IMG/VR virus record: IMGVR_UViG_3300029882_000009
Location: 1 to 64,000 of that record
From: a virus
DNA: 64,000 nucleotides
Direction: 5' to 3' (one strand)
Below are positions 1 through 64,000 of the stretch, one piece after another. Under the pieces are notes generated by a model. The model was not told the DNA's origin. It did no database searches and saw only the letters and a list, made by a program, of their open reading frames with translations. Positions within the stretch are counted from its first letter, which is position 1. The number at the start of each line of letters is the position of its first letter. The translations under genes and the position numbers were made by a program.

Positions 1-206
1 GCTGGGTCGGCAGTGTCGGCACGGTCGGCAGAGTCGGCACGGTTGGCGGCAGTGTCGGCAGAGTCGGCACGGTCGGCAGAGTCGGCACGGTTGGCGGCAT
101 GGTCGGCAGAGTCGGCACGGTCGGCAGAGTCGGCACGGTTGGCGGCATGGTCGGCAGAGTCGGCACGGTCGGCAGAGTCGGCACGGTTGGCACGGTCGGC
201 GGATAC
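1..206. repeat. tandem 48-bp repeat inside an Ala-rich gene
   Basis: Built from 9-base blocks (gtcggcaga, gtcggcacg) with a 12-base gttggcggcatg block. A 48-base unit begins at 54, 102 and 150 (third copy incomplete), and a degenerate copy runs off the left edge. It is far richer in GC than the sequence around it. The unit is a multiple of three, so the downstream frame stays open. Confidence 0.9.
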
Positions 207-255
207 AATCAATGAAATCTGTGTAAAATTAGTTGAGGCTATGATCGCAGCTTAA
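1..255 (+). CDS. C-terminal part of an Ala/Ser/Glu/Arg-repeat phage protein (5' cut by window edge)
   Basis: The frame is open from the first base, so the gene very likely starts outside the window; the GTG at 13 is only an internal candidate. The visible protein is a 16-residue repeat, SAESARSAESARLAAW, followed by a short non-repeat tail ending KLVEAMIAA. Regular A/S/E/R spacing suggests a helical, possibly coiled rod. Similar Ala-Trp/Ala-Arg repeat tails occur in hypothetical phage proteins (recalled, not searched). Function unknown. The repeat is prone to slippage, so copy number may vary between isolates. Confidence 0.6.
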   Translation, partial: AGSAVSARSAESARLAAVSAESARSAESARLAAWSAESARSAESARLAAWSAESARSAESARLARSADTINEICVKLVEAMIAA

Positions 256-305
256 TATTCAGTATCAGTTTTCGGATCTGTCTAAAAACCGAAGAAAGTA
301 AAACA

Positions 306-613
306 ATGGCAATTGATTTAAGCGGGATAAATATTTCTAACATACAGCTATGTGTTTTGTTGACGGTAAAGTTTTAATGTTCACACAAGGGAATTCTGTA
401 CCAGTCATAAATCGACTTTGAGGAAATATACCAACACTAACATATAGCGAAACAGTTGAAGAGCTTAACAATTTTTTGAACGACATCGAACCCTTGGATG
501 TCAAAAAAATTATATTTAGAGCATATGATATTGGATATCGACAAGGAGCCAGAGACACACAAGGAATGTTAAGCTCTCAAATTAGACAAAATCACACAGC
601 GCGAGTAGGGTAG
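306..613 (+). pseudogene. disrupted small gene (frameshift plus in-frame TGA)
   Basis: An ATG at 306 behind a GAAGAAAG ribosome site begins MAIDLSGINISN. The likely continuation (CFVDGKVLMFTQGNS) is in another frame, open from the ATG at 350, and is interrupted by TGA at 419-421. The same frame then reads NIPTLTYSETVEELNNF to the stop at 611-613, with protein-like composition and a conserved-looking ending AYDIGYRQGARD. It looks like one gene of about 100 residues with two lesions. TGA is not reassigned here, because the long genes contain no in-frame TGA. Real decay or sequence error are both possible. No function recognised. Confidence 0.5.
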
Positions 614-662
614 GTAAAGGAAGCTCTTGTCAAAAACGAAATCAGTTTAAAGGAAACAAGAA

Positions 663-812
663 ATGAAAAAGTCAATACACAAACCAATATTGCGATTAAT
701 TGATTCTGAAACAATCCGCCGTGATCGTGAAGCACGTCTGGACAAAATCTGTGCAGTAATTCTCGCCGGTCTAGTTGCCAGTTTTGTTGTCTGGTATCGT
801 TCACATGGATAG
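663..812 (+). CDS. small C-terminally anchored membrane protein
   Basis: 49 residues. The ATG follows a good AGGAAA ribosome site. The N-terminal half is basic and polar (KKSIHKPILRLIDSETIRRDREARL); the C-terminal half is one hydrophobic segment, roughly residues 29-44 (ICAVILAGLVASFVVW), ending YRSHG. This predicts a single-pass protein with a charged cytoplasmic head. No family recognised. It sits in the run of small early genes and is separated from both neighbours by short gaps. Confidence 0.55.
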   Translation: MKKSIHKPILRLIDSETIRRDREARLDKICAVILAGLVASFVVWYRSHG

Positions 813-855
813 TTAACGATACCTTTAAAGAATTTTGATATTGGAAGATGTACGG

Positions 856-1086
856 ATGTACGTCAGAATAACAAGAAAAAATAAAATGTTTGAAATCTCA
901 GATGGAATGATTGCGCAAGTTAAGTCTTTTATATCTTCAGATCGTTCACAACAACAGCAACAGAATGTTGGCTTGAAGAATATGCGCACTAACTATTCAC
1001 TAACTCAACAGTCTCTCGCTCGTTGTTCAAATTGTCGATGTGTTCGATACAATCCATGTGGGTGTATGAAGAAGGGAAAGAAATGA
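856..1086 (+). CDS. hypothetical protein with Cys-rich C-terminus
   Basis: 76 residues. I chose the ATG at 856 because GGAAG lies 8 bases upstream; a TTG at 835 in the same frame has no ribosome site. A polyglutamine stretch (RSQQQQQN) lies mid-protein. The tail CSNCRCVRYNPCGC has five cysteines in 14 residues, in a CxxC...CxC pattern that could bind zinc. Its stop overlaps the next start (ATGA), so the two are probably co-translated. Function unknown. Confidence 0.55.
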   Translation: MYVRITRKNKMFEISDGMIAQVKSFISSDRSQQQQQNVGLKNMRTNYSLTQQSLARCSNCRCVRYNPCGCMKKGKK

Positions 1087-1298
1087 TTATCTTCATATTG
1101 ATAATACTATATATTCTAGCTGGAATATATACATTGGCATGGGTTAAAGCGAACGAGTCAGAATATCTTAATTACGGTCCTGATACAGGATTGTTTGGTG
1201 TCTTCCCTGGCCTTGTAGTTCCTTTGTGGTGGATGTATATTCTTGCAAGAATAATAGAAATTATCTCTGACAACTGGGCAGAGAGGATGAAGAAATGA
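1083..1298 (+). CDS. small two-pass membrane protein
   Basis: 71 residues. The ATG overlaps the previous stop and sits behind GAAGGGAAAG. Two hydrophobic segments are visible, about residues 1-20 (IIFILIILYILAGIYTLAW) and 38-58 (FPGLVVPLWWMYILARIIEI), joined by a polar loop and followed by a basic tail. Small integral membrane proteins like this are common in early phage operons. Holin function cannot be claimed, because the lysis genes are far away at 40 kb on the other strand. Confidence 0.65.
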   Translation: MIIFILIILYILAGIYTLAWVKANESEYLNYGPDTGLFGVFPGLVVPLWWMYILARIIEIISDNWAERMKK

Positions 1299-1585
1299 AA
1301 CAACTGAACGCGAATGATTTGCTTCAAGCTCGTTCGTATCTTTACGAACTACTGCATCGTATCGACAACATACGGTTAGGTGCACTAACAAATATAGAAT
1401 TTGCACACATACCTTCCAAACCTGGAACTGTTTACGACCTTGTTTTAGAACTATTAGCTTTTGGTGAGTTGGACGCCAATGTGCAGGTAATAGCCAAAGA
1501 ACGACCTTACGATGTCTCTTACGCATTCATTGCTGGTGAACCTGGTCAAGTAGAGGCAATTTATATCGCACTAGGAGAAAGATAA
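1295..1585 (+). CDS. hypothetical protein
   Basis: 96 residues, soluble, mixed alpha/beta composition with no cysteine motif, signal peptide or membrane segment. The ATGA overlap with the upstream membrane-protein gene and a 1-base gap to the next gene make it part of one operon. I do not recognise a family. The longer opposite-strand frame covering 1158-1526 is a shadow: it lacks a ribosome site and cuts across two plus-strand genes. Confidence 0.65.
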   Translation: MKQLNANDLLQARSYLYELLHRIDNIRLGALTNIEFAHIPSKPGTVYDLVLELLAFGELDANVQVIAKERPYDVSYAFIAGEPGQVEAIYIALGER

Positions 1586-1586
1586 T

Positions 1587-1802
1587 ATGAAAACATCTGA
1601 GTATATTCAGAAAATTCAAGACTTGATTGACGCTGAGGGAGATTTGGAAATTAAAGTAGGTACTTGTTTTAGTTGCCATACTCCTTCAAATCCTAGAATT
1701 GAATATATGCACATTAACAACAAACGAGAATCTAAAGAAAGATTGGATAATAGATCTTTTGATCATTCCTCGACTATAGGCGAAAAGGTGATAGTGTTAT
1801 GA
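1587..1802 (+). CDS. hypothetical protein
   Basis: 71 residues. Begins MKTSEYIQKIQDLIDAEGDLEI, a helical opening like that of several small phage proteins, with a CFSC pair at about residues 28-31 and a mostly polar remainder. The start follows GGAGAAAG in the previous gene's tail, and its stop overlaps the next start (ATGA). Function unknown. Confidence 0.6.
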   Translation: MKTSEYIQKIQDLIDAEGDLEIKVGTCFSCHTPSNPRIEYMHINNKRESKERLDNRSFDHSSTIGEKVIVL

Positions 1803-2068
1803 AAAAAATATTTAAGGATAAATTAAATGATGGTAGAACTGTGAGTTTGGAAGAATACTCAACAACTATCGATTCACCACTGAACTACTTTCTTTTGGTA
1901 GGTCTGGATCGTCACTATTTCAACGGTGATGGTTCCAAAGAACGTGCATGGTCTTTCATATCAAACCTGTTTCCAGGACGGGTATTTTATGATAGTGGAT
2001 TTACTTTTATTTCAACCAAAACACACGAATCAAGAGCAAAATCATGTCTAAGACAGTTAACTACCTAG
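1799..2068 (+). CDS. hypothetical protein
   Basis: 89 residues, starting by ATGA overlap with the upstream gene. It is basic at both ends with aromatic central strands (LNYFLLVGLDRHYFNGDG). No membrane segment or known motif. Its last 25 bases overlap a possible 21-residue gene at 2044. Function unknown. Confidence 0.6.
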   Translation: MKKIFKDKLNDGRTVSLEEYSTTIDSPLNYFLLVGLDRHYFNGDGSKERAWSFISNLFPGRVFYDSGFTFISTKTHESRAKSCLRQLTT

Positions 2069-2109
2069 AAGGCTGCACGGAAGAGGCGATAGAAAGGTTA
2101 TTAAAATGA
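2044..2109 (+). CDS. possible 21-residue linker gene
   Basis: An ATG reading MSKTVNYLEGCTEEAIERLLK bridges the end of the previous gene and the start of the next, and its TGA overlaps the next ATG (ATGA). The overlap at both ends fits the coupled style of this operon. The peptide is amphipathic. There is no independent evidence of translation. Confidence 0.3.
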   Translation: MSKTVNYLEGCTEEAIERLLK

Positions 2110-2288
2110 GAATAGAAGAGCAACTAGACGAACCACAAGATCAATATACAGATAAATTAACACAATTTGATGCTGACATTATAAACGCTCTTGGTGGAAT
2201 AGCACGAGATATACAAGTAAAGTTTTATATTCAATTTTTAGTTGGCCAAGATGGTTCACATATAGGATTTCAGGTTTTATATGTGTAA
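2106..2288 (+). CDS. hypothetical small protein
   Basis: 60 residues, acidic N-terminus (MRIEEQLDEPQDQYTD) and a more hydrophobic C-terminus. Its end overlaps the next gene by 8 bases. The layout looks like that of other phage proteins with alternating helix and strand, but no family is recognised. Confidence 0.55.
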   Translation: MRIEEQLDEPQDQYTDKLTQFDADIINALGGIARDIQVKFYIQFLVGQDGSHIGFQVLYV

Positions 2289-2595
2289 TATTGCCATAGT
2301 GTCTCATTATAATGGCGGCACCAAAAATGCCGATGGTTCTCATTATGGTGGTCATAGAATAGCTGGCAGGTACGATCTCCCTTTTGGCACTACTATTATT
2401 TTAGAATATAAAGGTAAAAAATTCAAAGCGATTATTGCAGATCGTTCTGCACGAAGATACAGTTCGCGGTTTGACTTACCCAGTCGCTCATTCACTGAGT
2501 TCACAGGTCGTCGTGAGGGCATTGTACGATGTAACTGGTATGTGTTGAGATATGGATCAAAACACAACAGCCATAAAGGTAGTAGTAAAAGATAA
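2281..2595 (+). CDS. RlpA-like double-psi beta-barrel protein
   Basis: 104 residues. The pattern SHYNGGTKNADG...GRYDLPFGTTIILEYKGKKFKAIIADR...FDLPSRSF matches the order of RlpA/barwin-type double-psi barrels: an N-terminal GG turn, the LPFGT strand, an Asp before a basic residue (IADR), and a following (D)L-S segment. RlpA proteins bind or cleave peptidoglycan glycan strands. Here there is no signal peptide and no SPOR domain, so the protein is a bare barrel; cell-wall activity is a family-based guess. The assignment rests on pattern reading only. The start overlaps the previous gene, and a promoter follows its stop. Confidence 0.55.
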   Translation: MCNIAIVSHYNGGTKNADGSHYGGHRIAGRYDLPFGTTIILEYKGKKFKAIIADRSARRYSSRFDLPSRSFTEFTGRREGIVRCNWYVLRYGSKHNSHKGSSKR

Positions 2596-2601
2596 AAACT
2601 A

Positions 2602-2630
2602 TTGTATTTTATGTTATTTTATGCTATAAT
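2602..2630 (+). promoter_or_regulatory. sigma70-type promoter (TTGTAT-N17-TATAAT)
   Basis: TTGTAT at 2602 and TATAAT at 2625 are spaced 17 bases apart. The ATG of the next gene is only 5 bases past the -10 box, so the transcript would start at or beside the ATG (leaderless). Confidence 0.75.
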
Positions 2631-2635
2631 AAATC

Positions 2636-2812
2636 ATGACATCTCATGAAATACAAGTTCGTACATCTCAACTCTCTAAAATCCGACGCGCTGAGTTGAA
2701 TGTAATTCTAAAACGTATCGGAGACGCAGTTATGAGTGGCAATCACGCTGAACAAATGAAGCTGGCGGAAACAGCGCGTGTATATTTACGAAGACATACG
2801 GAGTATAAATAA
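2636..2812 (+). CDS. small helical protein, probably from a leaderless mRNA
   Basis: 58 residues (MTSHEIQVRTSQLSKIRRAE...), basic and strongly helical, ending EYK. There is no ribosome site before the ATG, but a good promoter places its -10 box 5 bases upstream, so translation from a leaderless transcript is likely. The stop abuts the ATG of the following membrane-protein gene. No family recognised; a small nucleic-acid-binding role would be a guess from charge alone. Confidence 0.6.
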   Translation: MTSHEIQVRTSQLSKIRRAELNVILKRIGDAVMSGNHAEQMKLAETARVYLRRHTEYK

Positions 2813-3076
2813 ATGAAATTACAAAAATTAGACGATGATATATTTACGAATATAATTGTAGCATTAATCGTTGTAACCGGCATTTGTGCCTTGTTGATAA
2901 TTGGGGGCCTATTTCAATACTTCATGTGGTACTTGTACATTCATGATATTGTTAAATATCTACACTTTCCATATATCCCCTTCTGGCAGTTCGTTGGAAT
3001 ATTTTGGTTCGTTGTATGGATATTGAATGTAATTAAACACAATTTGTTCCCAAACAAAGAAGAGGCAAAGAAATAA
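2813..3076 (+). CDS. two-pass membrane protein
   Basis: 87 residues. Hydrophobic spans lie at about 12-40 (IIVALIVVTGICALLIIGGLF) and 55-75 (FWQFVGIFWFVVWILNVI), with a short aromatic loop between (YLYIHDIVKYLHFPYIP) and a charged tail NKEEAKK. It directly follows the previous stop and overlaps the next start by one base. Function unknown; a membrane-modifying early protein is possible. Confidence 0.65.
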   Translation: MKLQKLDDDIFTNIIVALIVVTGICALLIIGGLFQYFMWYLYIHDIVKYLHFPYIPFWQFVGIFWFVVWILNVIKHNLFPNKEEAKK

Positions 3077-3557
3077 TGTTAGAACAATTAACAAAAGAAG
3101 CTGAGTTTAACCTTGTTAGGGATGTTTGGATAGAGCCAGGTTCAGATACAAGCGCTCTTACAAGCCCAAATATTCACTGGCTCACCCTTATAGGTCCGCT
3201 GGGAGGTGTATCTTATTCCTATATGGATAATAGGTATCCACTCAGTGTTGATCCGAATGATATTCCAGACACATTAAAAATGGTTTTGGTCTTTCTCTTG
3301 GATATCATTCATACACTCCAATTTATGAAGGGCAGTTGGAATATGAATGTGGTCTCCTTCCAGATCAAAAAGGCTACTGCGATCATTCTGCGCTTGCATC
3401 TATAGAGATTTATGATAGGTTTCTAGCGTCCGATAAAGATGATGCAGTTCTCTGGAAAGCTTTGAGAGAATACTATATTACAGTATTCATAGATGAAAAG
3501 CATGAAATGGGTCTGTATGAACTGACCCATATGTTCAAAATGTTTGGGGAGATATAA
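3076..3557 (+). pseudogene. hypothetical protein split by a -1 frameshift
   Basis: The first frame runs MLEQLTKEAEFNLVRDVWIEPGS... to DIPDTLKM. A better continuation lies in the -1 frame (NGFGLSLGYHSYTPIYEG, then CGLLPDQKGYCDHSAL) and runs to the stop at 3557, just before the next ATG. The shift maps to the run TTAAAAATGG near 3280, where one extra A would restore a single protein of about 160 residues. The sequence after the shift in the first frame (VLVFLLDIIHTLQF) is a spurious hydrophobic stretch. A homopolymer error, a real mutation or slippage at A AAA could explain it. Function unknown. Confidence 0.55.
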
Positions 3558-3949
3558 TGTACAACTTTACAATTGAAAATATAAATTCGGCTCTTAAAGA
3601 CAAACACCTTCTTACCAAAGCAAATTCAGAAGCATTTGAAGATCTTAAAACTGCTCATGAGGAAATAGATAATCTTAAAAAGTGCATAACTCCCGAAGCA
3701 GTTGCTGTTTTTTATCATGCGCTTGATTATATTGAAAGATACAAAGAACATCCTTACAGTCCTGTTAGTTTATTTGAATTAAAAAATGCTGTTAATGAAT
3801 ACAATGCTAGTTTGGTGCCACCCACCGAACTTGAATTAGCACGAGAGGTATGTAAGCTTGTAGAAGAGTATCGACATAAAAATGCTCCGATAATTGTCGC
3901 ACTGGATAAATGGAAGAAAAGTTATGACGCAAACAATCCCTCTAGTTGA
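3557..3949 (+). CDS. paralog family member A (PPT-ELA-EVC motif)
   Basis: 130 residues, mostly helical. The C-terminal third contains VPPTELELAREVCKLVEEY (about residues 89-107), which recurs as PPTRAELAEKVC and PLTRLELAEEVC in the next two paralogs and weakly in the gene at 11546. Upstream is a predicted coiled region (EDLKTAHEEIDNLKK). This looks like local gene duplication of an unknown phage family. The start overlaps the previous stop; the end overlaps the next start. Confidence 0.6.
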   Translation: MYNFTIENINSALKDKHLLTKANSEAFEDLKTAHEEIDNLKKCITPEAVAVFYHALDYIERYKEHPYSPVSLFELKNAVNEYNASLVPPTELELAREVCKLVEEYRHKNAPIIVALDKWKKSYDANNPSS

Positions 3950-4199
3950 TCTAATTAGTGGCAATGGTCCTCAATACGATTATTACTATGAAGTGGTGCG
4001 AGACGATGAACAAATTGAGAGTGTGGTTTATGAGAATGCCTCAAACTTCAAACTACACTTACTCTCTGAAGTAATGCCGGGTCTTATATTTGGAAGTAAC
4101 GACTGGCAACTTATGATATTACGTCGATCAAGGGATATTGATAGAGAAGATAACGACGGTTGGACTGAATGGATACAGATTAACGGGAGAAATATATGA
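3924..4199 (+). CDS. hypothetical protein between two paralogs
   Basis: 91 residues. I chose the ATG at 3924 because GGAAG lies 7 bases upstream; an earlier TTG in frame would overlap the previous gene even more. The protein is acidic and tyrosine-rich near the start (GPQYDYYYEVVRDDEQIES), suggesting strands. It lies inside the paralog array but does not carry the array motif. The stop overlaps the next start (ATGA). Function unknown. Confidence 0.6.
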   Translation: MTQTIPLVDLISGNGPQYDYYYEVVRDDEQIESVVYENASNFKLHLLSEVMPGLIFGSNDWQLMILRRSRDIDREDNDGWTEWIQINGRNI

Positions 4200-4606
4200 A
4201 AGTTAAAGATTTAACAAAAGAAGAATGCAAATTAGTAGAAAAAGAGTTTTGTTCTTTCAGAGATGTAAACACAACCCTAGATTCATTACAAGAATATTTT
4301 GTTCGTGGTGTTCGCTGTCTCAAAGCTCTCCATGCTTATCCTGTAGAGAAATGTAATAATATTTGCCTTCTTGATGATAATGGTGTACGATCAACTCTTG
4401 AGAGACTAAAGGATGATTATAGACAAGCAAGACAAGCCCTCACGGTAGCTAAAACACCTAAACCTCCAACACGAGCGGAGTTAGCGGAGAAGGTTTGCAA
4501 TACATTGTCGGAATATATCGAACAAACCAAACTCAACAAAGAAAATTGGCTATTGGTAAGAGATTCACTTTTTAAATGGAAAGAGGCCATATATGAAATT
4601 CTATGA
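4196..4606 (+). CDS. paralog family member B (PPT-ELA-EVC motif)
   Basis: 136 residues. It shares with its neighbours the C-terminal module PKPPTRAELAEKVCNTL (about 87-103) and the ending with WxxVRDSLFKWKEA, like KWKKSY in member A. The N-terminal part is helical and acidic. The coupled start (ATGA) and 14-base overlap with member C suggest the three proteins are made in a fixed ratio. Function unknown. Confidence 0.6.
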   Translation: MKVKDLTKEECKLVEKEFCSFRDVNTTLDSLQEYFVRGVRCLKALHAYPVEKCNNICLLDDNGVRSTLERLKDDYRQARQALTVAKTPKPPTRAELAEKVCNTLSEYIEQTKLNKENWLLVRDSLFKWKEAIYEIL

Positions 4607-5231
4607 TTTACCAAAGTGGCAAATAGATTTGCTTGTCAAACGGTATGATGTTTTGTCAAAATGTAGCGATGGTGGTGAGTTCTTGAATGGATTCGCAGAA
4701 TCATATATAGATGGTATTAATGCCGTATATGACCCTTTATTCACCGAACGAATATCTCCCGAAGCCCAAGAAGTTTTAAGATTACTAAGTGTTGTAAAAG
4801 CTGTAAAAGTACAAACTCAAGAAGTGGATGGAGAATGGTTCCCCTATAAAGAACTTGCTATAGCGATAAGTAAATATTGTGCAAGTTTACAGCCTCCGGT
4901 GGATATTGAAACATTAAAATTAGAAGTTAGTAAAGCTGCAACTGCCTTTGCTAATTACTTTACAACACATCAGAATCTTGATGGTTCTGGGCCTTTAAGT
5001 GATAATTACAAGCAGGCTGTTAAAAATCTAGAAATCGCCCAGCAACCAAAACCCCTTACACGATTAGAATTAGCTGAAGAAGTCTGTAAGGCATTAAATG
5101 GATTTGAAATATTGCGTGATTTACAGGATTATGATTTCGATAAAGAACCAAGCGACAATACCTTGCGTGAAGTTTACGTTGGTGTTAGGGGTGCTTTGCA
5201 AGCATGGAGAGGATTACAAAATGACCATTGA
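4593..5231 (+). CDS. paralog family member C, enlarged
   Basis: 212 residues. It opens MKFYDLPKWQIDLLVKRYD and ends with the family module PKPLTRLELAEEVCKAL plus a WRG-containing tail. An internal stretch, LQPPVDIETLKLEVSKA (about 110-126), looks like a second, diverged copy of the module, so the protein may be an internal duplication of A/B. The ribosome site GAAAGAGG is in the tail of member B. Function unknown. Confidence 0.6.
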   Translation: MKFYDLPKWQIDLLVKRYDVLSKCSDGGEFLNGFAESYIDGINAVYDPLFTERISPEAQEVLRLLSVVKAVKVQTQEVDGEWFPYKELAIAISKYCASLQPPVDIETLKLEVSKAATAFANYFTTHQNLDGSGPLSDNYKQAVKNLEIAQQPKPLTRLELAEEVCKALNGFEILRDLQDYDFDKEPSDNTLREVYVGVRGALQAWRGLQNDH

Positions 5232-5403
5232 AGAAGCAGAAACTGCTCTCGTAATCTCACTGACAGACCCAGAACAGGCAGATACTCCAGAACGTATAAA
5301 AGCGATTGATGACTACGAAAAGGCCGTTAGAGGCGATTTTGGGGAGTGTCTTAAACGAACACGCAAGATAATAAAGCAGGTGGTAAAAGAAATTAATGTT
5401 TAA
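5221..5403 (+). CDS. hypothetical small helical protein
   Basis: 60 residues from the ATG at 5221, preceded by GAGG. An in-frame start at 5098 would bury 120 bases inside the previous gene. The sequence is helical and acidic, then basic at the end (KRTRKIIKQVVKEINV). Function unknown. Confidence 0.55.
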   Translation: MTIEEAETALVISLTDPEQADTPERIKAIDDYEKAVRGDFGECLKRTRKIIKQVVKEINV

Positions 5404-5743
5404 TTTAACAGTAGAAGAAGTTAAAGAATCTTTCCAGTGTTGGAACGATGGTGTGGATGTCACATGGCGAATTGGAGACGCCTTGGAGGATCTTCTAATC
5501 GGTCGTACTTTCTTAGAGAAAGCAACAACATTCAATTTTGGTAAGATACAAAAAGGTAAATATTATGGTCGTTCTTTGATCGTTGAAAAACATGAATGTC
5601 AGCCACTTTACTATGTAATTATAGATAAACCTAGAATTTACATGGATAGAAATGGAGAGTTTGTTGGGGAATATGTTGTATGGCCTTTCGAAGAAGCGAT
5701 TTCAAAAGTAGAAGAATGGATAAAGAATAATGACACTATTTGA
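5396..5743 (+). CDS. hypothetical protein
   Basis: 115 residues, soluble, with a helical start (FNLTVEEVKESFQCW) and a strand-rich, aromatic C-terminal half (YYGRSLIVEKHECQPLYYVI). Overlaps both neighbours by 8 and 14 bases. No motif recognised; the alternation of strands in the second half suggests a small barrel or sandwich fold. Confidence 0.6.
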   Translation: MFNLTVEEVKESFQCWNDGVDVTWRIGDALEDLLIGRTFLEKATTFNFGKIQKGKYYGRSLIVEKHECQPLYYVIIDKPRIYMDRNGEFVGEYVVWPFEEAISKVEEWIKNNDTI

Positions 5744-6422
5744 ATATGTTTTGATAATGTTTGTTCTTGTGGGTTTTATAACCACCCATCTTATCTATAT
5801 GATATTTAAAGATATTAAGAAATGGCCGATTGGTTTGAGGTCACTTGTTTTTGGCGCTCACACCTTCTGGATTCACCCTGTATTCGTATTTTTCGCTTGG
5901 TGGAAGCTTTATGGTTTCCCTAAAGACATACGTCTATGGGTAGTCTTCTTCGTACACGATATTGGGTATTTTTCATGCAAAAACATGGATGGTCCCGAAG
6001 GAGAAAAACATGTCGAGTTAGGCGCTAAGATCATGCGCTATTTCGATATTGTTTGGGGCTTACCGTGTGATGAATGTCAGGACAAAGGATGTTCAGTCTG
6101 TAGTGAGTGGTATTATTTCACCCTTTACCACTCACGCTTTTATGCGAAGAAGGACAACGCTCAGTATTCAAAACTATGTGTAGCAGACAAGTATTCGTTA
6201 GTCCTTACTCCTTGGTGGTTGTATCTTCCACTTGTTAATTTAACCGGTGAAATACATGAATATATGGGTCAAGCAGACGATAAGTATAAAGGAATGAATC
6301 TAAACATCAACAGTCAATATGCCTGGTACAAATCAGTACAAACATACCTCAGCGCCTGGGTAGAGGAACACAAAGATATAAAGAAAGATACATGGACACC
6401 AGGAAATACTTGTGTTAAATAG
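5730..6422 (+). CDS. HD-like membrane protein of phage type
   Basis: 230 residues. An N-terminal membrane segment lies at about 5-28, with further hydrophobic helices around 45-65. A histidine/aspartate pattern follows: FFVHDIGYF (HD pair near 73), GEKHVELGAKIM near 90, LYHSRFYAKK near 133 and VADKYSL near 150. That order (HD, H, H, D) is like HD-domain metal hydrolases, and I recall the same block (HD-IGY, DGPEGE, LGA, SRFYA, ADK) in phage hypothetical proteins. A CDECQDKGCSVC insert could bind zinc. Substrate unknown; nucleotide or signalling hydrolysis at the membrane is an inference. It is the last gene before a promoter. Confidence 0.6.
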   Translation: MTLFEYVLIMFVLVGFITTHLIYMIFKDIKKWPIGLRSLVFGAHTFWIHPVFVFFAWWKLYGFPKDIRLWVVFFVHDIGYFSCKNMDGPEGEKHVELGAKIMRYFDIVWGLPCDECQDKGCSVCSEWYYFTLYHSRFYAKKDNAQYSKLCVADKYSLVLTPWWLYLPLVNLTGEIHEYMGQADDKYKGMNLNINSQYAWYKSVQTYLSAWVEEHKDIKKDTWTPGNTCVK

Positions 6423-6451
6423 TTGTATTTTATGCAAAATTATGGTATAAT
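6423..6451 (+). promoter_or_regulatory. sigma70-type promoter with extended -10
   Basis: TTGTAT, 17 bases, then TATAAT, preceded by TGG (extended -10). It lies between two gene blocks; the downstream gene has a GAGGAAAG ribosome site, so this transcript has a leader. Confidence 0.8.
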
Positions 6452-6472
6452 GTATGTAGTGAGGAAAGAATA

Positions 6473-6724
6473 ATGACTCTATGTCCACAGTGTGGAAATG
6501 AAACAGATGGGGAATTTGAAATAGAACTTGTCGGGTTGCATAAAAGTTTCCCGAAACAAAAATTCAAAGGTACGATATTGAGTGCCCAACATAAAGCGCA
6601 AAATATGGTTAATAAAAACGATACATTTATTGTCGGTTTTCGTATTTACAAGGGCGAAGAAATAGTAAGGGAATCGTCAGCGCTGGCCAAACAAAAGCTA
6701 GATAGTGAAATCTATAAAGGATAG
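6473..6724 (+). CDS. hypothetical protein with N-terminal CxxC
   Basis: 83 residues, first gene after the promoter, with ribosome site GAGGAAAG. It begins MTLCPQCGNETDG, half of a zinc ribbon; no second CxxC is present, so the site is incomplete or shared between subunits. The rest is strand-rich and basic. Function unknown. Confidence 0.6.
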   Translation: MTLCPQCGNETDGEFEIELVGLHKSFPKQKFKGTILSAQHKAQNMVNKNDTFIVGFRIYKGEEIVRESSALAKQKLDSEIYKG

Positions 6725-6731
6725 GTACAAA

Positions 6732-7070
6732 ATGATTCCTTGTAAAGTATGTGGTACACCAACGAATATGTTAGGGACAAAACTATGCACTCCCTGTTGG
6801 GAGATAACCCATCGTCTTGATGATTTTGCGCGTTCTGAACGAGGACGTTCTGTTTTGTTACAAACAATCTTTGTTTCAGACCTTCGTATGGAACAAGAAG
6901 GGTGGGAGTCTGAAGGGCGTCAAGCTCCGACTCGACGAAGAATATGCCCGTATTGTTCCCAAGATACTAAACAATATTTTGGCTCTGATTTTCATTGGCA
7001 TATGGTTTGGCATTTAGATCCACACAACGACCCATGTGAATATGTGGTAGGAAAGAAAAATGAAAAGTAG
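6732..7070 (+). CDS. phage zinc-ribbon protein (CKVCGTPT family)
   Basis: 112 residues. The ATG at 6732 is preceded by AAGGATAGG; an in-frame GTG at 6705 has no such site. The N-terminus CKVCGTPTNMLGTKLCTPCW holds two CxxC pairs 15 apart, a typical zinc ribbon that I recall as an opening of small phage proteins. A second pair, CPYCSQ, lies at about 83, followed by HWHMVWHL. Two zinc sites are therefore plausible. Nucleic-acid binding is an inference. Confidence 0.6.
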   Translation: MIPCKVCGTPTNMLGTKLCTPCWEITHRLDDFARSERGRSVLLQTIFVSDLRMEQEGWESEGRQAPTRRRICPYCSQDTKQYFGSDFHWHMVWHLDPHNDPCEYVVGKKNEK

Positions 7071-7194
7071 GTTTGTAATATGGTAAGAACAAAAGACACT
7101 AAGAGAATTTGCGCTGGCACTCAAGGAATTACGCAAAGCTGATCCAACAACACGAAGAATACGATATAAGAGAGTGGGGTTATCTAAATGGTAG
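7060..7194 (+). pseudogene. small basic gene interrupted by TAA
   Basis: The ATG overlaps the previous gene's end and follows GGAAAGAAAA. It reads MKSRFVIW, then TAA at 7084-7086. The same frame continues EQKTLREFALALKELRKADP and a basic tail ending VGLSKW, whose TAG overlaps the next gene's ATG region. The good helical, basic composition after the stop suggests a real 44-codon gene with a single nonsense change (AAA to TAA would do it). It could also be a sequence error. Confidence 0.4.
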
Positions 7195-7385
7195 AAAACG
7201 ATTGGCGACGACCATACGAGACATGTCCACAAAATGTAAAGGTAGTTGTATTGGTGTTGGATGGACAATTAAATGCCCAGATATACCCGGTTGTTCGTCG
7301 TGGTGACAGCTTCTATTTTGTAGATAGTGAAATGGGAGATGTTGAGGTTTATCCTGATGGATGGAGGGAATTTAAAAATGCTTGA
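7188..7385 (+). CDS. hypothetical protein
   Basis: 65 residues, strand-rich (VKVVVLVLDGQLNAQIYPVV) with an acidic loop VDSEMGDVEVYPDG and a W near the end; reads like a small beta barrel. Another frame on the same strand (7109-7306) is a shadow. Overlaps the fragment that follows. Function unknown. Confidence 0.6.
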   Translation: MVENDWRRPYETCPQNVKVVVLVLDGQLNAQIYPVVRRGDSFYFVDSEMGDVEVYPDGWREFKNA

Positions 7386-7492
7386 AATTGTGGTTAGAAC
7401 GCTATAACATTAAAATTTTGAATGTGGCGGGCAATGCCATGGTACGAATAGAACCCCTTGTTTACGCTATTTGTTTGGAGGCTTTTAAATGA
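7382..7492 (+). pseudogene. C-terminal fragment with LNVAGN motif
   Basis: A 36-codon frame from TTG at 7382 reads KLWLERYNIKILNVAGNAM and ends ICLEAFK, with its TGA overlapping the next ATG (ATGA). The ILNVAGN block and following helix resemble the ends of Rossmann-like phage proteins (SLOG/YspA or putative molybdenum-carrier type), normally about 100 residues or longer. The upstream two thirds are missing, so this is either a remnant or a very short derivative. The family link is recalled, not computed. Confidence 0.35.
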
Positions 7493-7818
7493 AACTATCA
7501 GAATTGACGTTGGAAGAACAAGATATAATTATCGAAGAAAATCTACATACTGCCATACCAGCGTTTGTTCCATATCTGAATGATGTGGATGATTTTACAG
7601 TACTTACTCAAGCTGGTTGGGCATTTTTAAACGGATTTAGGGTTAAACAAATGAAGCACTCTACCAAAGAGATAATTCAGATGGTTAAGAACTATGGATC
7701 GATGATTAGTCAAATAACTGAAGATCGTATGTCAAAAAATGATTATAGTTATATTAGAAAACAAGAAGCTGCCGAAGACATATTGATTGATATCGAACAG
7801 TTGCTTGAAGGAAAATAG
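7489..7818 (+). CDS. hypothetical helical protein
   Basis: 109 residues, begins MKLSELTLEEQDIIIEENLHT with ribosome site GGAGG. The end is acidic and helical. Its 'MKLSELTLEEQ' opening resembles the KVKDLTKEEC and KFYDLPKWQ openings of paralogs B and C, so a distant relationship to that family is possible. Function unknown. Confidence 0.6.
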   Translation: MKLSELTLEEQDIIIEENLHTAIPAFVPYLNDVDDFTVLTQAGWAFLNGFRVKQMKHSTKEIIQMVKNYGSMISQITEDRMSKNDYSYIRKQEAAEDILIDIEQLLEGK

Positions 7819-7830
7819 GAGTGAATTTAA

Positions 7831-8055
7831 ATGAAATCAATAGTCGAGAAGTATGAAGCATGGGCCGAGGCGGAATTGCAGTCCGCCAACGATGAAGCAA
7901 CCGGGAGCCCTGAATGTCGTGTGGATTTACAAATGGCAGTGTACCATCATGCTCGTGCGCAAGTTTTTGCAACTCTTGCGTTAGTGACTGCAACAGAACG
8001 TCAGACAGAAACAATTATCAATTACGAAGAGTTGAAGATACAAAGAGGTCTTTAA
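7831..8055 (+). CDS. hypothetical helical protein
   Basis: 74 residues with a good AGGAG ribosome site. Almost wholly helical (KSIVEKYEAWAEAELQSAND, then AVYHHARAQVFATLALVTA), ending in a short polar tail. The shape suggests a two-helix hairpin that could dimerise. Function unknown; the stop directly abuts the next ATG. Confidence 0.6.
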   Translation: MKSIVEKYEAWAEAELQSANDEATGSPECRVDLQMAVYHHARAQVFATLALVTATERQTETIINYEELKIQRGL

Positions 8056-8388
8056 ATGACACACATCCAAGTTAAACGATCTGAATACGAGTTATGGTTT
8101 AAGTCTCTTATGAATGCGTCTGAGAGGCAACAGAAGCCCTCTGAAGAAGTGGAACAACCAATCACATATAAAGCAGTCTATGAATTCAAAAATCAATGGA
8201 ATGCCAGTCACATACTTGGCCGCTTTTACGGTGTTGGTGGAATTAATGTTACTCGTTGCATGAACAAGATATATTTTGAAAGTGACAAAGACTGGTTTTG
8301 CAGAAACGGTGAGATAGACAAGGCTTGTAGGTTCGCTGGCGGTAAGAAGCGAGTGACTGAAGTTTTGAGAGAACCAAACCAGATTTGA
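8056..8388 (+). CDS. hypothetical protein
   Basis: 110 residues, helical first half (YELWFKSLMNASERQQK) and a mixed second half with GRFYGVGGINVTRC and WFCRNGEIDKACRFAGGKK. Three cysteines are scattered, not in a metal pattern. Ribosome site GAGG just upstream. Function unknown. Confidence 0.6.
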   Translation: MTHIQVKRSEYELWFKSLMNASERQQKPSEEVEQPITYKAVYEFKNQWNASHILGRFYGVGGINVTRCMNKIYFESDKDWFCRNGEIDKACRFAGGKKRVTEVLREPNQI

Positions 8389-8417
8389 AAATTTGCCGGA
8401 TACAAGGATAGCAATAA

Positions 8418-8654
8418 ATGAATAAAATAAAAAAGGTGTGGGTAACAGAATCGCTCTCACCATTCTTTACCTTATCGATGGAGTCTGAAAACGCCGAGGA
8501 TGAAGTTTTCAGAATAAAAATGGATGAACTGGTATTCCCTGATATTCCCACACCCACACACCCTTTACGACATACTGTAAGGATTGGAACGCTCACGGAA
8601 GATGATTTAATCAAAGTTAGACAAGCAATTGACAGATATCTAGGTCTGATTTGA
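8418..8654 (+). CDS. hypothetical protein
   Basis: 78 residues with ribosome site AAGGATAG. N-terminal strands (KKVWVTESLSPFFTLSMES), an acidic middle, a proline run PDIPTPTHPL and a C-terminal helix. Last gene before a promoter. A weak A/T inverted repeat follows at about 8675-8694 but lacks the GC stem of a proper terminator. Confidence 0.6.
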   Translation: MNKIKKVWVTESLSPFFTLSMESENAEDEVFRIKMDELVFPDIPTPTHPLRHTVRIGTLTEDDLIKVRQAIDRYLGLI

Positions 8655-8732
8655 AAACTTGTCAAATCCTGAAATTTTTTCAAAAAATTTTGAGAGGGAT
8701 ATCATAAAATTATGCAAAATTGTAGTAAAATC

Positions 8733-8741
8733 TGGTATAAT
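8733..8741 (+). promoter_or_regulatory. extended -10 promoter (TGGTATAAT)
   Basis: TGG immediately followed by TATAAT, with a poor -35 (TGCAAA at 17 spacing). The next ATG begins 5 bases downstream, as at 2636 and 32444, implying a leaderless mRNA. Confidence 0.65.
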
Positions 8742-8746
8742 ACATC

Positions 8747-9118
8747 ATGAGTTTTGAATCTCAATTCACCATACCGTATGTGAGCAAACATGCAATACTA
8801 CGATATCGAGAACGTATAGCTCCAACATTAGGGATGTATCAATCTGATGTTGAGATACGAGAATGTCTTCTGTACCCTTTATTTAAATGCAAGGTGAATA
8901 ATAGGACCGAATGTTGGGGGTGTAGGAATGTTAGAGGAGTTCGTTTTAATATAATTGTAAATAAAGAATTTGCAATAGTTACAATTGGCAATCCGTGGCA
9001 TTGGGAAAGAGAAACAAGAAACGCATGGTTAGAAACTGGATATGACCCGAAACCAGATGGTTTGAGAGATAGTGAATTTGAACAATCCATCTTAGAATTT
9101 ATAGGAAAACACACATGA
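8747..9118 (+). CDS. hypothetical phage protein, probably leaderless
   Basis: 123 residues. Begins MSFESQFTIPYVSKHAILRYRERI; the 'HAxxRYxER' pattern recalls small phage proteins of unknown function. CWGCRNVRGVRFNIIV provides one CxxC. No ribosome site precedes the ATG; the -10 box lies 5 bases upstream. The stop overlaps the regulator gene start (ATGA), so the two are probably co-transcribed and coupled. Confidence 0.6.
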   Translation: MSFESQFTIPYVSKHAILRYRERIAPTLGMYQSDVEIRECLLYPLFKCKVNNRTECWGCRNVRGVRFNIIVNKEFAIVTIGNPWHWERETRNAWLETGYDPKPDGLRDSEFEQSILEFIGKHT

Positions 9119-10182
9119 ACACAAAAGCAACGACAGTATCAAAAAGAAAGCCCAATACTCCAATAGGTGATGTACGCTGGGAGAAAGGAATATCTCAACC
9201 ACAACTAGCTGAGATAATTGGTGTTTGGAAATTTTACGATGTCAGCGACTACGAACATGCCAAACGTTTTTCAACCAACGAAGAGAGGCAGAAAATTGCT
9301 TGTGCTCTAGGTATTACTGTCACAGAACTACAAACCCTAGAACGTCTAACAAAAATGAAATACGGAACTGTTGAAAATGTAGAGATTGATCGTCTAGTAC
9401 TTTCTTATGTCTGGCGTATGGCAAATGAGACAGCGAACACAAAAGTTCATGCCGATTATAAAACAGTATCTGATGATGTAAATATATCAATTCATTCTGT
9501 GTCTGCTTCTATGTCACGTCTTATCAAGAAGGGTCTTGTAGAAGCGCTGAGGGATGATGTGGTTAAAACGACAGATAGAACAAGGAATTTCTTTGTGAAT
9601 ACAAAAACATCAGATGCTATTATTAGCAGTGTTGGTATCGATATGACTACACTATCGAAAGAAGAGCAGGACTATTTGAGGCACAAAGAACCAGTTAAGG
9701 ACGCAAACTGGAGTAAGGATGGGGATATTATAGTAAAACCAAAATGTATTGGGGAGGTCTCTATAGACAAAAAATTAATAGAGGAAACAGAATCTGTAGT
9801 TTCAGTCATTGAAGTCAAAGACGATAGAAAGCCTGTCTCTAATGTCGAGCGTCTTTCAAATGATTTTCTAGAACTTCTCTCTGTTGCGCCTGAAGCCGAT
9901 CAGTACCGAACACAGAATGAGAGTTTAAAGATTCAGTTGAATACTCTTTCGAACGAATTGAGAGACGAGAGAAGTTCAAAACTATCTGCACACCTTGACG
10001 CTGGCCAAATCTTGTTTGTGGGTTCTATGATCGGGTTGTTTGAGCGATTAAAGGAAATAATTGGTAACCCATTCGTGTTGCCTATGTATAATGCCCTTCT
10101 AGAGCAGCGTTTGTCAAATTGGTCCGAACCTTCGATGATTGACCGTGCGCTTGAATTCTTGAAGGAGTTGAAGAAATCATGA
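9115..10182 (+). CDS. two-headed HTH regulator (XRE-like plus winged helix)
   Basis: 355 residues. Residues about 20-80 (ISQPQLAEIIGVWKFYDVSD...ERQKIACALGITVTELQ) look like an XRE/Cro-type HTH. Residues about 95-165 (YKTVSDDVNISIHSVSASMSRLIKKGLVEAL) look like a winged helix of the MarR/Rrf2 kind, including a wing. A linker, a coiled coil at about 258-290 (NESLKIQLNTLSNELRDERS) and a helical C-terminus follow. This predicts a DNA-binding, self-associating protein, possibly the early transcription regulator or a replication initiator-like factor. Coupled to the leaderless gene upstream. The domain reading is mine; no search was run. Confidence 0.6.
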   Translation: MNTKATTVSKRKPNTPIGDVRWEKGISQPQLAEIIGVWKFYDVSDYEHAKRFSTNEERQKIACALGITVTELQTLERLTKMKYGTVENVEIDRLVLSYVWRMANETANTKVHADYKTVSDDVNISIHSVSASMSRLIKKGLVEALRDDVVKTTDRTRNFFVNTKTSDAIISSVGIDMTTLSKEEQDYLRHKEPVKDANWSKDGDIIVKPKCIGEVSIDKKLIEETESVVSVIEVKDDRKPVSNVERLSNDFLELLSVAPEADQYRTQNESLKIQLNTLSNELRDERSSKLSAHLDAGQILFVGSMIGLFERLKEIIGNPFVLPMYNALLEQRLSNWSEPSMIDRALEFLKELKKS

Positions 10183-10232
10183 TAAAAATTTACAGGGCCG
10201 TTCGTAAATACCTGGAAGAGTTGGATAAATAA
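10179..10232 (+). CDS. possible 17-residue coupling peptide
   Basis: An ATG overlapping the regulator's TGA (ATGA) reads MIKIYRAVRKYLEELDK, and its TAA overlaps the next ATG (TAATG). It is amphipathic and basic. The perfect coupling at both ends supports translation, but the peptide is very short. Confidence 0.3.
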   Translation: MIKIYRAVRKYLEELDK

Positions 10233-10456
10233 TGCACTGGGACCATAAACCTACAAACATTGGCGATAAACGAGTACGTCGTATATTCGCATGGAAACCA
10301 ATAATTCTTTCTTCGAATAATGGAGATAGATATGTTACGGTTTGGTTACAGTCTATATGGATAATTCAACAACTCGAAGGGGTATGCGGTAGAGAAATAT
10401 GGTTCCGAATATATTGGACCTTAGATAAGAAAGATTTGGAATCACACTTATTATAA
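10232..10456 (+). CDS. hypothetical protein
   Basis: 74 residues, tryptophan-rich (five W) with strands such as DRYVTVWLQSIWIIQQL. No membrane segment is certain. Coupled upstream by TAATG. The last gene before the promoter at 10476. Function unknown. Confidence 0.55.
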   Translation: MHWDHKPTNIGDKRVRRIFAWKPIILSSNNGDRYVTVWLQSIWIIQQLEGVCGREIWFRIYWTLDKKDLESHLL

Positions 10457-10475
10457 TATCTTTCCTTTACCACTA

Positions 10476-10504
10476 TTGCAAAATATGAAAAATTGTGCTA
10501 TACT
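10476..10504 (+). promoter_or_regulatory. sigma70-type promoter (TTGCAA-N17-TATACT)
   Basis: TTGCAA at 10476 and TATACT at 10499 with 17-base spacing; TGTGC before the -10 gives a partial extended element. It drives the small HTH gene, which has its own ribosome site TAGGAG. Confidence 0.8.
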
Positions 10505-10539
10505 ATAAAGGAAAGTACTACAATAATTTAGGAGTAAGC

Positions 10540-10794
10540 ATGGCAGAGCAAGAAACAGTTGTGATTGGGGAGCAAGAATATCTCAGCGTTGAGAAGATAG
10601 CTGAGAAACTTGGTGTTCCGCGTCATCATATTGTGAAGTTGGTTCGTGACGGCAAGCTTCATGGCCAGAAAATTGGTAAGGAATATCTTGTGTCCTCAGA
10701 AGAATTTCATCAATACATAACTGCTGGAAACTTTGAATATACAAAGCGCAAACCATTTCCGCGAGTGAAGAAGACTGTCCAACAGGGATCTTAA
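10540..10794 (+). CDS. excisionase-type (MerR/HTH_17) DNA-binding protein
   Basis: 84 residues from the ATG behind TTTAGGAG. EYLSVEKIAEKLGVPRHHIVKLVRDGKLHGQKIGKEYLV (split over about residues 12-50) is the standard helix-turn-helix plus wing of the excisionase/HTH_17 family: ScxxxAxxLGVxxxxVxxLIxxGxLxxxxIGxxxxI. A basic tail follows (KRKPFPRVKK). These proteins bind DNA in excision or as small repressors. With no integrase in view, a regulatory role is as likely as excision. Its own promoter and the tRNA gene following it suggest a stand-alone unit. Confidence 0.8.
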   Translation: MAEQETVVIGEQEYLSVEKIAEKLGVPRHHIVKLVRDGKLHGQKIGKEYLVSSEEFHQYITAGNFEYTKRKPFPRVKKTVQQGS

Positions 10795-10798
10795 TTGA

Positions 10799-10873
10799 TC
10801 CCTTGTCTTTTAATTGGCAGGAAAACGCCCTTTGAAGGCGCTAATGCTGGTCCGAATCCAGCCGAGGGACCCA
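10799..10873 (+). tRNA. tRNA-Gln (anticodon TTG)
   Basis: Acceptor TCCCTTG pairs with CGAGGGA, followed by a C discriminator and an encoded CCA. The T arm GCTGG/CCAGC encloses TCCGAAT. The anticodon loop CTTTGAA has T at 33 and TTG at 34-36 (10832-10834). The D stem is weak (T runs with A and wobble G), and one anticodon-stem pair is A-C. Length 75. It lies 5 bases after the excisionase stop and 2 bases before the next ATG, so it must be cut out of an mRNA. Confidence 0.75.
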
Positions 10874-10874
10874 T

Positions 10875-11060
10875 ATGACATTTATGATTGTAGCTCTAAA
10901 CTTGAATTTAGAAGATGAAATTGTTGAAAATGATATTTTAACCATAGAAGAAGCAACAATTTCATCTGAGACTTGGAATGATAATATACCAAGAATTTCG
11001 GATGTGTTTTTCTATGAGATTCAACCTTCCGCCAAAACTCCTGCATCGAGAGAAAGATAA
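10875..11060 (+). CDS. hypothetical acidic protein
   Basis: 61 residues, strongly acidic (EDEIVENDILTIEEATISS). No ribosome site is visible, because the tRNA ends 2 bases upstream, so translation would follow tRNA processing or use an internal start (ATG at 10884). No function recognised; the composition would suit a DNA-mimic or inhibitor, but that is speculation. Confidence 0.45.
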   Translation: MTFMIVALNLNLEDEIVENDILTIEEATISSETWNDNIPRISDVFFYEIQPSAKTPASRER

Positions 11061-11065
11061 ATCAT

Positions 11066-11407
11066 ATGTCAGGTATACGCAGAATAGAAGCGGAACGTAA
11101 TAGACAGATCAAGGTAGAAGGTTTTGACTCTAAACGGGATGACCAATATACTAATGGGGAGATGGTTCAAGCTGCAGTATGTTATATATTAAAACATACC
11201 AAAGACATGAATTTGATTGATCATTTATGGCCAGAGGGTTGGTCTCCTGATTGGATCGATAAGTTCTCAAACCCTATTCGTGACCTTGAAAAAGCTGGTG
11301 CTTTAATTGTTGCTGAGATTGATCGTCTTGAAAGATTGAATGACAAGGTAGAGTCGGATCATTACGAGAACATGTATCGGGATTCGTTAGACGACATGAG
11401 TAAATAA
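11066..11407 (+). CDS. phage DNRxxQ/EGF-type conserved protein
   Basis: 113 residues. The pattern ERNRQIKVEGFDSKRDDQYTNGEM, then WPEGWSPDW...DLEKAGALIVAEIDRL, matches a widespread phage protein of unknown function (ExxRQ...EGW-x-DD-H/Y-x-GE...WPW...R-L-KAGALI-AEIxR) that I recall from many tailed phages. No catalytic role is established in my knowledge. Part of the operon leading to the helicase; overlaps the next start. Confidence 0.7.
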   Translation: MSGIRRIEAERNRQIKVEGFDSKRDDQYTNGEMVQAAVCYILKHTKDMNLIDHLWPEGWSPDWIDKFSNPIRDLEKAGALIVAEIDRLERLNDKVESDHYENMYRDSLDDMSK

Positions 11408-11622
11408 TGCAAGATACTCAACATAAACTTATTCAACAATGTCTTGAGCGTAGAATCACTCCTGAGATTAGAAGGTTGTTACGTCAGAGACATGAGTGGA
11501 ATGAAGCTTTAGAGTCAGGATATCAGAAATATCTCGGAGCGATAAATGAGCGACTACGGGGTAGATCCATCTACTTTAGCAATTCGATACTTAATGAATC
11601 AATGGACCAGAAAACACGGTGA
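11407..11622 (+). CDS. hypothetical basic protein
   Basis: 71 residues, helical and basic (RRITPEIRRLLRQRHEWNEAL). Its last 76 bases overlap the next gene in another frame, which is unusual for this operon. Either both are translated or a lesion has extended this frame. Function unknown. Confidence 0.5.
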   Translation: MQDTQHKLIQQCLERRITPEIRRLLRQRHEWNEALESGYQKYLGAINERLRGRSIYFSNSILNESMDQKTR

Positions 11623-11758
11623 GTTAACACCACCTCTTGATTTGGCACGTGCCGTTGTGAATACAGTAAGCGCAATTGGGTACAACAAACCTGTTATAAA
11701 TAAACTCATATTGAATTATGAAATGGCACTTGAGAAACAGAACTCTTGTATACCTTAG
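11546..11758 (+). CDS. hypothetical protein with weak PPT-ELA motif
   Basis: 70 residues. The ATG has GGAG 7 bases upstream, so the start is well supported despite the overlap with the previous gene. LTPPLDLARAVVNTV resembles the PPTRLELAEEVC module of the paralogs at 3.5-5.2 kb and may be a further, diverged copy. It overlaps the helicase start by 13 bases. Confidence 0.5.
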   Translation: MSDYGVDPSTLAIRYLMNQWTRKHGELTPPLDLARAVVNTVSAIGYNKPVINKLILNYEMALEKQNSCIP

Positions 11759-13416
11759 ACTACAACCAAAGCCTTGATGTCGTGATAGCACATGGCGATG
11801 AAAAGATACTGAAAGACCTCCGTAAAATTTCGGATTCTCGGAGCGGAGGTCCTTTTTATGCGCCATTTGTGATATTTAAACCAAGCCGTATATTATTACT
11901 TGCTGCTGAATCTATTGCAATTCCAGATGATGCTACACCAGCTTACAGGCAGGTACGTTCCAGTCTCATGCAAGGAGATCCTCATACTGTCGAATATGTG
12001 AAGCAATGGAGTGATTACTTAGGTGCGAACCTTCTCCCTCACCAACTTGAATCTTGTTCATTAGCTGCTCTCGATACATCCCAGTTCAATGGATCACAAC
12101 AGGGTACGGGTAAGACAAGATCTACCCTAGTTCTCTTCAAAGTATGGAATGCACAGCGCATATTGGTGGTACTACCTCGTTCTCTCGCTGGGGAATGGAT
12201 TGCGGAAATTGGTCGATTACAGAACTATGACCTTAATATTACTAATCTTGCGATCAACAAGCCTGTTGCTACTAGAATTAAAATGTTGGAGCGAGCAACG
12301 GAAGGTATCGTCTTTGTCAACTATGAAGTAGTCGCCAAGATGGGGCCATACTTAGAACGATTTGATCCTCAAGTAGTGGCTTTTGATGAATCATGGTATC
12401 TATTCAATACGTCCGCAAGAGTGACACGTGCTGCACATTTACTGGCTCGTCCACCACGAATTCGGATTGAACTAACTGGTACTTCAATGAGCCAGAACGT
12501 AGGCAATCTTTATTCTCAGATGAAAATAGTGGACCCAGAGAATATTACTGAGACATATGATGAATTTTTACATCGCTATGCAAACATGGTTCCCCAGCGA
12601 ATTCTAAGCAATAAAACTATCTTAAAACCTGTTGGATGTATAGATCCTGTCGGACTTATTACACGTCTCGGCCCTAAGTGGTATAGGGCTACAAAAGCCA
12701 CATGTCTTGGTTTGCCGCCTCAGACATTTGAAGTAGTACGATTAGACCTTCCTCCCAGCGTCCGTGAGTTATACGAACGAGTAAAGGTAGAAGGTGAGTC
12801 TGCGCTGGGGAATGAGTTAAGTCTGGCCGGTGAAGGAATTATATGGCTCCGGTTACATCAAATTGCTGGTGGTCATGCTCCTATATGGGAAGATATGGCA
12901 CAACCCGAACCTGTACTTACAGAACTTGATTCCTACAAGATTGACTGGATACGCAATTTTGCTATTGAAAGACTTCGTGGTGATTCAAGTATTAAGGTAT
13001 TAATTTGGTGTAGATACAACCATGAGGTTTACAGACTTCAGCGCGAACTCAATGAAATAGTAGGTACTGTAGCTATTACTGGGAGTACGAAAGACGATAC
13101 TAGAGATGAATACAAAAAACAGTTTCTGGACCGTAGTAGTGGTTTACAAATAATGACTATGCAGATACAGAAGATGGCATTTGGGGCTAATCTTCAAACC
13201 GGAGATTTCCATATCTACCACTCAAACTCCTGGCGCTATTTGTTGCGCTCTCAGTCGCAGGATAGAAGTCACAGAATAGGGAGGGAGCAACCTGTACATT
13301 ATATTGATCTAATTGCGCGTAATACTATTGATGAAAAAATCTATGATGCGCTTTCAGCACATGAAGACTTGGCGACTCGATTGAGTCCAGATACGGTAGG
13401 AGTGTACGGTGGATAA
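11746..13416 (+). CDS. SNF2-type DEAD/H helicase
   Basis: 556 residues. Motif I QGTGKT at about 119-124; motif II FDESW at 213-217 (DESW where SNF2 proteins have DExH); motif III LTGTSMSQ at 243-250; C-terminal lobe with LIWCRYNHEV, TGSTKDDTRDE, motif V-like KMAFGANLQ and motif VI QSQDRSHRIGR near 505-515. This is the SNF2 family of dsDNA translocases found in many phages. Residues 1-100 form a separate N-terminal domain. The start is TTG with a weak site; the frame is closed 5 codons upstream. A role in replication or recombination, moving proteins along DNA, is the family inference. Confidence 0.85.
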   Translation: MYTLDYNQSLDVVIAHGDEKILKDLRKISDSRSGGPFYAPFVIFKPSRILLLAAESIAIPDDATPAYRQVRSSLMQGDPHTVEYVKQWSDYLGANLLPHQLESCSLAALDTSQFNGSQQGTGKTRSTLVLFKVWNAQRILVVLPRSLAGEWIAEIGRLQNYDLNITNLAINKPVATRIKMLERATEGIVFVNYEVVAKMGPYLERFDPQVVAFDESWYLFNTSARVTRAAHLLARPPRIRIELTGTSMSQNVGNLYSQMKIVDPENITETYDEFLHRYANMVPQRILSNKTILKPVGCIDPVGLITRLGPKWYRATKATCLGLPPQTFEVVRLDLPPSVRELYERVKVEGESALGNELSLAGEGIIWLRLHQIAGGHAPIWEDMAQPEPVLTELDSYKIDWIRNFAIERLRGDSSIKVLIWCRYNHEVYRLQRELNEIVGTVAITGSTKDDTRDEYKKQFLDRSSGLQIMTMQIQKMAFGANLQTGDFHIYHSNSWRYLLRSQSQDRSHRIGREQPVHYIDLIARNTIDEKIYDALSAHEDLATRLSPDTVGVYGG

Positions 13417-13618
13417 TGCATTTGTGATTGGTTTCGCATCAGGTTTGTTGGTTGCTTTAGTTAATTACATACTGTTTGATCGCAAACGATTTAAAGACTG
13501 GAAGAAAATCATTGAAGACGAAATCAAGACTTTTCATGAAATTGAAGAGTTGAAGAAGCAACATCAACAGTTGATAACAGATATCATAACTGCTCGTGAT
13601 AAGGATAGTATAAAATGA
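13409..13618 (+). CDS. membrane-anchored coiled-coil protein
   Basis: 69 residues from a GTG start, overlapping the helicase by 8 bases. An N-terminal transmembrane helix (about 4-22, FVIGFASGLLVALVNYILF) precedes a basic stretch and a helical coil (EIKTFHEIEELKKQHQQLI). The architecture resembles small i-spanin-like or scaffolding peptides, but the position in the early region argues for an early membrane role. The stop overlaps the next ATG. Confidence 0.6.
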   Translation: MDNAFVIGFASGLLVALVNYILFDRKRFKDWKKIIEDEIKTFHEIEELKKQHQQLITDIITARDKDSIK

Positions 13619-13782
13619 GTTGGCTCTGTATATTTGGACACTCTTGGCACTATATTAAGTTCGATGCAGTAGGTAAACCAACTATCAGACAATGCCTGAA
13701 CTGTAAATGTGAACAAGCATTTTATGTAGCGCATGATCATAACTCTATTGGGGATTATTGGATACGCCATGAATGGAAATGA
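13615..13782 (+). CDS. small zinc-ribbon-like protein
   Basis: 55 residues, ATGA-coupled to the upstream gene. It reads MSWLCIFGHSWHYIKFD, then RQCLNCKCEQAFYVAHDH; the C, H and CxxCxC pattern recalls small phage zinc-knuckle proteins that open with a CxFGHxW motif. Missed easily because of its length. Function unknown. Confidence 0.6.
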   Translation: MSWLCIFGHSWHYIKFDAVGKPTIRQCLNCKCEQAFYVAHDHNSIGDYWIRHEWK

Positions 13783-13793
13783 TAAGGATAAAA

Positions 13794-14123
13794 ATGTTTA
13801 ACGATAAAATATTTGCAAGTCAGCAAGGTAGACAACCTTTTCGAGAATGGGATGGTGTAATAACCACAACAGGAGTGGACTATTCAGGTAAGATATTTAA
13901 ACGTCATGAAAATGGAATATATCAGATATGGAAGAAGAATAGTGGGTCGTGCTTCGCTGGGATAGGTTGTCAGATATATGTCAAGCCCTGGCTTGTACTT
14001 GTACGTGTCGAAGATAACGTAGCCTATGAAATAGAAGGTATGGAACTGTGTCGCAGTAATAGCAGATCTTGTGAGAAATATTTAGTGGAGAAAATGAATG
14101 ACTTATGTACTTCCGACAATTGA
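13794..14123 (+). CDS. hypothetical protein
   Basis: 109 residues. I chose the ATG at 13794 because AAGGATAAAA precedes it; an upstream ATG at 13773 lies inside the previous gene. Mostly strands (VITTTGVDYSGKIFKRHENG, IYVKPWLVLVRVEDNV), likely a beta barrel. Its end overlaps the next start. Function unknown. Confidence 0.6.
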   Translation: MFNDKIFASQQGRQPFREWDGVITTTGVDYSGKIFKRHENGIYQIWKKNSGSCFAGIGCQIYVKPWLVLVRVEDNVAYEIEGMELCRSNSRSCEKYLVEKMNDLCTSDN

Positions 14124-14439
14124 AGAAGTAGCTGCCGCCAGAAGAGAATGTGACGCGGCTTATAAGGAATGGCTGAGATATCCCTCATATAACAATCACA
14201 CCTACGAAGAGAAGTCACGTCTTATGAACGTCTCTTATCAAAAGAAGTCATATTTAGACTATCTTCTACGACCATATAGATACAGAGCTAATAAGGCTAA
14301 AAAAGAAGCTCTTCAAGCGATGGAGAGTTTGGCCTTATCTTATAACAATATCACAACTACTCTTTGTTCAATCAAAGCTCATAATTATGTAGTTAATAAA
14401 AACATACTCGAAGAAATGTTGAACGCAGGAAAGGAATAA
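14098..14439 (+). CDS. hypothetical helical basic protein
   Basis: 113 residues, strongly helical with many Tyr, Lys and Arg (EVAAARRECDAAYKEWLRYP, RPYRYRANKAKKEALQAM). Could be a coiled dimer; the basic face suggests nucleic-acid contact, by charge only. Ends 2 bases before the next ATG. Confidence 0.6.
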   Translation: MTYVLPTIEEVAAARRECDAAYKEWLRYPSYNNHTYEEKSRLMNVSYQKKSYLDYLLRPYRYRANKAKKEALQAMESLALSYNNITTTLCSIKAHNYVVNKNILEEMLNAGKE

Positions 14440-14441
14440 AA

Positions 14442-14624
14442 ATGCCATTCAGATCATTGAAAGAAAGTGAAAAGCCAAAAGAGCTATACATATGTCAGAG
14501 TCGAGAACACAACCCTCCCAATATGATAAAGTTAGAACCTGGTCTTCATATTTGGGTGTGTTCTGTTTGTGGTAAGGAAAGTAGAATTTTCGTTCCCGGT
14601 CTCGATTCGTGGTGTACAAGATAA
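14442..14624 (+). CDS. small CxxC protein
   Basis: 60 residues with ribosome site AGGAAT. It contains ICQSREHNPPNM and WVCSVCGKESRIFVPGLD, giving one CxxC, another C and a His that could hold zinc. Last protein gene before the RNA island. Function unknown. Confidence 0.6.
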   Translation: MPFRSLKESEKPKELYICQSREHNPPNMIKLEPGLHIWVCSVCGKESRIFVPGLDSWCTR

Positions 14625-14660
14625 TTTTTGACATTTTTTCTCAAATTTGTTCAAAAAGAC

Positions 14661-14689
14661 TTGCAATTCTTGATGAGAAGGTGTATAAT
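14661..14689 (+). promoter_or_regulatory. sigma70-type promoter of the RNA island
   Basis: TTGCAA at 14661, 17 bases, TATAAT at 14684, with GTG just before. It is the best promoter in this stretch, and no ORF of useful length follows for 400 bases, so its direct product is an RNA. Confidence 0.85.
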
Positions 14690-14695
14690 AGATAC

Positions 14696-15085
14696 ATAAG
14701 AGAAGAGAGATGGTTGTAGTCGGTGCCCGTCGGTGCATTAAATCAGTATGGGGATATGGGTAACACCGGAAAACTGAGCCAGTAAAGAAATACATGGTTA
14801 AAGAAGTAAGTAATTGAGCCTGGACGACGACACTGTTAAGAGATAACGTAAATCTTCTTAATACTTCGAGACGAGGTAACTAGCATCGTTACATCACCAT
14901 GTAGAAAGATAAGGCAGTTCAATTCTGCTCGCTGATCGAGGTTTGATGACTAACACTTCAGGTTCGATTCCTGAGCTTCCTGGATTACACGATGGTAGTT
15001 TTAGAAGTAAACCAGTTGGTGCTGGTAGATCAAAAGCAGAGGGAGTTTTTCTGACGGGATTCGCCCTCTGCTCGAAATTTTAGGA
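14696..15085 (+). ncRNA. structured non-coding RNA candidate 1
   Basis: No convincing gene lies between 14625 and 15092, yet a strong promoter fires into it. Visible helices: TCGGTG 14730/CACCGG 14764; TTAAGA 14836/TCTTAA 14856; GTAAC 14876/GTTAC 14888 with a 7-base loop; GGCAG 14913/CTGCT 14925 around TTCAATT; TCAGG 14958/CCTGA 14970 around TTCGATT; ACCAG 15011/CTGGT 15022; and a perfect 8-base GCAGAGGG 15036/CCCTCTGC 15064 near the end. Two of the loops are T-loop-like (as in tRNA T arms), but I could not build a complete tRNA around either. No known family is recognised. The boundaries are inferred from the promoter and the last helix. Confidence 0.5.
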
Positions 15086-15092
15086 TTAAAAA

Positions 15093-15299
15093 ATGGCAAT
15101 AGAAATAACAGAAGTTAAAAAGAAACGCGGTCTTGCTGCAATGTCTCCTGAACGACGTAAGGAAATAGCAGCTATGGGTGGAGTAACTGCTCATAAACTT
15201 GGTGTAGCTCATTCCTTTACGAGCGCTGAAGCAAAGGCCGCTACAAGTATTGGGCATATAAATCGGCGCGCTAAAAAGAGTAAACAAGATGGTCAGTGA
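15093..15299 (+). CDS. KGG/stress-protein-like small protein
   Basis: 68 residues. RGLAAMSPERRKEIAAMGG, then AHKLGVAHSFTSAEAKAA matches the repeat consensus of small 'KGG' or general-stress-like proteins (xxGFAAMSPERRxEIxxxGGxAAH...GxAHxFTxEEAxxAG). Such proteins are found in phages and bacteria without a settled function. The C-terminus is basic (RRAKKSKQDG), suggesting nucleic-acid contact. It sits between two structured RNAs. The next gene overlaps its end. Confidence 0.65.
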   Translation: MAIEITEVKKKRGLAAMSPERRKEIAAMGGVTAHKLGVAHSFTSAEAKAATSIGHINRRAKKSKQDGQ

Positions 15300-15444
15300 G
15301 TTTGAAGAAGAACCAGCTGATGATGATAATTGGGGTGATGCATGGCGTTATGAAGAATTTATATACGGTTTAAGAACTTTTGGTTGGATTGTGTTAATTT
15401 TAGCAATAATGATTGTTGTTCCGTTATTGTTCAAAACACACTAA
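15289..15444 (+). CDS. small tail-anchored membrane protein
   Basis: 51 residues. An acidic N-terminus (SEFEEEPADDDNWGDAWRYE) is followed by one transmembrane helix (about 33-48, WIVLILAIMIVVPLLF) and KTH. The start is inside the previous gene with AAGAG upstream. Predicted single-pass, acidic end in the cytoplasm. Function unknown. Confidence 0.55.
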   Translation: MVSEFEEEPADDDNWGDAWRYEEFIYGLRTFGWIVLILAIMIVVPLLFKTH

Positions 15445-16100
15445 AATATGTTGTCTATGCTTGAAAAGCCTCTTTTCCAAGACATAGATAGCTAGCTTCA
15501 TTCTAATGAAGCGCAATAACTACTGGTGAGCGTTTATGTTTGCCGACTGGGCGCTTACCAGTAGCTCTATATGTTGTCTGTGGGAACAGGTAAGACTCGT
15601 GAGCTGCGGTGACATCGAGCGCAACAGAACTGGCGCTGCCGTAATGGTTCCTGTTTCCGACTCATAGTGAGTCACGCGAAAAGCGTTGTAAAGAATGAGA
15701 ATAGGTTGGCAGCCCTCAGATTTGAAGATATGTGTGCTGGTGACAGCGAAACACAGAACAGGGTGTTGGGATTAAGAATTCGGCACCCTGTAAGATTTGA
15801 GGATTTCTCTGATAGAACAGGTTTTAGTTGTAGACCGGTTTTACTAAAACAAAGCATGGTGAAAACCTCTGCGCAGACAATCCGGTATGTATATCAGAGG
15901 AAACAATTTCTATGGGGTGTAGTGTAGTTGGGAGCACACCCAGCATGCAGGTAGTGAAGGTTCGATTCCTTTCGTTCCATAGAAAAAATTTCGGAGAGCG
16001 AAGAGGCACCTAACCGGGAACCTCTTTGCCATGACCCGGAAACTTCCTAAGTGCTCTTCATTGGAAAGAGTTAAATGTTGGATCGAACAGCTTAGGAATT
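15445..16100 (+). ncRNA. large ornate structured RNA candidate (GOLLD/ROOL-like)
   Basis: About 655 bases without a credible gene but packed with long helices: TCTATG 15454/CATAGA 15483; GCTTCATT 15495/AATGAAGC 15505; a 13-position helix 15520-15532 with 15552-15564; GGGAACAGG 15582/CCTGTTTCC 15650; GACTCA 15659/TGAGTC 15668; a three-way junction closed by CCTCAGA 15714/TTTGAGG 15796, holding CAGGGTG 15759/CACCCTG 15784; CTCTGATA 15807/TATCAGAG 15892 enclosing a pseudoknot (GTTTTAG 15821/CTAAAAC 15844 with ACCGG 15833/CCGGT 15882); TTTCTATGG 15907/CCATAGAAA 15977; a second pseudoknot (AAGAGG 16001/CCTCTT 16021 with CCGGG 16014/CCCGG 16035); TTCCTAAG 16044/CTTAGGAA 16091. Size, phage location and adjacency to tRNAs recall GOLLD and ROOL RNAs, but I cannot assign a family. 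A direct repeat TATGTTGTCT occurs at 15447 and 15570. Confidence 0.6.
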
Positions 16101-16117
16101 TAAAAATATAGAATTGT

Positions 16118-16194
16118 GGGTAGTTGGTGCATGGGGTTAGCATTCCGGTCTCCAAAACCGGCAGAAGTTGGTTCGAAACCAACACAGCCCGCCA
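16118..16194 (+). tRNA. tRNA-Trp (anticodon CCA)
   Basis: Acceptor GGGTAGT pairs with ACAGCCC (one A-A mismatch). D stem GTGC/GCAT. Anticodon stem CCGGT/ACCGG around CTCCAAA, T at 33 and CCA at 34-36. T arm GTTGG/CCAAC around TTCGAAA. G discriminator and encoded CCA. All arms are present; 77 bases. Confidence 0.9.
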
Positions 16195-16204
16195 AATGAG
16201 GTTT

Positions 16205-16316
16205 TAAAATGTTGAACTATAAGACGGTATGGAGTTAATAGCGGTTATGTTCAGCGACCGAATATAGCCGCAATAATGATAACAGGTCGTTGACAGGCTG
16301 GAATAGACAGCCATTT
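16205..16316 (+). ncRNA. H-type pseudoknot RNA between two tRNA genes
   Basis: GCGGTTAT at 16241 pairs with ATAGCCGC at 16264 (8 pairs). The loop it encloses, GTTCAGCGACC at 16249, pairs with GGTCGTTGAC at 16285 (10 pairs with one bulge), giving a compact two-helix pseudoknot. A separate hairpin GGCTG 16296/CAGCC 16308 follows. No ORF is present. It could be an independent small RNA or a processing/stability element of the polycistronic tRNA transcript. Confidence 0.5.
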
Positions 16317-16319
16317 TAT

Positions 16320-16395
16320 GCCAGTGTAGTCTAATTGGATAGGACATCTTGACAAAATCAGGTAATCGTAGGTTCGATTCCTACCGCTGACACCA
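16320..16395 (+). tRNA. aberrant tRNA (anticodon undetermined)
   Basis: Acceptor GCCAGTG/CGCTGAC (one C-A mismatch), D arm GTCT/GGAC, T arm GTAGG/CCTAC around TTCGATT, A discriminator and encoded CCA give a 76-base tRNA body. The anticodon arm is abnormal. The best stem CTTGA/TCAGG leaves a 5-base loop CAAAA; a 7-base loop ACAAAAT needs a weaker stem and has C, not T, at 33 with nominal anticodon AAA. Likely a decayed tRNA or one selected for an altered loop. Confidence 0.6.
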
Positions 16396-16520
16396 TAGGT
16401 TAATTAGGGTGTAACCTAAAAATAAAATCTCCCTTGCTGCAGCGAACCGGGAGAGAAATAGGAATTGGTCCAAGATTTATAAACTTTTCCACCCTATTTC
16501 TCTTTTGGGTAAGATTTAAC
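16396..16520 (+). ncRNA. spacer with strong hairpins between tRNA genes
   Basis: TAGGTTA 16396/TAACCTA 16412; TCTCCC 16428/GGGAGA 16449; and a perfect 10-pair helix GAGAAATAGG 16453/CCTATTTCTC 16493. The last two share bases, so they are alternatives, which would allow a switch. No gene is present. Could be processing signals or another small RNA. Confidence 0.35.
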
Positions 16521-16606
16521 GCCAGAGTGGTGAAATGTAAACACAGAGGGCTCAAACCCTTCCGACCCAAAAGGTCTTACGAGTTCAAGTCTCGTCTTTG
16601 GCACCA
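16521..16606 (+). tRNA. tRNA-Leu (anticodon CAA)
   Basis: Class II tRNA, 86 bases. Acceptor GCCAGAG/CTTTGGC, D stem GTG/CAC, anticodon stem GAGGG/CCTTC around CTCAAAC (T33, CAA at 34-36), long variable arm GACC/GGTC, T arm ACGAG/CTCGT around TTCAAGT, A discriminator, encoded CCA. Reads TTG codons. Confidence 0.9.
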
Positions 16607-16627
16607 ATATTTTATTAGGATAAAATT

Positions 16628-16831
16628 ATGTTGAAAGTTGCGGAGGTGCGAGTTGGCCTACGAGTTCATGTTAGTGTTTATGGCGATGGAATTGTGACAG
16701 AATTAATAGTTACCAGAAACCTTACACAAGCTATAGTTCAATTCGAATCTGGGGCCAAAGAAATATTTACGGCAACCTGGGCAAAACCAACTCACGAAAT
16801 TCATCAGTATGTAGATTTTGAAAAGATATAG
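16628..16831 (+). CDS. small beta-barrel-like protein
   Basis: 67 residues. The pattern VRVGLRVHVSVYGDGIVTEL, then QAIVQFESGAKEIF resembles the SH3-like 'GxxVxHxxxGxGxV...VxFxxGxxxxF' barrel of CarD/TRCF-interaction and DUF3553-type proteins. Such barrels often contact RNA polymerase or DNA; that is an inference here. It lies in the RNA island between tRNA-Leu and an ArsR-type regulator, 11 bases upstream of the latter. Confidence 0.55.
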   Translation: MLKVAEVRVGLRVHVSVYGDGIVTELIVTRNLTQAIVQFESGAKEIFTATWAKPTHEIHQYVDFEKI

Positions 16832-16841
16832 GGTAATAAAC

Positions 16842-17111
16842 ATGGACAATCAGACAATAAATTATCTTGCAGACATATGTTCTGCACTTGCACATCCGGT
16901 AAGGCTTCGTATCGTAGCTCTATTATCAGAAAATTCAAAGTCTGTTAATGATATAACTACTTCACTCGATATGGCGCAAGGCGCTGTTTCTGGTCACTTG
17001 CGTATTCTCAAACAGGCCAAACTTGTCGATTGTGAACGCACTGGCTCAAAAAATATTTATTCTCTTACCGGTCCAAATATTGAGAGTATAAAGAAGTTGA
17101 TAGAACGGTAA
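16842..17111 (+). CDS. ArsR-family winged-helix regulator
   Basis: 89 residues from the ATG; an earlier in-frame TTG is unlikely. ICSALAHPVRLRIVALL (residues about 9-25), SVNDITTSLDMAQGAVSGHL (32-51), RILKQAKLVDCERTGSKNIYSL form the ArsR HTH with its wing. It has no CxC metal site in the recognition helix (ELCVCDL-type residues are absent), so it is a non-metal ArsR protein. It ends 8 bases before the tmRNA gene and may control the RNA block or host genes. The family call is firm; targets are unknown. Confidence 0.85.
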   Translation: MDNQTINYLADICSALAHPVRLRIVALLSENSKSVNDITTSLDMAQGAVSGHLRILKQAKLVDCERTGSKNIYSLTGPNIESIKKLIER

Positions 17112-17119
17112 AAAGATAC

Positions 17120-17482
17120 GGGGGCGATAGGTATCGATTCAGATCAGGATACTCAATAAGCAAGCACTGGATGGTCGTTGGCCAGTATACGAATCCGACC
17201 TAAAAACAAACGCAAACACAACCTTTAAGACCGTTCGCCCTGTCGCTTTCGCTGCAGCCGCCTAAGTCTGATTGCACTACTTCTTCGGAAGTAGTGGGGA
17301 TTGAAACCTTACGTTTCTTTGATTAAGCATCACTCAGAATCTTGGATGCTAGGAAAATAGATTCAAACTTGTTAGATGGTTTGTTCGTAGAAAATCTAAC
17401 ATTATAAATACGAACTATGCTTGTAGGATATATTGAGATATGGGTACTGAAGACGGGAGTTCGACTCTCCCCGCCTCCACCA
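17120..17482 (+). ncRNA. ssrA: transfer-messenger RNA (tmRNA)
   Basis: The 5' end GGGGGCGATAGGTATCGATTC is the hallmark tmRNA start, and GGGGGCG pairs with CGCCTCC at 17472. The T arm GGGAG/CTCCC encloses TTCGACT; A discriminator and encoded CCA end it at 363 bases. A tag reading frame lies at 17212-17265. After its stop is the hairpin CACTACTTC/GAAGTAGTG, and further pairings fill the pseudoknot region. tmRNA frees stalled ribosomes and tags the nascent chain for proteolysis; SmpB would come from the host. tmRNA genes are known in a minority of phages. Confidence 0.93.
17212..17265 (+). other. tmRNA tag-peptide reading frame
   Basis: GCA at 17212, after AAAAACAAAC, is the likely resume codon, as GCA is in E. 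coli. The frame reads ANTTFKTVRPVAFAAAA and ends TAA. A hydrophobic Ala-rich end fits ClpXP-type tags, but it ends AAAA, not the common ALAA. The resume codon is inferred by analogy. Confidence 0.7.
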
Positions 17483-17567
17483 AATTTCGGGATATAGCTT
17501 GGATACTGCTTTAGCGGCTGTCTCCTTTCGGGGTGATAGAGTATTTGGGAACGACGGCCTGAAATTT
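17483..17567 (+). ncRNA. structured RNA adjoining the tmRNA 3' end
   Basis: AAATTTCGGG (beginning at the last base of the tmRNA CCA, 17482) pairs with CCTGAAATTT at 17558 (10 pairs, one G-T). Inside are ATACT 17503/AGTAT 17540 and a C-rich/G-rich hairpin around TTTC. It has no T arm and no ORF. Possibly a processing element for tmRNA maturation, a terminator-like structure without a T tract, or an independent RNA. Confidence 0.4.
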
Positions 17568-17581
17568 TAAACACAATGTGA

Positions 17582-17713
17582 CCGTAATACCCATAATGGT
17601 TAATGGGGTGCGATTCCGGTAGTCGTAGTTCAAGCACAGTTGGTCTCACTGTACGCGCGTATGGTGAAGGAGATTGGGGTTTGATCCAGGTTCGAATCCT
17701 TGGTTGCGGTCCA
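17582..17713 (+). tRNA. oversized tRNA-like element (132 bases)
   Basis: CCGTAAT pairs with GTTGCGG (7 pairs), T discriminator and encoded CCA. D stem CCAT/ATGG encloses AATGGTTA. The T arm CCAGG/CCTTG encloses TTCGAAT. Between D and T arms lie about 85 bases instead of about 25, holding hairpins TGCGA/TCGTA and ACAGT/ACTGT (loop TGGTCTC, no T at 33). Either a tRNA with an inserted segment or a tRNA-like RNA; no anticodon can be assigned. Confidence 0.4.
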
Positions 17714-17735
17714 AATTTTATAAGAAAGTACGTAT

Positions 17736-19655
17736 ATGTATTCAGCAAAAATAATCAGGGATTCTATATCATCAGCAGGAGCACGGATCACTACCTTTGA
17801 ATTCGTAATACCTCGTATTGTATTATGTGAATTTAACACACACAGATCTCTTTGTCTCGCTGGAGATTCTATATTAGAATTCAGTAGCCCAAGAGCGCAA
17901 AAACGTGAAAGTAGTGCCACCAAGTATCCTATCTCAATCGAGAATTTCTATCGTAAATGGACTGAAGGAGCACAGCCAAGACCGTCAAAAAACCATAAAA
18001 TACTCGATATGTCGTTATTGGATGATAATAGTGTTTATACTACAATGGAACTCAAAAACATATTTGGGTTCAGCAATTATTCTGGACTAAATGGATCTTG
18101 TAGATCTGGTTTGTTAAAAGCCGTGAAAGAATTGGATGGTCGGCAATGGCTGGTGTTGGGGTCTGATTTTAAGAAGTTTTACGAGCGTCCACGAGTTAAT
18201 AACCAACCAATTCAATATCGACTCAAAGACATGACGATCCGACAGATCAATGAACATACAAACAAAATACAATATTCAACTGTTGTTGATTGTTTCTATT
18301 CAGGTCGTAAAGAAATTTTTGAAGTAAAGGCCGGAAGACACCAAATAGCCGGAAGTAAAGATCATAAAATTTGGACAGATACTGGTTATGTTACAATCGA
18401 GAATATTATTCCAGGCACTACCAGAATAGCCGTGCGACGATTGGGAAAACCAGAAACAGAAAAACTTCATCGTTTTACAAGAGCAGAACAACATAGTTAT
18501 ATTATGTGGAACAGAAAAGCCAAGCTTCAACTTATAGCTGAAATGGGTTGTTGTCAGAAATGTGGATCTGTTGATCAACTGCGCATTCATCATATTCAAC
18601 CACGTTATTTACGACCTGATTTGGTAGCCGACAAAAACAATGTTACCCTACTTTGTGAAGGTTGCCATAGAAAAGAGCACGAAGTTCAAGGTTGGCAAAC
18701 AGGATTTGAATATTATGTTGACTTCATAACAGTTGATTCAATCAATTATCGTGGAGTTGAAGACACATATGATCTTGAAATTGCCGGAGAATTTCCAAAC
18801 TTTTTCGCGAATGGTATTGTAGTTCATAATAGTAGGAACAGTGCATCCAGTCGTGCTATTCCTGTTGAACGTAAAATTAAACAGGTAATGGAAACTCCTT
18901 TTATCCCTCTTGTGTGGGCGACTAACAAAAAAGGTATGCAGGGTGGAGAACCATTAAGTGTTGAAGATGAACGTTTAGCAATTAGAGCATGGTTAAACGC
19001 CAGAGATCAAATGGTGCTTGCTGCAAATTACCTATCAAAAGATTTGAACGTCCACAAGTCCATTGCAAATCGTCTTATAGAGCCATTTGCATGGCAAACC
19101 ATAATTGCGACTGCCACAGATTGGCAGAATTATTTTACGCTGCGATGTCATGAATTGGCTCAACCTGAAATACAACTACCTTCTTTTCTTGCAATGGAAG
19201 CATATGATGAATCGATTCCAAAGAAAATAGAAACTCATAACTGGCACTTACCTTATATCAGTGACGAAGAAGTTGAGACTATGATGTACTGCGGAATCCT
19301 CACTGATGAATGGGGATATGAATTGCGTTCATTAGAATCTCTCATATCTGTCTCTGCTGGCCGATGTGCCAGAGTCTCAGTTCTCGGTCACGATGGTTCG
19401 CGAAGTTATGAAAAGGATTTAGGGTTAAATGATGGGTTATTGGCAAACAACCCCCCTCATGCCTCACCAACTGAACATCAAGCTATTGCTTTGAAGAATC
19501 GTGAAAGTAAAAGTGGTAACTTCACAGGTTGGGGCCAGAACCGTAAAAGATACCCAAATGAATGTTCTAAGACTATGCCATCAACAATCAATCCATGGGA
19601 TATAAAGGTGGTGTTGGCACATCTAGATTCAATATATGAGACCCAGAATGTCTAA
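17736..19655 (+). CDS. thyX: FAD-dependent thymidylate synthase ThyX, intein-split
   Basis: 639 residues encoding a ThyX of about 313 residues plus a 326-residue intein. ThyX makes dTMP from dUMP using FAD and methylenetetrahydrofolate. The ThyX signature becomes contiguous only after splicing: THRSL (35-39) joins SRNSASSR (366-373), giving the RHRxxSxNxxSxR-type motif. Following blocks FIPLVWATNKKGMQG and FAWQTIIATATDWQNYF are typical of the phage branch of the family. The intein begins at Cys40 and ends His-Asn365 with Ser366 as the +1 residue. ATG at 17736; it follows the tRNA-like element by 22 bases. Works with dCMP deaminase and the dNMP kinase downstream. Confidence 0.9.
   Translation: MYSAKIIRDSISSAGARITTFEFVIPRIVLCEFNTHRSLCLAGDSILEFSSPRAQKRESSATKYPISIENFYRKWTEGAQPRPSKNHKILDMSLLDDNSVYTTMELKNIFGFSNYSGLNGSCRSGLLKAVKELDGRQWLVLGSDFKKFYERPRVNNQPIQYRLKDMTIRQINEHTNKIQYSTVVDCFYSGRKEIFEVKAGRHQIAGSKDHKIWTDTGYVTIENIIPGTTRIAVRRLGKPETEKLHRFTRAEQHSYIMWNRKAKLQLIAEMGCCQKCGSVDQLRIHHIQPRYLRPDLVADKNNVTLLCEGCHRKEHEVQGWQTGFEYYVDFITVDSINYRGVEDTYDLEIAGEFPNFFANGIVVHNSRNSASSRAIPVERKIKQVMETPFIPLVWATNKKGMQGGEPLSVEDERLAIRAWLNARDQMVLAANYLSKDLNVHKSIANRLIEPFAWQTIIATATDWQNYFTLRCHELAQPEIQLPSFLAMEAYDESIPKKIETHNWHLPYISDEEVETMMYCGILTDEWGYELRSLESLISVSAGRCARVSVLGHDGSRSYEKDLGLNDGLLANNPPHASPTEHQAIALKNRESKSGNFTGWGQNRKRYPNECSKTMPSTINPWDIKVVLAHLDSIYETQNV
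17853..18830 (+). mobile_element. intein with HNH endonuclease in ThyX
   Basis: 326 residues, class 1. N-terminal block CLAGDSILEF; block B around GSKDHKIWT; C-terminal blocks VEDTYDLEIAGEFPNFFANG and VVHN before Ser. The centre carries an HNH zinc endonuclease: CCQKCGSVDQLRIHHIQPRY, then NNVTLLCEGCHRKEH. An extra segment at about 60-140 (DMSLLDDN...FKKFYERP) is not part of the usual splicing fold and looks like a DNA-binding insert. All splice-junction residues are intact, so splicing and homing both look possible. Confidence 0.92.
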
Positions 19656-19980
19656 AACAACAACAATTCACAACAAACTTGTTCGAGATAATATTCCTGA
19701 TATTATAAAACAAAATGGCAATACCTGTAGAACTCGTACTCTGGAGCGAAGAGAGTTTGTAGATTGTCTTATCACAAAATTGATTGAAGAGACTAATGAA
19801 TTCGCTGAGCATCACACTATTGAAGAGTTGGTAGATATGTATACTGTTTTACATGCCTTAATGAAAGCAACTTTTGGTTTTCATGAAATAGCTGCCGCAG
19901 CTACTACAAAACGTGTCAAAAATGGAGCATTCGAAAATCAAGTATTTTTAATATCAACAGAAAGTGGAACTGATGCCTGA
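19648..19980 (+). CDS. MazG-like nucleotide pyrophosphohydrolase
   Basis: 110 residues from the second ATG (GAGA 7 bases upstream); an ATG 12 bases earlier is possible. HNKLVRDNIPDIIKQNG, then KLIEETNEFAEH and EELVDMYTVLHALM match the all-alpha 'house-cleaning' NTP pyrophosphatase group (YNKLVRDxIPExI...KLxEExxEl...EExaDvxEvl), with acidic residues EExxE and ExxD for metal. It would hydrolyse non-canonical nucleoside triphosphates. Overlaps the thyX stop by 8 bases, placing it in the nucleotide operon. Confidence 0.8.
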   Translation: MSKTTTIHNKLVRDNIPDIIKQNGNTCRTRTLERREFVDCLITKLIEETNEFAEHHTIEELVDMYTVLHALMKATFGFHEIAAAATTKRVKNGAFENQVFLISTESGTDA

Positions 19981-20176
19981 ATTAAAAATGCCCAAAAGAC
20001 TAACCCTTCCAACCATATCTGAACAATGTCCTGGGTGTGACAATTCAATATGGTTGAATTTAAATGATAGTCGTGATTTTGGGGAGACTCTCGCCTTTAC
20101 GGGTTACTGCTTTGTATGCCAATTAGGCATTTCTCTAACTGTAGGGCTTAGAGAAAAAGACGTTGTTGACAGTTAA
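19973..20176 (+). CDS. zinc-ribbon protein
   Basis: 67 residues from ATG at 19973, overlapping the previous stop. CPGCDNSIWLNLND, then FTGYCFVCQLGISLTV gives two CxxC pairs about 27 apart, a small zinc ribbon. Last gene before a perfect promoter. Function unknown. Confidence 0.65.
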   Translation: MPELKMPKRLTLPTISEQCPGCDNSIWLNLNDSRDFGETLAFTGYCFVCQLGISLTVGLREKDVVDS

Positions 20177-20208
20177 TGTACGGTGTAAATACAAACAAAA
20201 ATCCATGC

Positions 20209-20237
20209 TTGACAACTAGATTTTTGTAGCATATACT
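20209..20237 (+). promoter_or_regulatory. consensus sigma70 promoter of the replication block
   Basis: TTGACA (perfect) at 20209, 17 bases, TATACT at 20232. The predicted start is about 20244, giving a leader of about 50 bases before the Sak4-like gene. Confidence 0.9.
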
Positions 20238-20245
20238 AAAGCGTT

Positions 20246-20262
20246 GGCAGTCAAAGACTGCC
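20246..20262 (+). promoter_or_regulatory. 5'-leader hairpin
   Basis: Perfect GGCAGTC/GACTGCC stem with loop AAA at the very 5' end of the predicted transcript. There is no T tract, so it is not a terminator; a 5' mRNA-stabilising hairpin or an operator are options. An AAGGAGG ribosome site follows at 20281. Confidence 0.55.
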
Positions 20263-20293
20263 TTCGAAACCACAATACCCAAGGAGGTAGTGG

Positions 20294-21055
20294 ATGGCCA
20301 ATGGGCCAATTTCTCTAGAAAATATAAGTGACACCTCGGTTGTAGGAATAATCTACGGTGGCACCGGAGTTGGTAAGACAGTTCTTGTAGGTTCTAGTCA
20401 GAAATACAGAACTTTACTTATCGACATTGACGATGGAGCAGTTTCAGCAAATGCATGGGCTGTTAAATATGGTTTGCGACGTGATCTTTGTAAGGTTTGG
20501 ACTGTCCAGACAATAGCAGAATACAATACCGCTATCGCTTGGTGGAACATTCACAAATCAGAGTTTGACATGATCGTTGTAGATACAGTAACAGAACTGC
20601 AAGGAATGATACTCCGAGAGATCTGTGAACGTGGAAAGATACAAGTTCCTTCCCAACGGGAGTGGGGGATTGTCCTCACAAGCATGAACAATATCACTAC
20701 ACAATTCAGACACTCAGGAAAACATGTTCTCTTTACGGCTCATGAGACGTTTAGGGAGGACACCGACACTAAGCGAACTATGTGGCAACCAGCTTTTCAA
20801 GGCGCGTTCAAAGAACAATACGGTAGACATTTCAGTTTGATTGCCAGATATTGTATGCCAGAGCGTCAGGTAAAGTTGGAAGACAATTCGCTTCAGTGGC
20901 AAACAGAACGATGGCTTATATGCCACCGTGACGCGGTTACTCATGGAAAAGACAGGTTTGTCGCACTTGAGAAATACGAACCGCCATACATCGATAACAT
21001 CATCGATAAGATGATGGCTGGGATCAAACGATCCACACAGACACAAGGAATATAA
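20294..21055 (+). CDS. Sak4-like RecA-fold ATPase (recombination)
   Basis: 253 residues, strong ribosome site AAGGAGG. Walker A YGGTGVGKT at about 21-29; LLIDIDDGA at about 47-55 where Sak4 proteins have a conserved acidic strand; Walker B MIVVDTVTEL near 96-105; FTAHE near 151-155. Size and order match phage Sak4/AAA_24 ATPases, single-domain RecA relatives that assist single-strand annealing and replication restart. Immediately upstream of a DUF669-like SSB, the usual partner. It heads the operon driven by the consensus promoter. Confidence 0.8.
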   Translation: MANGPISLENISDTSVVGIIYGGTGVGKTVLVGSSQKYRTLLIDIDDGAVSANAWAVKYGLRRDLCKVWTVQTIAEYNTAIAWWNIHKSEFDMIVVDTVTELQGMILREICERGKIQVPSQREWGIVLTSMNNITTQFRHSGKHVLFTAHETFREDTDTKRTMWQPAFQGAFKEQYGRHFSLIARYCMPERQVKLEDNSLQWQTERWLICHRDAVTHGKDRFVALEKYEPPYIDNIIDKMMAGIKRSTQTQGI

Positions 21056-21058
21056 AAG

Positions 21059-21817
21059 ATGCCTCGACTTAATCAAGCTGGAGCCAATTCATCGGCACCA
21101 CCACCAGCCCCTTCCGCTCTTCCCTATGCGCAGCAGCCGGTAGCTGCAGCGCCAGTTGCTCCCGTTGCTCCTCCGATACAGCCAGTAGCACCACAAGGAC
21201 CTCCCTTCGATGGTGGAGTTCCTGCGTATGCTCCTCCAGTTCCACAGTATGCGCCTCCTATGCCACTTACACCTCCGGCATTGGCTTACCAGCCTCCAGT
21301 ACAGCCAGTAGCACCACAAGGTGTTGTACAGGCTCCTTCCATGCCAACTCCTGACGCTACAGGGATTGATGCTGCACTCCAGTCTCTTACGAGTTCTGAT
21401 GGTGATCTTGACCTAACTGCTCTTGATTTGAGTGGTATCAGTGAAGGTGGCCGACTTCTTGATGTAAATCTCGATTATGAGGCGTCCATTGAAGATGCTG
21501 AAATCAAACCTAACAAGGCTGGTGATGGCAAGATGCTTTCTTTCAAACTGAAAGTTACATTCCCTACTAGTTATGTTGGATCGGTACTTTACGATCAAGC
21601 ATCGTTCAAAGAAGGCGGTATCTGGAAGTTCAAGTCAATAGCACGGGCCAGTGAACTTCTGAGTGAAGATGGCGCAAAGTTCATTGGTACATCCGCGAAA
21701 GACTTTAACGGTTCAATCGTTCGTTTCAAGATCAAGCACGACGAATGGAACGAAAAAGTAACCAATAAGGTTGCTGGCGGATACGAACCCGGCAAAGACA
21801 CTCCTGGCCTTTCTTAA
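21059..21817 (+). CDS. DUF669-like ssDNA-binding protein with Pro/Ala-rich N-terminus
   Basis: 252 residues. Residues 10-98 are almost wholly Pro, Ala, Gln and Val (repeats such as PPVPQYAPP and PVAPQG), clearly disordered. From about 130 the sequence DVNLDYEASIEDAEIKPNKA, then GKMLSFKLKVTF follows the OB-like DUF669 pattern (GxYxaxIxdaexKpTKxGdgkxLxlxfev). A disordered tail normally lies C-terminal in SSBs; here it is N-terminal. Found beside Sak4 in many phages, supporting a role in recombination and replication. Followed by the only strong terminator in the window. Confidence 0.75.
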   Translation: MPRLNQAGANSSAPPPAPSALPYAQQPVAAAPVAPVAPPIQPVAPQGPPFDGGVPAYAPPVPQYAPPMPLTPPALAYQPPVQPVAPQGVVQAPSMPTPDATGIDAALQSLTSSDGDLDLTALDLSGISEGGRLLDVNLDYEASIEDAEIKPNKAGDGKMLSFKLKVTFPTSYVGSVLYDQASFKEGGIWKFKSIARASELLSEDGAKFIGTSAKDFNGSIVRFKIKHDEWNEKVTNKVAGGYEPGKDTPGLS

Positions 21818-21821
21818 CTCT

Positions 21822-21862
21822 CTCGGTAAGTGAGTTCTGAAAAGGAACTAAAGCCGAGAACC
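21822..21862 (+). promoter_or_regulatory. structured RNA ahead of the terminator
   Basis: TCTCGG pairs with CCGAGA, enclosing AGTTC/GAACT, so an extended hairpin directly precedes the terminator. It may act with it as an attenuator between the SSB and the primase-helicase gene. Confidence 0.4.
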
Positions 21863-21865
21863 AAA

Positions 21866-21905
21866 CCCTCAGTGTTACTTCTGTAACACTGAGGGTACTT
21901 CTTTT
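21866..21905 (+). terminator. rho-independent terminator
   Basis: Perfect 13-pair stem CCCTCAGTGTTAC/GTAACACTGAGGG with loop TTCT, then TACTTCTTTT. It separates Sak4/SSB, which are needed in large amounts, from the primase-helicase. No promoter is visible between it and the next ATG, so read-through is probably the regulated step. Confidence 0.9.
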
Positions 21906-21931
21906 CATCTCTGAATTATTAAGCAATCATA

Positions 21932-24844
21932 ATGAATCCTCAATTACGCACAACGCTGGAACGAATAGGATGGGAAGAACTTTATGAGAGATGGATACCT
22001 GGTCTAGCTGCGCCGAATTCTAGAGGAGAAAGGGCTGCAAGGTCCCCTTTTCCAGACGAACATGATAACAATCCTTCATTCGCATTTAATGTAACAAACG
22101 GTCTTTGGCGATGTATGAACTGTGATCGCTCAGGAAACTATGTTCAGTTTGTAGCTATCATGAGAGCTACGGAATTTGACGAGCGTGGCAGGGCAGTCCC
22201 TAATTTTAGAGTGACAGAACATGCTCTAATGATTGAACACAACGTTGTCAATCCTGTCACAGAACTCTATATTGCGGAGAAGGAAAATTATCTAGAAGCC
22301 CATCCGCAACTTATAACAAGGCTACAAGAAACAAAACCTTGGACCAGAGAAGTCATTGCCAGATACAGAATTGGTTATGATGCCGAATACGACCGTTATG
22401 TTTTCCCAATATTTGATGCGCTGGGACGAATTATTAACTGTAAAATGTATCGTCCTGGCGGTCGCCCAAAATGGGTGTGGTACGTTACGGGGTTACACGC
22501 AAACGTCCTTTTCCCCATAGATGGATATAACGAACAGACATTGTTGCTGGTTGAGGGGGAGCCTGATGCTTTATCACTTAGGGCATTAGGATTTGCTGCT
22601 GTTACAGGAACCGATGGTTCCAGTTCACCAATTCCAGAAGGCAATTGGTATCGTAATAAACATATCTATATTCTTGGCGATGCAGACGCGGCTGGTCAAC
22701 ATTTTATAGAAGAATCCACTCGGCGCTTACACAGAGACGTAGCATCATTACATATTTGCACACTTCCTCAGTGGGAAGATCGGCCAGGTAATGCAGACGT
22801 TTCCGACTACATTTATTATTTGTACAGTCTTGGGTTCCAAACGGCTGGCGTCTGTGATTCTATCGTTAATATTCTCAACAGTGCAGAAGATGCCCCCACA
22901 CTTAATGACACCTATGATACTGAACCTGTGGTTGTTAATTACGGCGATTCTATGTCTAGTAACAATATTGGACATAGGGTTGGGTATCGTGCTAGGCTCA
23001 ATGCTCGTTCTGAAAAAACGTATGCCATTGCTGCTAGTTACGAAGCGAATTGCCCTGCACGTGGGCATGGTTATTGCACTCTTTGTCCTATGCGAGATAG
23101 TTTTCGTGGTCACGGCATATTCAATATTGACCCTCGGTCCAGCGATGCTTTAAAACAAATTGGCGTTCACGACGACATACAACATCGTGCGTTGTTAGAA
23201 GCTCAGGGAATACCGAAACAATGCCCGGACGTAACAATTCAAATTCTAAACGCTATCGATATCGAGCCAGCCATTCTCTCAGCGCCGTTAGACAGTGAAA
23301 TTACAGCCACAGATCGTCATAGATATGAAGTCTATATTATTCCTTCTCGTACCGGGAAACTTGAAGAGAATATGCAATATGATGTAGAAGGTTTTGTCTA
23401 CCCGCGCCCTCAGAACCAACAACTTGTAGCCATGCTAGATGTGGCCAGACCAATGTCGGTCGGTATCGATTCTTTCATTATGACTCCAGACATCTATAAG
23501 GATTTGTGTGTATTTAAACCAACTAGTCACGAAACAGTAATAATGAAATTAAAATCTGTAGCTCAGGATTTGATTGATAGTACTACCCTTATCAGAAAAC
23601 GCCTCGATCTTCATCTTGCCTATCGCACTATCTGGCACTCTGCTTTACATTTTACATTTCTTGGGAATATTGTAGATCATGGCTGGTTAGAAATATTAGT
23701 AGTTGGAGATACTCGCACGGGAAAATCACAATCTTATAAAAAGATGGCCGAACATTTCGGAGTTGGTATGTTTGTTGACTGTAAACATCAAACTCCAGCA
23801 GGTATTTTAGGTGCAGTAGAACAATCTGCTCAGTCAGGAGAACGTTATGTCATACCAGGAATTATGCCTCAGCAAGATAATAGAGCAATTTGCTTTGACG
23901 AATTTACCGCTGCTAAGTTCGGTCGTGTTGGACTCCTTGAGTTGCTTTCTAGCACGAGAAGCGATGGTACAGTACGTATCTCTAAGGCTGCGTCGGCCCA
24001 ATTTCGAGCACGAGTACGATGCACTTGGCTTGCAAACCCAGGAGTCGGAAAACTTATACATCAACTCGGATATAACGTAATAGAAGTAGTTCCTCGCTTG
24101 GTGACACAACCTGAAGATATAGCCCGTTTTGATTTCGCTATGGCAGTTGCTCAACAGGATGTTTCGGTAGATGATTTGAATGATATGACTCCACCTACTG
24201 TACCGATTTATGGTAGGGATATATCTCAACAATTAATCGCATGGATATATTCGAGGCAATCAGATCAAATTACATTCACTCCTGAAGCAGAACAAGCTGT
24301 AATAGCCTTATCTAAATGGATGTGTGAAACCTATACTCCCACAGTGCCATTAGTTGAACCATCCGATCAAAGAACAAAAGTAGCGAAGGTAAGTGTATCA
24401 GTCGCTGCACAGTGTTTTAGCGCCAGTGAAGATGGCGAGAGCATAATCGTTCGCCCTGAACATGTACACGCCGCTGGGGAATTATTCCGTATGTGGTACG
24501 ACAAACCAATCATGGGTTATGATACCTACTCCAGAACTAAGGTGGAACATACGGATATTATAAACCTACAAGAAATCAATCGTATATTTGAAGAAGATAT
24601 GGGTGGTAGGGGTCGTGATTTCGCTGCGGAACTATTACGTATGGACGAATTTGTAGAGCGCACATTCACACTCCTTGCTCCTACTCAAGAGATGTTTGCA
24701 CGGAGAACGCTTCAACAGCTATATCTAAATAGAGGAATTCAAATAGCACGAGGTAGAAAAGACGCTTTTGAAATTACGTCGGCTTTTGCGGTTTGGTTAC
24801 GTGAATATATAGAAAGACCTCCGTTTGAGGTCCCGCAATCATGA
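21932..24844 (+). CDS. primase fused to MCM-like AAA+ helicase
   Basis: 970 residues. N-terminal primase: degenerate zinc site with CMNCDRSGNY near 62; TOPRIM block LLLVEGEPDALSLRALG near 204 and GDADAAG near 250. Middle: a possible second zinc region CPARGHGYCTLCPM near 375 and an OB-like part. C-terminal AAA+: Walker A VVGDTRTGKSQ near 590, Walker B ICFDEF near 653, sensor TWLANPGVGK near 697. The GDxxTGKSQ, DEF and ANP signatures are of MCM type rather than DnaB/RecA type. It should synthesise primers and unwind DNA at the fork. The 114-base leader contains the terminator above; ribosome site weak. Domain reading mine. Confidence 0.8.
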   Translation: MNPQLRTTLERIGWEELYERWIPGLAAPNSRGERAARSPFPDEHDNNPSFAFNVTNGLWRCMNCDRSGNYVQFVAIMRATEFDERGRAVPNFRVTEHALMIEHNVVNPVTELYIAEKENYLEAHPQLITRLQETKPWTREVIARYRIGYDAEYDRYVFPIFDALGRIINCKMYRPGGRPKWVWYVTGLHANVLFPIDGYNEQTLLLVEGEPDALSLRALGFAAVTGTDGSSSPIPEGNWYRNKHIYILGDADAAGQHFIEESTRRLHRDVASLHICTLPQWEDRPGNADVSDYIYYLYSLGFQTAGVCDSIVNILNSAEDAPTLNDTYDTEPVVVNYGDSMSSNNIGHRVGYRARLNARSEKTYAIAASYEANCPARGHGYCTLCPMRDSFRGHGIFNIDPRSSDALKQIGVHDDIQHRALLEAQGIPKQCPDVTIQILNAIDIEPAILSAPLDSEITATDRHRYEVYIIPSRTGKLEENMQYDVEGFVYPRPQNQQLVAMLDVARPMSVGIDSFIMTPDIYKDLCVFKPTSHETVIMKLKSVAQDLIDSTTLIRKRLDLHLAYRTIWHSALHFTFLGNIVDHGWLEILVVGDTRTGKSQSYKKMAEHFGVGMFVDCKHQTPAGILGAVEQSAQSGERYVIPGIMPQQDNRAICFDEFTAAKFGRVGLLELLSSTRSDGTVRISKAASAQFRARVRCTWLANPGVGKLIHQLGYNVIEVVPRLVTQPEDIARFDFAMAVAQQDVSVDDLNDMTPPTVPIYGRDISQQLIAWIYSRQSDQITFTPEAEQAVIALSKWMCETYTPTVPLVEPSDQRTKVAKVSVSVAAQCFSASEDGESIIVRPEHVHAAGELFRMWYDKPIMGYDTYSRTKVEHTDIINLQEINRIFEEDMGGRGRDFAAELLRMDEFVERTFTLLAPTQEMFARRTLQQLYLNRGIQIARGRKDAFEITSAFAVWLREYIERPPFEVPQS

Positions 24845-25344
24845 AATCAAACAACATATTTAAGAATCCTAAATTAAAGATCGATCTTATACCAAAAACT
24901 AGCTTCTATGAGAATGTTAGAAATCATGTAGATCAAGAGATTTGGGATAAATTACGACGGTATTGTTATCGAAAGGCGTGTTACGTTTGTGAGATTTGTG
25001 GCGGTGTAGGGCCAGAACATCCAGTAGAGTGTCACGAATTATTCAGCTATGAAAGTAATGGTATTCAGAAACTAGTACGGTTAATGGCAGTATGTCCATT
25101 GTGCCATAAGTGCTACCATATCGGTCGAACAAATGTGATTGAAGGACCTACAATGGTTCCTGTTTGCTTGCGACATATAGCAAAAGTTAACGGATGGACT
25201 TACAAACAAGCACAACAATACATTACTTATGCAAGTAGTAAGTACCGCCAGCGATCAACTGTAGATTGGACGTTAGATATAAGTCTGGTTGATGCATTGC
25301 TCACAGAGATAGAGAAACCTTTTGATTTAGGAGTGTTAGGGTGA
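24841..25344 (+). CDS. HNH-like zinc protein
   Basis: 167 residues, ATGA-coupled to the primase. Pattern RKACYVCEICGGVG, then VECHELFSYE and LMAVCPLCHKCYHIGR: CxxC, H, CxxC, H as in HNH-type nuclease folds. Related proteins occur as free HNH-like genes in many phages. The position suggests replication or recombination; it could also be a degenerate nuclease used for DNA binding. Confidence 0.65.
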   Translation: MKSNNIFKNPKLKIDLIPKTSFYENVRNHVDQEIWDKLRRYCYRKACYVCEICGGVGPEHPVECHELFSYESNGIQKLVRLMAVCPLCHKCYHIGRTNVIEGPTMVPVCLRHIAKVNGWTYKQAQQYITYASSKYRQRSTVDWTLDISLVDALLTEIEKPFDLGVLG

Positions 25345-25577
25345 ATTTACCAATATTTTACATTCATTTTTCTTGCCCGGTGCGAAAAGTACCTAAATTT
25401 AAAGGTTGTCGCGCTGGCAAATATTGGTGTTATGAATTTTTATGGTTAAAAATGCAAGCAGTAATGGGCAGCTACTGGTTTTCTAAATGCTTCACAAGGG
25501 CTTGGAATTGGTCTGATAAGGCTGCTCTGGTGAACGACGTAGAAACTAATTCGGAAGATAGAAATACAGAAGAATAA
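25341..25577 (+). CDS. hypothetical protein
   Basis: 78 residues from a GTG start overlapping the previous stop (GTGA). Aromatic, Cys-containing first half (FYIHFSCPVRKVPKFKGCRAGKYW) and an acidic tail. Function unknown. The next ATG overlaps its stop. Confidence 0.5.
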   Translation: MNLPIFYIHFSCPVRKVPKFKGCRAGKYWCYEFLWLKMQAVMGSYWFSKCFTRAWNWSDKAALVNDVETNSEDRNTEE

Positions 25578-26137
25578 TGAAAAACCAATTAATGATGGGA
25601 GTTACGACTGCTGGCGTTCGCTCTTCCACTGACTTTTATAGAACGCCACCACATGCCACTCATTCACTATTCGATAAAGAAGTATTTGAAGGTGATATTT
25701 GGGACCCTTGTTGTGGTGATGGGTGGATGACAAATGTTATTATAGAGCGTCATAAAGATGGAGTAGTATTTGCAAGTGATATAGAAGATCGTAATTACCC
25801 AGTGGGTAATGCCTGGCAGTTTGATTTTTTAACAAACCATGAAAATGAAACAGATAATGTAATCGCAAACCCTCCGTACTGCGATGCTCAAGCGTTCGCT
25901 GAGAAAGCTTTGGAAGTCGCTGAGAAAAAGGTTGCTTTATTACTTCGTATCACATTTCTTGAAGGACAGAAGCGCAAGCCGTTCTTGGAATCTAGTCCAT
26001 TGAAGAGTGTTCATGTATTTTCAAAAAGGGTAGGTTTTGGCCGGGAGTTAGTTGAGGCTAAAAGCGGCCTTCTTTGTTTCGCATGGTTCGTATGGGAAAA
26101 AGGATATGAAGGGAAGCCTGGAATAGATTGGATATAG
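25577..26137 (+). CDS. N6-adenine DNA methyltransferase
   Basis: 186 residues. DFYRTPPHATHSLF, then motif I WDPCCGDGWM, an acidic strand ASDIED, and motif IV NVIANPPYCDA. NPPY after the SAM motif is the gamma/alpha-like order seen in compact Dam-type phage adenine methylases. No separate target-recognition domain is obvious. Likely role: protect phage DNA from host restriction or mark it. Site specificity cannot be read. Confidence 0.8.
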   Translation: MKNQLMMGVTTAGVRSSTDFYRTPPHATHSLFDKEVFEGDIWDPCCGDGWMTNVIIERHKDGVVFASDIEDRNYPVGNAWQFDFLTNHENETDNVIANPPYCDAQAFAEKALEVAEKKVALLLRITFLEGQKRKPFLESSPLKSVHVFSKRVGFGRELVEAKSGLLCFAWFVWEKGYEGKPGIDWI

Positions 26138-26157
26138 TAGTAAATTATGAAAAATTG

Positions 26158-26166
26158 TGGTATAAT
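26158..26166 (+). promoter_or_regulatory. extended -10 promoter (TGGTATAAT)
   Basis: Same core as the promoters at 6446 and 8736 (AAAATTGTGGTATAATGTAT). The -35 is weak. The next gene has its own GAAGGGA ribosome site. Confidence 0.65.
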
Positions 26167-26187
26167 GTATGAGAAGGGACAATATAA

Positions 26188-26469
26188 ATGTTAAATGAGC
26201 AAGAAATTTCAATATTGAAAATGGTAGAGGAGCGAAAGGTTCCTGTTGGAAACAAAGAAATTTCTGCCATTCTCAAAGAACTAAAGACTGGTGGGTATGT
26301 CCATTACCCAGCAAACAAAGGATGGCAACTTACTGAGAAAGGCACAGATTATCTGTTGCCTGTTTCAGAAGACCAGTCAATAATAGAGAAGAAGCTAAAA
26401 TTGACACGAAAAGAACTAAACAAGATCCTGTGGGACAAACATCTCGAAGAGTGGAGAAGTAACCAATGA
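26188..26469 (+). CDS. winged-helix-like small protein
   Basis: 93 residues. LNEQEISILKMVEERKVPVG, then KEISAILKELKTGGYVHYPANKGWQLTEKG reads as a short winged helix (helix, helix, wing with YVHY...WQLTEKG). The C-terminal half is a basic helix. A small DNA-binding regulator is likely but not proven. First gene after a promoter and ahead of the polymerase. Confidence 0.5.
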   Translation: MLNEQEISILKMVEERKVPVGNKEISAILKELKTGGYVHYPANKGWQLTEKGTDYLLPVSEDQSIIEKKLKLTRKELNKILWDKHLEEWRSNQ

Positions 26470-26660
26470 TCTTTGAATTCACAACAGAAAAAGAAGCAAA
26501 AGTATTCCATAGTAATGTCCAATATTACCGTCTTGGCACTCGTTCAAAACGCTCTGTGGACAATCTCAGTGTAGAAGTTGACACAACCAATATCGAACCT
26601 GTAAAAACACTGGCTCGAAGATGTGGGTGGAAAGAGAAGGAATATGAGAGATCTCATTGA
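26466..26660 (+). CDS. hypothetical protein
   Basis: 64 residues, ATGA-coupled. Strand, helix, strand layout (IFEFTTEKEAKVFHSNVQYY) with a basic end. Function unknown. Overlaps the next start by 17 bases. Confidence 0.55.
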   Translation: MIFEFTTEKEAKVFHSNVQYYRLGTRSKRSVDNLSVEVDTTNIEPVKTLARRCGWKEKEYERSH

Positions 26661-26832
26661 TGTTACAAGATTTGATTTTCTAAGTTGTGATGTCGCTTGG
26701 AAGATTCAGAAATCCTATGGAACAGAACTTGAACATCATCCATGTTGCTCGTCAGTGCAATATTCTACATTTCTTTGTGACTGCGGAGCAATTGAAACTG
26801 AATTTGAAAGATTGCGTAAAGAACAAATATAA
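26644..26832 (+). CDS. hypothetical Cys-rich protein
   Basis: 62 residues. The ATG at 26644 is preceded by AGAAGGAAT. HHPCCSSVQYSTFLCDCGAI holds four Cys and two His that may bind zinc. Its stop overlaps the polymerase ATG (TAATG), so it is coupled to the polymerase. Function unknown. Confidence 0.55.
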   Translation: MRDLIDVTRFDFLSCDVAWKIQKSYGTELEHHPCCSSVQYSTFLCDCGAIETEFERLRKEQI

Positions 26833-29804
26833 TGGTATTCGTTAATCTTCATGGGCATAGTACTTACTCGTGGCTTGACGGAATGGGTTTGCCTATTCAA
26901 ATACTATCTAGAGCGAATGAATTAGGTCATAAAGCCATAGGGATAACTGATCATGGAAACTGTTTTTCCCATGTACCATTCAAAATAGCTGCTGAGAAGA
27001 CAGATATCAAGCCAATCTTTGGTATTGAGTTCTATATCACAGACGTTCACACTGATCGAGTGCGCGGTATCGAAAGATTAAAAGCTAAGTCTGATGCTCA
27101 TGTAACAATTCTTGCCATGACTCAGAAGGGTTATTCAAATCTTCTGAAATTAAATAGGTTGGCATGGACTGATGGATTTTATTATAAACCTAGAATTGAC
27201 TGGGGTTTAATAGCTCAACACCAAGAAGGTCTCCTTGTCCTTAGTGGTTGTGTTGGTGGATATCCATCACGTCTTATTAACCATGTAGATCCACAAGCTG
27301 CTCATGAGTTTGTATATGAGCGTAGAACACAGATCGAACATTACTATATAGAACTTGTCCCCGAACCCGGTCTTGATATTTCTCATTCAAGCCTACCTTG
27401 GCTTGTTCAGATAGCTCGTGATTTACAGGTTCCTATGGTGGTTACGTCTGATGCTCATTTCCCGCGTCCAGAAGATTACCCAGCGCAAGACTTGTTGTTG
27501 TCTGTCGGTACACGCCAGAAAGTTAATAGTGTAGAGCGAGAGATTAAACTACCTGACTTTCAGTACTACTGTGGCGCTGAGGAATTGTTGGAACGGACCA
27601 GAATATGCGCTCCTAATGCGTCCGAGCAGGAATTAGTACAGGCCATCAATAATACCGGTACGCTGGCAGATATGTGTAATGTTGAAATTCCTAAAGCGAC
27701 TCAGTTTGTATTTAAGGGGCTGCCTGAGACACATACATCTGAACAATTTTTGTGGACATTAATTGTTGAAGGACTGGGGCGAAGAAACGTAATAAATGAT
27801 GAACGCTATGTAAGACGTGTTCAGCATGAGTTCGAAGTCATTCGTCGTAAAGGCTTTTGTGACTATATACTTGCTATTTGGGAAGTTGTAAATTGGGCGA
27901 AGTCCCTACCCTCCTTAGTCATGTGTCGTGGTAGTGCTGGGGGATGTTGTATTTTATGGTTAATAGGAGCATCAGAGACAGATCCTATTTACCACAAATT
28001 ATCATTTGAACGCTTCTACGATGACAACCGGCCTGACCCACCAGATGTTGATATTGACTTTGAAAAGAGAGTTCGCAATCTTGCTGTTCAACATGTGTAT
28101 GACATCTACGGAGCCAACAACTGTTCACAACTTGCTAATATCATGGAGTTAAAGGCCAAGAGCGCCTTACAGGATGCTGCTGGCGCTTATGACATTCCGC
28201 GTTCTGTCTTTGGTGATTTGTCCAATGCTCTCTCTGAAGATACCTTAACATTCGATCATATCAGAGACAGAGCCGCATTAACGGTCTTGGCAAACTATCC
28301 ACAATTGAAGATCGTAGAGAAAATCATTGGTCAGTATCGCCAATCTTCTGTACATGCTTGTGGAGTCATAATTAGTCCAGATGCACTTGAGAATCATATT
28401 GGGGTCATTTATGATAAGGATAAAATGCCTATTGCCTGTGTAGATAAAAAAGGCGCAGTTGAGATGGGCTTTTTAAAGATGGATTTCCTATCTGTAGAGG
28501 CCCTTGATGTTCTGTCTCTCACACTACGAGCCATAGGTAAAGATACTCAGTGGTTACATTCCTTACCCTTGAACGACGCTGAGAGTTATGTGACGGCCAA
28601 ATCAGGATTTATGAGCGGAGTCTTTCAACTAGATGGTGCATCAGCGCTGAGAGTATCTAAAGAGATAGGGCTTGATACTTTTGATGATCTAGTAGCTGCA
28701 TCCGCTCTCTGCCGACCTGGACCGGGCGACTGGGTAGAAACATACAAAAATAACAAACTTTCCCCAGCGCGATTCAAAGCCTATCTTAGCAGTCTACACC
28801 CTATCGCAGCCGATATCCTACAATCAACATACGGTATATTGGTATATCAAGAACAAGTAATGCGTTTTGCGAGAGAGTTGGCTGGTTTTGAATGGAAGGA
28901 CGTTCATAAGCTGCGTAAGGGTGTTTCAGGGTCAGCAGGTGTCGAGTTTGTAGAACAATATAGAGATATGTTTTATGAGGGTGCGACTAAGAACGGGGTA
29001 CGAGAGGCAGAAATAGGAAAGTGGTGGGTATCCATACTTACGCATGGACTCTACAGCTTCAATCTCAGCCACGCAGTTACGTATGCTCTAATATCTTACT
29101 ATATGCTTTATCTAAAGACTCATTTCCCTGCACAGTTTTATGAGGCATACCTTCAATTGGAGTCTGACCCATCAGTTGTAAAGTCAGTAATTAATGAGTT
29201 TAAATTTATGGGTGGACAGGTTGAATTGTTAGACCCAAGATATTCTAAATTCTCATTCTCCTCACCAAGAGAGGGAGTGTTAATAGGTGGATATTCCAAC
29301 CTCTTCAGTATCGGAACTGCGACTGCCAATAAGATACTTGAGGGTGGACCATATACTGGGTGGGAGAATTTCTTACATTCTGATGTTGTTCCTTTAGCTT
29401 TAAAGAAAAAGATTGATAAGCTTGGGATAGCAAATGGTGACACCGATCCAAATGAACAAATAATACTCGCTCCGTGGTGCCCTATATCGAGTATGAAGCA
29501 GTGCGATAGAGAGGCAAGAGATCGTAATCAAATAAGTGGCCTTGGTGTACTTAAAGATTGTGCTCCGTGGTCACGACTGACAGTTGCAGGTTATGTTACA
29601 GTAGTTGATTTTGGAAGTGATCACATAAAGTTCGTTCTGGAAGATCCTGATATGGCTATCTTGGTTCGTATTGCTAAGAAACATATTCCTGCGCTGGCTG
29701 ATAAATTTAGAAATATTCAAGCTGGTGACTTCGTAGCAGTCAAGGGCGCATGGCAAGGTGAAGCGTTCTACGCTGAATCGAATGTAATTATAAGGAAAAG
29801 ATAA
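26832..29804 (+). CDS. dnaE: C-family DNA polymerase (DNA Pol III alpha subunit)
   Basis: 990 residues, shorter than the about 1160 of bacterial DnaE. N-terminal PHP domain with HGHSTYSWLDG (7-17), GITDHGN near 39 and an FGIEFY strand; catalytic acidic pair PDVDIDFEKR near 404-413; RGSAGGCCILW near 370 in the palm; YQEQVMRFARELAGF near 672; LSHAVTYALISYYMLYLKTH near 750. The C-terminal OB/tau-binding part is reduced. Several metal residues of an active PHP proofreading site (HGH, DH) are present. Phage-encoded C-family polymerases are known but less common than A or B family. Coupled to the small gene upstream. Confidence 0.92.
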   Translation: MVFVNLHGHSTYSWLDGMGLPIQILSRANELGHKAIGITDHGNCFSHVPFKIAAEKTDIKPIFGIEFYITDVHTDRVRGIERLKAKSDAHVTILAMTQKGYSNLLKLNRLAWTDGFYYKPRIDWGLIAQHQEGLLVLSGCVGGYPSRLINHVDPQAAHEFVYERRTQIEHYYIELVPEPGLDISHSSLPWLVQIARDLQVPMVVTSDAHFPRPEDYPAQDLLLSVGTRQKVNSVEREIKLPDFQYYCGAEELLERTRICAPNASEQELVQAINNTGTLADMCNVEIPKATQFVFKGLPETHTSEQFLWTLIVEGLGRRNVINDERYVRRVQHEFEVIRRKGFCDYILAIWEVVNWAKSLPSLVMCRGSAGGCCILWLIGASETDPIYHKLSFERFYDDNRPDPPDVDIDFEKRVRNLAVQHVYDIYGANNCSQLANIMELKAKSALQDAAGAYDIPRSVFGDLSNALSEDTLTFDHIRDRAALTVLANYPQLKIVEKIIGQYRQSSVHACGVIISPDALENHIGVIYDKDKMPIACVDKKGAVEMGFLKMDFLSVEALDVLSLTLRAIGKDTQWLHSLPLNDAESYVTAKSGFMSGVFQLDGASALRVSKEIGLDTFDDLVAASALCRPGPGDWVETYKNNKLSPARFKAYLSSLHPIAADILQSTYGILVYQEQVMRFARELAGFEWKDVHKLRKGVSGSAGVEFVEQYRDMFYEGATKNGVREAEIGKWWVSILTHGLYSFNLSHAVTYALISYYMLYLKTHFPAQFYEAYLQLESDPSVVKSVINEFKFMGGQVELLDPRYSKFSFSSPREGVLIGGYSNLFSIGTATANKILEGGPYTGWENFLHSDVVPLALKKKIDKLGIANGDTDPNEQIILAPWCPISSMKQCDREARDRNQISGLGVLKDCAPWSRLTVAGYVTVVDFGSDHIKFVLEDPDMAILVRIAKKHIPALADKFRNIQAGDFVAVKGAWQGEAFYAESNVIIRKR

Positions 29805-30001
29805 TGGATCTCCGGTTTAAGTTCAAATTCAAATTTGATGCTGAAGCATTCGTAATGGCGGCAGAGCAAGAATGTTTTGACACTTCTTGGGGGCGTTTAG
29901 GTTTGTATGTAGAAGTTTACAGGGTGGATAAAATAGATATTGATGAAGTAATAGAGTTAGCTCATGAGCAATTTGGAGAATTAATTCAAGATGAGACTTG
30001 A
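29804..30001 (+). CDS. hypothetical protein
   Basis: 65 residues, one-base overlap with the polymerase stop. Opens with the alternating RFKFKFKFD, then a helix and an acidic end. Function unknown; position suggests a polymerase-associated peptide only by proximity. Confidence 0.5.
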   Translation: MDLRFKFKFKFDAEAFVMAAEQECFDTSWGRLGLYVEVYRVDKIDIDEVIELAHEQFGELIQDET

Positions 30002-30809
30002 TAGATATGTCTTAATTCACGGCAATTGTCTTGAAGAGATGAAGAGAATACCTGATTGTTCAGTAGATATGATTTTATGTGATCTCCCTTATGGTACGAC
30101 CGCTTGTAAATGGGATATAATTATCCCATTTGAGCCTCTATGGGAGCAGTATAAACGGGTTATAAAGCCGAACGGGGCGATTTCTCTGTTTGGATCTCAA
30201 CCATTTACAAGTGCTTTGGTTATGAGCAATTCTGATATGTTTAAGTATGAATGGATATGGGAGAAAAGTAGGGGTCTTGGTTTTACTCACGTAAAAAATT
30301 CTCCATTAAAAAAACACGAAAATATTTTAATATTCTCTAAAGGAAGTATAAAACATATTGATCAAAAAGGGAGAATGAATTATAACCCGCAAGACTTGAA
30401 ACTTCTTAATAAAATTGTTAATGGAGACAAATCTTGTAAGGCAGATAAATCAGGTCATAATTTTGCAAGACCCTCAAATAAAATCTACACACAAGAATTT
30501 ACAAACTATCCGTCTTCAATTCTAAAATTCAATAACGAAGGCAATACGGTTCACCCAACTCAAAAACCCGTACCTCTTTTGGAATATTTAATAAAGATAT
30601 ATTCAAACGAAGATGATATAGTTTTAGATTCAACGATGGGATCTGGTTCAACCGGAGTAGCTGCAGCTAATACCAATCGTAAGTTTATAGGTATTGAGTT
30701 AGATGATAACTATTACGATATTGCGTTGAATAGAGTTAGTAGAGCGTTTGGGTGGACCGATGATAGAGAAGACATTGAAGAATTAGAAAGACAACAGGAA
30801 AATTTATGA
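29991..30809 (+). CDS. N4/N6 DNA methyltransferase, beta class
   Basis: 272 residues. HGNCLEEMKRIPDCSVDMIL, catalytic motif IV DLPYGTTACKWD near 31-42 (a DPPY variant), FGSQPFTS, target region in the middle, then VHPTQKPVPLLEYLI and SAM motif LDSTMGSGSTGVAA near 220-233, ending IGIELDDNYY. The motif order (IV before I) is the beta class. DLPYG fits either N6-adenine or N4-cytosine. The central 90 residues are more A/T-rich than the rest. With the methylase at 25.6 kb the phage modifies two sites. Confidence 0.85.
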   Translation: MRLDRYVLIHGNCLEEMKRIPDCSVDMILCDLPYGTTACKWDIIIPFEPLWEQYKRVIKPNGAISLFGSQPFTSALVMSNSDMFKYEWIWEKSRGLGFTHVKNSPLKKHENILIFSKGSIKHIDQKGRMNYNPQDLKLLNKIVNGDKSCKADKSGHNFARPSNKIYTQEFTNYPSSILKFNNEGNTVHPTQKPVPLLEYLIKIYSNEDDIVLDSTMGSGSTGVAAANTNRKFIGIELDDNYYDIALNRVSRAFGWTDDREDIEELERQQENL

Positions 30810-30994
30810 AACTTACTAGACTTAATTTTGAAGTGCGTGTACCAGAAAATGATCTATCTGATTTTTACGAAGAAGCAAAGGCTGCTGGAATTGAAGATCC
30901 ATCTGTTCGATTAAGCAGGGCTGTTACTGAAGCTGTTAAGGCTGTAATTAAAGATATTGCACTATTGAAGCTGCAAGATAAGGTAAATATATAA
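30806..30994 (+). CDS. hypothetical small protein
   Basis: 62 residues, ATGA-coupled to the methyltransferase. Strand, helix, helix composition (RLNFEVRVPENDLSDFYEEAKAA...). Possibly ribbon-helix-helix-like; not certain. Function unknown. Confidence 0.5.
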   Translation: MKLTRLNFEVRVPENDLSDFYEEAKAAGIEDPSVRLSRAVTEAVKAVIKDIALLKLQDKVNI

Positions 30995-31243
30995 ATGAAA
31001 TATGACATGAAACAGTACGAGTTAATGTTAGTTGAAGGCAAGTTATATTTTCCTATTTGGTTTCAAGAGTATATGGCATCTTTAACCATAGAACAAAAAG
31101 ATGAGTTAAGTCGATATTTGAGAAATTCTATCATGAACTGGGAACTTGAGTTTGAGCGCTTAGTGGATGCTAAGCCAGGTTATATGCCACAAGCCGAAGA
31201 CAAGAAACGTCATGTCGAATACATTAAAACAGGGAAATCGTAA
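30995..31243 (+). CDS. hypothetical protein
   Basis: 82 residues, starting the base after the previous stop. Helical with aromatic strands near the start (YELMLVEGKLYFPIWFQEYM). Stop overlaps the nuclease ATG. Function unknown. Confidence 0.5.
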   Translation: MKYDMKQYELMLVEGKLYFPIWFQEYMASLTIEQKDELSRYLRNSIMNWELEFERLVDAKPGYMPQAEDKKRHVEYIKTGKS

Positions 31244-32430
31244 TGGAATACACAGCAAATAATAAAACTATCACGGCATTGAGAGTTACTTCTGCGCAGT
31301 CATTTGAAGAGTGTCCGGCAAAGTGGTTTAATGAAAACTTTGTTGAGACGGAACGAAGAGATAGCCCTTATGCGACTATTGGCACAGCGGTTCACGCTAT
31401 CATTGAACGCTTTTTGATAGCAAGAAAAGCTGGGGAACAGGCTTTCGCAATCATCGACAAGGATGAAAACTGGTCAAAAATTCCCAACGCTGATGAACGT
31501 AAGAACCTACGCAAGTATCTGGATCTACTTGACAAACGCGAATATGAGATTATAGCTACAGAGTATGAATTTAGTTTTGAGATGTACCCTGGCTATCTTC
31601 CAATTCTGGGACATATTGACCTTATTTTGTTCGATAAAACAACAAATACAATCATTGTATGGGATCATAAAACAAATCGTGGTTATGAAGGGGTTGAAGT
31701 ATGGAGACACAAACTTCAACCACGTCTCTACACTATGGCGGTTCGTCGCATGTTCCCAGAGGCAAAAAATATACGGTTTGTTATTGGGTATGTAAATCTG
31801 GTGACTACTGTTGAGTGGACCATTACCGAAGAAGATGATTTGGTAACGTTTGGTCGCTGTGGCAAGATTTATGGGGAACTGGAGCGTAATCAATTCGAAA
31901 CTAGAATTGGTACTGGTTGTCAATATTGCTCATTGCGTTCTACCTGTCTTGCCTTCAGCGCTCAGGTAACGGAGTTTAAAGAAGATGCTATTGCGAAACT
32001 AGAATCGAGCGGTATGTCTAACGCTGAGAAATATTTGAAGTTAAAACAGGTGGTTAATCTTGCGAAAGGATATATGCTCAGTACCGAGATTGCGTTGATG
32101 GAAGAAATTAAAGATAGTGGTGGCAAGATTGTTTGTGATGGTCAGGAGTTTACAAATGAAACGGGGTCCGCTCGTAAATTGGACGTCAATGATGTTCTGC
32201 CAATCGTCCTCAGCGCCCTAAATCGAGATGAAGAAGAAATCGTTGGGTTACGAGAACTCTTACCTGAAATATTTACGGCTAAACTTGGATGTATTGATGA
32301 ACTTAAAGAGCCATTCCCAGAACTTGCTCGTGACATTGCATCTAAGATTATTACAGTTTCAAACAAGGAATCTTCACTCAAGGTTACAAAAATAAAATCT
32401 GTTGCGCCACGTAAAATTAAGGGAAAATAA
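31243..32430 (+). CDS. Cas4/RecB-like PD-(D/E)XK Fe-S nuclease
   Basis: 395 residues. RVTSAQSFEECPAKWF with Cys24; GTAVHAIIER near 46; GHIDLILFD near 122; catalytic WDHKTNRG (D and K) near 139; QPRLYTMAVRR near 158; and a C-terminal cluster GCQYCSLRSTC (three Cys near 226-236). One early Cys plus three late ones is the 4Fe-4S arrangement of Cas4/AddB-type nucleases. It would resect or trim DNA ends with Sak4/SSB. The last about 150 residues form an extra helical domain. Confidence 0.82.
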   Translation: MEYTANNKTITALRVTSAQSFEECPAKWFNENFVETERRDSPYATIGTAVHAIIERFLIARKAGEQAFAIIDKDENWSKIPNADERKNLRKYLDLLDKREYEIIATEYEFSFEMYPGYLPILGHIDLILFDKTTNTIIVWDHKTNRGYEGVEVWRHKLQPRLYTMAVRRMFPEAKNIRFVIGYVNLVTTVEWTITEEDDLVTFGRCGKIYGELERNQFETRIGTGCQYCSLRSTCLAFSAQVTEFKEDAIAKLESSGMSNAEKYLKLKQVVNLAKGYMLSTEIALMEEIKDSGGKIVCDGQEFTNETGSARKLDVNDVLPIVLSALNRDEEEIVGLRELLPEIFTAKLGCIDELKEPFPELARDIASKIITVSNKESSLKVTKIKSVAPRKIKGK

Positions 32431-32432
32431 GG

Positions 32433-32438
32433 TATAAT
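32433..32438 (+). promoter_or_regulatory. -10 element of a leaderless promoter
   Basis: TATAAT preceded by AAGG; -35 weak. The ATG of the next gene begins 5 bases downstream, as at 2636 and 8747. Confidence 0.55.
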
Positions 32439-32443
32439 ACATT

Positions 32444-32817
32444 ATGTTAACAAATTTTGAAGATGTTCAAGCATTCCACAGAAAGTTTGGTGTTCCAACA
32501 TCAGACTTTCCAATCAATCTACCAACAGAGATTTCCGCATAAAGTTTCTGACTGAGGAATTGGAAGAGTATATACAAGCAGTTGAAAAGGGAGATTTGGC
32601 CCTGCAATTTGATGCCCTTCTTGATATTGTTTATGTCGCTCTTGGAACCGCTGATATGCAGGGTTTTCCATGGCAAGAAGGGTTCGATCTTGTTCAAGCT
32701 GCAAATATGAAGAAGATACCAGCGACTGCCGATCACAAGAAAATTACAAAACCAGATGGCTGGCTCCCACCAGATATTGCTGGTTTAATCGAGAAGTATA
32801 CGAAAGTGAGTTTTTGA
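32444..32817 (+). pseudogene. MazG/PRA-PH-like pyrophosphohydrolase with -1 frameshift
   Basis: The ATG frame reads FEDVQAFHRKFGVPTSDFP and INLPTEISA, then stops at 32540. The -1 frame resumes RDFRIKFLTEELEEYIQAVE, then FDALLDIVYVALGTADMQG and KPDGWLPPDI to 32817. Together they form a complete phosphoribosyl-ATP-pyrophosphohydrolase-like protein (FHxxFG...FRxxFLxEELxE...DALxDxxYvxxGtA). One missing base between about 32515 and 32530 explains the break. No slippery heptamer is evident, so mutation or sequence error is likelier than programmed shifting. A -10 box 5 bases before the ATG suggests a leaderless mRNA. Confidence 0.75.
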
Positions 32818-33137
32818 TGGGAAAAGTTATACAATTCGCACGTATAGAAGATATTGTTAAAAATAAAACTAATCGTGAGGAAATAGCTCAACGAAAGGCA
32901 GACGCTGAAATAGTTCGTATCAATGGATTACTCGAACAAGGCATTACCATGATACAAACTGAACTTAGCGGATATTCACTATCTTGCGCTTATAAAGGCA
33001 GTAAGTGGAAGTTTGAAGTATACACGAATGGTTGTGTTGGTTTTACTCCATTAAGGGGCCGCAATAATCGTTACAGTTTTTGGAGAATTAAGGATTGGCG
33101 TAATATGGAGCCAACTGTAAAAGGGACTGCAATTTGA
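32817..33137 (+). CDS. hypothetical protein
   Basis: 106 residues from the ATG overlapping the previous TGA (TGATG). Helical, basic first half (IVKNKTNREEIAQRKADAEI) and a strand-rich second half (WKFEVYTNGCVGFTPLRG). Function unknown. Confidence 0.6.
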   Translation: MGKVIQFARIEDIVKNKTNREEIAQRKADAEIVRINGLLEQGITMIQTELSGYSLSCAYKGSKWKFEVYTNGCVGFTPLRGRNNRYSFWRIKDWRNMEPTVKGTAI

Positions 33138-33199
33138 CTTTGTTGATAATTTTCGGTCTGATAGTATCGTTTATACAGGCCATGAAGATAAAGGAATAA
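33134..33199 (+). CDS. possible 21-residue membrane peptide
   Basis: TTG start overlapping the previous stop (TTGA): TLLIIFGLIVSFIQAMKIKE, one short hydrophobic helix with a basic end. Too short to be sure of. Confidence 0.3.
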   Translation: MTLLIIFGLIVSFIQAMKIKE

Positions 33200-33203
33200 T
33201 TAA

Positions 33204-33875
33204 ATGCGTATAGGTTTCGTGGGATATGTCTCACTGCAAGAACAGACGATGTACAACGATCTGATTAATGGATTGGCAAAACTAAGCGGAGAACCAATTC
33301 ACTTTATGGGTTTGAAGAATTTGACTGAAGACTGTGATCAGCCAGCAAATGAACTTATAGATCATTATGGAGATTGTCTAAAACCGCTCGTGGATGCTCC
33401 GGTTGCAGAGACAATTCCCTTTCTCAAATACGAACTGCCAGAACTTGATATTGTGCTGGTTGAAGCTTGTGCTCAAGGCAACCCACTAAAGGCTATGGTT
33501 GAATTATTACGACATCTTCATATCGCCAATCCAAATATTGGGTTTGTAATGGTAGATACGAATGGTGCAGCTAAACCATTACATAAGAAGATCTGTGCAT
33601 TTACAACTCCAGAGCGCATAGTCATCGCTACTACCTACCCAGAGGATTGTAAGAAGGGTAATCAAGTAGTATTTTGTGGATATAAGAACGAAGGTACTTT
33701 GATTGATTCCCTTGTCTCTACTTCCAACTACACAACTTCAGAACGCGCCAATACTTCCCTGTGGGAAACTTTTTGTCAACTTCAGAACGGTCCACTCACA
33801 GATTTCAAATTGAATGACTATGAAGACCTGTGTGAAGCTGCTGGACTTACTGACTATGTGAAGACAAATATATGA
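33204..33875 (+). CDS. hypothetical Rossmann-like protein
   Basis: 223 residues with ribosome site AAGGAAT. Opens MRIGFVGYVSLQEQTMYNDL, a beta strand and glycine turn like a nucleotide-binding fold, with later strands LDIVLVEACAQGN and GFVMVDTNGAAK. No Walker motif. The family is not recognised; the position in the nucleotide/recombination block and the Rossmann-like alternation suggest an enzyme. Confidence 0.55.
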   Translation: MRIGFVGYVSLQEQTMYNDLINGLAKLSGEPIHFMGLKNLTEDCDQPANELIDHYGDCLKPLVDAPVAETIPFLKYELPELDIVLVEACAQGNPLKAMVELLRHLHIANPNIGFVMVDTNGAAKPLHKKICAFTTPERIVIATTYPEDCKKGNQVVFCGYKNEGTLIDSLVSTSNYTTSERANTSLWETFCQLQNGPLTDFKLNDYEDLCEAAGLTDYVKTNI

Positions 33876-34195
33876 ATAAATTACTAGCTTGTTCTGTTCG
33901 TATCACATACCCAATGCAATTTACAACTTATGGTCCAAATGCTCCGTGTGATGTTTGGGGGATTAAGAGTGTAACAGAGCGGATAATATCTGTGATAATT
34001 GTTGCAATGTCAGGGGCAGATATTAAACATCAAGCCTTTAAAGAAGCTCAAAGAGTAGAAGTTAATGGATGTTCGAGTGGTACGTTAGAATTGGTTTCTG
34101 TAACCGACTATTCTTCTTACAAGAACAATAAACATCTATTAGATTTTGATTTCCCCAATATTGACAAGGAAAATAAAGAATATGCTAATACTTGA
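33872..34195 (+). CDS. hypothetical protein
   Basis: 107 residues, ATGA-coupled. Hydrophobic strands near the start (ACSVRITYPMQFTTYG) and a mid strand IISVIIVAMSG. The next gene starts 14 bases inside it. Function unknown. Confidence 0.5.
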   Translation: MNKLLACSVRITYPMQFTTYGPNAPCDVWGIKSVTERIISVIIVAMSGADIKHQAFKEAQRVEVNGCSSGTLELVSVTDYSSYKNNKHLLDFDFPNIDKENKEYANT

Positions 34196-35102
34196 AGGTA
34201 CGGACAATACAGGTAAAACTACGGTCGCGAAAGCGTTATCTAAGCTCTTACCAGGCTGGAGTTATCGACATCATTCAAAACCACCTATTGACGTCTACAC
34301 CTATTTCTCTACGTTTCTTGCCGACAGTCATTCAAGAGTAATCGTAGATCGTTTTCATTGGTCAAACTATGCTTACTCTCAGACATACCATGATCAGCCA
34401 TTAATGAACAAACATCAATGGCGCTGTCTTGAACTTATGTTGATGGCCCAAAATACTCATACTCTCTATATGTACGATGATCCTGAGAACGTTATTGGAC
34501 GCTGGGGAAGTGGGGAGATGTATGAGGCGAAGGCGGATAAGATTAGGGAGTTAAGCGAACATTATCTTGAACTCTACAAGGGTATTCCCGATGCGGATAT
34601 TCGATGTACTTTACCTGCTAGCATGTACAACCTTAGAGATTTAATGGATGAAAACGGAGATCCAACTGAGAAATTAAAGGTTATAGCTATTAACTCCATA
34701 ACTTCATCGACTGCTGCTTCAAAGTTATTGCCTCCGAGTCTTGGTATGGGCGCGGTTGGTGGTTTCATGGTCATTGGTGATACTCCATTATGGCCAGCGG
34801 ATGATGATAAACGTCCCCAAGTTCCGTGGAATTATGATGGTTGGTTATGGCAAGCTATAGATGAATATAAAGTCAAATGGTGGAATGGGTATTACACCTA
34901 TGCCTCAGCGTTTGATAGTAATTATCAGATGGGACATTACATTCACAAGGTTATTAAACCAAAAAAGATACTTTACGTAGGTAACGTACCATCCACTGTT
35001 TCTTATGTTTCAACATTACACATGCCAATACCTTTCAGCAGCACTAGATGGGTACCGGACAAATGGAAACTGGAAGTCGGAGAGTTTTTAAATGGGAATT
35101 AG
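34182..35102 (+). CDS. thymidylate/dNMP kinase-like P-loop protein with extra C-terminal domain
   Basis: 306 residues from the ATG behind AAGGAAA. MLILEGTDNTGKTTVAKAL carries the P-loop; VIVDRFHWSNYAYSQ is the DR(W/Y)xxS block of thymidylate/deoxynucleoside kinases; an LID-like GRWGSGEMYEAK follows. The kinase part ends near 185. The remaining about 120 residues (GFMVIGDTPLWPADDDK, then KKILYVGNVP) form a second domain, tryptophan-rich, not seen in ordinary dNMP kinases. It should convert dTMP or another dNMP to the diphosphate. The fusion is discussed as a finding. Confidence 0.75.
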   Translation: MLILEGTDNTGKTTVAKALSKLLPGWSYRHHSKPPIDVYTYFSTFLADSHSRVIVDRFHWSNYAYSQTYHDQPLMNKHQWRCLELMLMAQNTHTLYMYDDPENVIGRWGSGEMYEAKADKIRELSEHYLELYKGIPDADIRCTLPASMYNLRDLMDENGDPTEKLKVIAINSITSSTAASKLLPPSLGMGAVGGFMVIGDTPLWPADDDKRPQVPWNYDGWLWQAIDEYKVKWWNGYYTYASAFDSNYQMGHYIHKVIKPKKILYVGNVPSTVSYVSTLHMPIPFSSTRWVPDKWKLEVGEFLNGN

Positions 35103-36462
35103 ATCTGTAGAGTATGACTTCGAAAATTACGCTATCAAAGAAGTTGTCTCAGATATGGAAGTATCACTGGATATTACGGCCAATTCTTACTACAGTGATA
35201 GATTGCGTGGTATGGTATACGATCTGTCAACAAAACTCGCTTCTAACAATGTCTTTGAAGAAGTAGTTCATGATCCTGTAGTAAAGAAATATACCAGCCA
35301 CACAATATCAATACCGTTGACATGGTGGGATCATTTGAAAGACACCTATAATGAGTATTGGCGCATGAATATTTTTAAAGTTAGTAAGCGTGAAATAATG
35401 GTAGAGAGAGTAATAAACAACTATCACAAACACGTCTATAGAGTTGTTCATGTTTGTCCTCATTTACCGCTGCGAAAAGATGATTTACATAACTGTATTA
35501 ATTTCATACAGAAGGATCAATATATGAGTACTATTGTTATATATCACAAGGCTGATTTCGATGGTTTGTTTTGCAGGGAAATTGCACATAAGGCACTCGG
35601 CGATAAAGACGTTGAGTACATCGGATGGGATTATGGTGACATAGAGCCTGTGTGTGACAAAGACGACACCATTTATATACTTGACATTAATGTTCCTTCA
35701 TTGATGGATCATAAAGGTGTAATATGGATAGATCATCACAAGACTGCCATAGACCGATACGGAAAATTGCCCGGACTGCAAATTGATGGAGTGGCTGCTT
35801 GTCGTCTTTGTTGGCAATATTTAATTGAGGGTTCCCGAGAAACTTTAGTTAAGGAAATGTTTATTGATCGGTTACTTCCTGAGCCTATTGCTGTACGTCT
35901 CGCTGGGGAATATGATATTTGGGATAAGAGAGACGAGCGAGCAGATACTTTTCAGTTCGGTCTTCGTAGTGTTGATCTTAATTCCAAACCACATGGTTTA
36001 TATTCATATTGGGATAGACTGCTTGATAACGGTAAATATGCAGCTTGCACTGTTGACGAACTATTACAAAACGGTAAACTGATTCAAGATTACCAAACCA
36101 AACAATATGCTAAAACTATCAAATCATGCGGTTTTACTCTGGATTGGGAAGGTATCACATTCCTTGCTATAAATACATCAAGAGGATATAATTCTCACCT
36201 GTTTACCGCAGCGTTAACAGATGATCATGATGCCTGTCTTGGTTTTGGATGGGATGGCAATAAATGGTCAATTTCCTTATATGGTGCTCCACATCGACCT
36301 GATATTGATCTTTCACAAATCGCTATCAAGTATGGTGGGGGCGGACACAAACAGGCTTGTGGTTTTCAATCACGTAATTTACCTTTTGTCTTAATGACCG
36401 AACAAGAACGAAAAGTTCAAAAGGAAGTTAACGGTTATGGATGTAGTGATGGTGGTGGGTAA
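35092..36462 (+). CDS. DHH phosphoesterase fused to a phage N-terminal domain
   Basis: 456 residues. C-terminal part: HKADFDGLFCREIA near 152, YILDINVPS near 200, WIDHHKTAID near 212 (DHH), and GGGGHKQACGF near 414 (DHHA1). This is the NrnA/GdpP/RecJ-type phosphoesterase fold, hydrolysing oligonucleotides or cyclic dinucleotides. Residues 1-140 (SIPLTWWDHLKDTYNEYW...HVCPHLPLR) look like a separate small phage protein joined in frame. An internal ATG at 35524 with AGAAGGATC upstream could make the DHH part alone. Both products are possible. Confidence 0.8.
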   Translation: MGIRSVEYDFENYAIKEVVSDMEVSLDITANSYYSDRLRGMVYDLSTKLASNNVFEEVVHDPVVKKYTSHTISIPLTWWDHLKDTYNEYWRMNIFKVSKREIMVERVINNYHKHVYRVVHVCPHLPLRKDDLHNCINFIQKDQYMSTIVIYHKADFDGLFCREIAHKALGDKDVEYIGWDYGDIEPVCDKDDTIYILDINVPSLMDHKGVIWIDHHKTAIDRYGKLPGLQIDGVAACRLCWQYLIEGSRETLVKEMFIDRLLPEPIAVRLAGEYDIWDKRDERADTFQFGLRSVDLNSKPHGLYSYWDRLLDNGKYAACTVDELLQNGKLIQDYQTKQYAKTIKSCGFTLDWEGITFLAINTSRGYNSHLFTAALTDDHDACLGFGWDGNKWSISLYGAPHRPDIDLSQIAIKYGGGGHKQACGFQSRNLPFVLMTEQERKVQKEVNGYGCSDGGG

Positions 36463-36932
36463 TGAACAGAATCAGTCTTGACACTCGCTATATGTTGATT
36501 GCTCATACCGTAGCTCTTGGTTCTACCTGTTTACGTCGTAAAGTAGGAGCAGTATTACTTCGCGAAGGTCGTATCATTTCCACAGGTTATAATGGAACAC
36601 CTTCAGGAAGCCCTCACTGTTCGTCTGACACGTGCGGACCAGGTAAATCCTGCACAGACACCATTCATGCTGAAATCAACGCTATAACAAGAGCTAGAGA
36701 GCAAGGGGATACACTCTATTGTACCGACCAACCTTGTCTACCTTGTATTAAAGCCATTGTTTCTCATAATTCCAATATTCGTATCTTATATTGGCGTTCC
36801 TATGAAGACAAAGTAAGAGATGAATGGTGTCAAAAGATGGGCGTTGAAATCTATGAAATTGGCTGGGATGACATGATAGATAAATATTCAGCATTAATAG
36901 GATTAGGAGAAGATAAATGTGTGACTGTATAA
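36462..36932 (+). CDS. dCMP deaminase
   Basis: 156 residues. HAEINAI near 69-75 (zinc His and catalytic Glu) and PCLPC near 90-94 form the deaminase zinc site; STGYNGTPSGSPHC near 44 is the typical substrate loop of dCMP deaminases. It converts dCMP to dUMP, the substrate of the ThyX encoded upstream. One-base overlap with the DHH gene. Confidence 0.92.
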   Translation: MNRISLDTRYMLIAHTVALGSTCLRRKVGAVLLREGRIISTGYNGTPSGSPHCSSDTCGPGKSCTDTIHAEINAITRAREQGDTLYCTDQPCLPCIKAIVSHNSNIRILYWRSYEDKVRDEWCQKMGVEIYEIGWDDMIDKYSALIGLGEDKCVTV

Positions 36933-37147
36933 CGATGGTGAATGAAGCGTTAAAACCTACAGGTTTTTCTTTGTGTTGGTCTACTGCCATACCTTCAGAG
37001 GGAGGGCAAGCATGGACATTTATTCCTATAAAAACATGGAAACAAGGTAAAGGATTAAAACTTATTGATGGTCCAGTAATTCAACCTAAATTTTGTTCGT
37101 TTTGTGGTAATCCGGTAGGATTGTGTGGGGACGGGGTTGTTGTTTAG
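36917..37147 (+). CDS. hypothetical zinc-binding small protein
   Basis: 76 residues, overlapping the deaminase end by 16 bases. MCDCITMVNEALKPTG opening and CSFCGNPVGLCGDG near the end supply CxC and CxxC pairs. Resembles a class of phage zinc-ribbon proteins with an N-terminal 'C-x-C-I-xxxNxxL' segment. Function unknown. Confidence 0.6.
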   Translation: MCDCITMVNEALKPTGFSLCWSTAIPSEGGQAWTFIPIKTWKQGKGLKLIDGPVIQPKFCSFCGNPVGLCGDGVVV

Positions 37148-37304
37148 AGAAATAATTTATGTCTATCTCTTTTGTGGCTTGACACTTATGGGACTACCAT
37201 ATTGGCTCACTCACATATTTAGTCCTATTAGATTTTTGCTTCTCACACTAACATGGCCTTATTGGGTATGGGCATCTATACAGACAGGGAATGATATAGA
37301 GTGA
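37140..37304 (+). CDS. small two-pass membrane protein
   Basis: 54 residues if the TTG behind GGGGACGGGG is used, or 38 from the ATG at 37188. Two hydrophobic runs (IIYVYLFCGLTLMGLPYWL and FLLLTLTWPYWVWA). Its TGA overlaps the next GTG. Too short for automatic calling, but composition and coupling support it. Function unknown. Confidence 0.45.
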   Translation: MFREIIYVYLFCGLTLMGLPYWLTHIFSPIRFLLLTLTWPYWVWASIQTGNDIE

Positions 37305-37579
37305 GCACATTGATTGAAAAAGCTGAACTAGCTCGCATTCATTGGGAATCTATCCCTAAAGGTACGATAGAAAAATACAATGCATGGGATGTGTGGTCCG
37401 ATGCCTGTAAGCGAAGAGATAGTTGGATAAGTAGATTAACCAACGCTCGTCTTAAAGTGTGTGAAGCCGCAATATTCTTTAAAGCTAATGTATCATGTCC
37501 CCCAGACTTTGAAAATCCTGAAAAGTATCTGATAAAGTTTGTATATACACTTGAACTTATTGAAAGTGAAAACACATGA
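37301..37579 (+). CDS. hypothetical helical protein
   Basis: 92 residues from GTG, coupled (GTGA) to the membrane peptide. Helical throughout (IEKAELARIHWESIP, then KRRDSWISRLTNARLKVCE). Stop overlaps the next ATG. Function unknown. Confidence 0.55.
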   Translation: MSTLIEKAELARIHWESIPKGTIEKYNAWDVWSDACKRRDSWISRLTNARLKVCEAAIFFKANVSCPPDFENPEKYLIKFVYTLELIESENT

Positions 37580-37995
37580 ATGAACGTGAACTTTACCAAC
37601 CCCTTATAAAAGGTGCTAACGCTGAGGGATGGTTGTTGTGGAGAGTCAAAGACGGCACTTATGGGAAAAATCCTTTTGATATAAGTGGTGTTGCCCCTGA
37701 CGGTCGAGCGGTAGGTTTTGAGGTTAAAAAATTAATAAGGATAAGAGAAGACCAACCTATTGGTTGGTCTGTCTTTGAGTCCCATCAACTTGCCTATCTA
37801 AAAGCTTATCAGAAACATGGTGGTCATGCAATCATGGGGTTTTACGGAACGTCAGACAATCGTCTTATTCTGGTTCGATATGACGAATTGCGTAACCCTA
37901 AAGCTTTACTGGAAACTTATCAGATGGTTGAATTGAAGAAGGATAAAGAAATTTGGACTGGCTGGTCTAAATATGAAATGTTGGGGAGGCCATAA
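37576..37995 (+). CDS. RecU-like PD-(D/E)XK nuclease
   Basis: 139 residues. NPFDISGVAPDGRAVGFEVKK holds the D...E-V-K catalytic set of PD-(D/E)XK nucleases. FESHQLAYLKAYQKHGGHAIMGF matches the (F/L)xxHQLxxLxxxxxxGG(x)A strand-helix of RecU/Holliday-junction-resolvase-like phage proteins. It would cut recombination or replication intermediates. Last plus-strand gene before transcription converges. Confidence 0.75.
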   Translation: MNERELYQPLIKGANAEGWLLWRVKDGTYGKNPFDISGVAPDGRAVGFEVKKLIRIREDQPIGWSVFESHQLAYLKAYQKHGGHAIMGFYGTSDNRLILVRYDELRNPKALLETYQMVELKKDKEIWTGWSKYEMLGRP

Positions 37996-38019
37996 CTTCA
38001 TCCATTTGTCTTAGTTCCT

Positions 38020-38754
38020 CTACTGGCAAGTCCCTGCAGCGAGACTGTAGACCTGATTAACAACATATGAACCCCTCGTCTTCGGCAGCCACTCACACAG
38101 TTCCGCAATCTCATACATGCCGGAGCCTAGATTCTGCCCCTGAGCATCCTCATGCCAGCAATTATCGAGCGGATCTGTCAGCGTGTCGTCAATCTCAAGA
38201 CTCAACAATTCCGTCATATATGAGAAATCAGTATAATAATTGACTGCGATCACGAGCCCCTTGCGGAAGGTTAGCCATGTATGTAGACTACCTGCTGCAT
38301 ACCCGTTGCAAGTAAAAGTAGTTCCAGGTGCGACAAATATGACGTAGATATCGTTGCCGCCGCCCTGCCTGCCGAAGATCTTGGACAGGATAGAGTTAAG
38401 CAGGCCAGTTGGCCCATACGTATTTTGTACAACCGTAGACGCTGGCCCTACATCCATCGTTGAAGCGGTGGCTACGTTGATCGATGATGAGTATGCGCCG
38501 AGTGCACCTGAATCGTACTGCAGAATTACCGGGTCCGGGCTGGACGCGATATACTTAACAAACTGAGTAAGTGCGGACTGTGTTGCCGATGGGTAGGCTC
38601 CCATGAAAATCAAATGGTATTGCGGGTTACTGATCGTGACGCCGCCGTAGTTCTGGAACCCGGACGGGCTGATTGGGCCGACGATTGTCTGTGCAAACGA
38701 CGGGCCGGAGAGCAGGAGTGATAGACACATAAGTGCCCAAAGTCTAGTTTTCAT
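38020..38754 (-). CDS. secreted PHI-1/EXORDIUM-like protein
   Basis: 244 residues with a clear signal peptide (MKTRLWALMCLSLLLSGPSFA, cleavage after about 21, split here as two halves MKTRLWALMC and LSLLLSGPSFA). The mature part has GVTISNPQYHLIFMGAYPS near the start. ELLSLEIDDTLTDPLDNCWH, then YEIAELC near the end resembles the E-xxE-xxTDP...W...EI(A/G)(D/E)xC pattern of PHI-1/EXO proteins. These are secreted and of unclear function. Ribosome site AAGGGGAAAA. The block is GC-richer than the phage average, suggesting acquisition. Confidence 0.55.
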   Translation of the reverse strand: MKTRLWALMCLSLLLSGPSFAQTIVGPISPSGFQNYGGVTISNPQYHLIFMGAYPSATQSALTQFVKYIASSPDPVILQYDSGALGAYSSSINVATASTMDVGPASTVVQNTYGPTGLLNSILSKIFGRQGGGNDIYVIFVAPGTTFTCNGYAAGSLHTWLTFRKGLVIAVNYYTDFSYMTELLSLEIDDTLTDPLDNCWHEDAQGQNLGSGMYEIAELCEWLPKTRGSYVVNQVYSLAAGTCQ

Positions 38755-38835
38755 TCTATTTTCCCCTTTTTAGCGAGTTAGTGCGCAGAAATTGCATGAG
38801 TTGAGTGATAGCAAATCATCGTGCATGGGGTGCCT

Positions 38836-39216
38836 CTATTCGAACTCTGCGGCGACCTGGAGTGAGTTGGCGTTAATTACAGCGGACTCGATTGCAAGCC
38901 CAGCTATCTCGACTGTTACACCATTGCTGTTGCGGTGAACCGTAACCAGCGGAGGTAGCTTGGACACATGTTCCATAATTTGATTCAACACAAAGCCTTT
39001 GACAAGGAAGGTGATCGGTAAACCTCCGGCGTCCACTTCCGCTATCTGCGCTTCGATCCAGTTACCTGATATGTTCAGGTGAAACAACACTTTGCAATTG
39101 ATCTCGTCAACCTTAGTGGTTACTTGCAGATCGTTACCTACAAAACTAAAGACGAACGGGAGCGACAAGGCAAAGGTTACCCAATCAAAGTCGGCGGTTG
39201 TTAGATTGGCAGTCAT
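38836..39216 (-). CDS. hypothetical virion-block protein
   Basis: 126 residues, beta-rich (DWVTFALSLPFVFSFVGND, VLFHLNISGNWIEAQIAEVD). Overlaps the next-upstream gene's stop by 4 bases. No family recognised; the position suggests a minor tail or capsid-decoration protein. Confidence 0.5.
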   Translation of the reverse strand: MTANLTTADFDWVTFALSLPFVFSFVGNDLQVTTKVDEINCKVLFHLNISGNWIEAQIAEVDAGGLPITFLVKGFVLNQIMEHVSKLPPLVTVHRNSNGVTVEIAGLAIESAVINANSLQVAAEFE

Positions 39217-39425
39217 TTTGTTGGAGTTGCTGGCACATCGGGGGAAATAACGATGTCTATATCGAGTGCCTCAGTGACCCCGTTGACCGTCACCGGCTGC
39301 TTGAGATCCAGTGTGCCAGTCATGCCAGCCGTGGCTTTTTCCAGTACCGACATGTCCGCACCTTCGAGCTGACCGAAATAGGCTAACGACTTAGTAATTT
39401 CTGATGATTTTAATCCAATGTTCAT
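39213..39425 (-). CDS. hypothetical small protein
   Basis: 70 residues from the ATG behind GGAG (7 bases); a second ATG 12 bases upstream lacks a site. MNIGLKSSEITKSLAYFGQLEG followed by strands with Val/Thr/Asp. Function unknown. Confidence 0.5.
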   Translation of the reverse strand: MNIGLKSSEITKSLAYFGQLEGADMSVLEKATAGMTGTLDLKQPVTVNGVTEALDIDIVISPDVPATPTK

Positions 39426-39453
39426 TTTTATCTCCATACAAACCGGGATAGAC

Positions 39454-39702
39454 CTAAGCGTCTTCGTTGGGTTCGCCTACGGTCACGATTTCCTCAACGA
39501 TGTTGTTGATATCTTTTTCAAGCCAGCCTTCGGGCTTAGGCTTGCTAGGCTTTGGCTTATTGTCTGCCTGTGCCTGTGCGGAGTCCGGGAATTGCGCGTC
39601 CTCGAAACTGTCGAGGGTTGGTGGGTCATTTGGATCTACTTGTATTTCAGTCCTCCGGTTGTGGGATCTGTGATAAAAACAAAGGGATCTGTTGCCGCCC
39701 AA
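39454..39702 (-). CDS. hypothetical protein, uncertain start
   Basis: 82 residues from a TTG behind GGGACAGGA. The only convincing part is the acidic, proline-rich second half (TEIQVDPNDPPTLDSFEDAQ...KPSKPKPEGW), which overlaps the end of the upstream gene in another frame by 56 bases. It may have been one gene with the upstream frame before a frameshift, or it may use the TTG. Composition resembles a flexible linker. Confidence 0.4.
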   Translation of the reverse strand: MGGNRSLCFYHRSHNRRTEIQVDPNDPPTLDSFEDAQFPDSAQAQADNKPKPSKPKPEGWLEKDINNIVEEIVTVGEPNEDA

Positions 39703-39877
39703 TTCCTGTCCCTATGCCGAGCATTCTTTCCAAGGCATCAAGACGTTGCTTGACTTCTGCCACATCTTGACCTAATGCTGTAATCTCTGGCTCCATCTCA
39801 TCAACGGTCTCTTTTACTGCATCGGTTGCTGCAGCATCGGCATCGATTCCCTGTTGATTGTTTGGTGTTGCGTCCAT
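39647..39877 (-). CDS. small coiled-coil protein
   Basis: 76 residues with ribosome site AGGAG. Acidic N-terminus (DATPNNQQGIDADAAATDAV) and a heptad-like coil (VAEVKQRLDALERMLGIG). The end is shared with the following frame. Probable spacer or oligomerisation protein near the lysis genes; function unknown. Confidence 0.5.
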   Translation of the reverse strand: MDATPNNQQGIDADAAATDAVKETVDEMEPEITALGQDVAEVKQRLDALERMLGIGTGIGRQQIPLFLSQIPQPED

Positions 39878-39886
39878 TGGTTTCTC

Positions 39887-39982
39887 CTAAAGGTTCATGT
39901 TTTTGAGCTTGATTGCAAGATACACGAATGCACCGACAGCAACAACTGCGCCGCCGAGTATGGCGGAAAGCCATGGGTTCAT
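39887..39982 (-). CDS. 31-residue membrane peptide, holin-like
   Basis: MNPWLSAILGGAVVAVGAF followed by VYLAIKLKNMNL: one transmembrane helix and a basic tail, with a strong AGGAGG ribosome site. It sits 11 bases downstream of the GH108 lysozyme stop on the same strand, where holins commonly are. Single-pass holins of about 30 residues are unusual, so a holin or antiholin role is an inference from position. Confidence 0.5.
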   Translation of the reverse strand: MNPWLSAILGGAVVAVGAFVYLAIKLKNMNL

Positions 39983-39993
39983 AATATTTCCTC

Positions 39994-40536
39994 CTATCCC
40001 TGAATGTCGGTGGCAGTCTTCAGGGCGTCAAGGCGATTAATCCAGCCTCGTAAAAATTGTTCATCGTGCGGGTAATGTGTGGCCAGGTACTCGTAGAACT
40101 GGACGCGCGCATTGATGTCAGCGAGCGCTAGGTTCGCCGGGTGTTGCGTGTTGTGAATAGCGTCACTTAAAGCTTGTGACCATTCCTCGCTCGTTGCAGA
40201 TGTGTTGAAAATCTGGTTAAGTGTCAGGATTGCACGCCCAATGCCTTCGTTTACGCTACAGTCGAAGGTCACGATATCGAGCGGGACCGGCAGTCCTTCG
40301 CAGTGACACGGGGACCAATACCGCGTACTGTAGATGTCCTCTACTTCTGTCTGTGTAATGAGCCGCACGTCCTGCGTTGGTTCACCCTTAGATTTCCGGT
40401 AGGCGTCATAGTCTATGTGGGTTATCCCGAAGTTGGTTGCGCCTCCGTTGTCGCCAGGATCATCTGTATAGCCGCCCTCAGCTTGCAGGACGAATGCGAG
40501 AGATATTTGGAAACGGGTTTTTGTCGTTGTGGTCAT
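39994..40536 (-). CDS. endolysin, GH108-type N-acetylmuramidase
   Basis: 180 residues. LQAEGGYTDDPGDNGGATNFGIT near 17-39 (split: LQAEGGYTDDPGD and NGGATNFGIT) is the GH108 catalytic signature with Glu20. IYSTRYW and FDCSVNEGIGRAI are the following conserved blocks. Full length for the family (about 170-190). No signal peptide, so it needs a holin for release. GC-richer than the early genes. It overlaps the intein-containing gene's stop. Confidence 0.85.
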   Translation of the reverse strand: MTTTTKTRFQISLAFVLQAEGGYTDDPGDNGGATNFGITHIDYDAYRKSKGEPTQDVRLITQTEVEDIYSTRYWSPCHCEGLPVPLDIVTFDCSVNEGIGRAILTLNQIFNTSATSEEWSQALSDAIHNTQHPANLALADINARVQFYEYLATHYPHDEQFLRGWINRLDALKTATDIQG

Positions 40537-41729
40537 TCCTGATGCTGGCTTTCTATATCACCGATACTTGCACCACTTGCTGGCATGACAATTGCATCTG
40601 TCTCAGTATCCGCTTTCCAGAAACGTTGTGGTTGCCATAAAGGATATGGAAGTAAATGAATACCACGTAATCCTATATGGTGAAGACGACAATTATGTAC
40701 AGCCAATCCACCACCAATATAACTGTTACAACCTGACACCTCTATGTGGTATACTAAACCACTATGGAACTTTCTACTAATTTGCCGAGGCGCTGCCCAC
40801 CGTGCCTTGAGGGCCGGAATATTAGATACGATATCAACATTTGTCGTATCTGTGAAGGGCAATTCACCGTGCCTCACAAAGTCGCCAGTAAATACACCAC
40901 TTGTAGTTCCGTCTGTGAATCTTCGCGTAGAAGTATTGACAAACTGATTTATCCCAAACAAAGAATTTGCCCGATTTGTAACATGTCTTTCATTCGAGGG
41001 AAAGGAGGTCATCAATCGTTTTGCTCCAACTATGGAATTAAAACCGATAACAGAATCGAGAATCTCCAAATCTTCGAAACTAATTCCGACCACCTCAAGC
41101 ACGAACATAGAATCGGTAAGTTCGACAACCGGCCTCCACGTCCCAGAAACGAGAAAGGGATGTTCGTTAGTGGCACCATATCCATTGACAATATTGATAT
41201 ACTCACTAACATACCGACTTCCAGTACCAGTGACTAAATGAGGGTTTAGGTCGTGTCCCACAACTTCATCACCGATACTAATTTCACTTATTGGCTTTTG
41301 GTCGCCATCAGCCATCAACACAGGGGTGTCTCCGGTTTGGCAAAGTACAGTTAGATTCCCTTCACCTTCTATGAACTCCAAAAATTGTTCATCAGATGTA
41401 AGACCGAACTCGGGATATAGTTCTTCGAACTTTGAAATATCCACACCTTCTTGTAGTGAATATTCAACTAAAGAATGGTGTAATTCAAGATCCCCAGCGC
41501 ACTCATGATTTCCAACCCAGCACTTCATCTTACCAAGTTTGGTAAGACGTGCTTTGGCTTGGTTAAAATATTTGTAGTGAGGATCTCCAACACGTGGAGG
41601 ATGTTCAGGTACAGCTTCACGAATATGAATGGTCGTGCTTTGATAATGAGCGGCAGTGACAGTACTGACATTTGTTGCAGTATTGGTCACTGTTTGCTTA
41701 ACATCGACTGTCTCTGTAACATCTGCCAT
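40533..41729 (-). CDS. HNH-like phage protein, intein-split
   Basis: 398 residues: 181 host residues plus a 217-residue intein. The host part KCWVGNHECAGDLELHHSLV (69-88) and, after splicing, NLTVLCRLHHIGLRG form a C...C...HH...N...HH pattern of an HNH-type zinc fold I recall as a common virion-region protein in actinobacterial phages. The role is not established; it may be a minor structural or packaging nuclease. The intein splits between Leu129 and Cys347, inside the C-terminal HNH motif, so an unspliced product would be inactive. Overlaps the lysin start by 4 bases. Confidence 0.7.
   Translation of the reverse strand: MADVTETVDVKQTVTNTATNVSTVTAAHYQSTTIHIREAVPEHPPRVGDPHYKYFNQAKARLTKLGKMKCWVGNHECAGDLELHHSLVEYSLQEGVDISKFEELYPEFGLTSDEQFLEFIEGEGNLTVLCQTGDTPVLMADGDQKPISEISIGDEVVGHDLNPHLVTGTGSRYVSEYINIVNGYGATNEHPFLVSGTWRPVVELTDSMFVLEVVGISFEDLEILDSVIGFNSIVGAKRLMTSFPSNERHVTNRANSLFGINQFVNTSTRRFTDGTTSGVFTGDFVRHGELPFTDTTNVDIVSNIPALKARWAAPRQISRKFHSGLVYHIEVSGCNSYIGGGLAVHNCRLHHIGLRGIHLLPYPLWQPQRFWKADTETDAIVMPASGASIGDIESQHQE
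40726..40755 (+). promoter_or_regulatory. promoter for the antisense HNH gene
   Basis: TGTGG then TATACT, the same extended -10 type as the phage early promoters, with a weak TTACAA at 18 spacing. ATG lies 8 bases past the -10 box and has no ribosome site, so a leaderless transcript is likely. Confidence 0.5.
40764..41237 (+). CDS. HNH homing-endonuclease-like gene inside the intein, antisense and probably degenerate
   Basis: 157 residues, oriented opposite to its host gene. Zinc motifs CPPCLEG, CRICEGQF...CSSVC and CPICNMSFIRGKGGHQSFCS precede KTDNRIENLQIFETNSDHL, the typical NxxNL/H end of HNH endonucleases. The usual middle block with the first His pair (HH(x)D/NG) is missing between them, so catalysis is doubtful. 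Residues after about 125 are just antisense to the intein's TNEHPF block and are probably not part of the original protein. Confidence 0.6.
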   Translation: MELSTNLPRRCPPCLEGRNIRYDINICRICEGQFTVPHKVASKYTTCSSVCESSRRSIDKLIYPKQRICPICNMSFIRGKGGHQSFCSNYGIKTDNRIENLQIFETNSDHLKHEHRIGKFDNRPPRPRNEKGMFVSGTISIDNIDILTNIPTSSTSD

Positions 41730-42125
41730 TTAAGCGACTTTCTTCAATGCTGCTACTGCCGCAGCGTAAGCTGTTGCAATTGCGCCTGGTACGAGACCGA
41801 CCGCATACGCAGACAGGCCACTAACGATTGTTCCAACTACAGGATTGATCTTTGATAGACCAGATACAACTATAGCAATAGCGGTATCATTTTTTGGTTG
41901 AAGAATTGCAGCAACTGCTGCTTCACTGAGAGTTCCATCAGCGCTGAGAAGTGTGGTAATTTCTGACTGAAAATAAGTTGTAAGATTTTCGGTAAGTGGA
42001 GTTACCAAACCTTCAATTTGGGCGGTCGCTGCGTTTTCATCAGCGATACCTTTTAGGTGTGTTTCAAAGTATACATATGGCTTTACAACGAGCCAATGAA
42101 GAACGTCTGATTCAATACTGGGCAT
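41730..42125 (-). CDS. hypothetical membrane-interacting virion-block protein
   Basis: 131 residues. Helical; the last third is hydrophobic and Ala/Gly-rich (NPVVGTIVSGLSAYAVGLVPG, then AIATAYAAAVAALKKVA), like a helical hairpin that could insert in a membrane. A consensus minus-strand promoter lies just upstream. Function unknown; a holin-like or injected protein is possible. Confidence 0.5.
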   Translation of the reverse strand: MPSIESDVLHWLVVKPYVYFETHLKGIADENAATAQIEGLVTPLTENLTTYFQSEITTLLSADGTLSEAAVAAILQPKNDTAIAIVVSGLSKINPVVGTIVSGLSAYAVGLVPGAIATAYAAAVAALKKVA

Positions 42126-42160
42126 GATATTTATCCTTTTCTTTCGATAATTACACTTAT

Positions 42161-42189
42161 ATTATACAGGATTTTTGAATAGTTGTCAA
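42161..42189 (-). promoter_or_regulatory. consensus sigma70 promoter, minus strand
   Basis: On the minus strand TTGACA (42189-42184), 17 bases, TATAAT (42166-42161), both perfect. It fires into the gene at 41730 and the lysis block. Confidence 0.92.
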
Positions 42190-42191
42190 TA

Positions 42192-42803
42192 TTATGGTTT
42201 TGGGGCTCTGGTGACAATATTGGTTTCGGTTACATTCATGGTGTCATCATGTTTTTTGGCGTTATCTTCGAGTACTTTTACTCTCGACATTAATTCCTTA
42301 CCAACACTTACCTCATGCTCCCACAGATCCTTATAATTTTGAGCTTCTGCCTTAGCTGCTCTGATATCAGCCTGGGCCGCACCAAGTTGTTGCATCACAT
42401 CTCCAAGTCGTCGCTCCGCATCAAGCAATTGAGTATAGAGTGTTTCTTGAAGCCCATCGACTCGCGCGTTAATTGTAGCTCTTTGGCCATTGAGTTCGGA
42501 CCATGCATCACTTAATTCTTTACGAGCTTCAAGTTCCCGGTCTAAAGCCGCTTGCGCTGAAGCGGCTTTGGCAACTGCTATTTCAGTATCACGCGTTGCT
42601 TTGATTAACTCAGCTATTCGTTTAGCTTCTGCAATTTCCCCGTCCGATTTCGCTTTCGCGTCTGCCGTTGCCGCATCTGATTTTGATTTCGCTGCTGATA
42701 TCTCTTCCTTGCGCTTACTTAAAAATGCCGATATCATTGAAGCTATTGTGAATAGTCCAAGAATAGTGCCTACAACCGCTTGTGTATTTGTTATGGATAT
42801 CAT
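42192..42803 (-). CDS. membrane-anchored coiled-coil protein
   Basis: 203 residues. N-terminal transmembrane helix (TQAVVGTILGLFTIASMISAF, about 7-27), then an almost continuous charged helix (EEISAAKSKSDAATADAKAK...) with heptads to about 180. Type II membrane topology with a long periplasmic-like rod recalls i-spanins or tail-anchored scaffolds. No ribosome site; a -10 box sits 6 bases before the ATG. Confidence 0.6.
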   Translation of the reverse strand: MISITNTQAVVGTILGLFTIASMISAFLSKRKEEISAAKSKSDAATADAKAKSDGEIAEAKRIAELIKATRDTEIAVAKAASAQAALDRELEARKELSDAWSELNGQRATINARVDGLQETLYTQLLDAERRLGDVMQQLGAAQADIRAAKAEAQNYKDLWEHEVSVGKELMSRVKVLEDNAKKHDDTMNVTETNIVTRAPKP

Positions 42804-42809
42804 TTTTTA

Positions 42810-42838
42810 AGTATACCAGAATGTCTTTTGTCTGTGAA
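42810..42838 (-). promoter_or_regulatory. minus-strand promoter, leaderless type
   Basis: TTCACA (42838-42833), 17 bases, TATACT (42815-42810) with TGG before it. The ATG at 42803 lies 6 bases downstream, with no ribosome site between. Confidence 0.7.
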
Positions 42839-42850
42839 CAATTAAAAAGA

Positions 42851-44470
42851 TTATGGTAGTATGATTTGTTGCATAACATTGCCAGATAAGGTCTGTATAG
42901 AGATGTAAAGCGTATCGCTTGTCCCCAATGTCTCAAATATCGAATACGGATTCGTGTAGAGATTGCTACGTTCGCCGCTCGTGAGCTGGCGGTTAAAGGC
43001 GTAAAAGAAATCATAGCTACCTATAAACGGGTAATTGCCAAGTACTAATTCATATCCTCCTATACAGGCATTTGTATTTGATGCAGTAATTGTTGTAAAG
43101 GTCCCGCTAGCCTCGGCTGTGCCGGAGCCGTCTAAATAGATAGTCCAAGTCGTGCCATCAAACGTAAAAAATGCTGTGTGCCAATTGTTATCGACTACAT
43201 CAGTAGTTCCCGTAACAATAGTGCTGCCATTATTTATTTTTAAGAAATTTGATTCTGTATAGATGTTAATCTGACCGTCTCCTGTAGCCGGACCCATCGA
43301 GAATAAAACACCCAGTGGCGCTGACGCCGTTTTAAACCTTATCATGAACTCGCGAGGATTGGAGCCTAAAACCAGGTCAGTATCCGGGAATAATACTCCA
43401 TTATTGCTAGATGCACCAAGCAAACAATATCCTGCATCGCCTGTCGTCCAAGACATACCAGTCTGCAGTGTACCAGTCTGGCTATTGGCCGCTTCTTGTG
43501 TGGATGTGCCGGTGCCCTCGTTAAATTGAAAAGCAGCAACACAAGCCGTAGCTGGTCCTGTAGATGTCATAGATGCAGGGACAGCTAACTTAGTAGTAGT
43601 ACCTGGTGCTGGTGCAACACCTTCCAATAGATACATTTGTCCCCGATTACCACTGGTTGGTGATGGTAGTGATGGTACAAGGATAACACCGCCCCCTGCA
43701 CTACCGGTACTTGAAAGTGTTCCGTCTGGAGTAACAGATAAACCAGATCCGACTTTTATACCACCTAATTGGGTTGTTGTTGCCGGTAACAATAACGATG
43801 AGCCACCACCTACATCTCTACGTATCCAAATCTTGTTAATAGCATCAAGGCGATACATTCCCATTGACGTTTCATAACTATCAATTAAATCAACAATAGT
43901 ATTATGAAATAATTTAGTGGTGGCAGGATCTGGTAAAGAGAAGAGAACGAGCGGTACGGCAGTTATGGTCAGCGATCCATCGCTAACACCCCCTGATGTT
44001 ACACTTTCTGGAGTTGTCGCAAAATAAACATTAGCACCTGGATCAAGTACAAACCCTTTAACTTCAGTACTTGCAGCCTCCAACAAAAATGATGTATTTT
44101 CAAGGATTGGTGGTTGAATTGAGGCTAAATTAGCAGCGGCTGTTATCGCTGCAGATTGTGCGGAAGCAGCAGCAAGAGCATTTGTCCCAGTGCCGGAAGA
44201 CCCATAGCCTATAATCTGAGGGTTGTGATTTTTACCTTTAGTATTATTAACAGTAACTTGATCGCCAGCCCTGAGATTATTACCTGTAGAATTTTCAACT
44301 TGAATAAGTGACTGTATTTGGCCAGCAACCAATACATCTGCTGCGTAAGTGCCATTTGCATTTGTATAAACACGTGTTACAGCACCCTTTTGAGTCTCAA
44401 TCGTAGCATTAGCTTCCGCTTTAGCTCGGCTTTGGGATGTATTTACAATTGATGTGTAGAGACCACTCAT
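42851..44470 (-). CDS. tail fibre-like protein with LamG domain
   Basis: 539 residues. N-terminal helical/beta part (to about 120), a middle with repeated TTTQLGGIKVGSGLSVTPDG-type fibre repeats (about 225-245, split), then a concanavalin/LamG-like jelly roll from about 305 to 507 (FMIRFKTASAPLGVLFSMG, WHTAFFTFDGTTWTIYLDG). Such domains bind sugars; with the large tail protein next to it this is a likely receptor-binding fibre. Directly adjoins it (4 bases). Confidence 0.75.
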   Translation of the reverse strand: MSGLYTSIVNTSQSRAKAEANATIETQKGAVTRVYTNANGTYAADVLVAGQIQSLIQVENSTGNNLRAGDQVTVNNTKGKNHNPQIIGYGSSGTGTNALAAASAQSAAITAAANLASIQPPILENTSFLLEAASTEVKGFVLDPGANVYFATTPESVTSGGVSDGSLTITAVPLVLFSLPDPATTKLFHNTIVDLIDSYETSMGMYRLDAINKIWIRRDVGGGSSLLLPATTTQLGGIKVGSGLSVTPDGTLSSTGSAGGGVILVPSLPSPTSGNRGQMYLLEGVAPAPGTTTKLAVPASMTSTGPATACVAAFQFNEGTGTSTQEAANSQTGTLQTGMSWTTGDAGYCLLGASSNNGVLFPDTDLVLGSNPREFMIRFKTASAPLGVLFSMGPATGDGQINIYTESNFLKINNGSTIVTGTTDVVDNNWHTAFFTFDGTTWTIYLDGSGTAEASGTFTTITASNTNACIGGYELVLGNYPFIGSYDFFYAFNRQLTSGERSNLYTNPYSIFETLGTSDTLYISIQTLSGNVMQQIILP

Positions 44471-44473
44471 GAT

Positions 44474-47400
44474 TTATGTTACCGCAATCGCATTGTAATG
44501 ATTAAGTATGGCACCCGCCGACAATGGATAGTTGTAGATCGCAAGATTATTATATTGAGAATCAGTAAAACCATCTGCTGTTGGGTATCCTCCACCACTC
44601 CCTTGTACATACCCAAGCGAAAATAAATTAGATCCCACAAGTGGTGTCCCGGACGGTATAAAAGATTGAATAAGAACTCCGTTTAAATATACTGCTAGAT
44701 TTACACCGTCCCAAGTCATAACAATATGCGCCAGTGTATTGAAGGGTCGCGGGGTATAACTTGTAGTGTATGTCCCTCCTGTGAATGCCATGCCGATTAT
44801 TAACTCAGTTGGGACGCCGTAAATCGCGTTGGCTGTATCGGTATTACAGTTAAACATAATTCCGGAGGTTAAACTACTCCATTGCGTTGTTGTTCCTGCA
44901 AAACCGAGGCCGTTGTCTATGCTTGGGAGATTACACAAGAACTCTATCGTGAATTGTGGCAGACTCTCTGGTTGTACAGTCGTTTGAATACCAGGCGTTG
45001 TAGACGAGCCCGACTGCATCCCAAATGGCTGATCAGCACATAATGAAGATCCAGAAATCACCACCCCAGTGTATGCGCCAGTATACGTCGATCCTATAAT
45101 TAGATTTTGTGCCGTCTCATCATTTACAGCGTCACTTAAAGGCCAGAGAGCAAGAGGTTTAGAATTTAGTTGTTGTTGCGTAAATCCACCACGTTCTTGA
45201 GAGAACAACAAGAATCCTGTATATTCATCATACATAGTAGCAGTTTTAACATCTTGGCGTTCTCCAACACGTACAATTCTTTGAACATAAGACCATTGAT
45301 CAGACCCTTGAACCCCAACTCTGGGGTTAAAATACTTGATGATTTGACCAGGCTCAATTATCGGAATACTTGCGGTTTTTTGATAAACCGGATTACGCTG
45401 CCAAGCGTTCATATTCATAAACCATTGACCAGTTTCAGTACACTGATCTAATGTACCAAGCAACGGGTTATTTATTTCTTCATTTTTAATACCGTATAGT
45501 AATTGATTTGGTGAATATGCACCTGTCACATCCACTGTTGGGGGTGTTGGTGTGATTTCTGTGTCACCACAATTTATGACTGCCCCCGTTGCTTCGATAC
45601 CTTGGGGATCGTAGACCTCTATGGCAGAAATCATTGCATTTCCGTATTGTTGACCTGATGGGGTTCCACTCGGAGGTGACACATTTTGAAAAGTGATAAT
45701 TATATTCCCAGACGCATCACATCCAATACCTTCATAAGTTTTAGTTGAGGCTACTAATGATCCGTTCGCGTTTGCCCATGTATCAAAATTTTCATCTATG
45801 AATCCGTTGTTGAATATAATGTTAAATACACGAAAACCAGGACCAGATGTTGGCAAATTAGGAGCCGCTGGGGGAATTGTGTTTGGTGGGACTATTGTTG
45901 GATCACCATAACTGAGTATTACTGTATAGCCACGACCGAACTGTAACCCACCAATTGTATAAGTGAACGAATCGCCCGTAGCATTCGTGGTTGTATAACG
46001 AGATGTTTGGAATATTTCTTGTGGGGCAGGTACTGTTAAATAGGTTAAGTCAAATGTTTCACCATCTGGATAACCTGCTTCTTCTACAGTTTTTGAAGTT
46101 CCACCAGACGATGTATACCCAGGTGGTTGATTGTTTGGAAACGCTGGGGCATCTGGGATTCCTTCGACTTCGTTGGATGCAGTTCCAGCTATTGCTCCAT
46201 AATATGGCACTATATAATAATAATACGGAGTTCCATTTATCAATCCTGTATCGCTATAAGCGGTTCCTGTTAGCCCCGAAACAAGTAATGTTTCGCCCCC
46301 AGAAGTTAACCCTCGATATAGGCTATATGAGGTAGCTCCATGAGCATCTACTGTCCATGCAAGATCTACACCCCCACTTGGTTGAGAAGTCAAGCTTAAA
46401 ATTACTGGTGGGGGGTTGTCCGAACCATAATCTTTATAGGTCATATCGTAAAAAACGATTTGGCCCTGTTCGTAAGCAATCTGCGCAAGTTGAGATATAT
46501 ATAATCCATCAGCGGAAATAACCAGTGTCATTGGGGTTACTTCTTCCCCGGCTAGATGGCTATATTGTAATGAGTTCTGAAGAGCAAAAGTAGTTCCTGT
46601 TATTTTGCGAATTATTGCATATTCTCTGGTTTTGCCAGTACCAATAGCAATTACGTTCATTGTTGCAATACTTGGTGGTGAACCAGGAGTTGTGTAACCA
46701 GACGCACTCACTACTTGAATAGTTTGAGGGGTGGGTGGAATTGTTGTCGCAACCGGAGACACATTGCTTGATAGTGTTGTGGGAGATGGAAGGGATGATA
46801 AATTCACATAAACTTCTACGGGTGTACCCATACCTAATGGTTGAAGGGATGTAGAGTCTTCTGGATTAAGCACTTGGTAAGTCCGATGATCCCCAAAAAC
46901 ATCAATAGCGGTTGCCAAAGAAAATGAAATGGAATTGTAATCAGTGATCTTTGTAAGTGTAGCGTTAGTGCTTGCAACTGGTTGACCATAAATGTCAATA
47001 TCAAAATCCCAACCATTGTTGTCTGAGTTGGCGTAACCAAAGAATGGCAAATCTTGCCATACAGTTAATCCAGTCGCCGGGGAGAGAGCAGCTACCAACA
47101 GAAACAACATCCCCATATCGTGACCATTGTCATCAGTGGCTATGACACCGGGATATGGACCGGTATCATTATTATGCCCATTACTCTCCCACGGCCCCAT
47201 AGGAACAGGTGTTCCATCAGGAGTAATAGCTGTCGGGTCAGCACATAGTGTTTTAAGATTATCGGGACTTCCAGATACATCACCACCGGAAGAATTGTGA
47301 AAATTCGGACAATAAACAACTGCGTAAACGCCGGTAGCAGTCAACAAATTTTGAGATTGGCTATTCTGCGTCAACGGAACAAGATAACTCGCCCCTTTAC

Positions 47401-48280
47401 CTGTAGAAATACTATTCAGAGTATTGGCATTACCTAACGATGTAAGAAGTTGTGGTGGTCCATAGGTAATTACTTCATTAAGCGACTGACCCAAAACCGT
47501 AACCTGATTATTAAATGTAAATATACGATTGCTTGGTCTTATAGTCATTGTTATGGTTCCGTCAGGGAACACGAAAGAAACAAGACTATCATCCGGCGGA
47601 GAAGTGGCGTCAGGCCAGCCAACTAAGGCAGGAGCGCCGGAAGCAGCACTGCCAACTCTTGGCCTCGTCGCTAATGCTCCCGTATAGTTGAACCACACGA
47701 AATATAGTACAAGGTTGAATATATCTGCAAAGGCATCAGCAACAGACATTCCTGGAAACTGCACAAATGGAACAACGTAGTCCAGCGGAAACAGATTGGT
47801 GTTTGCGCTCTTCGCATATTGAAATAACATGTCCGAAGCTATCAAATTTGCTTGTTGATTGTACCAAGGGTTAGTTGTGACGTTCTTGGTCAACAATGGA
47901 TACATGGGATCGAAAACTATGACAGAAAATAGATCAGAACTTAAACGTCTATATTCCCAATCTGTTTCGGTAATCGAACCAAAGAAAATTGGGTAATAAT
48001 AATCGGTTTCGGTTGATGGATCATAAAATCCAATTTCAAGACTAATTATGCGACCTTCAACAAAAACATTCGCAGCGGTAGTTGATCCATAAGTGTCAAA
48101 ATATCCGTTCGCGTTTGTGAGTGTTAATGTAAGTTTATGAGATTCAAGTACATCAGTATGATCAGTTTCATATCTTTGTACATATGAACTAACATCCATA
48201 AACGTGGTGACGCCATCAGCCTCCAATGCAAGGCAGCGAATAATTCCATGTCGGGTTGTATTTAATAAGTTGTATGTCAT
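44474..48280 (-). CDS. large tail-tip protein (FN3, malectin-like and LamG domains)
   Basis: 1268 residues. N-terminal half resembles phage tail-tip/baseplate proteins with many beta strands. FN3 domain near 620-705 (DLAWTVDAHGATSYSLYRGL ... YYYYIVPYYG). Malectin-like part near 745-900 (YPDGETFDLTYLTV, GFRVFNIIFNNGFIDENFD, AMISAIEVYD). LamG-like end near 1090-1260 (FTIEFLCNLPS, LAVYLNGVLIQ). Three sugar/protein-binding modules suggest a multi-ligand host-recognition protein. Lies between the tape-measure-associated protein and the fibre gene. Confidence 0.7.
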   Translation of the reverse strand: MTYNLLNTTRHGIIRCLALEADGVTTFMDVSSYVQRYETDHTDVLESHKLTLTLTNANGYFDTYGSTTAANVFVEGRIISLEIGFYDPSTETDYYYPIFFGSITETDWEYRRLSSDLFSVIVFDPMYPLLTKNVTTNPWYNQQANLIASDMLFQYAKSANTNLFPLDYVVPFVQFPGMSVADAFADIFNLVLYFVWFNYTGALATRPRVGSAASGAPALVGWPDATSPPDDSLVSFVFPDGTITMTIRPSNRIFTFNNQVTVLGQSLNEVITYGPPQLLTSLGNANTLNSISTGKGASYLVPLTQNSQSQNLLTATGVYAVVYCPNFHNSSGGDVSGSPDNLKTLCADPTAITPDGTPVPMGPWESNGHNNDTGPYPGVIATDDNGHDMGMLFLLVAALSPATGLTVWQDLPFFGYANSDNNGWDFDIDIYGQPVASTNATLTKITDYNSISFSLATAIDVFGDHRTYQVLNPEDSTSLQPLGMGTPVEVYVNLSSLPSPTTLSSNVSPVATTIPPTPQTIQVVSASGYTTPGSPPSIATMNVIAIGTGKTREYAIIRKITGTTFALQNSLQYSHLAGEEVTPMTLVISADGLYISQLAQIAYEQGQIVFYDMTYKDYGSDNPPPVILSLTSQPSGGVDLAWTVDAHGATSYSLYRGLTSGGETLLVSGLTGTAYSDTGLINGTPYYYYIVPYYGAIAGTASNEVEGIPDAPAFPNNQPPGYTSSGGTSKTVEEAGYPDGETFDLTYLTVPAPQEIFQTSRYTTTNATGDSFTYTIGGLQFGRGYTVILSYGDPTIVPPNTIPPAAPNLPTSGPGFRVFNIIFNNGFIDENFDTWANANGSLVASTKTYEGIGCDASGNIIITFQNVSPPSGTPSGQQYGNAMISAIEVYDPQGIEATGAVINCGDTEITPTPPTVDVTGAYSPNQLLYGIKNEEINNPLLGTLDQCTETGQWFMNMNAWQRNPVYQKTASIPIIEPGQIIKYFNPRVGVQGSDQWSYVQRIVRVGERQDVKTATMYDEYTGFLLFSQERGGFTQQQLNSKPLALWPLSDAVNDETAQNLIIGSTYTGAYTGVVISGSSLCADQPFGMQSGSSTTPGIQTTVQPESLPQFTIEFLCNLPSIDNGLGFAGTTTQWSSLTSGIMFNCNTDTANAIYGVPTELIIGMAFTGGTYTTSYTPRPFNTLAHIVMTWDGVNLAVYLNGVLIQSFIPSGTPLVGSNLFSLGYVQGSGGGYPTADGFTDSQYNNLAIYNYPLSAGAILNHYNAIAVT

Positions 48281-48289
48281 TATGTTGCG

Positions 48290-48664
48290 TTACGGCATTG
48301 ATACGACTTGCATTTTTAAGGTTACATTCATCAATGCGTCCAAACTGCCCTTTAATTGTCCATCAGCAGGTTTTAGATCCATGCAAAATACGGTGTAGGA
48401 AGTTGGCGGGTCATTCCAGTCGGTGAACACTAAATTCTTTACAAGAGCTACCTTACCTACCAGAACATTATATATAGCCGTTGGTATGGTAGGCCACATC
48501 AATTCTATGGTTTGATCTGAAACTATCACTCCATAGGTTGTGATAACACCGCCTTGAAGTGTAGGTTCGTATGTGGCTGACACAGGCTGGTATGGAACCT
48601 GTTTAGGAGCGTTAAAAGGAAAGGTGTATCCATCCAATGTGCATGTTGTTTGGTTCGTCATCAC
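48290..48664 (-). CDS. distal tail-like protein
   Basis: 124 residues. ATGATG start, overlapping the tape-measure stop. Beta-rich (QTIELMWPTIPTAIYNVLVG, TSYTVFCMDLKP). Positioned just after the tape measure, where the distal tail/adaptor protein is usually found; too short for a full Dit. Function is inferred from position. Confidence 0.55.
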   Translation of the reverse strand: MMTNQTTCTLDGYTFPFNAPKQVPYQPVSATYEPTLQGGVITTYGVIVSDQTIELMWPTIPTAIYNVLVGKVALVKNLVFTDWNDPPTSYTVFCMDLKPADGQLKGSLDALMNVTLKMQVVSMP

Positions 48665-51600
48665 GAAGTTCCTCTACGGGCGTTATCAATGGTCAACAGA
48701 TGACCCAGCGCCTCAGAAGTATCATTAACTATATGAGAATGAATAGCTGAAGGATCTGGATTGCCATTCACTGTAATATGATTAACAATTGTATGGTTTG
48801 CGGGGGTTGGCGCTGGGCCGGATTCCATACTGTGAACGCCAGCAGCGCCCATACTTGTAGTCCCCAATAGCGCACGTAGTCCGTCCTGCCCTGTATACTG
48901 ACCTTTAGCTATAGGACTATAATCCGTAAACACATCTTGGAAATCTTGTTTTTGTGTAACATCCCCAACGGCATATTTAGAAGGTCCACCATTGCCAAAA
49001 GCCCCAAACATCTGTGCTACAGACATTGCAAGACCGACATATCCCAGTGCCGTACTTAATCCTGCCATACCAGTTGATGCTGTTTTGGCTGCAGTCGCCG
49101 CTGCAGTCGCCCCGGACGCACCTATACTAGCTGCAGCCGCCCCAGCCGTGGCCGCCGAGGCGGCTGCAGCCGCCCCAGCACTGGCTGTTGCTGCAGTTGT
49201 GGCGGCAGAGACAGCAGCACCGGCTACAGGACCTAATGTAGCAGCGGCTACTGCAGCACTCGCAGCATTGGCTGCAGCCATACCTTGCGATGCTGCAGTT
49301 ATGACTGTTGATGCTTTTGGCATTAACGACATTACACTTTGAGCAACTTTTAAACCAGATTGGACTTTACTTAAAGTTTTTTCTACAGGGGTTGTTGCGT
49401 CACCTTTCAATCCTAAAGCCGCTGCTCCTGCCGTAACCGCATTCGCATCCGCTGTAGTTTGAGAAACAGAGCCTTGCGGAGAATTAGCTGCATCCGATAT
49501 ACTGTTGAATGCACTAATATCACCAGATACATTACCAAGTCCTTGTGTGGCTCCAATTGCACTGGATGTGCCTTTTCCATTCCCGCCGCTACTTCCACCA
49601 TCACCACCCACCTGTTGCGTAGCGATCACGTGATCAACTGCTTTCTGTGTCTCGGTTAAAGGATCTGGGGGTGCTTGGGGTGTAGTAGATCCAGATGATT
49701 TCCCAACACCAGTTAAGGCCGCAACTAGTTCTGGGAATCTGGTGTTAATTATTGCAGACAAACCATTCAATGCTGGTACTACAATATTACCTACTTGAGC
49801 ATATTTATCAACCCATGCCTTAGCGTCATCCGCAGCTTTTTTAGTAGCATCTTCTTTCGGATTTTTACCTTTTAGCTCAACCGACAAAACTTCCTTTTTA
49901 ACGAAATCGGTCAGCGACTTCTTCTCGTATTCTTTAAGAATATCCTCTCCAGCCTTACGAATATTCTCAGATCGATTACCTTTACTGGTGAGTACATCAA
50001 ATGCTTTTTCGAAATATCCTCCAATTGTATCAGCAGTCTTTTTCGCATCCTCTTGTGTAGAGGCGAGTTGTTGTTTGGTCGCAGTCGCTATATCTGATGC
50101 AACAGTCTTTGCCTCCTCCGGCGAAAGAGAAGCACCCTGTAACGTCTTCAAATCAGAGATATAGCTCTCAAGAGAGAGATGGCCTTCCTTAACAGCATCT
50201 TGCCAGCCAGAAATCATATCTGTGGCATCTTGCCAATCTGCGGAGCGTAGAGTTTCGGCAATAGGGGCCATTTTCTCATTGAATTGTTCAGATGTTATAG
50301 TGCCAGCATCTAGTTCCGCACGTAGATCATGTATGTCTTTTATAAACCCATTACGTAAATTATCCCGACTTGCTGCGCCCAAAGCGAACAATGCCTGAGT
50401 CTGGCGATCTGTGGCTGCTATCGTTGTATCTAAATCTTCTGATTTGGCAGCATTTGTAGCAGCCGTGACATACCGTTGTACATCAACAGCCGATTGTGGT
50501 TTTTGTTTTGGATCAGTGGGATGCAAATATAGTTGCGCCTGATCTTGAATGGCCTGTAACTTATCTGACAAGTCTGTTTTGCCCGTAGCGGACGCAGTCG
50601 CATCATGAAGTGAGCGACTAGCTTCCACATATGCTCGTGCAGCCTCAGCAGTGTCTTTAGCAGTTTGTTTTAATGTTTCAGCATGTTTTTTTGCAAATTC
50701 ATCTAGAGAATCCCCAAAACTATGCTCACCATTTTCAGCCTCTCTAAGTGCAGCGGTTAATTCTTTAAGTTTGTCTTTTGCTGCTTCGTAAGCATGTTCT
50801 TGGTCTTGAGTTGCACCCTTACCATGCTTCATTTTTTCAGGGTCAGAAAGTATACTTATATGTTCTTTCATCTCCTTAACAGTACTTATCGCTACTTTCA
50901 TCTTCTCATTAAGAAGTGCGAATGCGTTTACATCCGCGTCAATAGGTTTATGTGTTTCGCGAAGATGATTTTCCCATGCGGTTGTAGCAGCGTCCAGTGC
51001 GTCAATCTTTGACTGGTATATTTCACTTTCTGTTTGATTTTCAGATAATAAATCTGCCGCTGAAGAAGATTTTATACCCTTACCTGAAGTACTACCATCA
51101 CTCACACCTTTTTTACTATTATCAGGAGCGCGAAGAGGACGGTTTGGATCAAAATCATTAATATTATAATGATCCATAATTTTTCGTGCCGCAGTTTCAG
51201 CTTGATCATAGCGACCACGCAAATCTGCTCTAGGCTGTTGTACATTAGCCGCATTGTTACCTGGGGTATGATTAGGGTTCCAAATCTTAAATAGTTGATT
51301 ATAGTATGATGCTGCCGCTGTTGCAGGGTTTGTCATGCTAGAAACAGGACCCCATTTGTCTGTCTCTCCCTGTCTCTGCTGGAATACCCCTATACTATCA
51401 TGATCGTTGTGTTTCCCAAGATCTGGAAGATTTTTCAAACCACTTTCTACGATACCTGTTTCAACAGCCGATAGAATCTGGCTTTGTGATGCACCCATCT
51501 TCTGGCCCACTTCAATGATAGTTCGCGCAATTGCCCCGGACGAATTGGGGTTGGTTGCGTCCATTGCCGCATCTGTTCTTGATTGATTATAATTTTGTGT

Positions 51601-54600
51601 TAAGCCTGATTGTATTGTGCCCAAATTACGTAATTGTGCTGCCACATCAGACAATTCTTGAGGGGTTCCATGATGAAGAACTGAAGTTTTTAAACCATTT
51701 ACATCACCACTGCCAAATAATCCATTACCCTCATACTGAGAAGTGTATGGGTTACTCATATCTTCTGGATTGTTGGGATCTGCATCTCTAAACTGCCACC
51801 CTTTCAACCACGGCAATGCGTTACCATTAGGATTTTCTGTGGGCACCATACCGGTCTTGAGAGACCACTGTAATCTTTTGATATCCGTAGCATTGTCGTC
51901 TCTTTGTTCTGCCGTACCTTGAGCAGTTACCAGATCTGTTTTTTCGAGGGCATCTTGAGCCGCTGCGGTCATATCTCGAAGATTGTTCGCTGCAGTAGCC
52001 GCGTTGTTGCCCATAACTAAGATAGCATTACCTTGAGCATCGTAGCCGCTAACCAAATCAGGAGATAGCAATGATATTTTATTCTGAATATCGTGAATTT
52101 CATCTAATTGCTCTTTTGTTTTTGGCCCTTTATTGTCATTCAGGTCAGCGAGTTGTTTAAGCAGGGCCAATGTAGCTTGTGCATGTTCTTGCCCTGCTCG
52201 TGCAGCTTTCAAATGGGCGTCTTGCTCATCCAGCAAATCCTGATTAGTTTTTGTGTGACTATCACCTAATTTATCGTATAGATAAATGAGACCGGCTATT
52301 ACTGCTACCAAAGCAGTTATTGCCCAAACTACAGGGCCACCGAACACTTCTGATAGAGCAATACCTCCAGCAGCCAACTCTCCTGTTTCCGTTGTAACTA
52401 CTGATAGTGGAAGTGCCCAAGACTTAAACGCTGCACCTATACGCATTCCATAACCAACAATTGTGAATAGGGCACCAATCAACACAGCACTAACCGCAGC
52501 AAATGTGGTTGTTTTAACAATAGCACCTTCCATTGCAGGTGACATACCGTTAAAAGTAGTAATAGCCCCCTCAATTGTTGTCATTAATTTAATGACTGTA
52601 GGTTTTAATATAGACTCGGCATCTGAAGCGAATGAGGCCACTGAAGCATTAAAATGTTTCTGAGTTTGTTCCAAACTCGTATTCATCATGTCGCTGGCTT
52701 TTGTTGTACTTCCGGCTGAGTTGGAAATATCATTAAGTGTTTTGGCAAATCGAACGCCGCCATCATTCAGCAATGAAAAGACAGCTTGATTCTTACGCAT
52801 ATCAGGAAACAGCTTATCGAGCATGTCTGATTTGCCACCGGTTGCCTTTTCAAGTTCCTGTATTGTCTCTTCAAAACCAAACTTTCGAATATGCTCGGAA
52901 CCTTCACCCAAAGCCAGCCAGCTAAGATGCAACTTATCTGCTTCTTTGCGCATAGCAACCGTTGGGTTGATAAGGCCGTTCATGAAGTTTTTAAGATACG
53001 TAGATGCAGTTGCAGCATTCTTAGTTGTCTGAGTCATGTTGGCGAGCGCAGCAGAATATTCCTGCACACTCATACCAGCATTCTTCGCCATCTCCATGCC
53101 GTTTGCGAACGCCGGGACCATTTCCTTACCGGGTTGTAGTGAATCGGTAACGGCACGTGTATAAATGTCTGTAACTTCCGCAGCGTCAGAAGCATGGAGT
53201 CTAAAGGCAATTAATGTTTTGGTTAATAGTTCAGTACTATCACCCATTTCTGCTTCATTACCTTTAGCAAAATTGGCTGCATTAGCAAGAACTTTCATTC
53301 CCTCAGCGCCCTTAAATCCAGCACTTTCAACAGGGTATAGTGCTTGCGCTACAGCATCAGGCATCTGATCATAAGCTTTGGCAACAGCAATTACTTCCTT
53401 ACGTATTTGTTCGTATGGTCTAGTATCACCGGCAGTTGCCTGGATACGCTTAATCATATCTTCGGTCTGCATACCATTTTTTACAAGCTCACCAATACCA
53501 TATAGAGCAACACCACCAGCAGCCGCAAGTGCAAACCCGGCACTCGCCATCATATAGGATTGACCCATAAGATCACGCGAACCAGAACCTGTAAATTGAG
53601 AAGATTGTTTTGCTCGTGCTTTTATGGCTTCGGGAGATTGTAGGTAGTCAATCTTACCTTGTTTTGAAGCAGCAGCCAACATAGCATCTGCTTCATTCTC
53701 GGCCCTTTCAACACTCCCAGCTTTATTAACGGCTGTTTTAATAGCCTCAGAACGTTGATATTGTTCAACAGAAAGGGCTAAGGCTGCGGACTTTTCTGCC
53801 TCACTCTGCCTAAACGCTTTTTCATCTTCTTTATATCCAAAATTAGCGAGTAAGACTCGTTGTTTTTCTAAATCTTTTTCTTCTTTTATTACTATACGTG
53901 CTAACGCTAATTTGTCAGCTTCAGCTGCACCAAACATATCCTTTTCGTATTTGTATAGTACTGCTTCTGCCGCAGCAACTTCCTTTTCCATTTCTATGCG
54001 TTCTGCAGCAAGTGTTTTGGCGCTGGCAAGTTTCTCTATCTCGCCTTCTTTAAATTCTTGGACTTCGTCAGCAGCCGCTTCCCTGGCCACTGTTGTTCCA
54101 AGGCCACGCCGTGTGTTCAAGAGTCTTTGATATTCAACACTATCTGCTACCGCTCTATTTTCGGCGGCTAGCTCTGCCTCTAAAGCGTTTAACCTACCAG
54201 TTAAATATTGGTCGTATTCTATAGCACTAAGTCTATTGCCTTCAAATGCTTTAGCACGAGCCGCGTCTAGATTTACTATGCGACCACCAGCACCACCTGC
54301 AGCCGTTCTTCCACGTCCACCACCGCCGCCTCCTCCGCCAGTATTGCCAGCAGCTCTATTAGCGTTATTTATAGCATCAGTTACACGACCGAGAACGCCC
54401 AAATCTGTTGCTAGACCGCGAATTTCTGTTCGTGCTATACCAGCAGATGTACGAACGCCATTTAACCAGGTAGTTGTAGTTTCTAGTTTTGGATTTAGAG
54501 TGTCTGAGGCTGCTGTGAGACCGTTGAAAGACCCGGAGAGTAGATCTATTTTGCCAACAAGGGAATCAATGCGTCTATTGAGTGCAGTGATAGGGCCGCC

Positions 54601-54744
54601 GAGGGATTTTTGAACACGCTCACCAATTGCTTCTACAGTTTTGGCATAACCATCCAGGCGGCGTTCGGCATCCATCAGGGCTCTATCAAGCCCTGTTAGA
54701 TCACCGCCGAGCGCTACTGTGGGATTTGCAATTTCTTCTGACAT
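48661..54744 (-). CDS. tape measure protein with transglycosylase domain
   Basis: 2027 residues. N-terminal coiled coil (about 10-350), TP901-like conserved part near 400-640 (VAKAYDQMPDAVAQALYPVE, KNAGMSVQEYSAALANMTQ), hydrophobic segments near 740-760 and 795-815, and a lytic-transglycosylase-like domain near 1088-1190 (SAVETGIVESGLKNLPDLGK, then DSIGVFQQRQG and WGPV). A further coil and an Ala-rich segment at about 1800-1920 end it. It sets tail length and helps DNA cross the wall. At about 1.5 angstrom per residue a tail near 300 nm would result (inference). Confidence 0.92.
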   Translation of the reverse strand: MSEEIANPTVALGGDLTGLDRALMDAERRLDGYAKTVEAIGERVQKSLGGPITALNRRIDSLVGKIDLLSGSFNGLTAASDTLNPKLETTTTWLNGVRTSAGIARTEIRGLATDLGVLGRVTDAINNANRAAGNTGGGGGGGGRGRTAAGGAGGRIVNLDAARAKAFEGNRLSAIEYDQYLTGRLNALEAELAAENRAVADSVEYQRLLNTRRGLGTTVAREAAADEVQEFKEGEIEKLASAKTLAAERIEMEKEVAAAEAVLYKYEKDMFGAAEADKLALARIVIKEEKDLEKQRVLLANFGYKEDEKAFRQSEAEKSAALALSVEQYQRSEAIKTAVNKAGSVERAENEADAMLAAASKQGKIDYLQSPEAIKARAKQSSQFTGSGSRDLMGQSYMMASAGFALAAAGGVALYGIGELVKNGMQTEDMIKRIQATAGDTRPYEQIRKEVIAVAKAYDQMPDAVAQALYPVESAGFKGAEGMKVLANAANFAKGNEAEMGDSTELLTKTLIAFRLHASDAAEVTDIYTRAVTDSLQPGKEMVPAFANGMEMAKNAGMSVQEYSAALANMTQTTKNAATASTYLKNFMNGLINPTVAMRKEADKLHLSWLALGEGSEHIRKFGFEETIQELEKATGGKSDMLDKLFPDMRKNQAVFSLLNDGGVRFAKTLNDISNSAGSTTKASDMMNTSLEQTQKHFNASVASFASDAESILKPTVIKLMTTIEGAITTFNGMSPAMEGAIVKTTTFAAVSAVLIGALFTIVGYGMRIGAAFKSWALPLSVVTTETGELAAGGIALSEVFGGPVVWAITALVAVIAGLIYLYDKLGDSHTKTNQDLLDEQDAHLKAARAGQEHAQATLALLKQLADLNDNKGPKTKEQLDEIHDIQNKISLLSPDLVSGYDAQGNAILVMGNNAATAANNLRDMTAAAQDALEKTDLVTAQGTAEQRDDNATDIKRLQWSLKTGMVPTENPNGNALPWLKGWQFRDADPNNPEDMSNPYTSQYEGNGLFGSGDVNGLKTSVLHHGTPQELSDVAAQLRNLGTIQSGLTQNYNQSRTDAAMDATNPNSSGAIARTIIEVGQKMGASQSQILSAVETGIVESGLKNLPDLGKHNDHDSIGVFQQRQGETDKWGPVSSMTNPATAAASYYNQLFKIWNPNHTPGNNAANVQQPRADLRGRYDQAETAARKIMDHYNINDFDPNRPLRAPDNSKKGVSDGSTSGKGIKSSSAADLLSENQTESEIYQSKIDALDAATTAWENHLRETHKPIDADVNAFALLNEKMKVAISTVKEMKEHISILSDPEKMKHGKGATQDQEHAYEAAKDKLKELTAALREAENGEHSFGDSLDEFAKKHAETLKQTAKDTAEAARAYVEASRSLHDATASATGKTDLSDKLQAIQDQAQLYLHPTDPKQKPQSAVDVQRYVTAATNAAKSEDLDTTIAATDRQTQALFALGAASRDNLRNGFIKDIHDLRAELDAGTITSEQFNEKMAPIAETLRSADWQDATDMISGWQDAVKEGHLSLESYISDLKTLQGASLSPEEAKTVASDIATATKQQLASTQEDAKKTADTIGGYFEKAFDVLTSKGNRSENIRKAGEDILKEYEKKSLTDFVKKEVLSVELKGKNPKEDATKKAADDAKAWVDKYAQVGNIVVPALNGLSAIINTRFPELVAALTGVGKSSGSTTPQAPPDPLTETQKAVDHVIATQQVGGDGGSSGGNGKGTSSAIGATQGLGNVSGDISAFNSISDAANSPQGSVSQTTADANAVTAGAAALGLKGDATTPVEKTLSKVQSGLKVAQSVMSLMPKASTVITAASQGMAAANAASAAVAAATLGPVAGAAVSAATTAATASAGAAAAASAATAGAAAASIGASGATAAATAAKTASTGMAGLSTALGYVGLAMSVAQMFGAFGNGGPSKYAVGDVTQKQDFQDVFTDYSPIAKGQYTGQDGLRALLGTTSMGAAGVHSMESGPAPTPANHTIVNHITVNGNPDPSAIHSHIVNDTSEALGHLLTIDNARRGTS

Positions 54745-54767
54745 TATACTTTGTCTTTATATTTTAA

Positions 54768-54923
54768 CTATCGAAAGAACGTATCGAAAGACTCACCACT
54801 TAATTGAGGAGTCTCTTCACTTTCACGGCGAATCTTATCGGGATCACCACCGGATTCGCGAATTTTTTGGTCTATCAATTGCTCCAAATATAATTGAATT
54901 TGAAGTCTTGTCATTGATGACAT
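54768..54923 (-). CDS. small second tail-assembly-chaperone ORF
   Basis: 51 residues (MSSMTRLQIQLYLEQLIDQK...). Its ATG overlaps the TAA of the chaperone gene (TAATG) and it lies just before the tape measure, the classic place of the lambda G-T-type second frame. No slippery heptamer is obvious near the overlap, so coupled re-initiation is the simplest reading. Missed easily because of length. Confidence 0.6.
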   Translation of the reverse strand: MSSMTRLQIQLYLEQLIDQKIRESGGDPDKIRRESEETPQLSGESFDTFFR

Positions 54924-55435
54924 TATATATTCTTTAGTGAATCTATATTCTCTTCCGAAGATTGAATAGACAAAGGCTCGGTCAAGTTTGTTAGCGCTGT
55001 CTGGTCGCCGAATATCCCCGTCAGCGCTTCGAAGTTTTTTATGATAAGTGGTATATCTTCAGCTTCGATTATTAGACGTAGAGCTTCGAGACGTTTGTGA
55101 ATACGAAGATTGTCAGAAACCCAAGACTCGGGTTGTCGCAATGACGCTGCGATAATTACAGTAGCGTTCGGAAGTAGCACTTTGAGAATTTGAGGGACGA
55201 TAGGAATCATGAGCGCTGAGGAAAATATGGGACGCTCTTCAGGAGGGAGTTGAAAATGTGCGACGGAATCAATGATAGATACGACCGACGACAAAGCATC
55301 AGTCACTTTCATTAGAGCACCATCTGGCATAGGAAATATTTCGTAGTCCGTTCCATTGTTTGAAAACGGTTTTGGTGTAGGATTGAGAATCTCTTCAGGA
55401 GTCTTCTCAGCAACAATACTCTTCTTGGCAGCCAT
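54923..55435 (-). CDS. tail assembly chaperone
   Basis: 170 residues. Helical, with PTPKPFSNNGTDYEIFPMPDG near the start. Position between tail tube and tape measure, size and the overlapping small frame identify the G-like chaperone that binds the tape measure. The sequence itself shows no signature I can name. Confidence 0.65.
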   Translation of the reverse strand: MAAKKSIVAEKTPEEILNPTPKPFSNNGTDYEIFPMPDGALMKVTDALSSVVSIIDSVAHFQLPPEERPIFSSALMIPIVPQILKVLLPNATVIIAASLRQPESWVSDNLRIHKRLEALRLIIEAEDIPLIIKNFEALTGIFGDQTALTNLTEPLSIQSSEENIDSLKNI

Positions 55436-55495
55436 TTTTCTTCCTTAATTGGGGTAGTGATTATCAACTCATGTGCCAATAATCGTAATATGATA

Positions 55496-55523
55496 GAGGA
55501 GGAGGAATTACAAACTCCTCCTC
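55496..55523 (-). terminator. hairpin after the tail tube gene
   Basis: On the minus strand GAGGAGGA pairs with TCCTCCTC around an 8-base loop, 18 bases after the tube gene stop, with no T tract. Probably an attenuator or mRNA-end stabiliser that raises tube protein over the chaperone. Confidence 0.4.
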
Positions 55524-55541
55524 ACATTGAACCGTAATTCG

Positions 55542-56129
55542 TTAGGAGTGGAAGCCAGGTACAGCGCCATTTGCGAAGAAGCGCTCTGCTATTCCACCGA
55601 TTTGACCGTCTTGGCGGACGTAGGTGTAATCCCATAGGGCGAGAAGATCAACATCGATATCGGTAACAGCATCTCGTGTCAAATTGAAACCAATGTTGCC
55701 ATCCATCTTCATCTTCGGGAACACATAAAGTTCCTGGGGATTACCGTTGGTGGATACGCCGACAACTGTCACATAACCAGAACGGTCACTAAGATTTTCG
55801 GTATAATACTGGGTTTCTGGGCCGAACGAATCCGCAAGGTCAAGAATGAAAGTGCCACCAAGAAGAAGCTGCCAGTAACGAAGATCAGCCTTTGCGTTAC
55901 TGATTTTGCACTTGGTTTCACGATCAGTCTCAAAAGCATCAAGTTGGTGTACGCTTTCTCCGCCAGTAACACGCGCAGACTTTGAAGTCTTCGTCATGTT
56001 CATCTCTTTGAGAGCATAAAGGTTACACGCAACATTGGAAGGGAATGGGTAGCTAGACCCAGCCGACCATGGATAGATTATAAGCGCCTGTACGCCTACA
56101 CGCGCTGGTTGTACTGTAGGTAGTGCCAT
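55542..56129 (-). CDS. major tail tube protein
   Basis: 195 residues, good ribosome site AAGGAAAA. Beta-rich with NMTKTSKSARVTGGES and FPKMKMDGNIGFNLTRDAVTD, an order like siphovirus tube proteins (N-terminal beta, long helix, closing strands). Upstream of the chaperone and downstream of the tail terminator, which fixes its identity by synteny. Possible downstream hairpin supports high expression. Confidence 0.75.
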   Translation of the reverse strand: MALPTVQPARVGVQALIIYPWSAGSSYPFPSNVACNLYALKEMNMTKTSKSARVTGGESVHQLDAFETDRETKCKISNAKADLRYWQLLLGGTFILDLADSFGPETQYYTENLSDRSGYVTVVGVSTNGNPQELYVFPKMKMDGNIGFNLTRDAVTDIDVDLLALWDYTYVRQDGQIGGIAERFFANGAVPGFHS

Positions 56130-56211
56130 AGTATATTTTCCTTATTTCTGTTTACTGCACATTCGCTATATTCGCGAAATAATTAAATATACAAATACAG
56201 ATCAAAACAGA

Positions 56212-56703
56212 TCAATATCCAATCCGATTCATCATGACTTTGTAAGTCGATCCCCAACGTTCATAGGTCGGATCGGTTGTTGGCAAATAACCAGTTGGCG
56301 CAGATTGATGAAAAACATCACATCTGTAATTGGCCGATACATTCTGACCTTTGATGCCACTAAACCCTACCAATGGATTTCCAAGCAAAATGTCTTGTAT
56401 TCGAACCTGTATAGCTCTTAGTGTTCCTAAAGCGTCTTCGTCAATATTAGGGTTGCTACGGGTCACTATCTCTAACTTAAAACGCCCCCAAAAAAAGATT
56501 GCAAGAGTATTATCCCCATAACTTTCTTGGTTATCTTCATACCCATAAACAATTATGGAAGGGTACGAAGCATTTTTTCGCTCTCTTGGCGAAGTCACAG
56601 ATACAGCACTTAATCCCGCAGCTTGGAAAAGACTTAATATAATCGCATCATTCACCAAAAGACTTCGAATGAATATGATTAAATCGTCCAATTTACATTC
56701 CAA
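56212..56703 (-). CDS. tail terminator-like protein
   Basis: 163 residues. An N-terminal helix (LDDLIIFIRSLLVNDAIILS) then strands (YPSIIVYGYEDNQESYGDN, FKLEIVTRSN) follow the tail-completion/terminator (DUF3168-like) order, and the place between the HK97-gp10-like gene and the tube fits. It would cap the tail tube. Confidence 0.65.
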   Translation of the reverse strand: MECKLDDLIIFIRSLLVNDAIILSLFQAAGLSAVSVTSPRERKNASYPSIIVYGYEDNQESYGDNTLAIFFWGRFKLEIVTRSNPNIDEDALGTLRAIQVRIQDILLGNPLVGFSGIKGQNVSANYRCDVFHQSAPTGYLPTTDPTYERWGSTYKVMMNRIGY

Positions 56704-56708
56704 TTCTT

Positions 56709-57221
56709 TTATATATTGCGCAATGCTCGATCATAAATAGCTGCAATTTCTAGAACATGTTCTGCAACAGCATTTTCAAGAAAATGTGTTGCTTGAATAC
56801 CAGAAACCATATGAGGCCAAAAGAGACTATTCTCGTTACGAGATTGTGGTACACCAGTTTCGGGATTGATCCAGTGTAACGCATCAGCATCAACAAGAGG
56901 TATTTCGTGTCTCTCGGTCCCCCACTCAAGCCAACCTGCATGTTCTGAGGTAGCTGTAAGTGTCATACGAACTGTATCCCCGGTTCTTACAATTGCTGTA
57001 AACCATGAGTTACGAAGTTCTTCTGTTAATTCTTTGTCGAAAGGTGGTCTATCCTTATTATACACTAATTCGTCAAGGTTAGCAATAGCCATTGCCTGTA
57101 CAAATAAAATAGCTTCACGAGTTGCTGCATTAAAGGCATTTCTGTATTTCAACGACTCTTTTAAACGCCAATCCCGGAAGTGTTGGCTACTTCCAGCTTT
57201 CATTTTTAGTGCTGAATCCAT
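56709..57221 (-). CDS. HK97 gp10-like head-tail protein
   Basis: 170 residues. The end block TLTATSEHAGWLEWGTERHE, followed by HWINPETGVP and FLENAVAEHVLEIA, matches the HK97-gp10-like 'YAxxxExGTxxHxIxPxxxxxLxF...PFLRPA' pattern with a helical N-terminus. It works at the head-tail joint or tail completion. Ends 5 bases before the terminator gene. Confidence 0.75.
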   Translation of the reverse strand: MDSALKMKAGSSQHFRDWRLKESLKYRNAFNAATREAILFVQAMAIANLDELVYNKDRPPFDKELTEELRNSWFTAIVRTGDTVRMTLTATSEHAGWLEWGTERHEIPLVDADALHWINPETGVPQSRNENSLFWPHMVSGIQATHFLENAVAEHVLEIAAIYDRALRNI

Positions 57222-57227
57222 ATTTTA

Positions 57228-57593
57228 TTATGGCACTATTTTAGGACCTTTTGGGTAACGCGCCCAATAAACAACAGTAGAATGACCTATATAAATATCG
57301 TTGTTGTCATCATGTGTATATTTCCAACCACCGTGTGTTAAGCGAATATATTTAAGTGTTTTTATTGTACCTGTGCCTATCATAGCCATTATTGGCTCTC
57401 CAACATCTGGCATTTTATCTTCTGGTTTAATCCATTCAATAATCTCTTTATGTACCCTATTACTCTTATATATCTGTAAATCACGTTCCTGCTCGCGTTC
57501 ATAACAATCAATACACAACACAATTGTAGTAAAGTTAGGTAATAATTTGGAAATCTTACCATCGTTAGGACAAGATAAGGTGAAGCATTTCAT
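57228..57593 (-). CDS. DUF551-like small protein
   Basis: 121 residues from the ATG behind GGAGAG. An N-terminal zinc part FTLSCPNDGKI ... LCIDCYEREQ, then EWIKPEDKMPDVGEPIMAMI and GHSTVVYWARYPKGP, matches the DUF551 layout (WIxxxDxLPxxxxxVL...yWxpLP). Function unknown. It overlaps the glycosyltransferase stop by 4 bases, so it rides in the glycan cassette. Confidence 0.65.
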   Translation of the reverse strand: MKCFTLSCPNDGKISKLLPNFTTIVLCIDCYEREQERDLQIYKSNRVHKEIIEWIKPEDKMPDVGEPIMAMIGTGTIKTLKYIRLTHGGWKYTHDDNNDIYIGHSTVVYWARYPKGPKIVP

Positions 57594-59299
57594 TTTGTTC
57601 TCTCCAATACAAAATGCATGGTCGATGGCCCTATCCAACCTCCCCAATCAGATTCCTCAAACTGTGATTGTTTATCAGAGGGTTTCCAACCGAACTGTTT
57701 GAATTTGTTAATCCATTGATCGTAATTCCACTTAGTCACATGTAGATCAACACCATTACTCCATGAACTGTCATTCGAAGCAGTGAAAACACAGATCGAA
57801 TCTTCGTGTGTATGTGTGCTTATATTCCAGAACATCATAGTAAGATCGTCTTCGTGAATATGTTCTAGAACCTCAAAAGATGTTACGACATCAAATTTGT
57901 CATACGTGAGGGTAAAAGGTTTTGTTATATCCGCTGTGAAGAAATGATCAGAGTATTTACCCATCCATTCACTATTGCCGTTTGTGATTGGATAATCTGC
58001 ACCTTCTATACCGATTGATAAAACACCTTCACCAAGCATTTGACGTACAAATTTACCTCCAGCGCAGCCAAGATCAAGGTGGGATTCTATATCAAATGAA
58101 AGAAGGCGTTGTACTAATTCCGGATTTCCAGTATTCCACAATGCGCCGAGAGGGTTTTGATAATCCTGCGATTCGTAGGCGATTGGGTATTCGGTCGAAA
58201 TTTTTACTGGTCCATTAACGCCATTGTTGTGCGCGTTTCTATCAATCGCTTGTTTAATGATATTTTCCCAAATATGGATAACACGATCAGGATCGTATTT
58301 ATCCTTAATAGCTGGCATCATAAGTTCGCGATTTTTCTGTTGCCAGTCAGGATCGTTTAGTGCGTTTGAAACTGCAATCGGATAATCGTTGTAATCTGCA
58401 TTATGACCATATTCAACTGTATTGTGCATCCCTCCGCAATTTACAACGAGGGGCACCGCGCCAAAAATCTGGGATTTTATTGTGGACGCTGGGGAAATTT
58501 CCGCATCGAATGTCGAAGGGTAGGTTAGTAACTCTGCTTTTGATAATTCAATAGCTAGTTCATCATGGCTACAATTTTTGAGTGGTAATACACCAAGTTC
58601 CTCATTGCCGTTTTCCCATTTCTCAAACCAAGGACGATCAACATCACACATTCTGTCGTGTGCGATACTGAAACGCCAACAAATTTGTAGGGTAGCATGA
58701 GGAGCACGACGCTTAATTTCCGACCAATAGTTCATAAGACGTTCAAGGCCACGCGTAGGGCAACTACAATACACACAGCGGCCAGGAATACGTTCTACAT
58801 TTATATCAAACGTTGGAACCATAATTGGACATACGCGGATTTTTGATGCTGGCACCCCGTGTTCAATGTAGAGTTTTCTGTGATGCTCATTGAGAAGAAT
58901 TATAAGATCAACATTCTTTAATGCACCGTTCTCAATCTCTTCGTGTGTAAACATATGGTCAGATATTGGAATATCGTGACACAAAAGAACTTGTAATGGT
59001 GCATGTCGTTCTCTCACTAAATTCTTGTTACGCTGGGAGCAATAGACATCGCAATCTGGAGCAGGACCATCTTGATAATTGATATAGGTTACGCCATCAT
59101 AAACACCAGCATGGTCACGACAATCGTTGCGAAAAGTGACCCGATGACCAAGTTTTACAAGATATTTAGCAGTATATTGAGCCTGTTCCTCGCTCCCTCC
59201 AAAATATCTGTTTCCTTCTAAGTGCGATTCAGGCCACCAACCACCAGGAGATCCACCGGAGTCACAATCAATCACTATATTGAGAGAATTTAAATTCAA
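57590..59299 (-). CDS. GT4-like glycosyltransferase fused to a SAM methyltransferase
   Basis: 569 residues, TTG start behind AAGGA. N-terminal half (1-345): FGGSEEQAQYTAKYLVKLGH, YCSCPTRGLERLMNYW, AELLTYPSTFDAEISPASTI, the donor-site layout of a GT-B/GT4 family enzyme. C-terminal part (380-569): LDLGCAGGKFVRQM near 408 (SAM motif I) and FDVVTSFEVLEHIHED near 468 (methyltransferase motif). So one protein both adds and methylates a sugar or its acceptor. Part of the glycan cassette. Confidence 0.8.
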   Translation of the reverse strand: MNLNSLNIVIDCDSGGSPGGWWPESHLEGNRYFGGSEEQAQYTAKYLVKLGHRVTFRNDCRDHAGVYDGVTYINYQDGPAPDCDVYCSQRNKNLVRERHAPLQVLLCHDIPISDHMFTHEEIENGALKNVDLIILLNEHHRKLYIEHGVPASKIRVCPIMVPTFDINVERIPGRCVYCSCPTRGLERLMNYWSEIKRRAPHATLQICWRFSIAHDRMCDVDRPWFEKWENGNEELGVLPLKNCSHDELAIELSKAELLTYPSTFDAEISPASTIKSQIFGAVPLVVNCGGMHNTVEYGHNADYNDYPIAVSNALNDPDWQQKNRELMMPAIKDKYDPDRVIHIWENIIKQAIDRNAHNNGVNGPVKISTEYPIAYESQDYQNPLGALWNTGNPELVQRLLSFDIESHLDLGCAGGKFVRQMLGEGVLSIGIEGADYPITNGNSEWMGKYSDHFFTADITKPFTLTYDKFDVVTSFEVLEHIHEDDLTMMFWNISTHTHEDSICVFTASNDSSWSNGVDLHVTKWNYDQWINKFKQFGWKPSDKQSQFEESDWGGWIGPSTMHFVLERTK

Positions 59300-59301
59300 A
59301 A

Positions 59302-59409
59302 TTAATCCTTAAATGGTCGCTTACACCACATTGTCCAGTAGTGCATAAACACTATTCCCAAATTAAAACTGATAACAGCAATAACTAAGTCTTTTGGTGG
59401 TGTTATCAT
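59302..59409 (-). CDS. 35-residue membrane peptide
   Basis: ATG overlapping the phosphoesterase TGA (ATGA): MITPPKDLVIAVISFNLGIV, then FMHYWTMWCKRPFKD. One hydrophobic helix and a basic end. Short, but well coupled. Function unknown. Confidence 0.45.
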   Translation of the reverse strand: MITPPKDLVIAVISFNLGIVFMHYWTMWCKRPFKD

Positions 59410-59993
59410 ATTTCTACCTCTACCCATCTACGAGCTACGTTAATAACTCTTGTATTATAATGTTGGTATTCTCCTGCGCCTTCGTGAATGTGACCGCAGA
59501 TAAACAACTTTGGATGATGTTTGTCTATATAGGCACGAGCGTATGGACTACCAAGACCGTTGTCACATATCCCAAAAGGCGGCCCATGAGAGACTACAAT
59601 ATCAACATAAGGAAAACTCCATGTTTCCTCTTGCTGCCCTTTACTGGATGTCATATTCCAGTTGAAACAGTTTGGACCAAACAAACTTGTTTCTGAAACA
59701 CCACGAATTGACATTCCATTTGATAGTGTCCATCTGTGGCTTTCTATGCAACAACATGTATGTGTGAAATTACTAGATATTCCATTATCGTGATTCCCGC
59801 TTATCCACACAACTGATTGGTAATTTTCACTTAGTTGATTCAGCCATACTTTAGCTTTGTCATATTCGTGTTGTCTCCAATTTCCAAAATTTGTAAGATC
59901 TCCTGCAATAATCACAACATCAGCTTCTGGCATCATTTCAGGGTCAAACCGCTCAAACTCGCAGTGGATATCAGACATACAAAGAAGTTTCAT
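59406..59993 (-). CDS. calcineurin-like metallophosphoesterase
   Basis: 195 residues. Motifs in order: SDIHCEF, AGDLTNFG, WISGNHDNG, SHGPPFG, FICGHIHEG, the complete metallophosphoesterase metal-ligand set. Substrate unknown; within a glycan cassette a sugar-phosphate or nucleotide-sugar phosphatase is plausible. One-base overlap with the GmhA gene. Confidence 0.88.
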   Translation of the reverse strand: MKLLCMSDIHCEFERFDPEMMPEADVVIIAGDLTNFGNWRQHEYDKAKVWLNQLSENYQSVVWISGNHDNGISSNFTHTCCCIESHRWTLSNGMSIRGVSETSLFGPNCFNWNMTSSKGQQEETWSFPYVDIVVSHGPPFGICDNGLGSPYARAYIDKHHPKLFICGHIHEGAGEYQHYNTRVINVARRWVEVEI

Positions 59994-60703
59994 TACCTTA
60001 ACTCCAACTGTCTGCGCACTTCATCTCTTTTTTCAGGAGTAACGTCATCAAGACCACCACCATGACCTTGAGGGATCTGAATATACATCTGTCGATTTGA
60101 TACCTGAACTTGCGATTTAACAATATCAACAACCTTACGAAAAATCATGTGAGTCATTATTCCATGAATATCCTCACAAATCTGAATATCGTCACTGTTA
60201 ACCACAAGCGGCACCGGAGAATAGATGAGAGCTTCACCACCACCACAACCTGTAAGGGTTATGGTGTCAAGCTTTAGTTCCTTAGCAGCTTTAAGAACTT
60301 CCATAATATTCTTAGAATTCCCACTGCTAGAAATTATAAGGAGACAATCGTAGTTCTGTTTCTTGCGTGTTTTGAATTCATTTTTTAGTTCACAGGCAAG
60401 AGCTTCAACATAGCTTACATCATTACTCCACGCTGTGAGAAGAGGGATATTGTCAGTAAGACATCGAGCATCCATTCCGTGCTCACCGGTCTCAATGGCA
60501 ATTCCTTTAGATAGATCAGCGACAAAATGAGAAGCCATTGCAGCCGAACCACCATTGCCGCAAATCAATAGGCGATGATGATTGCGCCAAACATCATGTA
60601 GTATCTTGGCAACTTTGTCAATTTGTGTAGTGTTGATTTGATCAATGCTTCTAAGAAGATCAATCTTGTACGATTCCGTAGTATTTTTTAGATCTTGGTC
60701 CAT
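59993..60703 (-). CDS. gmhA: phosphoheptose isomerase (GmhA-like, SIS domain)
   Basis: 236 residues. LLICGNGGSAAMASHFVADL near 44-63, ISSSGNSKNIMEVLKAAKE near 125 and ICEDIHGIMTHMI near 175 are the SIS signature and active-site His/Glu of GmhA, which converts sedoheptulose-7-phosphate to heptose-7-phosphate for ADP- or GDP-heptose. A short C-terminal extension (QGHGGGLDDVTPEK) is not in standard GmhA. The neighbouring GT9 enzyme would be the user of the heptose. Confidence 0.85.
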   Translation of the reverse strand: MDQDLKNTTESYKIDLLRSIDQINTTQIDKVAKILHDVWRNHHRLLICGNGGSAAMASHFVADLSKGIAIETGEHGMDARCLTDNIPLLTAWSNDVSYVEALACELKNEFKTRKKQNYDCLLIISSSGNSKNIMEVLKAAKELKLDTITLTGCGGGEALIYSPVPLVVNSDDIQICEDIHGIMTHMIFRKVVDIVKSQVQVSNRQMYIQIPQGHGGGLDDVTPEKRDEVRRQLELR

Positions 60704-62523
60704 TTATGCTTCCCTGCCTTTAAGTTAAGATCCCATGCTCCAAATTCGTTAAATTCATTTTCTTTGTGCCATTCAGGAGATGGAGTGTGCTCTGCAAGTT
60801 CTGCACCTATAGATTGAATACGTGCGACTGTTGGGAATACACATTTTACTTTATTGGCTCGTGCCCACCAGTCAAACTCTCCGTTGATATTGGAAACGTT
60901 AGATCTGTAAAGATTTCCATCAAGGCCATAGATGGCTTCATATCGATCTTCCCACATTGCCCAACCCCAGGGAATAAATGCTTCTTGCTCTTCATATTGA
61001 TAGGGGTTAATGCCTTCAATACTTGATATACGGTTATAGCCAGTAATGGATGTTATTTCAGTATCGTCCTTATACTTGTCTCCAGCCCACACAAACCAAT
61101 CAAGAGCGTCTTTGGATGGAATAGTATCGTCTTCTAGAAATATAACGTAATCAGAGATACTAAAGGCAAGAGGGAGAAGAAATAACTTACTTTCATCAAC
61201 TCCGCGTCGAGGATGGGAAACTATGATTTGAACATCTCCAGCCTTACCACTATCCTTAAAACTCTGTGCGATCTTACGTACTTCTACACATGAGTTGAAA
61301 TTGTTTGTGTCAATATCAATATGAACAAGTACGAGATAATCTTTGATATTGTTACATTTCCCCAGTGCATCAAAAAATTGCTGGGAATATTTTGGCCTTC
61401 GGTAATGAGTTGTAGCAATTACTTTTTTACAGGTTGTTTCAATCTTCATATTGTTGCTTTTCCGATATGATGGAGTCGGACGTTCAAGTATCTTTTCGAT
61501 AGCACTGACAACTTCCGCTGGGGGAATATCCAGACAATGTGGTTGGTCGTCATCAGCCTTATTCATACAAAAGTACTGGCGGCAGGGATAACGCGCACAA
61601 TTATGACGTGCATCGATAGTTACCAGCTTTGTATGTGTCTCGCGCTCTGTGACATCCATAGCCCCAAAATAGGCTACTGTAGGACAATCGAGGGAACCAG
61701 CTAAATGAAAAATGCCCGTATCGGGAGTCAAAACAACATCTGAGGCTTTAAGAACAGCAGCCAGTTCTCTCATACTTAAATCGCCAGAAGCATTGATGAT
61801 TGAAGGATGGTAAGAGGACAGATCGAGTTTTGTAGTGTGGGTAACTATACAAGAATAACCTAATGTACATAGATGATTTAGAACCGCTCTGTGAGTTGAT
61901 TCGCCCCAGTTACGATTATAGCGGGAAGATGTCCAATTATATGCAATGGTAGTATGTTGATCTCCTCGCATAAGAGATACCCAATCTTTACCCCATACTA
62001 TCTCGCTTTCAGTAAGGTAAAAATCAAGATGCTTGTCGTCTCCGGCTTCAATATCGGCCACTTTGCAAAAGGCGTCAACACGATGATCATGGGTTCCGGC
62101 AAGTTCAAGATTCTCTACTACCATACGAAGATCTAGAGTTATATCCCATCGATCACGTTTTTGATTATCTTCTTGTAATGAAAACACACGACGAACATAG
62201 GGGTTATGATCAAAAATCAACATATTCTCACGGTTACACATTACATCGACAATGGCACCGAGAGCTTTTAATTTACGGACTAGTGGAGTAATTAGCAAAA
62301 CGTCGCCAAAACCTGTATCACGCACAACAAGGATGGTGGTGTTTGGAGGAAATGGACCACTATATTGTCTGAATATGTTGTAATGAGCTGCCCCTATAGA
62401 GATAAGAATATCTGCAATTTCATCAGAAACGGTACACTTACCATCCGTAAACTGAATAGTTGCCCCCCCAGCTACAGGTAGTTTAAGTTTAACGTTAGGA
62501 ATTTTGCTAGTGAGGGTCTTCAT
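60688..62523 (-). CDS. GT9 heptosyltransferase-like enzyme fused to a GT2-like glycosyltransferase
   Basis: 611 residues. After a small N-terminal part, VVRDTGFGDVLLITPLVRKL near 47 and VVLTPDTGIFHLAGSLDCP near 253 match heptosyltransferase (GT9) ends. CxxxxCRQYFC near 290 is a Cys cluster. From about 365 a second enzyme: LVHIDIDTNNF, YVIFLEDDTIPSKDALDWF (DxD-like EDD), IPWGWAMWEDRY, typical of a GT-A/GT2 or GnT-I-like fold. It would add heptose and a second sugar in sequence. Overlaps gmhA by 16 bases. Confidence 0.75.
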   Translation of the reverse strand: MKTLTSKIPNVKLKLPVAGGATIQFTDGKCTVSDEIADILISIGAAHYNIFRQYSGPFPPNTTILVVRDTGFGDVLLITPLVRKLKALGAIVDVMCNRENMLIFDHNPYVRRVFSLQEDNQKRDRWDITLDLRMVVENLELAGTHDHRVDAFCKVADIEAGDDKHLDFYLTESEIVWGKDWVSLMRGDQHTTIAYNWTSSRYNRNWGESTHRAVLNHLCTLGYSCIVTHTTKLDLSSYHPSIINASGDLSMRELAAVLKASDVVLTPDTGIFHLAGSLDCPTVAYFGAMDVTERETHTKLVTIDARHNCARYPCRQYFCMNKADDDQPHCLDIPPAEVVSAIEKILERPTPSYRKSNNMKIETTCKKVIATTHYRRPKYSQQFFDALGKCNNIKDYLVLVHIDIDTNNFNSCVEVRKIAQSFKDSGKAGDVQIIVSHPRRGVDESKLFLLPLAFSISDYVIFLEDDTIPSKDALDWFVWAGDKYKDDTEITSITGYNRISSIEGINPYQYEEQEAFIPWGWAMWEDRYEAIYGLDGNLYRSNVSNINGEFDWWARANKVKCVFPTVARIQSIGAELAEHTPSPEWHKENEFNEFGAWDLNLKAGKHKWTKI

Positions 62524-62575
62524 ATGACTCTTTCTTTGATCTATTTACTTAATTATGACACAAATAATCCTATTT

Positions 62576-63088
62576 TTAATCACCCTCGGGGCTTAGTGTT
62601 CTTAAAGGCACCTTGAGATGATGCTTACGTCCACCATCGTCTACGGCGGCTTCTACACGGTAGGTTTGTCCATTACTGTCTACGATACGGTCAAGGAATA
62701 ATATATCTGTAGATGCCGCGTTTGGTACATGATTTACAATTCTATTACAATATAAGAAATGGGTGATGTGCTGGGCCGTGCCTTCCATTTCACTGGTTAA
62801 AATACCTTGCCCTTTCATTGGAATATAAGATTGAATAGTCCCTCTAAATTGTTGAGTTGGGTAGGTCGAAAAATTAATCGTCTGATTCCCTCTCGAAGTT
62901 TCGGTATATGTTGGCCGTAGGCGTGTATAGGTATCGGGCAGTAAATTCCAGTCAATTCCTGTGTGCCAAACACCAGCAGGATTTCCAGAAGGAAAACCAG
63001 TAGGAGCGGAACCTTGACTGACTCCGCTCCCTGGATCGTTCCCTAGACTATTGCCGGGATCATTACCTATTCCGTCTCCGAGAGGCAT
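62576..63088 (-). CDS. head-tail connector-like protein
   Basis: 170 residues. A glycine-rich N-terminal repeat (GNDPGNSLGNDPGSG) then HITHFLYCNRIVNH, then DILFLDRIVDSNGQTYRVEA and KHHLKVPLRTLS, which follow the head-completion/stopper pattern (HxxYxR...D-x-i-x-d-x-g-x-xYxV...). Position between the glycan genes and the right edge suits a neck protein. Moderate confidence. Confidence 0.5.
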   Translation of the reverse strand: MPLGDGIGNDPGNSLGNDPGSGVSQGSAPTGFPSGNPAGVWHTGIDWNLLPDTYTRLRPTYTETSRGNQTINFSTYPTQQFRGTIQSYIPMKGQGILTSEMEGTAQHITHFLYCNRIVNHVPNAASTDILFLDRIVDSNGQTYRVEAAVDDGGRKHHLKVPLRTLSPEGD

Positions 63089-63097
63089 ATAATTTCC

Positions 63098-63919
63098 TTA
63101 TGGTTGAGGTATCGTTCCGGTTGTTGTTGTACGAGAAGCGACAGCCGGATTGGTTACCTGACTCGTTGGGTATTGTGTCGATGTTGTGATGATTGGTGAA
63201 CCATCACCAGAGAACTGATAAGCCGTACTTAATATATGTGTACTGGCATTCCATGTGTTCGTAACACCGGTTACTAGAGACGGAGCGGCTTGTAAGAGAA
63301 CCATGATTTGACCAAACGTTAGACCATGACTGATAGTATACGACATTAAAGTAGCCGCATTCTGTGATGCAGTTGGTGGTGTAGTTGTGAGACTATACCC
63401 TGTTTTATCATTGTTAGTCGTGACGACTACACCACCTACGGAGACTTGGTTGCTGCTGTTTACTGTAGGCAGCCCACCCGAGGTTGTGGGTGCCGCATTC
63501 GGCAGTGCCGTTAAAATGTACGAACTATCTTTCGTAAATACAACTATTGTTACAGCCGGAAGAAACGTGTGACCAGCAAGGGTGACTGTGAGGGGGACAT
63601 GTAACTCTCCATAAGTACTTGGGTCATATGTTATACTATACCCTCCATCACCATAATCGATTAGAGTCATAATCGGTGCGCCTGACGGTTGGGCGCGTGT
63701 TCCGTTTATGAGTTCGCCCGCTGTATTGGGGACTGTTGTAGCCGTAAGTGTAGTGGTTGTGTTTGATGTTAGTGTTGTAGCCCCGATGGTTACTGTCGCT
63801 CCTGGTACAAGAACGCCTGTAGTATCAATCTGTACCCATGAATATGTAACAGGGGCGGCTGAAACGATTGCAGGAGATCCAATAATCGTGAGAGCTAACA
63901 GAAGTTTTAAAAGTCGCAT
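63098..63919 (-). CDS. secreted or virion protein with signal-like N-terminus
   Basis: 273 residues, ribosome site AAGGAAC. MRLLKLLLALTIIGSPAIVS then AAPVT is a clear signal peptide. The rest is Thr/Val/Ser-rich beta repeats (GATVTIGATTLTSNTTTT), like fibre or adhesin material. A signal peptide on a gene in the virion block is unusual. Function unknown; fibre or host-surface protein are options. Confidence 0.5.
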   Translation of the reverse strand: MRLLKLLLALTIIGSPAIVSAAPVTYSWVQIDTTGVLVPGATVTIGATTLTSNTTTTLTATTVPNTAGELINGTRAQPSGAPIMTLIDYGDGGYSITYDPSTYGELHVPLTVTLAGHTFLPAVTIVVFTKDSSYILTALPNAAPTTSGGLPTVNSSNQVSVGGVVVTTNNDKTGYSLTTTPPTASQNAATLMSYTISHGLTFGQIMVLLQAAPSLVTGVTNTWNASTHILSTAYQFSGDGSPIITTSTQYPTSQVTNPAVASRTTTTGTIPQP

Positions 63920-64000
63920 GTTTAGTTCCTTGACCTTGAGGTCTGATGGCTCGTAAAGAGGCGGCCGCTTGATGTTGCAGGATTCAGAAGTGGCAACGCA

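Follow-up and report, generated by a model that had tools for sequence, protein, structure and literature searches.

Among described RNAs, GOLLD and ROOL are two of the closest to the one reported here. GOLLD assembles into a 14-mer cage and ROOL into an 8-mer cage; to our knowledge, the purpose of these RNA-only cages is unknown. In MALAT1/mascRNA, RNase P cleavage at a neighbouring tRNA or tRNA-like structure defines where a long RNA ends on its 3' side. YrlA (RF02553) is a non-coding bacterial Y RNA which mimics tRNA and has a tRNA-like domain (PMC7790460), and tRNAs sometimes sit in the linker of GOLLD (PMC12286853). The 673-nt stretch analyzed here, positions 15445-16117 on the + strand of a phage DNA, is in our judgement probably a large (approx. 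670 nt) structured non-coding RNA of an undescribed family, with the maturation and role proposed below. It resembles GOLLD (RF02032) as a predicted large ornate phage RNA with tRNAs nearby, and ROOL (RF03087) in its similar length (model of 574 positions), its phage origin and its location in a tRNA island.

The window, a stretch of 64,000 nucleotides, covers the opening 64 kb of a virus record that is 97,745 bases long. The phage encodes a DnaE-type polymerase, a primase/helicase, a SNF2-type helicase, a Sak4-like annealing protein, ThyX and a tape measure protein, and the relatives of these proteins are only distant (primase 24%–28% and DnaE approx. 29% versus named phages). An RNA island at 14.6–17.7 kb contained tRNA-Trp(CCA) (16118-16194, found by the Rfam tRNA model and ARAGORN), tRNA-Phe(AAA) (16320-16395) and tRNA-Leu(CAA) (16521-16606), both called by ARAGORN, a tmRNA with the tag ANTTFKTVRPVAFAAAA (17120-17482, Rfam and ARAGORN) and structured gene-free stretches around them, all on the + strand. 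On the same strand, a second gene-free structured stretch was located at 14698-15092, upstream of two small ORFs, and a promoter-like site TTGCAA-17-TATAAT at 14661-14689, upstream of the island; such sites occurred at chance frequency.

Several other features were observed at the island and its margins. The 133 nt at 17581-17713 are tRNA-like: an acceptor stem, a D-arm, a T-arm and an encoded CCA are present, a very large insert replaces the normal variable arm, and ARAGORN gave no call at default. ThyX (17736-19655) is split in frame by a likely intein, an insert that carries an HNH endonuclease domain. Two contigs, each from a different metagenome and neither including 15445-16117, both stopped exactly at 17774, beside the island, which is perhaps a strain-variable junction; those of their proteins that were compared matched the window with 100% identity. 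A 7-kb stretch (13417-20293) holding the island and ThyX was missing from the nearest phage relative, L009.

The window, the island and 15445-16117 itself were each searched with Rfam, both at the gathering score and at E 10. Within 15445-16117 the tRNA model alone scored above threshold; weak matches to U6atac, SpF41 and S4-leader were all far under their gathering scores. The sequence-only reading of this DNA had likened the locus to GOLLD and ROOL and proposed an Infernal search of Rfam, and on running that search the likeness did not hold at the level of the models. No match was obtained at E 10 in the whole 97.7-kb record with either GOLLD (at least 150 bits needed, conserved 3' region) or ROOL (at least 99.1 bits needed; the control genomes were also silent), and in the comparison with ROOL no shared sequence was detected. 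The setting is of the GOLLD type, a phage locus in a virus record followed by tRNA-Trp, -Phe and -Leu. A very diverged GOLLD/ROOL-type RNA, which would assemble into a particle made solely of RNA and carry the tRNA-like part within a linker, would share the size range, phage origin and tRNA neighbours, and would recall the tRNAs which GOLLD linkers at times carry (PMC12286853), but with neither model matching even at E 10 we regard this explanation as rather improbable.

Similarly, the YrlA model found no match in the whole phage record and no Ro60/TROVE protein gene was present in the phage. The tmRNA model (RF00023) did not match within 15445-16117, the sole tmRNA being that at 17120-17482, and a group I/II intron or an RNase P RNA was ruled out as no Rfam match was found. 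In blastn with 15445-16117 as query, phage and plasmid sequences gave no matches beyond pieces of tRNAs. No relative of this RNA came from the IMG/VR contigs and GTDB genomes reached through three proteins, namely the Sak4-like protein, the helicase and the primase; in L009, the nearest (primase 46%), the gap from the helicase to the Sak4-like gene is approx. 350 nt, with neither tRNAs nor an island. Four DNA-pattern scans of IMG/VR, in which junctions and pseudoknot loops served as patterns, gave chance matches only, and 15445-16117 did not resemble the RNAs of Rosemountvirus, Rhizobium and Cellulophaga phages described below. Two candidates were discarded: a 660-nt gap in the tRNA cluster of G025 holds ORFs, and a z of 3.9 against Erwinia phage SOI901 stemmed from a locus with two tRNAs. 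A new class, known from one sequence with no homolog found, is thus possible but unproven.

The 673 nt fill exactly the gap between an ORF stop at 15444 on the 5' side and tRNA-Trp at 16118 on the 3' side; the end of the structure at 16117, flush with the tRNA, had not been recognized in the sequence-only reading. ORFs within this stretch had a codon log-likelihood near zero or negative, while the two ORFs directly upstream (15093-15299 and 15289-15444) scored 0.37 and 0.30 per codon, exceeding all or nearly all training genes (0.08–0.32 per codon). No real Pfam match was obtained in 15445-16117. An 86-codon frame at 15667-15927 leaves room for an encoded small protein, but this frame scored only 0.009 per codon against the values above for training genes and upstream ORFs and had no family match of note. 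Protein coding was rejected on codon score and Pfam, and we consider a small protein here extremely unlikely. The earlier statement that 15445-16100 contained no gene was therefore borne out.

The predicted minimum free energy (MFE) of 15445-16117 was −230 kcal/mol, with a z of −6.8 which was equalled by none of 20 dinucleotide shuffles, and 15445-15911 alone gave a z of −6.7 (0 of 100 shuffles). By comparison, 56 control windows of 460 nt had a median z of −0.3 and a lowest value of −4.4. In a fold scan of the whole 64-kb window, two of the six strongest 150-nt windows on the + strand fell in 15445-16117. By these statistics the stretch is a real, non-coding and strongly structured RNA; strong folding does not by itself imply function. 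Energetics, absent coding signal and sharp boundaries together give good support to the proposal that this phage RNA island contains a non-coding RNA which is large and structured.

Helices were derived from the partition function with their pair probabilities (P), and all lie on the + strand. The 5' part (15450-15564) consists of three hairpins with P of 0.87–1.0, at 15450-15492 (helix 15450-15459/15483-15492, P 1.0), 15495-15512 (helix 15495-15501/15506-15512) and 15520-15564 (a 17-bp helix, 15520-15536/15548-15564, P 0.99). The main domain (15566-16112) is closed by helix 15566-15572/16106-16112 (P 0.95), which stops 5 nt short of tRNA-Trp. Within it the partition function supported helices 15582-15590/15650-15658 and 15659-15664/15668-15673, a three-way junction (15714-15802) with outer stem 15714-15723/15793-15802 and hairpins at 15731-15755 (GTGA loop) and 15758-15791, helix 15804-15814/15892-15902 around a putative first pseudoknot (15821-15886), a 13-bp helix 15907-15919/15973-15985, a hairpin at 15989-16041 with a possible H-type pseudoknot (16001-16039), and helices 15998-16006/16021-16029 and 16044-16098. 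The at least nine long helices and the three-way junction reported from the sequence were thus recovered, and the closing helix was added to them.

The two pseudoknots fared less well. That at 16001-16039 can be drawn, as AAGAGG/CCTCTT with CCGGG/CCCGG, with competition from a 6-bp outer stem, and the helix of the 15821-15886 knot lies just 0.5 kcal/mol over the MFE, which makes this knot possible but unproven. Under the same rule, H-type knots were found in 59 of 200 shuffles and in 21 of 96 window segments, so the knots are not significant and were dropped as stand-alone evidence. Likewise the 10-nt repeat TATGTTGTCT is present at 15447 and 15570 as had been noted, but we estimate that such a repeat would arise by chance in approx. 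one 666-nt sequence in five, and it is not significant alone.

The tRNA match lies in a tRNA-like domain at 15907-15985 (+ strand) which was absent from the sequence-only reading. The Rfam tRNA model (RF00005) matched 15913-15980 with 37.2 bits (gathering score 29; E 3e-4 over the window). Both the D-arm, with GG, and the T-arm, GAAGG-TTCGATT-CCTTT, are intact. The acceptor-side stem is extended to 13 bp (TTTCTATGGGGTG/CGTTCCATAGAAA), the anticodon arm is stunted, its two or three pairs closing a loop of 9 nt, and no CCA is present in the sequence. The domain accordingly differs from a working tRNA, which has a 5-bp anticodon stem, 7-nt loop, 7-bp acceptor and CCA, and ARAGORN at default called no tRNA at 15907-15985. 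We take a mimic to be likelier than a relic because decay of a tRNA gene would not lengthen its acceptor by six pairs. The presence in the island of a degenerate tRNA-like sequence and of an odd long one might suggest that remnants of tRNA genes and of mobile sequences have piled up here; since the 13- and 17-bp helices and the z of −6.8 are not products of decay, such an origin appears highly unlikely.

How the RNA might be matured is suggested by its position. It would be made as part of the transcript of the island, with read-through into tRNA-Trp, and RNase P cleavage at the 5' end of that tRNA (16118) would generate its 3' end, so that this enzyme probably separates 15445-16117 from tRNA-Trp and a 673-base RNA would be left over as a stable structured molecule. 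The analogy with MALAT1/mascRNA would extend to 3'-end processing only, with no homology. The same flush junction with tRNA-Trp is also what one would expect of a structured leader or spacer of the tRNA operon, whose folds would insulate or time tRNA processing and whose 5' piece, once removed, would serve no separate function. The spacers between the other tRNAs are likewise structured, with a local z of −4.2 for that from tRNA-Trp to tRNA-Phe (16195-16319, + strand) and of −3.0 for that from tRNA-Phe to tRNA-Leu (16396-16520, + strand). A length of 673 nt, however, is far above the need of a processing leader, and the tRNA-like domain and the closed multi-branch domain also speak against it; we judge a leader or spacer unlikely. 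In the first of these spacers, a hairpin loop AGCGACC is complementary to GGTCGTT further downstream.

For the RNA as a distinct molecule, which we favour, we infer a function as tRNA mimic or scaffold. The long acceptor-side stem and missing CCA would leave the tRNA-like domain neither matured nor charged, and outside translation. During infection the RNA may serve as a stable scaffold offering a tRNA elbow to tRNA-binding factors, for which modifying enzymes, RNase P, the ribosome and tRNA-cutting defence nucleases are candidate partners.

A firmer comparative result than that for 15445-16117 is a 39-nt T-loop element in the upstream part of the island, at 14911-14949 (+ strand), which is common to three other, unrelated phage lineages. 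In blastn with the whole island as query, Rosemountviruses matched 14911-14948 of the window (E 2e-4), and with the KE25 copy as query weak matches (E 0.3 to 1) were obtained in Cellulophaga Baltivirus and Rhizobium Cyamitesvirus phages. The element is unannotated in these phages as in the Rosemount/Loughboroughviruses (copies across the three lineages at L195 822-860, L196 916-954, L200 825-863, L206 1502-1540 and L207 1495-1533), and each Baltivirus and Cyamitesvirus copy lies directly 3' of a tRNA. It is built of a T-loop hairpin NNNN-TTCRANT-NNNN, a TCGCTG-like strand and a hairpin AYYGA-GNT-TTGRT, and its stems covary, with double-sided changes at three pairs. A T-arm-like hairpin follows 10–35 bases 3' of it; in the window this is a second T-arm, TTCAGG-TTCGATT-CCTGAG, at 14957-14975 (+ strand).

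A covariance model trained without the Baltivirus and Cyamitesvirus lineages scored the held-out Cellulophaga and Rhizobium copies at 39.6 and 46.0 bits (whole-record E of approx. 1e-10 and 1e-12). Testing of T4, T5, KVP40, Streptomyces phage Phredrick and another 49 viral contigs did not reveal the element, which is also absent from 15445-16117; the model gave a 15.5-bit match in G036, which looks like chance, and a 17.4-bit match in PA7. No Rfam model, that of YrlA among them, matched the element, and a gene for a Ro60/TROVE protein was absent from all phages tested.

At the corresponding place, between helicase and thymidylate synthase, Rosemountvirus and Loughboroughvirus genomes (L194 1386-1918, and L195-L204) carry an unannotated structured RNA of 530–690 nt, which has the T-loop element in common with the upstream RNA of the window (14911-14949) and no similarity to 15445-16117 itself. 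The rivia version had a fold z of −8.4. Among the 11 versions, a UUCG-type 5' hairpin was present in most, the 3' terminator was conserved, and a 13-bp helix showed three double-sided changes with 99% of cells paired. Erwinia phage SOI901 has two real tRNAs at this place. In Rhizobium phages N38 and I1_6 a gene-free stretch of approx. 650 nt (L207 1486-2139, L209 1486-2133) follows tRNA-Gln; this stretch (654 bases) begins with the T-loop element, and long blocks of it are identical in the two genomes while its hairpins vary. The conservation of the element in unannotated RNA loci of other phages indicates that non-coding RNAs with tRNA-like parts at these loci are real.

These results support the view that structured phage RNAs which mimic tRNA form a wider class, poorly annotated so far. 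More tentatively, a widespread and unrecognized class of tRNA-elbow mimics may exist in such islands, with the 673-nt RNA as a large member and the T-loop element as the hallmark of another, maybe acting as decoys or docking scaffolds for tRNA-binding host factors or tRNA-cutting defence enzymes. The T-loop element, which is missing from annotations and from Rfam, lends itself to direct tests in laboratory phages of Salmonella and E. coli. One more large phage RNA that belongs to no known family and contains a tRNA mimic would widen the GOLLD/ROOL-like class, and the mimic within it would suggest the translation machinery as a partner.

Follow-up and report, generated by a model that had tools for sequence, protein, structure and literature searches.

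An RNA with the anatomy of a tmRNA is charged by AlaRS and bound by SmpB, and it rescues stalled ribosomes in the process known as trans-translation. Several large tailed phages carry such a gene, among them the mycobacteriophages of the Bxz1 group, Wildcat, Bacillus phage G, Streptomyces phage Comrade, and the OM43 phage Melnitz. The versions from mycobacteriophages and Bacillus phage G were listed in 2014 (PMC4131195), and a 2022 survey found a tmRNA in 402 of 18,146 phage genomes (PMC9004378), which bears out the original prediction for the present locus that only a minority of phages possess one. Our scan of IMG/VR turned up at least 65 additional predicted tmRNAs on viral contigs, some of which may be prophage or host DNA. 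Further, the Achromobacter phages Axy11 (L204:3974-4263) and JWDelta (L205:3972-4356) have permuted two-piece tmRNA genes (RF04321, 97.6 and 95.8 bits, respectively), and their GenBank records are without a tmRNA annotation. A phage tmRNA is uncommon yet well documented, and in the case described here only the rare all-alanine end of the tag is out of the ordinary.

The window analyzed here, a stretch of 64 kb, constitutes the first part of a 97,745-base (~98-kb) viral record from an uncultivated bacteriophage, and contains a one-piece tmRNA gene, whose features and neighbors are collected in Table 1. The Infernal match to RF00023 covers model positions 1 to 374 of 374 without truncation and scores 109.7 bits (E 5.7e-42) against a curated cut-off of 47 bits. 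This score rules out a false-positive call and passes the model-score check that had been proposed for the locus. A permuted tmRNA was likewise rejected, as RF04321 reaches only 19.2 bits at this gene (cut-off, 47).

Table 1. Positions in the 64-kb window of the tmRNA gene, its parts, and the neighboring genes
Feature	Position	Strand	Evidence
One-piece tmRNA (ssrA) gene	17120..17482	+	Rfam RF00023 and ARAGORN, exactly the same span from each
Acceptor stem P1, 5' strand GGGGGCG	17120..17126	+	Pairs with 17472-17478; 7/7 pairs, 1 G-U
Pseudoknot PK1	17166..17200	+	Explicit pairing
Tag reading frame, GCA resume codon to TAA, ANTTFKTVRPVAFAAAA	17212..17265	+	ARAGORN, gene positions 93-146; sequence read
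Hairpin after tag stop (P5 position), CACTACTTC/GAAGTAGTG	17275..17296	+	9/9 pairs
Hairpin in PK3 position	17326..17350	+	6/6 pairs
Pseudoknot PK4, TGTTAGAT/ATCTAACA and GTTCGTA/TACGAAC	17370..17415	+	8/8 and 7/7 pairs
T arm (GGGAG-TTCGACT-CTCCC), acceptor 3' strand CGCCTCC, encoded ACCA	17455..17482	+	Sequence read; Rfam alignment
Atypical tRNA	15913..15980	+	Rfam only, 37.2 bits
tRNA-Trp(CCA), tmRNA cluster	16118..16194	+	ARAGORN and Rfam
tRNA-Phe(AAA), tmRNA cluster	16320..16395	+	ARAGORN and Rfam
tRNA-Leu(CAA), tmRNA cluster	16521..16606	+	ARAGORN and Rfam
ArsR-family HTH gene	16818..17111	+	Pfam PF01022, E 2.7e-13
ThyX-type thymidylate synthase with HNH-bearing intein, downstream of tmRNA	17736..19655	+	phrog_85, E 2e-55; HNH families; PF01844

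The tRNA-like domain has the elements expected in a one-piece tmRNA, namely, a 7-bp acceptor, within which explicit pairing places a G3.U wobble, the mark of alanine identity, at position 3, along with the T arm and the CCA end. The tag frame of 17 codons opens with an alanine resume codon (GCA at 17212), is preceded by an A at position -4 (17208), and closes with a terminal stop (TAA, 17263-17265). By explicit pairing both PK1 and PK4 are present; the former has two 5-bp stems, ACTGG/CCAGT (17166-17170/17182-17186) and GGTCG/CGACC (17173-17177/17196-17200). Some interlocked 7+7 knot also occurs in 90 of 2000 mononucleotide shuffles of the whole gene, and PK4 alone is therefore moderate evidence. 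At both the PK2 and PK3 positions we found single hairpins, where interlocking second stems are not established. The acceptor, T arm, CCA, tag frame, and post-tag hairpin of the original prediction are all confirmed by Rfam, ARAGORN, and pairing, and its reading of the tag, ANTTFKTVRPVAFAAAA, is correct. Judged by these elements, the gene is intact and is predicted to be functional.

In its overall plan the RNA matches the one-piece bacterial tmRNA (RF00023), with the same G3.U acceptor, T arm, CCA, PK1, tag frame, and structured chain ending in PK4. It departs from that form in its reduced PK2/PK3 region, in its D-loop region, which reads GGTATCGAT where the consensus of the Rfam alignment has GGATTCGAC, and in its tag, which ends in -AAAA rather than the usual -LAA. 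Like the tmRNA of Comrade, which encodes the tag ANSKNASAYALAA, it lies in a tRNA cluster, whereas the tmRNA of Melnitz is permuted and in two pieces. In contrast to the known phage tmRNAs, outside its 3' end it matches no phage record at the blastn level. Searches with the tmRNA and its surroundings recovered no DNA relatives among plasmids and, among phages, none beyond the conserved 3' 30 nt; the closely related phage sequences are nearly identical pieces of this same virus (L004, L005, and L007-L009). One further relative has a polymerase locus of 45% identity, and its 62.9-kb record is without a tmRNA. Comrade itself is among the nearest matches to the polymerase of our record, at ~30% identity, and is a distant DnaE-polymerase relative. 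A pattern combining the D-loop with the 3' end matched 13 MAGs, mostly of Planctomycetota, whose tmRNAs are not close and whose tags, where ARAGORN gave one, end in -LAA or -MAA. No host was assigned by tag or by sequence similarity across the plasmids, the phages, and this pattern in MAGs, no close homologue of the tmRNA was present in the collections searched, and recent simple capture was not seen in a limited search for a host copy.

The tag end was called unusual in the original prediction, and our scans of IMG/VR and bacterial genomes uphold this. Among the IMG/VR matches listed, the 55 distinct predicted tags, a few of which are wrong frames, include 36 ending in -LAA, 6 in -MAA, and none in -AAA. 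A pattern of matched geometry found 42 IMG/VR contigs with an Ala-Leu(CTN)-Ala-Ala tag end and none with four alanines, and a second gap range in IMG/VR also gave no four-alanine end. About 785 bacterial genomes in two phyla were scanned with the same geometry: tags ending in AAAA were found in 0 of 398 genomes in the phylum of G009 (source locus titled Sulfuricella), where the scan was run without the Leu(CTN) control, and in 0 of 387 in the phylum of G010 (titled Verrucomicrobia), where that control matched 7 of 59. Because these scans, within their limited geometry, returned none, we consider the -AAAA end to be rare.

The same survey brought up other tags worthy of mention. Two related viral-contig tmRNAs (L051:2453-2882 and L070:1301-1725) have 35-residue tags, ANDNVDMEFAPSVAEADEILAKFGYVEEEALQPVA and ANDDIDMEVALSVAEADEILAKFGYVEEEALQMAV, the longest in the IMG/VR survey, for which ARAGORN gave other starts or frames. 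They share an identical core of 21 residues in which the codon changes (4 codons) are all synonymous, and neither tmRNA has a relative in the phage collection. A third viral-contig tmRNA (L083:2041-2457) has a possible 33-residue tag (GEDNIAGLL...) without the usual Ala start codon, which could reflect a novel resume codon or, alternatively, an incorrectly assigned frame.

The tmRNA is accompanied in the record by phage genes, including those for the terminase (TerL), portal, and major capsid protein, along with a DnaE-type DNA polymerase, a primase/helicase, a Sak4-like protein, and ThyX with an HNH intein; with a complete tmRNA and no tyrosine integrase in the same record, it qualifies as phage encoded. 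SmpB, ClpP, and tyrosine integrase were not detected in the 97.7-kb record, which indicates that the tmRNA needs partners supplied by the host and shows no obvious sign of being an att-site relic; an att-site remnant is ruled out by the complete gene and the lack of a tyrosine integrase. The record begins and ends in GTCGGCA-type tandem repeats (1-160 and 97,500-97,745), with an exact match of 126 bases between them, suggesting a near-complete or circularly permuted genome, which may have been broken within a repeat. The record most likely represents a virulent, probably lytic tailed phage that draws on the SmpB and proteases of its host.

Closer to the tmRNA, the ArsR-family gene ends 8 nt before the tmRNA starts, and the two are possibly cotranscribed. 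In the intein-bearing ThyX, the match to the intein splicing family PF14890 falls below its cut-off, and the closest relative is a protein of Virus Rctr197k (40% identity), labelled there as an HNH endonuclease. Another protein (40533-41729, minus strand) has a Hom_end-associated Hint domain barely over the cut-off and may represent another intein or a homing element. Several spacers around the cluster outfold their shuffles (15983-16110, 16195-16315, 17483-17572, and 17573-17716, with z of -2.9, -3.9, -1.9, and -2.1, respectively). The last of these resembles a tRNA, with a T arm, an acceptor, and a very long extra arm, and is called by neither default ARAGORN nor Rfam.

Taking these findings together, we propose, with considerable confidence for a reading made from sequence, that this is a phage-borne tmRNA using host AlaRS, SmpB, EF-Tu, and proteases for ribosome rescue in infection. 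It would be transcribed together with the phage tRNA cluster or close to it. Host AlaRS would recognize the G3.U pair and attach alanine, and the charged RNA would be bound by host SmpB and EF-Tu. It would then move into ribosomes that have stalled on broken or non-stop mRNAs, where Ala plus ANTTFKTVRPVAFAAAA would be added to the nascent product and the ribosome freed. By releasing the stalled ribosome in this way, the tmRNA could allow phage translation to go on while mRNA decays in infection. Host proteases of the ClpXP type would probably still degrade the tagged products, perhaps at a slower rate than if the tag ended in LAA.

One competing explanation is that a host ssrA was picked up along with tRNA genes and is carried without need. 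Acquisition of tRNA genes and ssrA by phages is indeed frequent, and ssrA is known to serve as a site of integration (PMC9004378, PMC3203893). However, the record lacks a tyrosine integrase, and the functional elements of the gene are intact despite the absence of a close relative in the collections searched, which suggests long residence under selection and makes a neutral passenger unlikely. The suggestion that the phage copy stands in for a host tmRNA lost to a defense or toxin nuclease is plausible by analogy only: the HigB toxin cleaves tmRNA in Mycobacterium tuberculosis (PMC3912914), tRNA-cutting defenses can be evaded by phage tRNAs (PMC10264068), and the present tmRNA is very diverged outside its 3' end. 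Nothing in this genome indicates such a replacement, though, and there is no sequence sign of a cleavage-resistant site, so we give this proposal a low probability. A further possibility is that the RNA acts as a decoy, titrating SmpB or ribosomes of the host and thereby inhibiting its trans-translation; this has been proposed for the RNA of phage DS6A, which has only the tRNA-like domain (PMC4131195). A decoy would have no use for a tag frame, a resume codon, or the PK1 and PK4 pseudoknots, all of which are retained here, and this reading is highly improbable.

Other alternatives concern the fate of the tagged protein. The rarity of -AAAA could mean that the tag is weakly or non-proteolytic, with the phage keeping rescue while sparing unfinished proteins, and the -AAV variants of the Escherichia coli tag, likewise without leucine, decay at a slower rate than -LAA (PMC9097571, PMC9382460). 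Yet -AAV-tagged products are nonetheless degraded, and in Bacillus subtilis poly-alanine tails serve as degrons for ClpP (PMC8373112); this possibility thus appears rather doubtful, and altered proteolysis of -AAAA-tagged products is, by analogy with these cases, a weak inference. The poly-alanine tails added by RqcH in bacterial RQC also present C-terminal alanines and are able to act as ClpP degrons, but their addition is template free and by unrelated machinery, and the likeness to the -AAAA tag is a functional analogy only. There is a slim chance that, by mimicking such a tail, the all-alanine end uncouples rapid proteolysis from rescue or sends tagged proteins to a different host protease.

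The locus adds a well-formed tmRNA, from a phage without a close DNA relative in the phage collection and with a rare natural degron end, and is otherwise a further case of a known but little-studied habit among large phages. It also offers a simple way to ask whether phages adjust what happens to tagged proteins independently of ribosome rescue.
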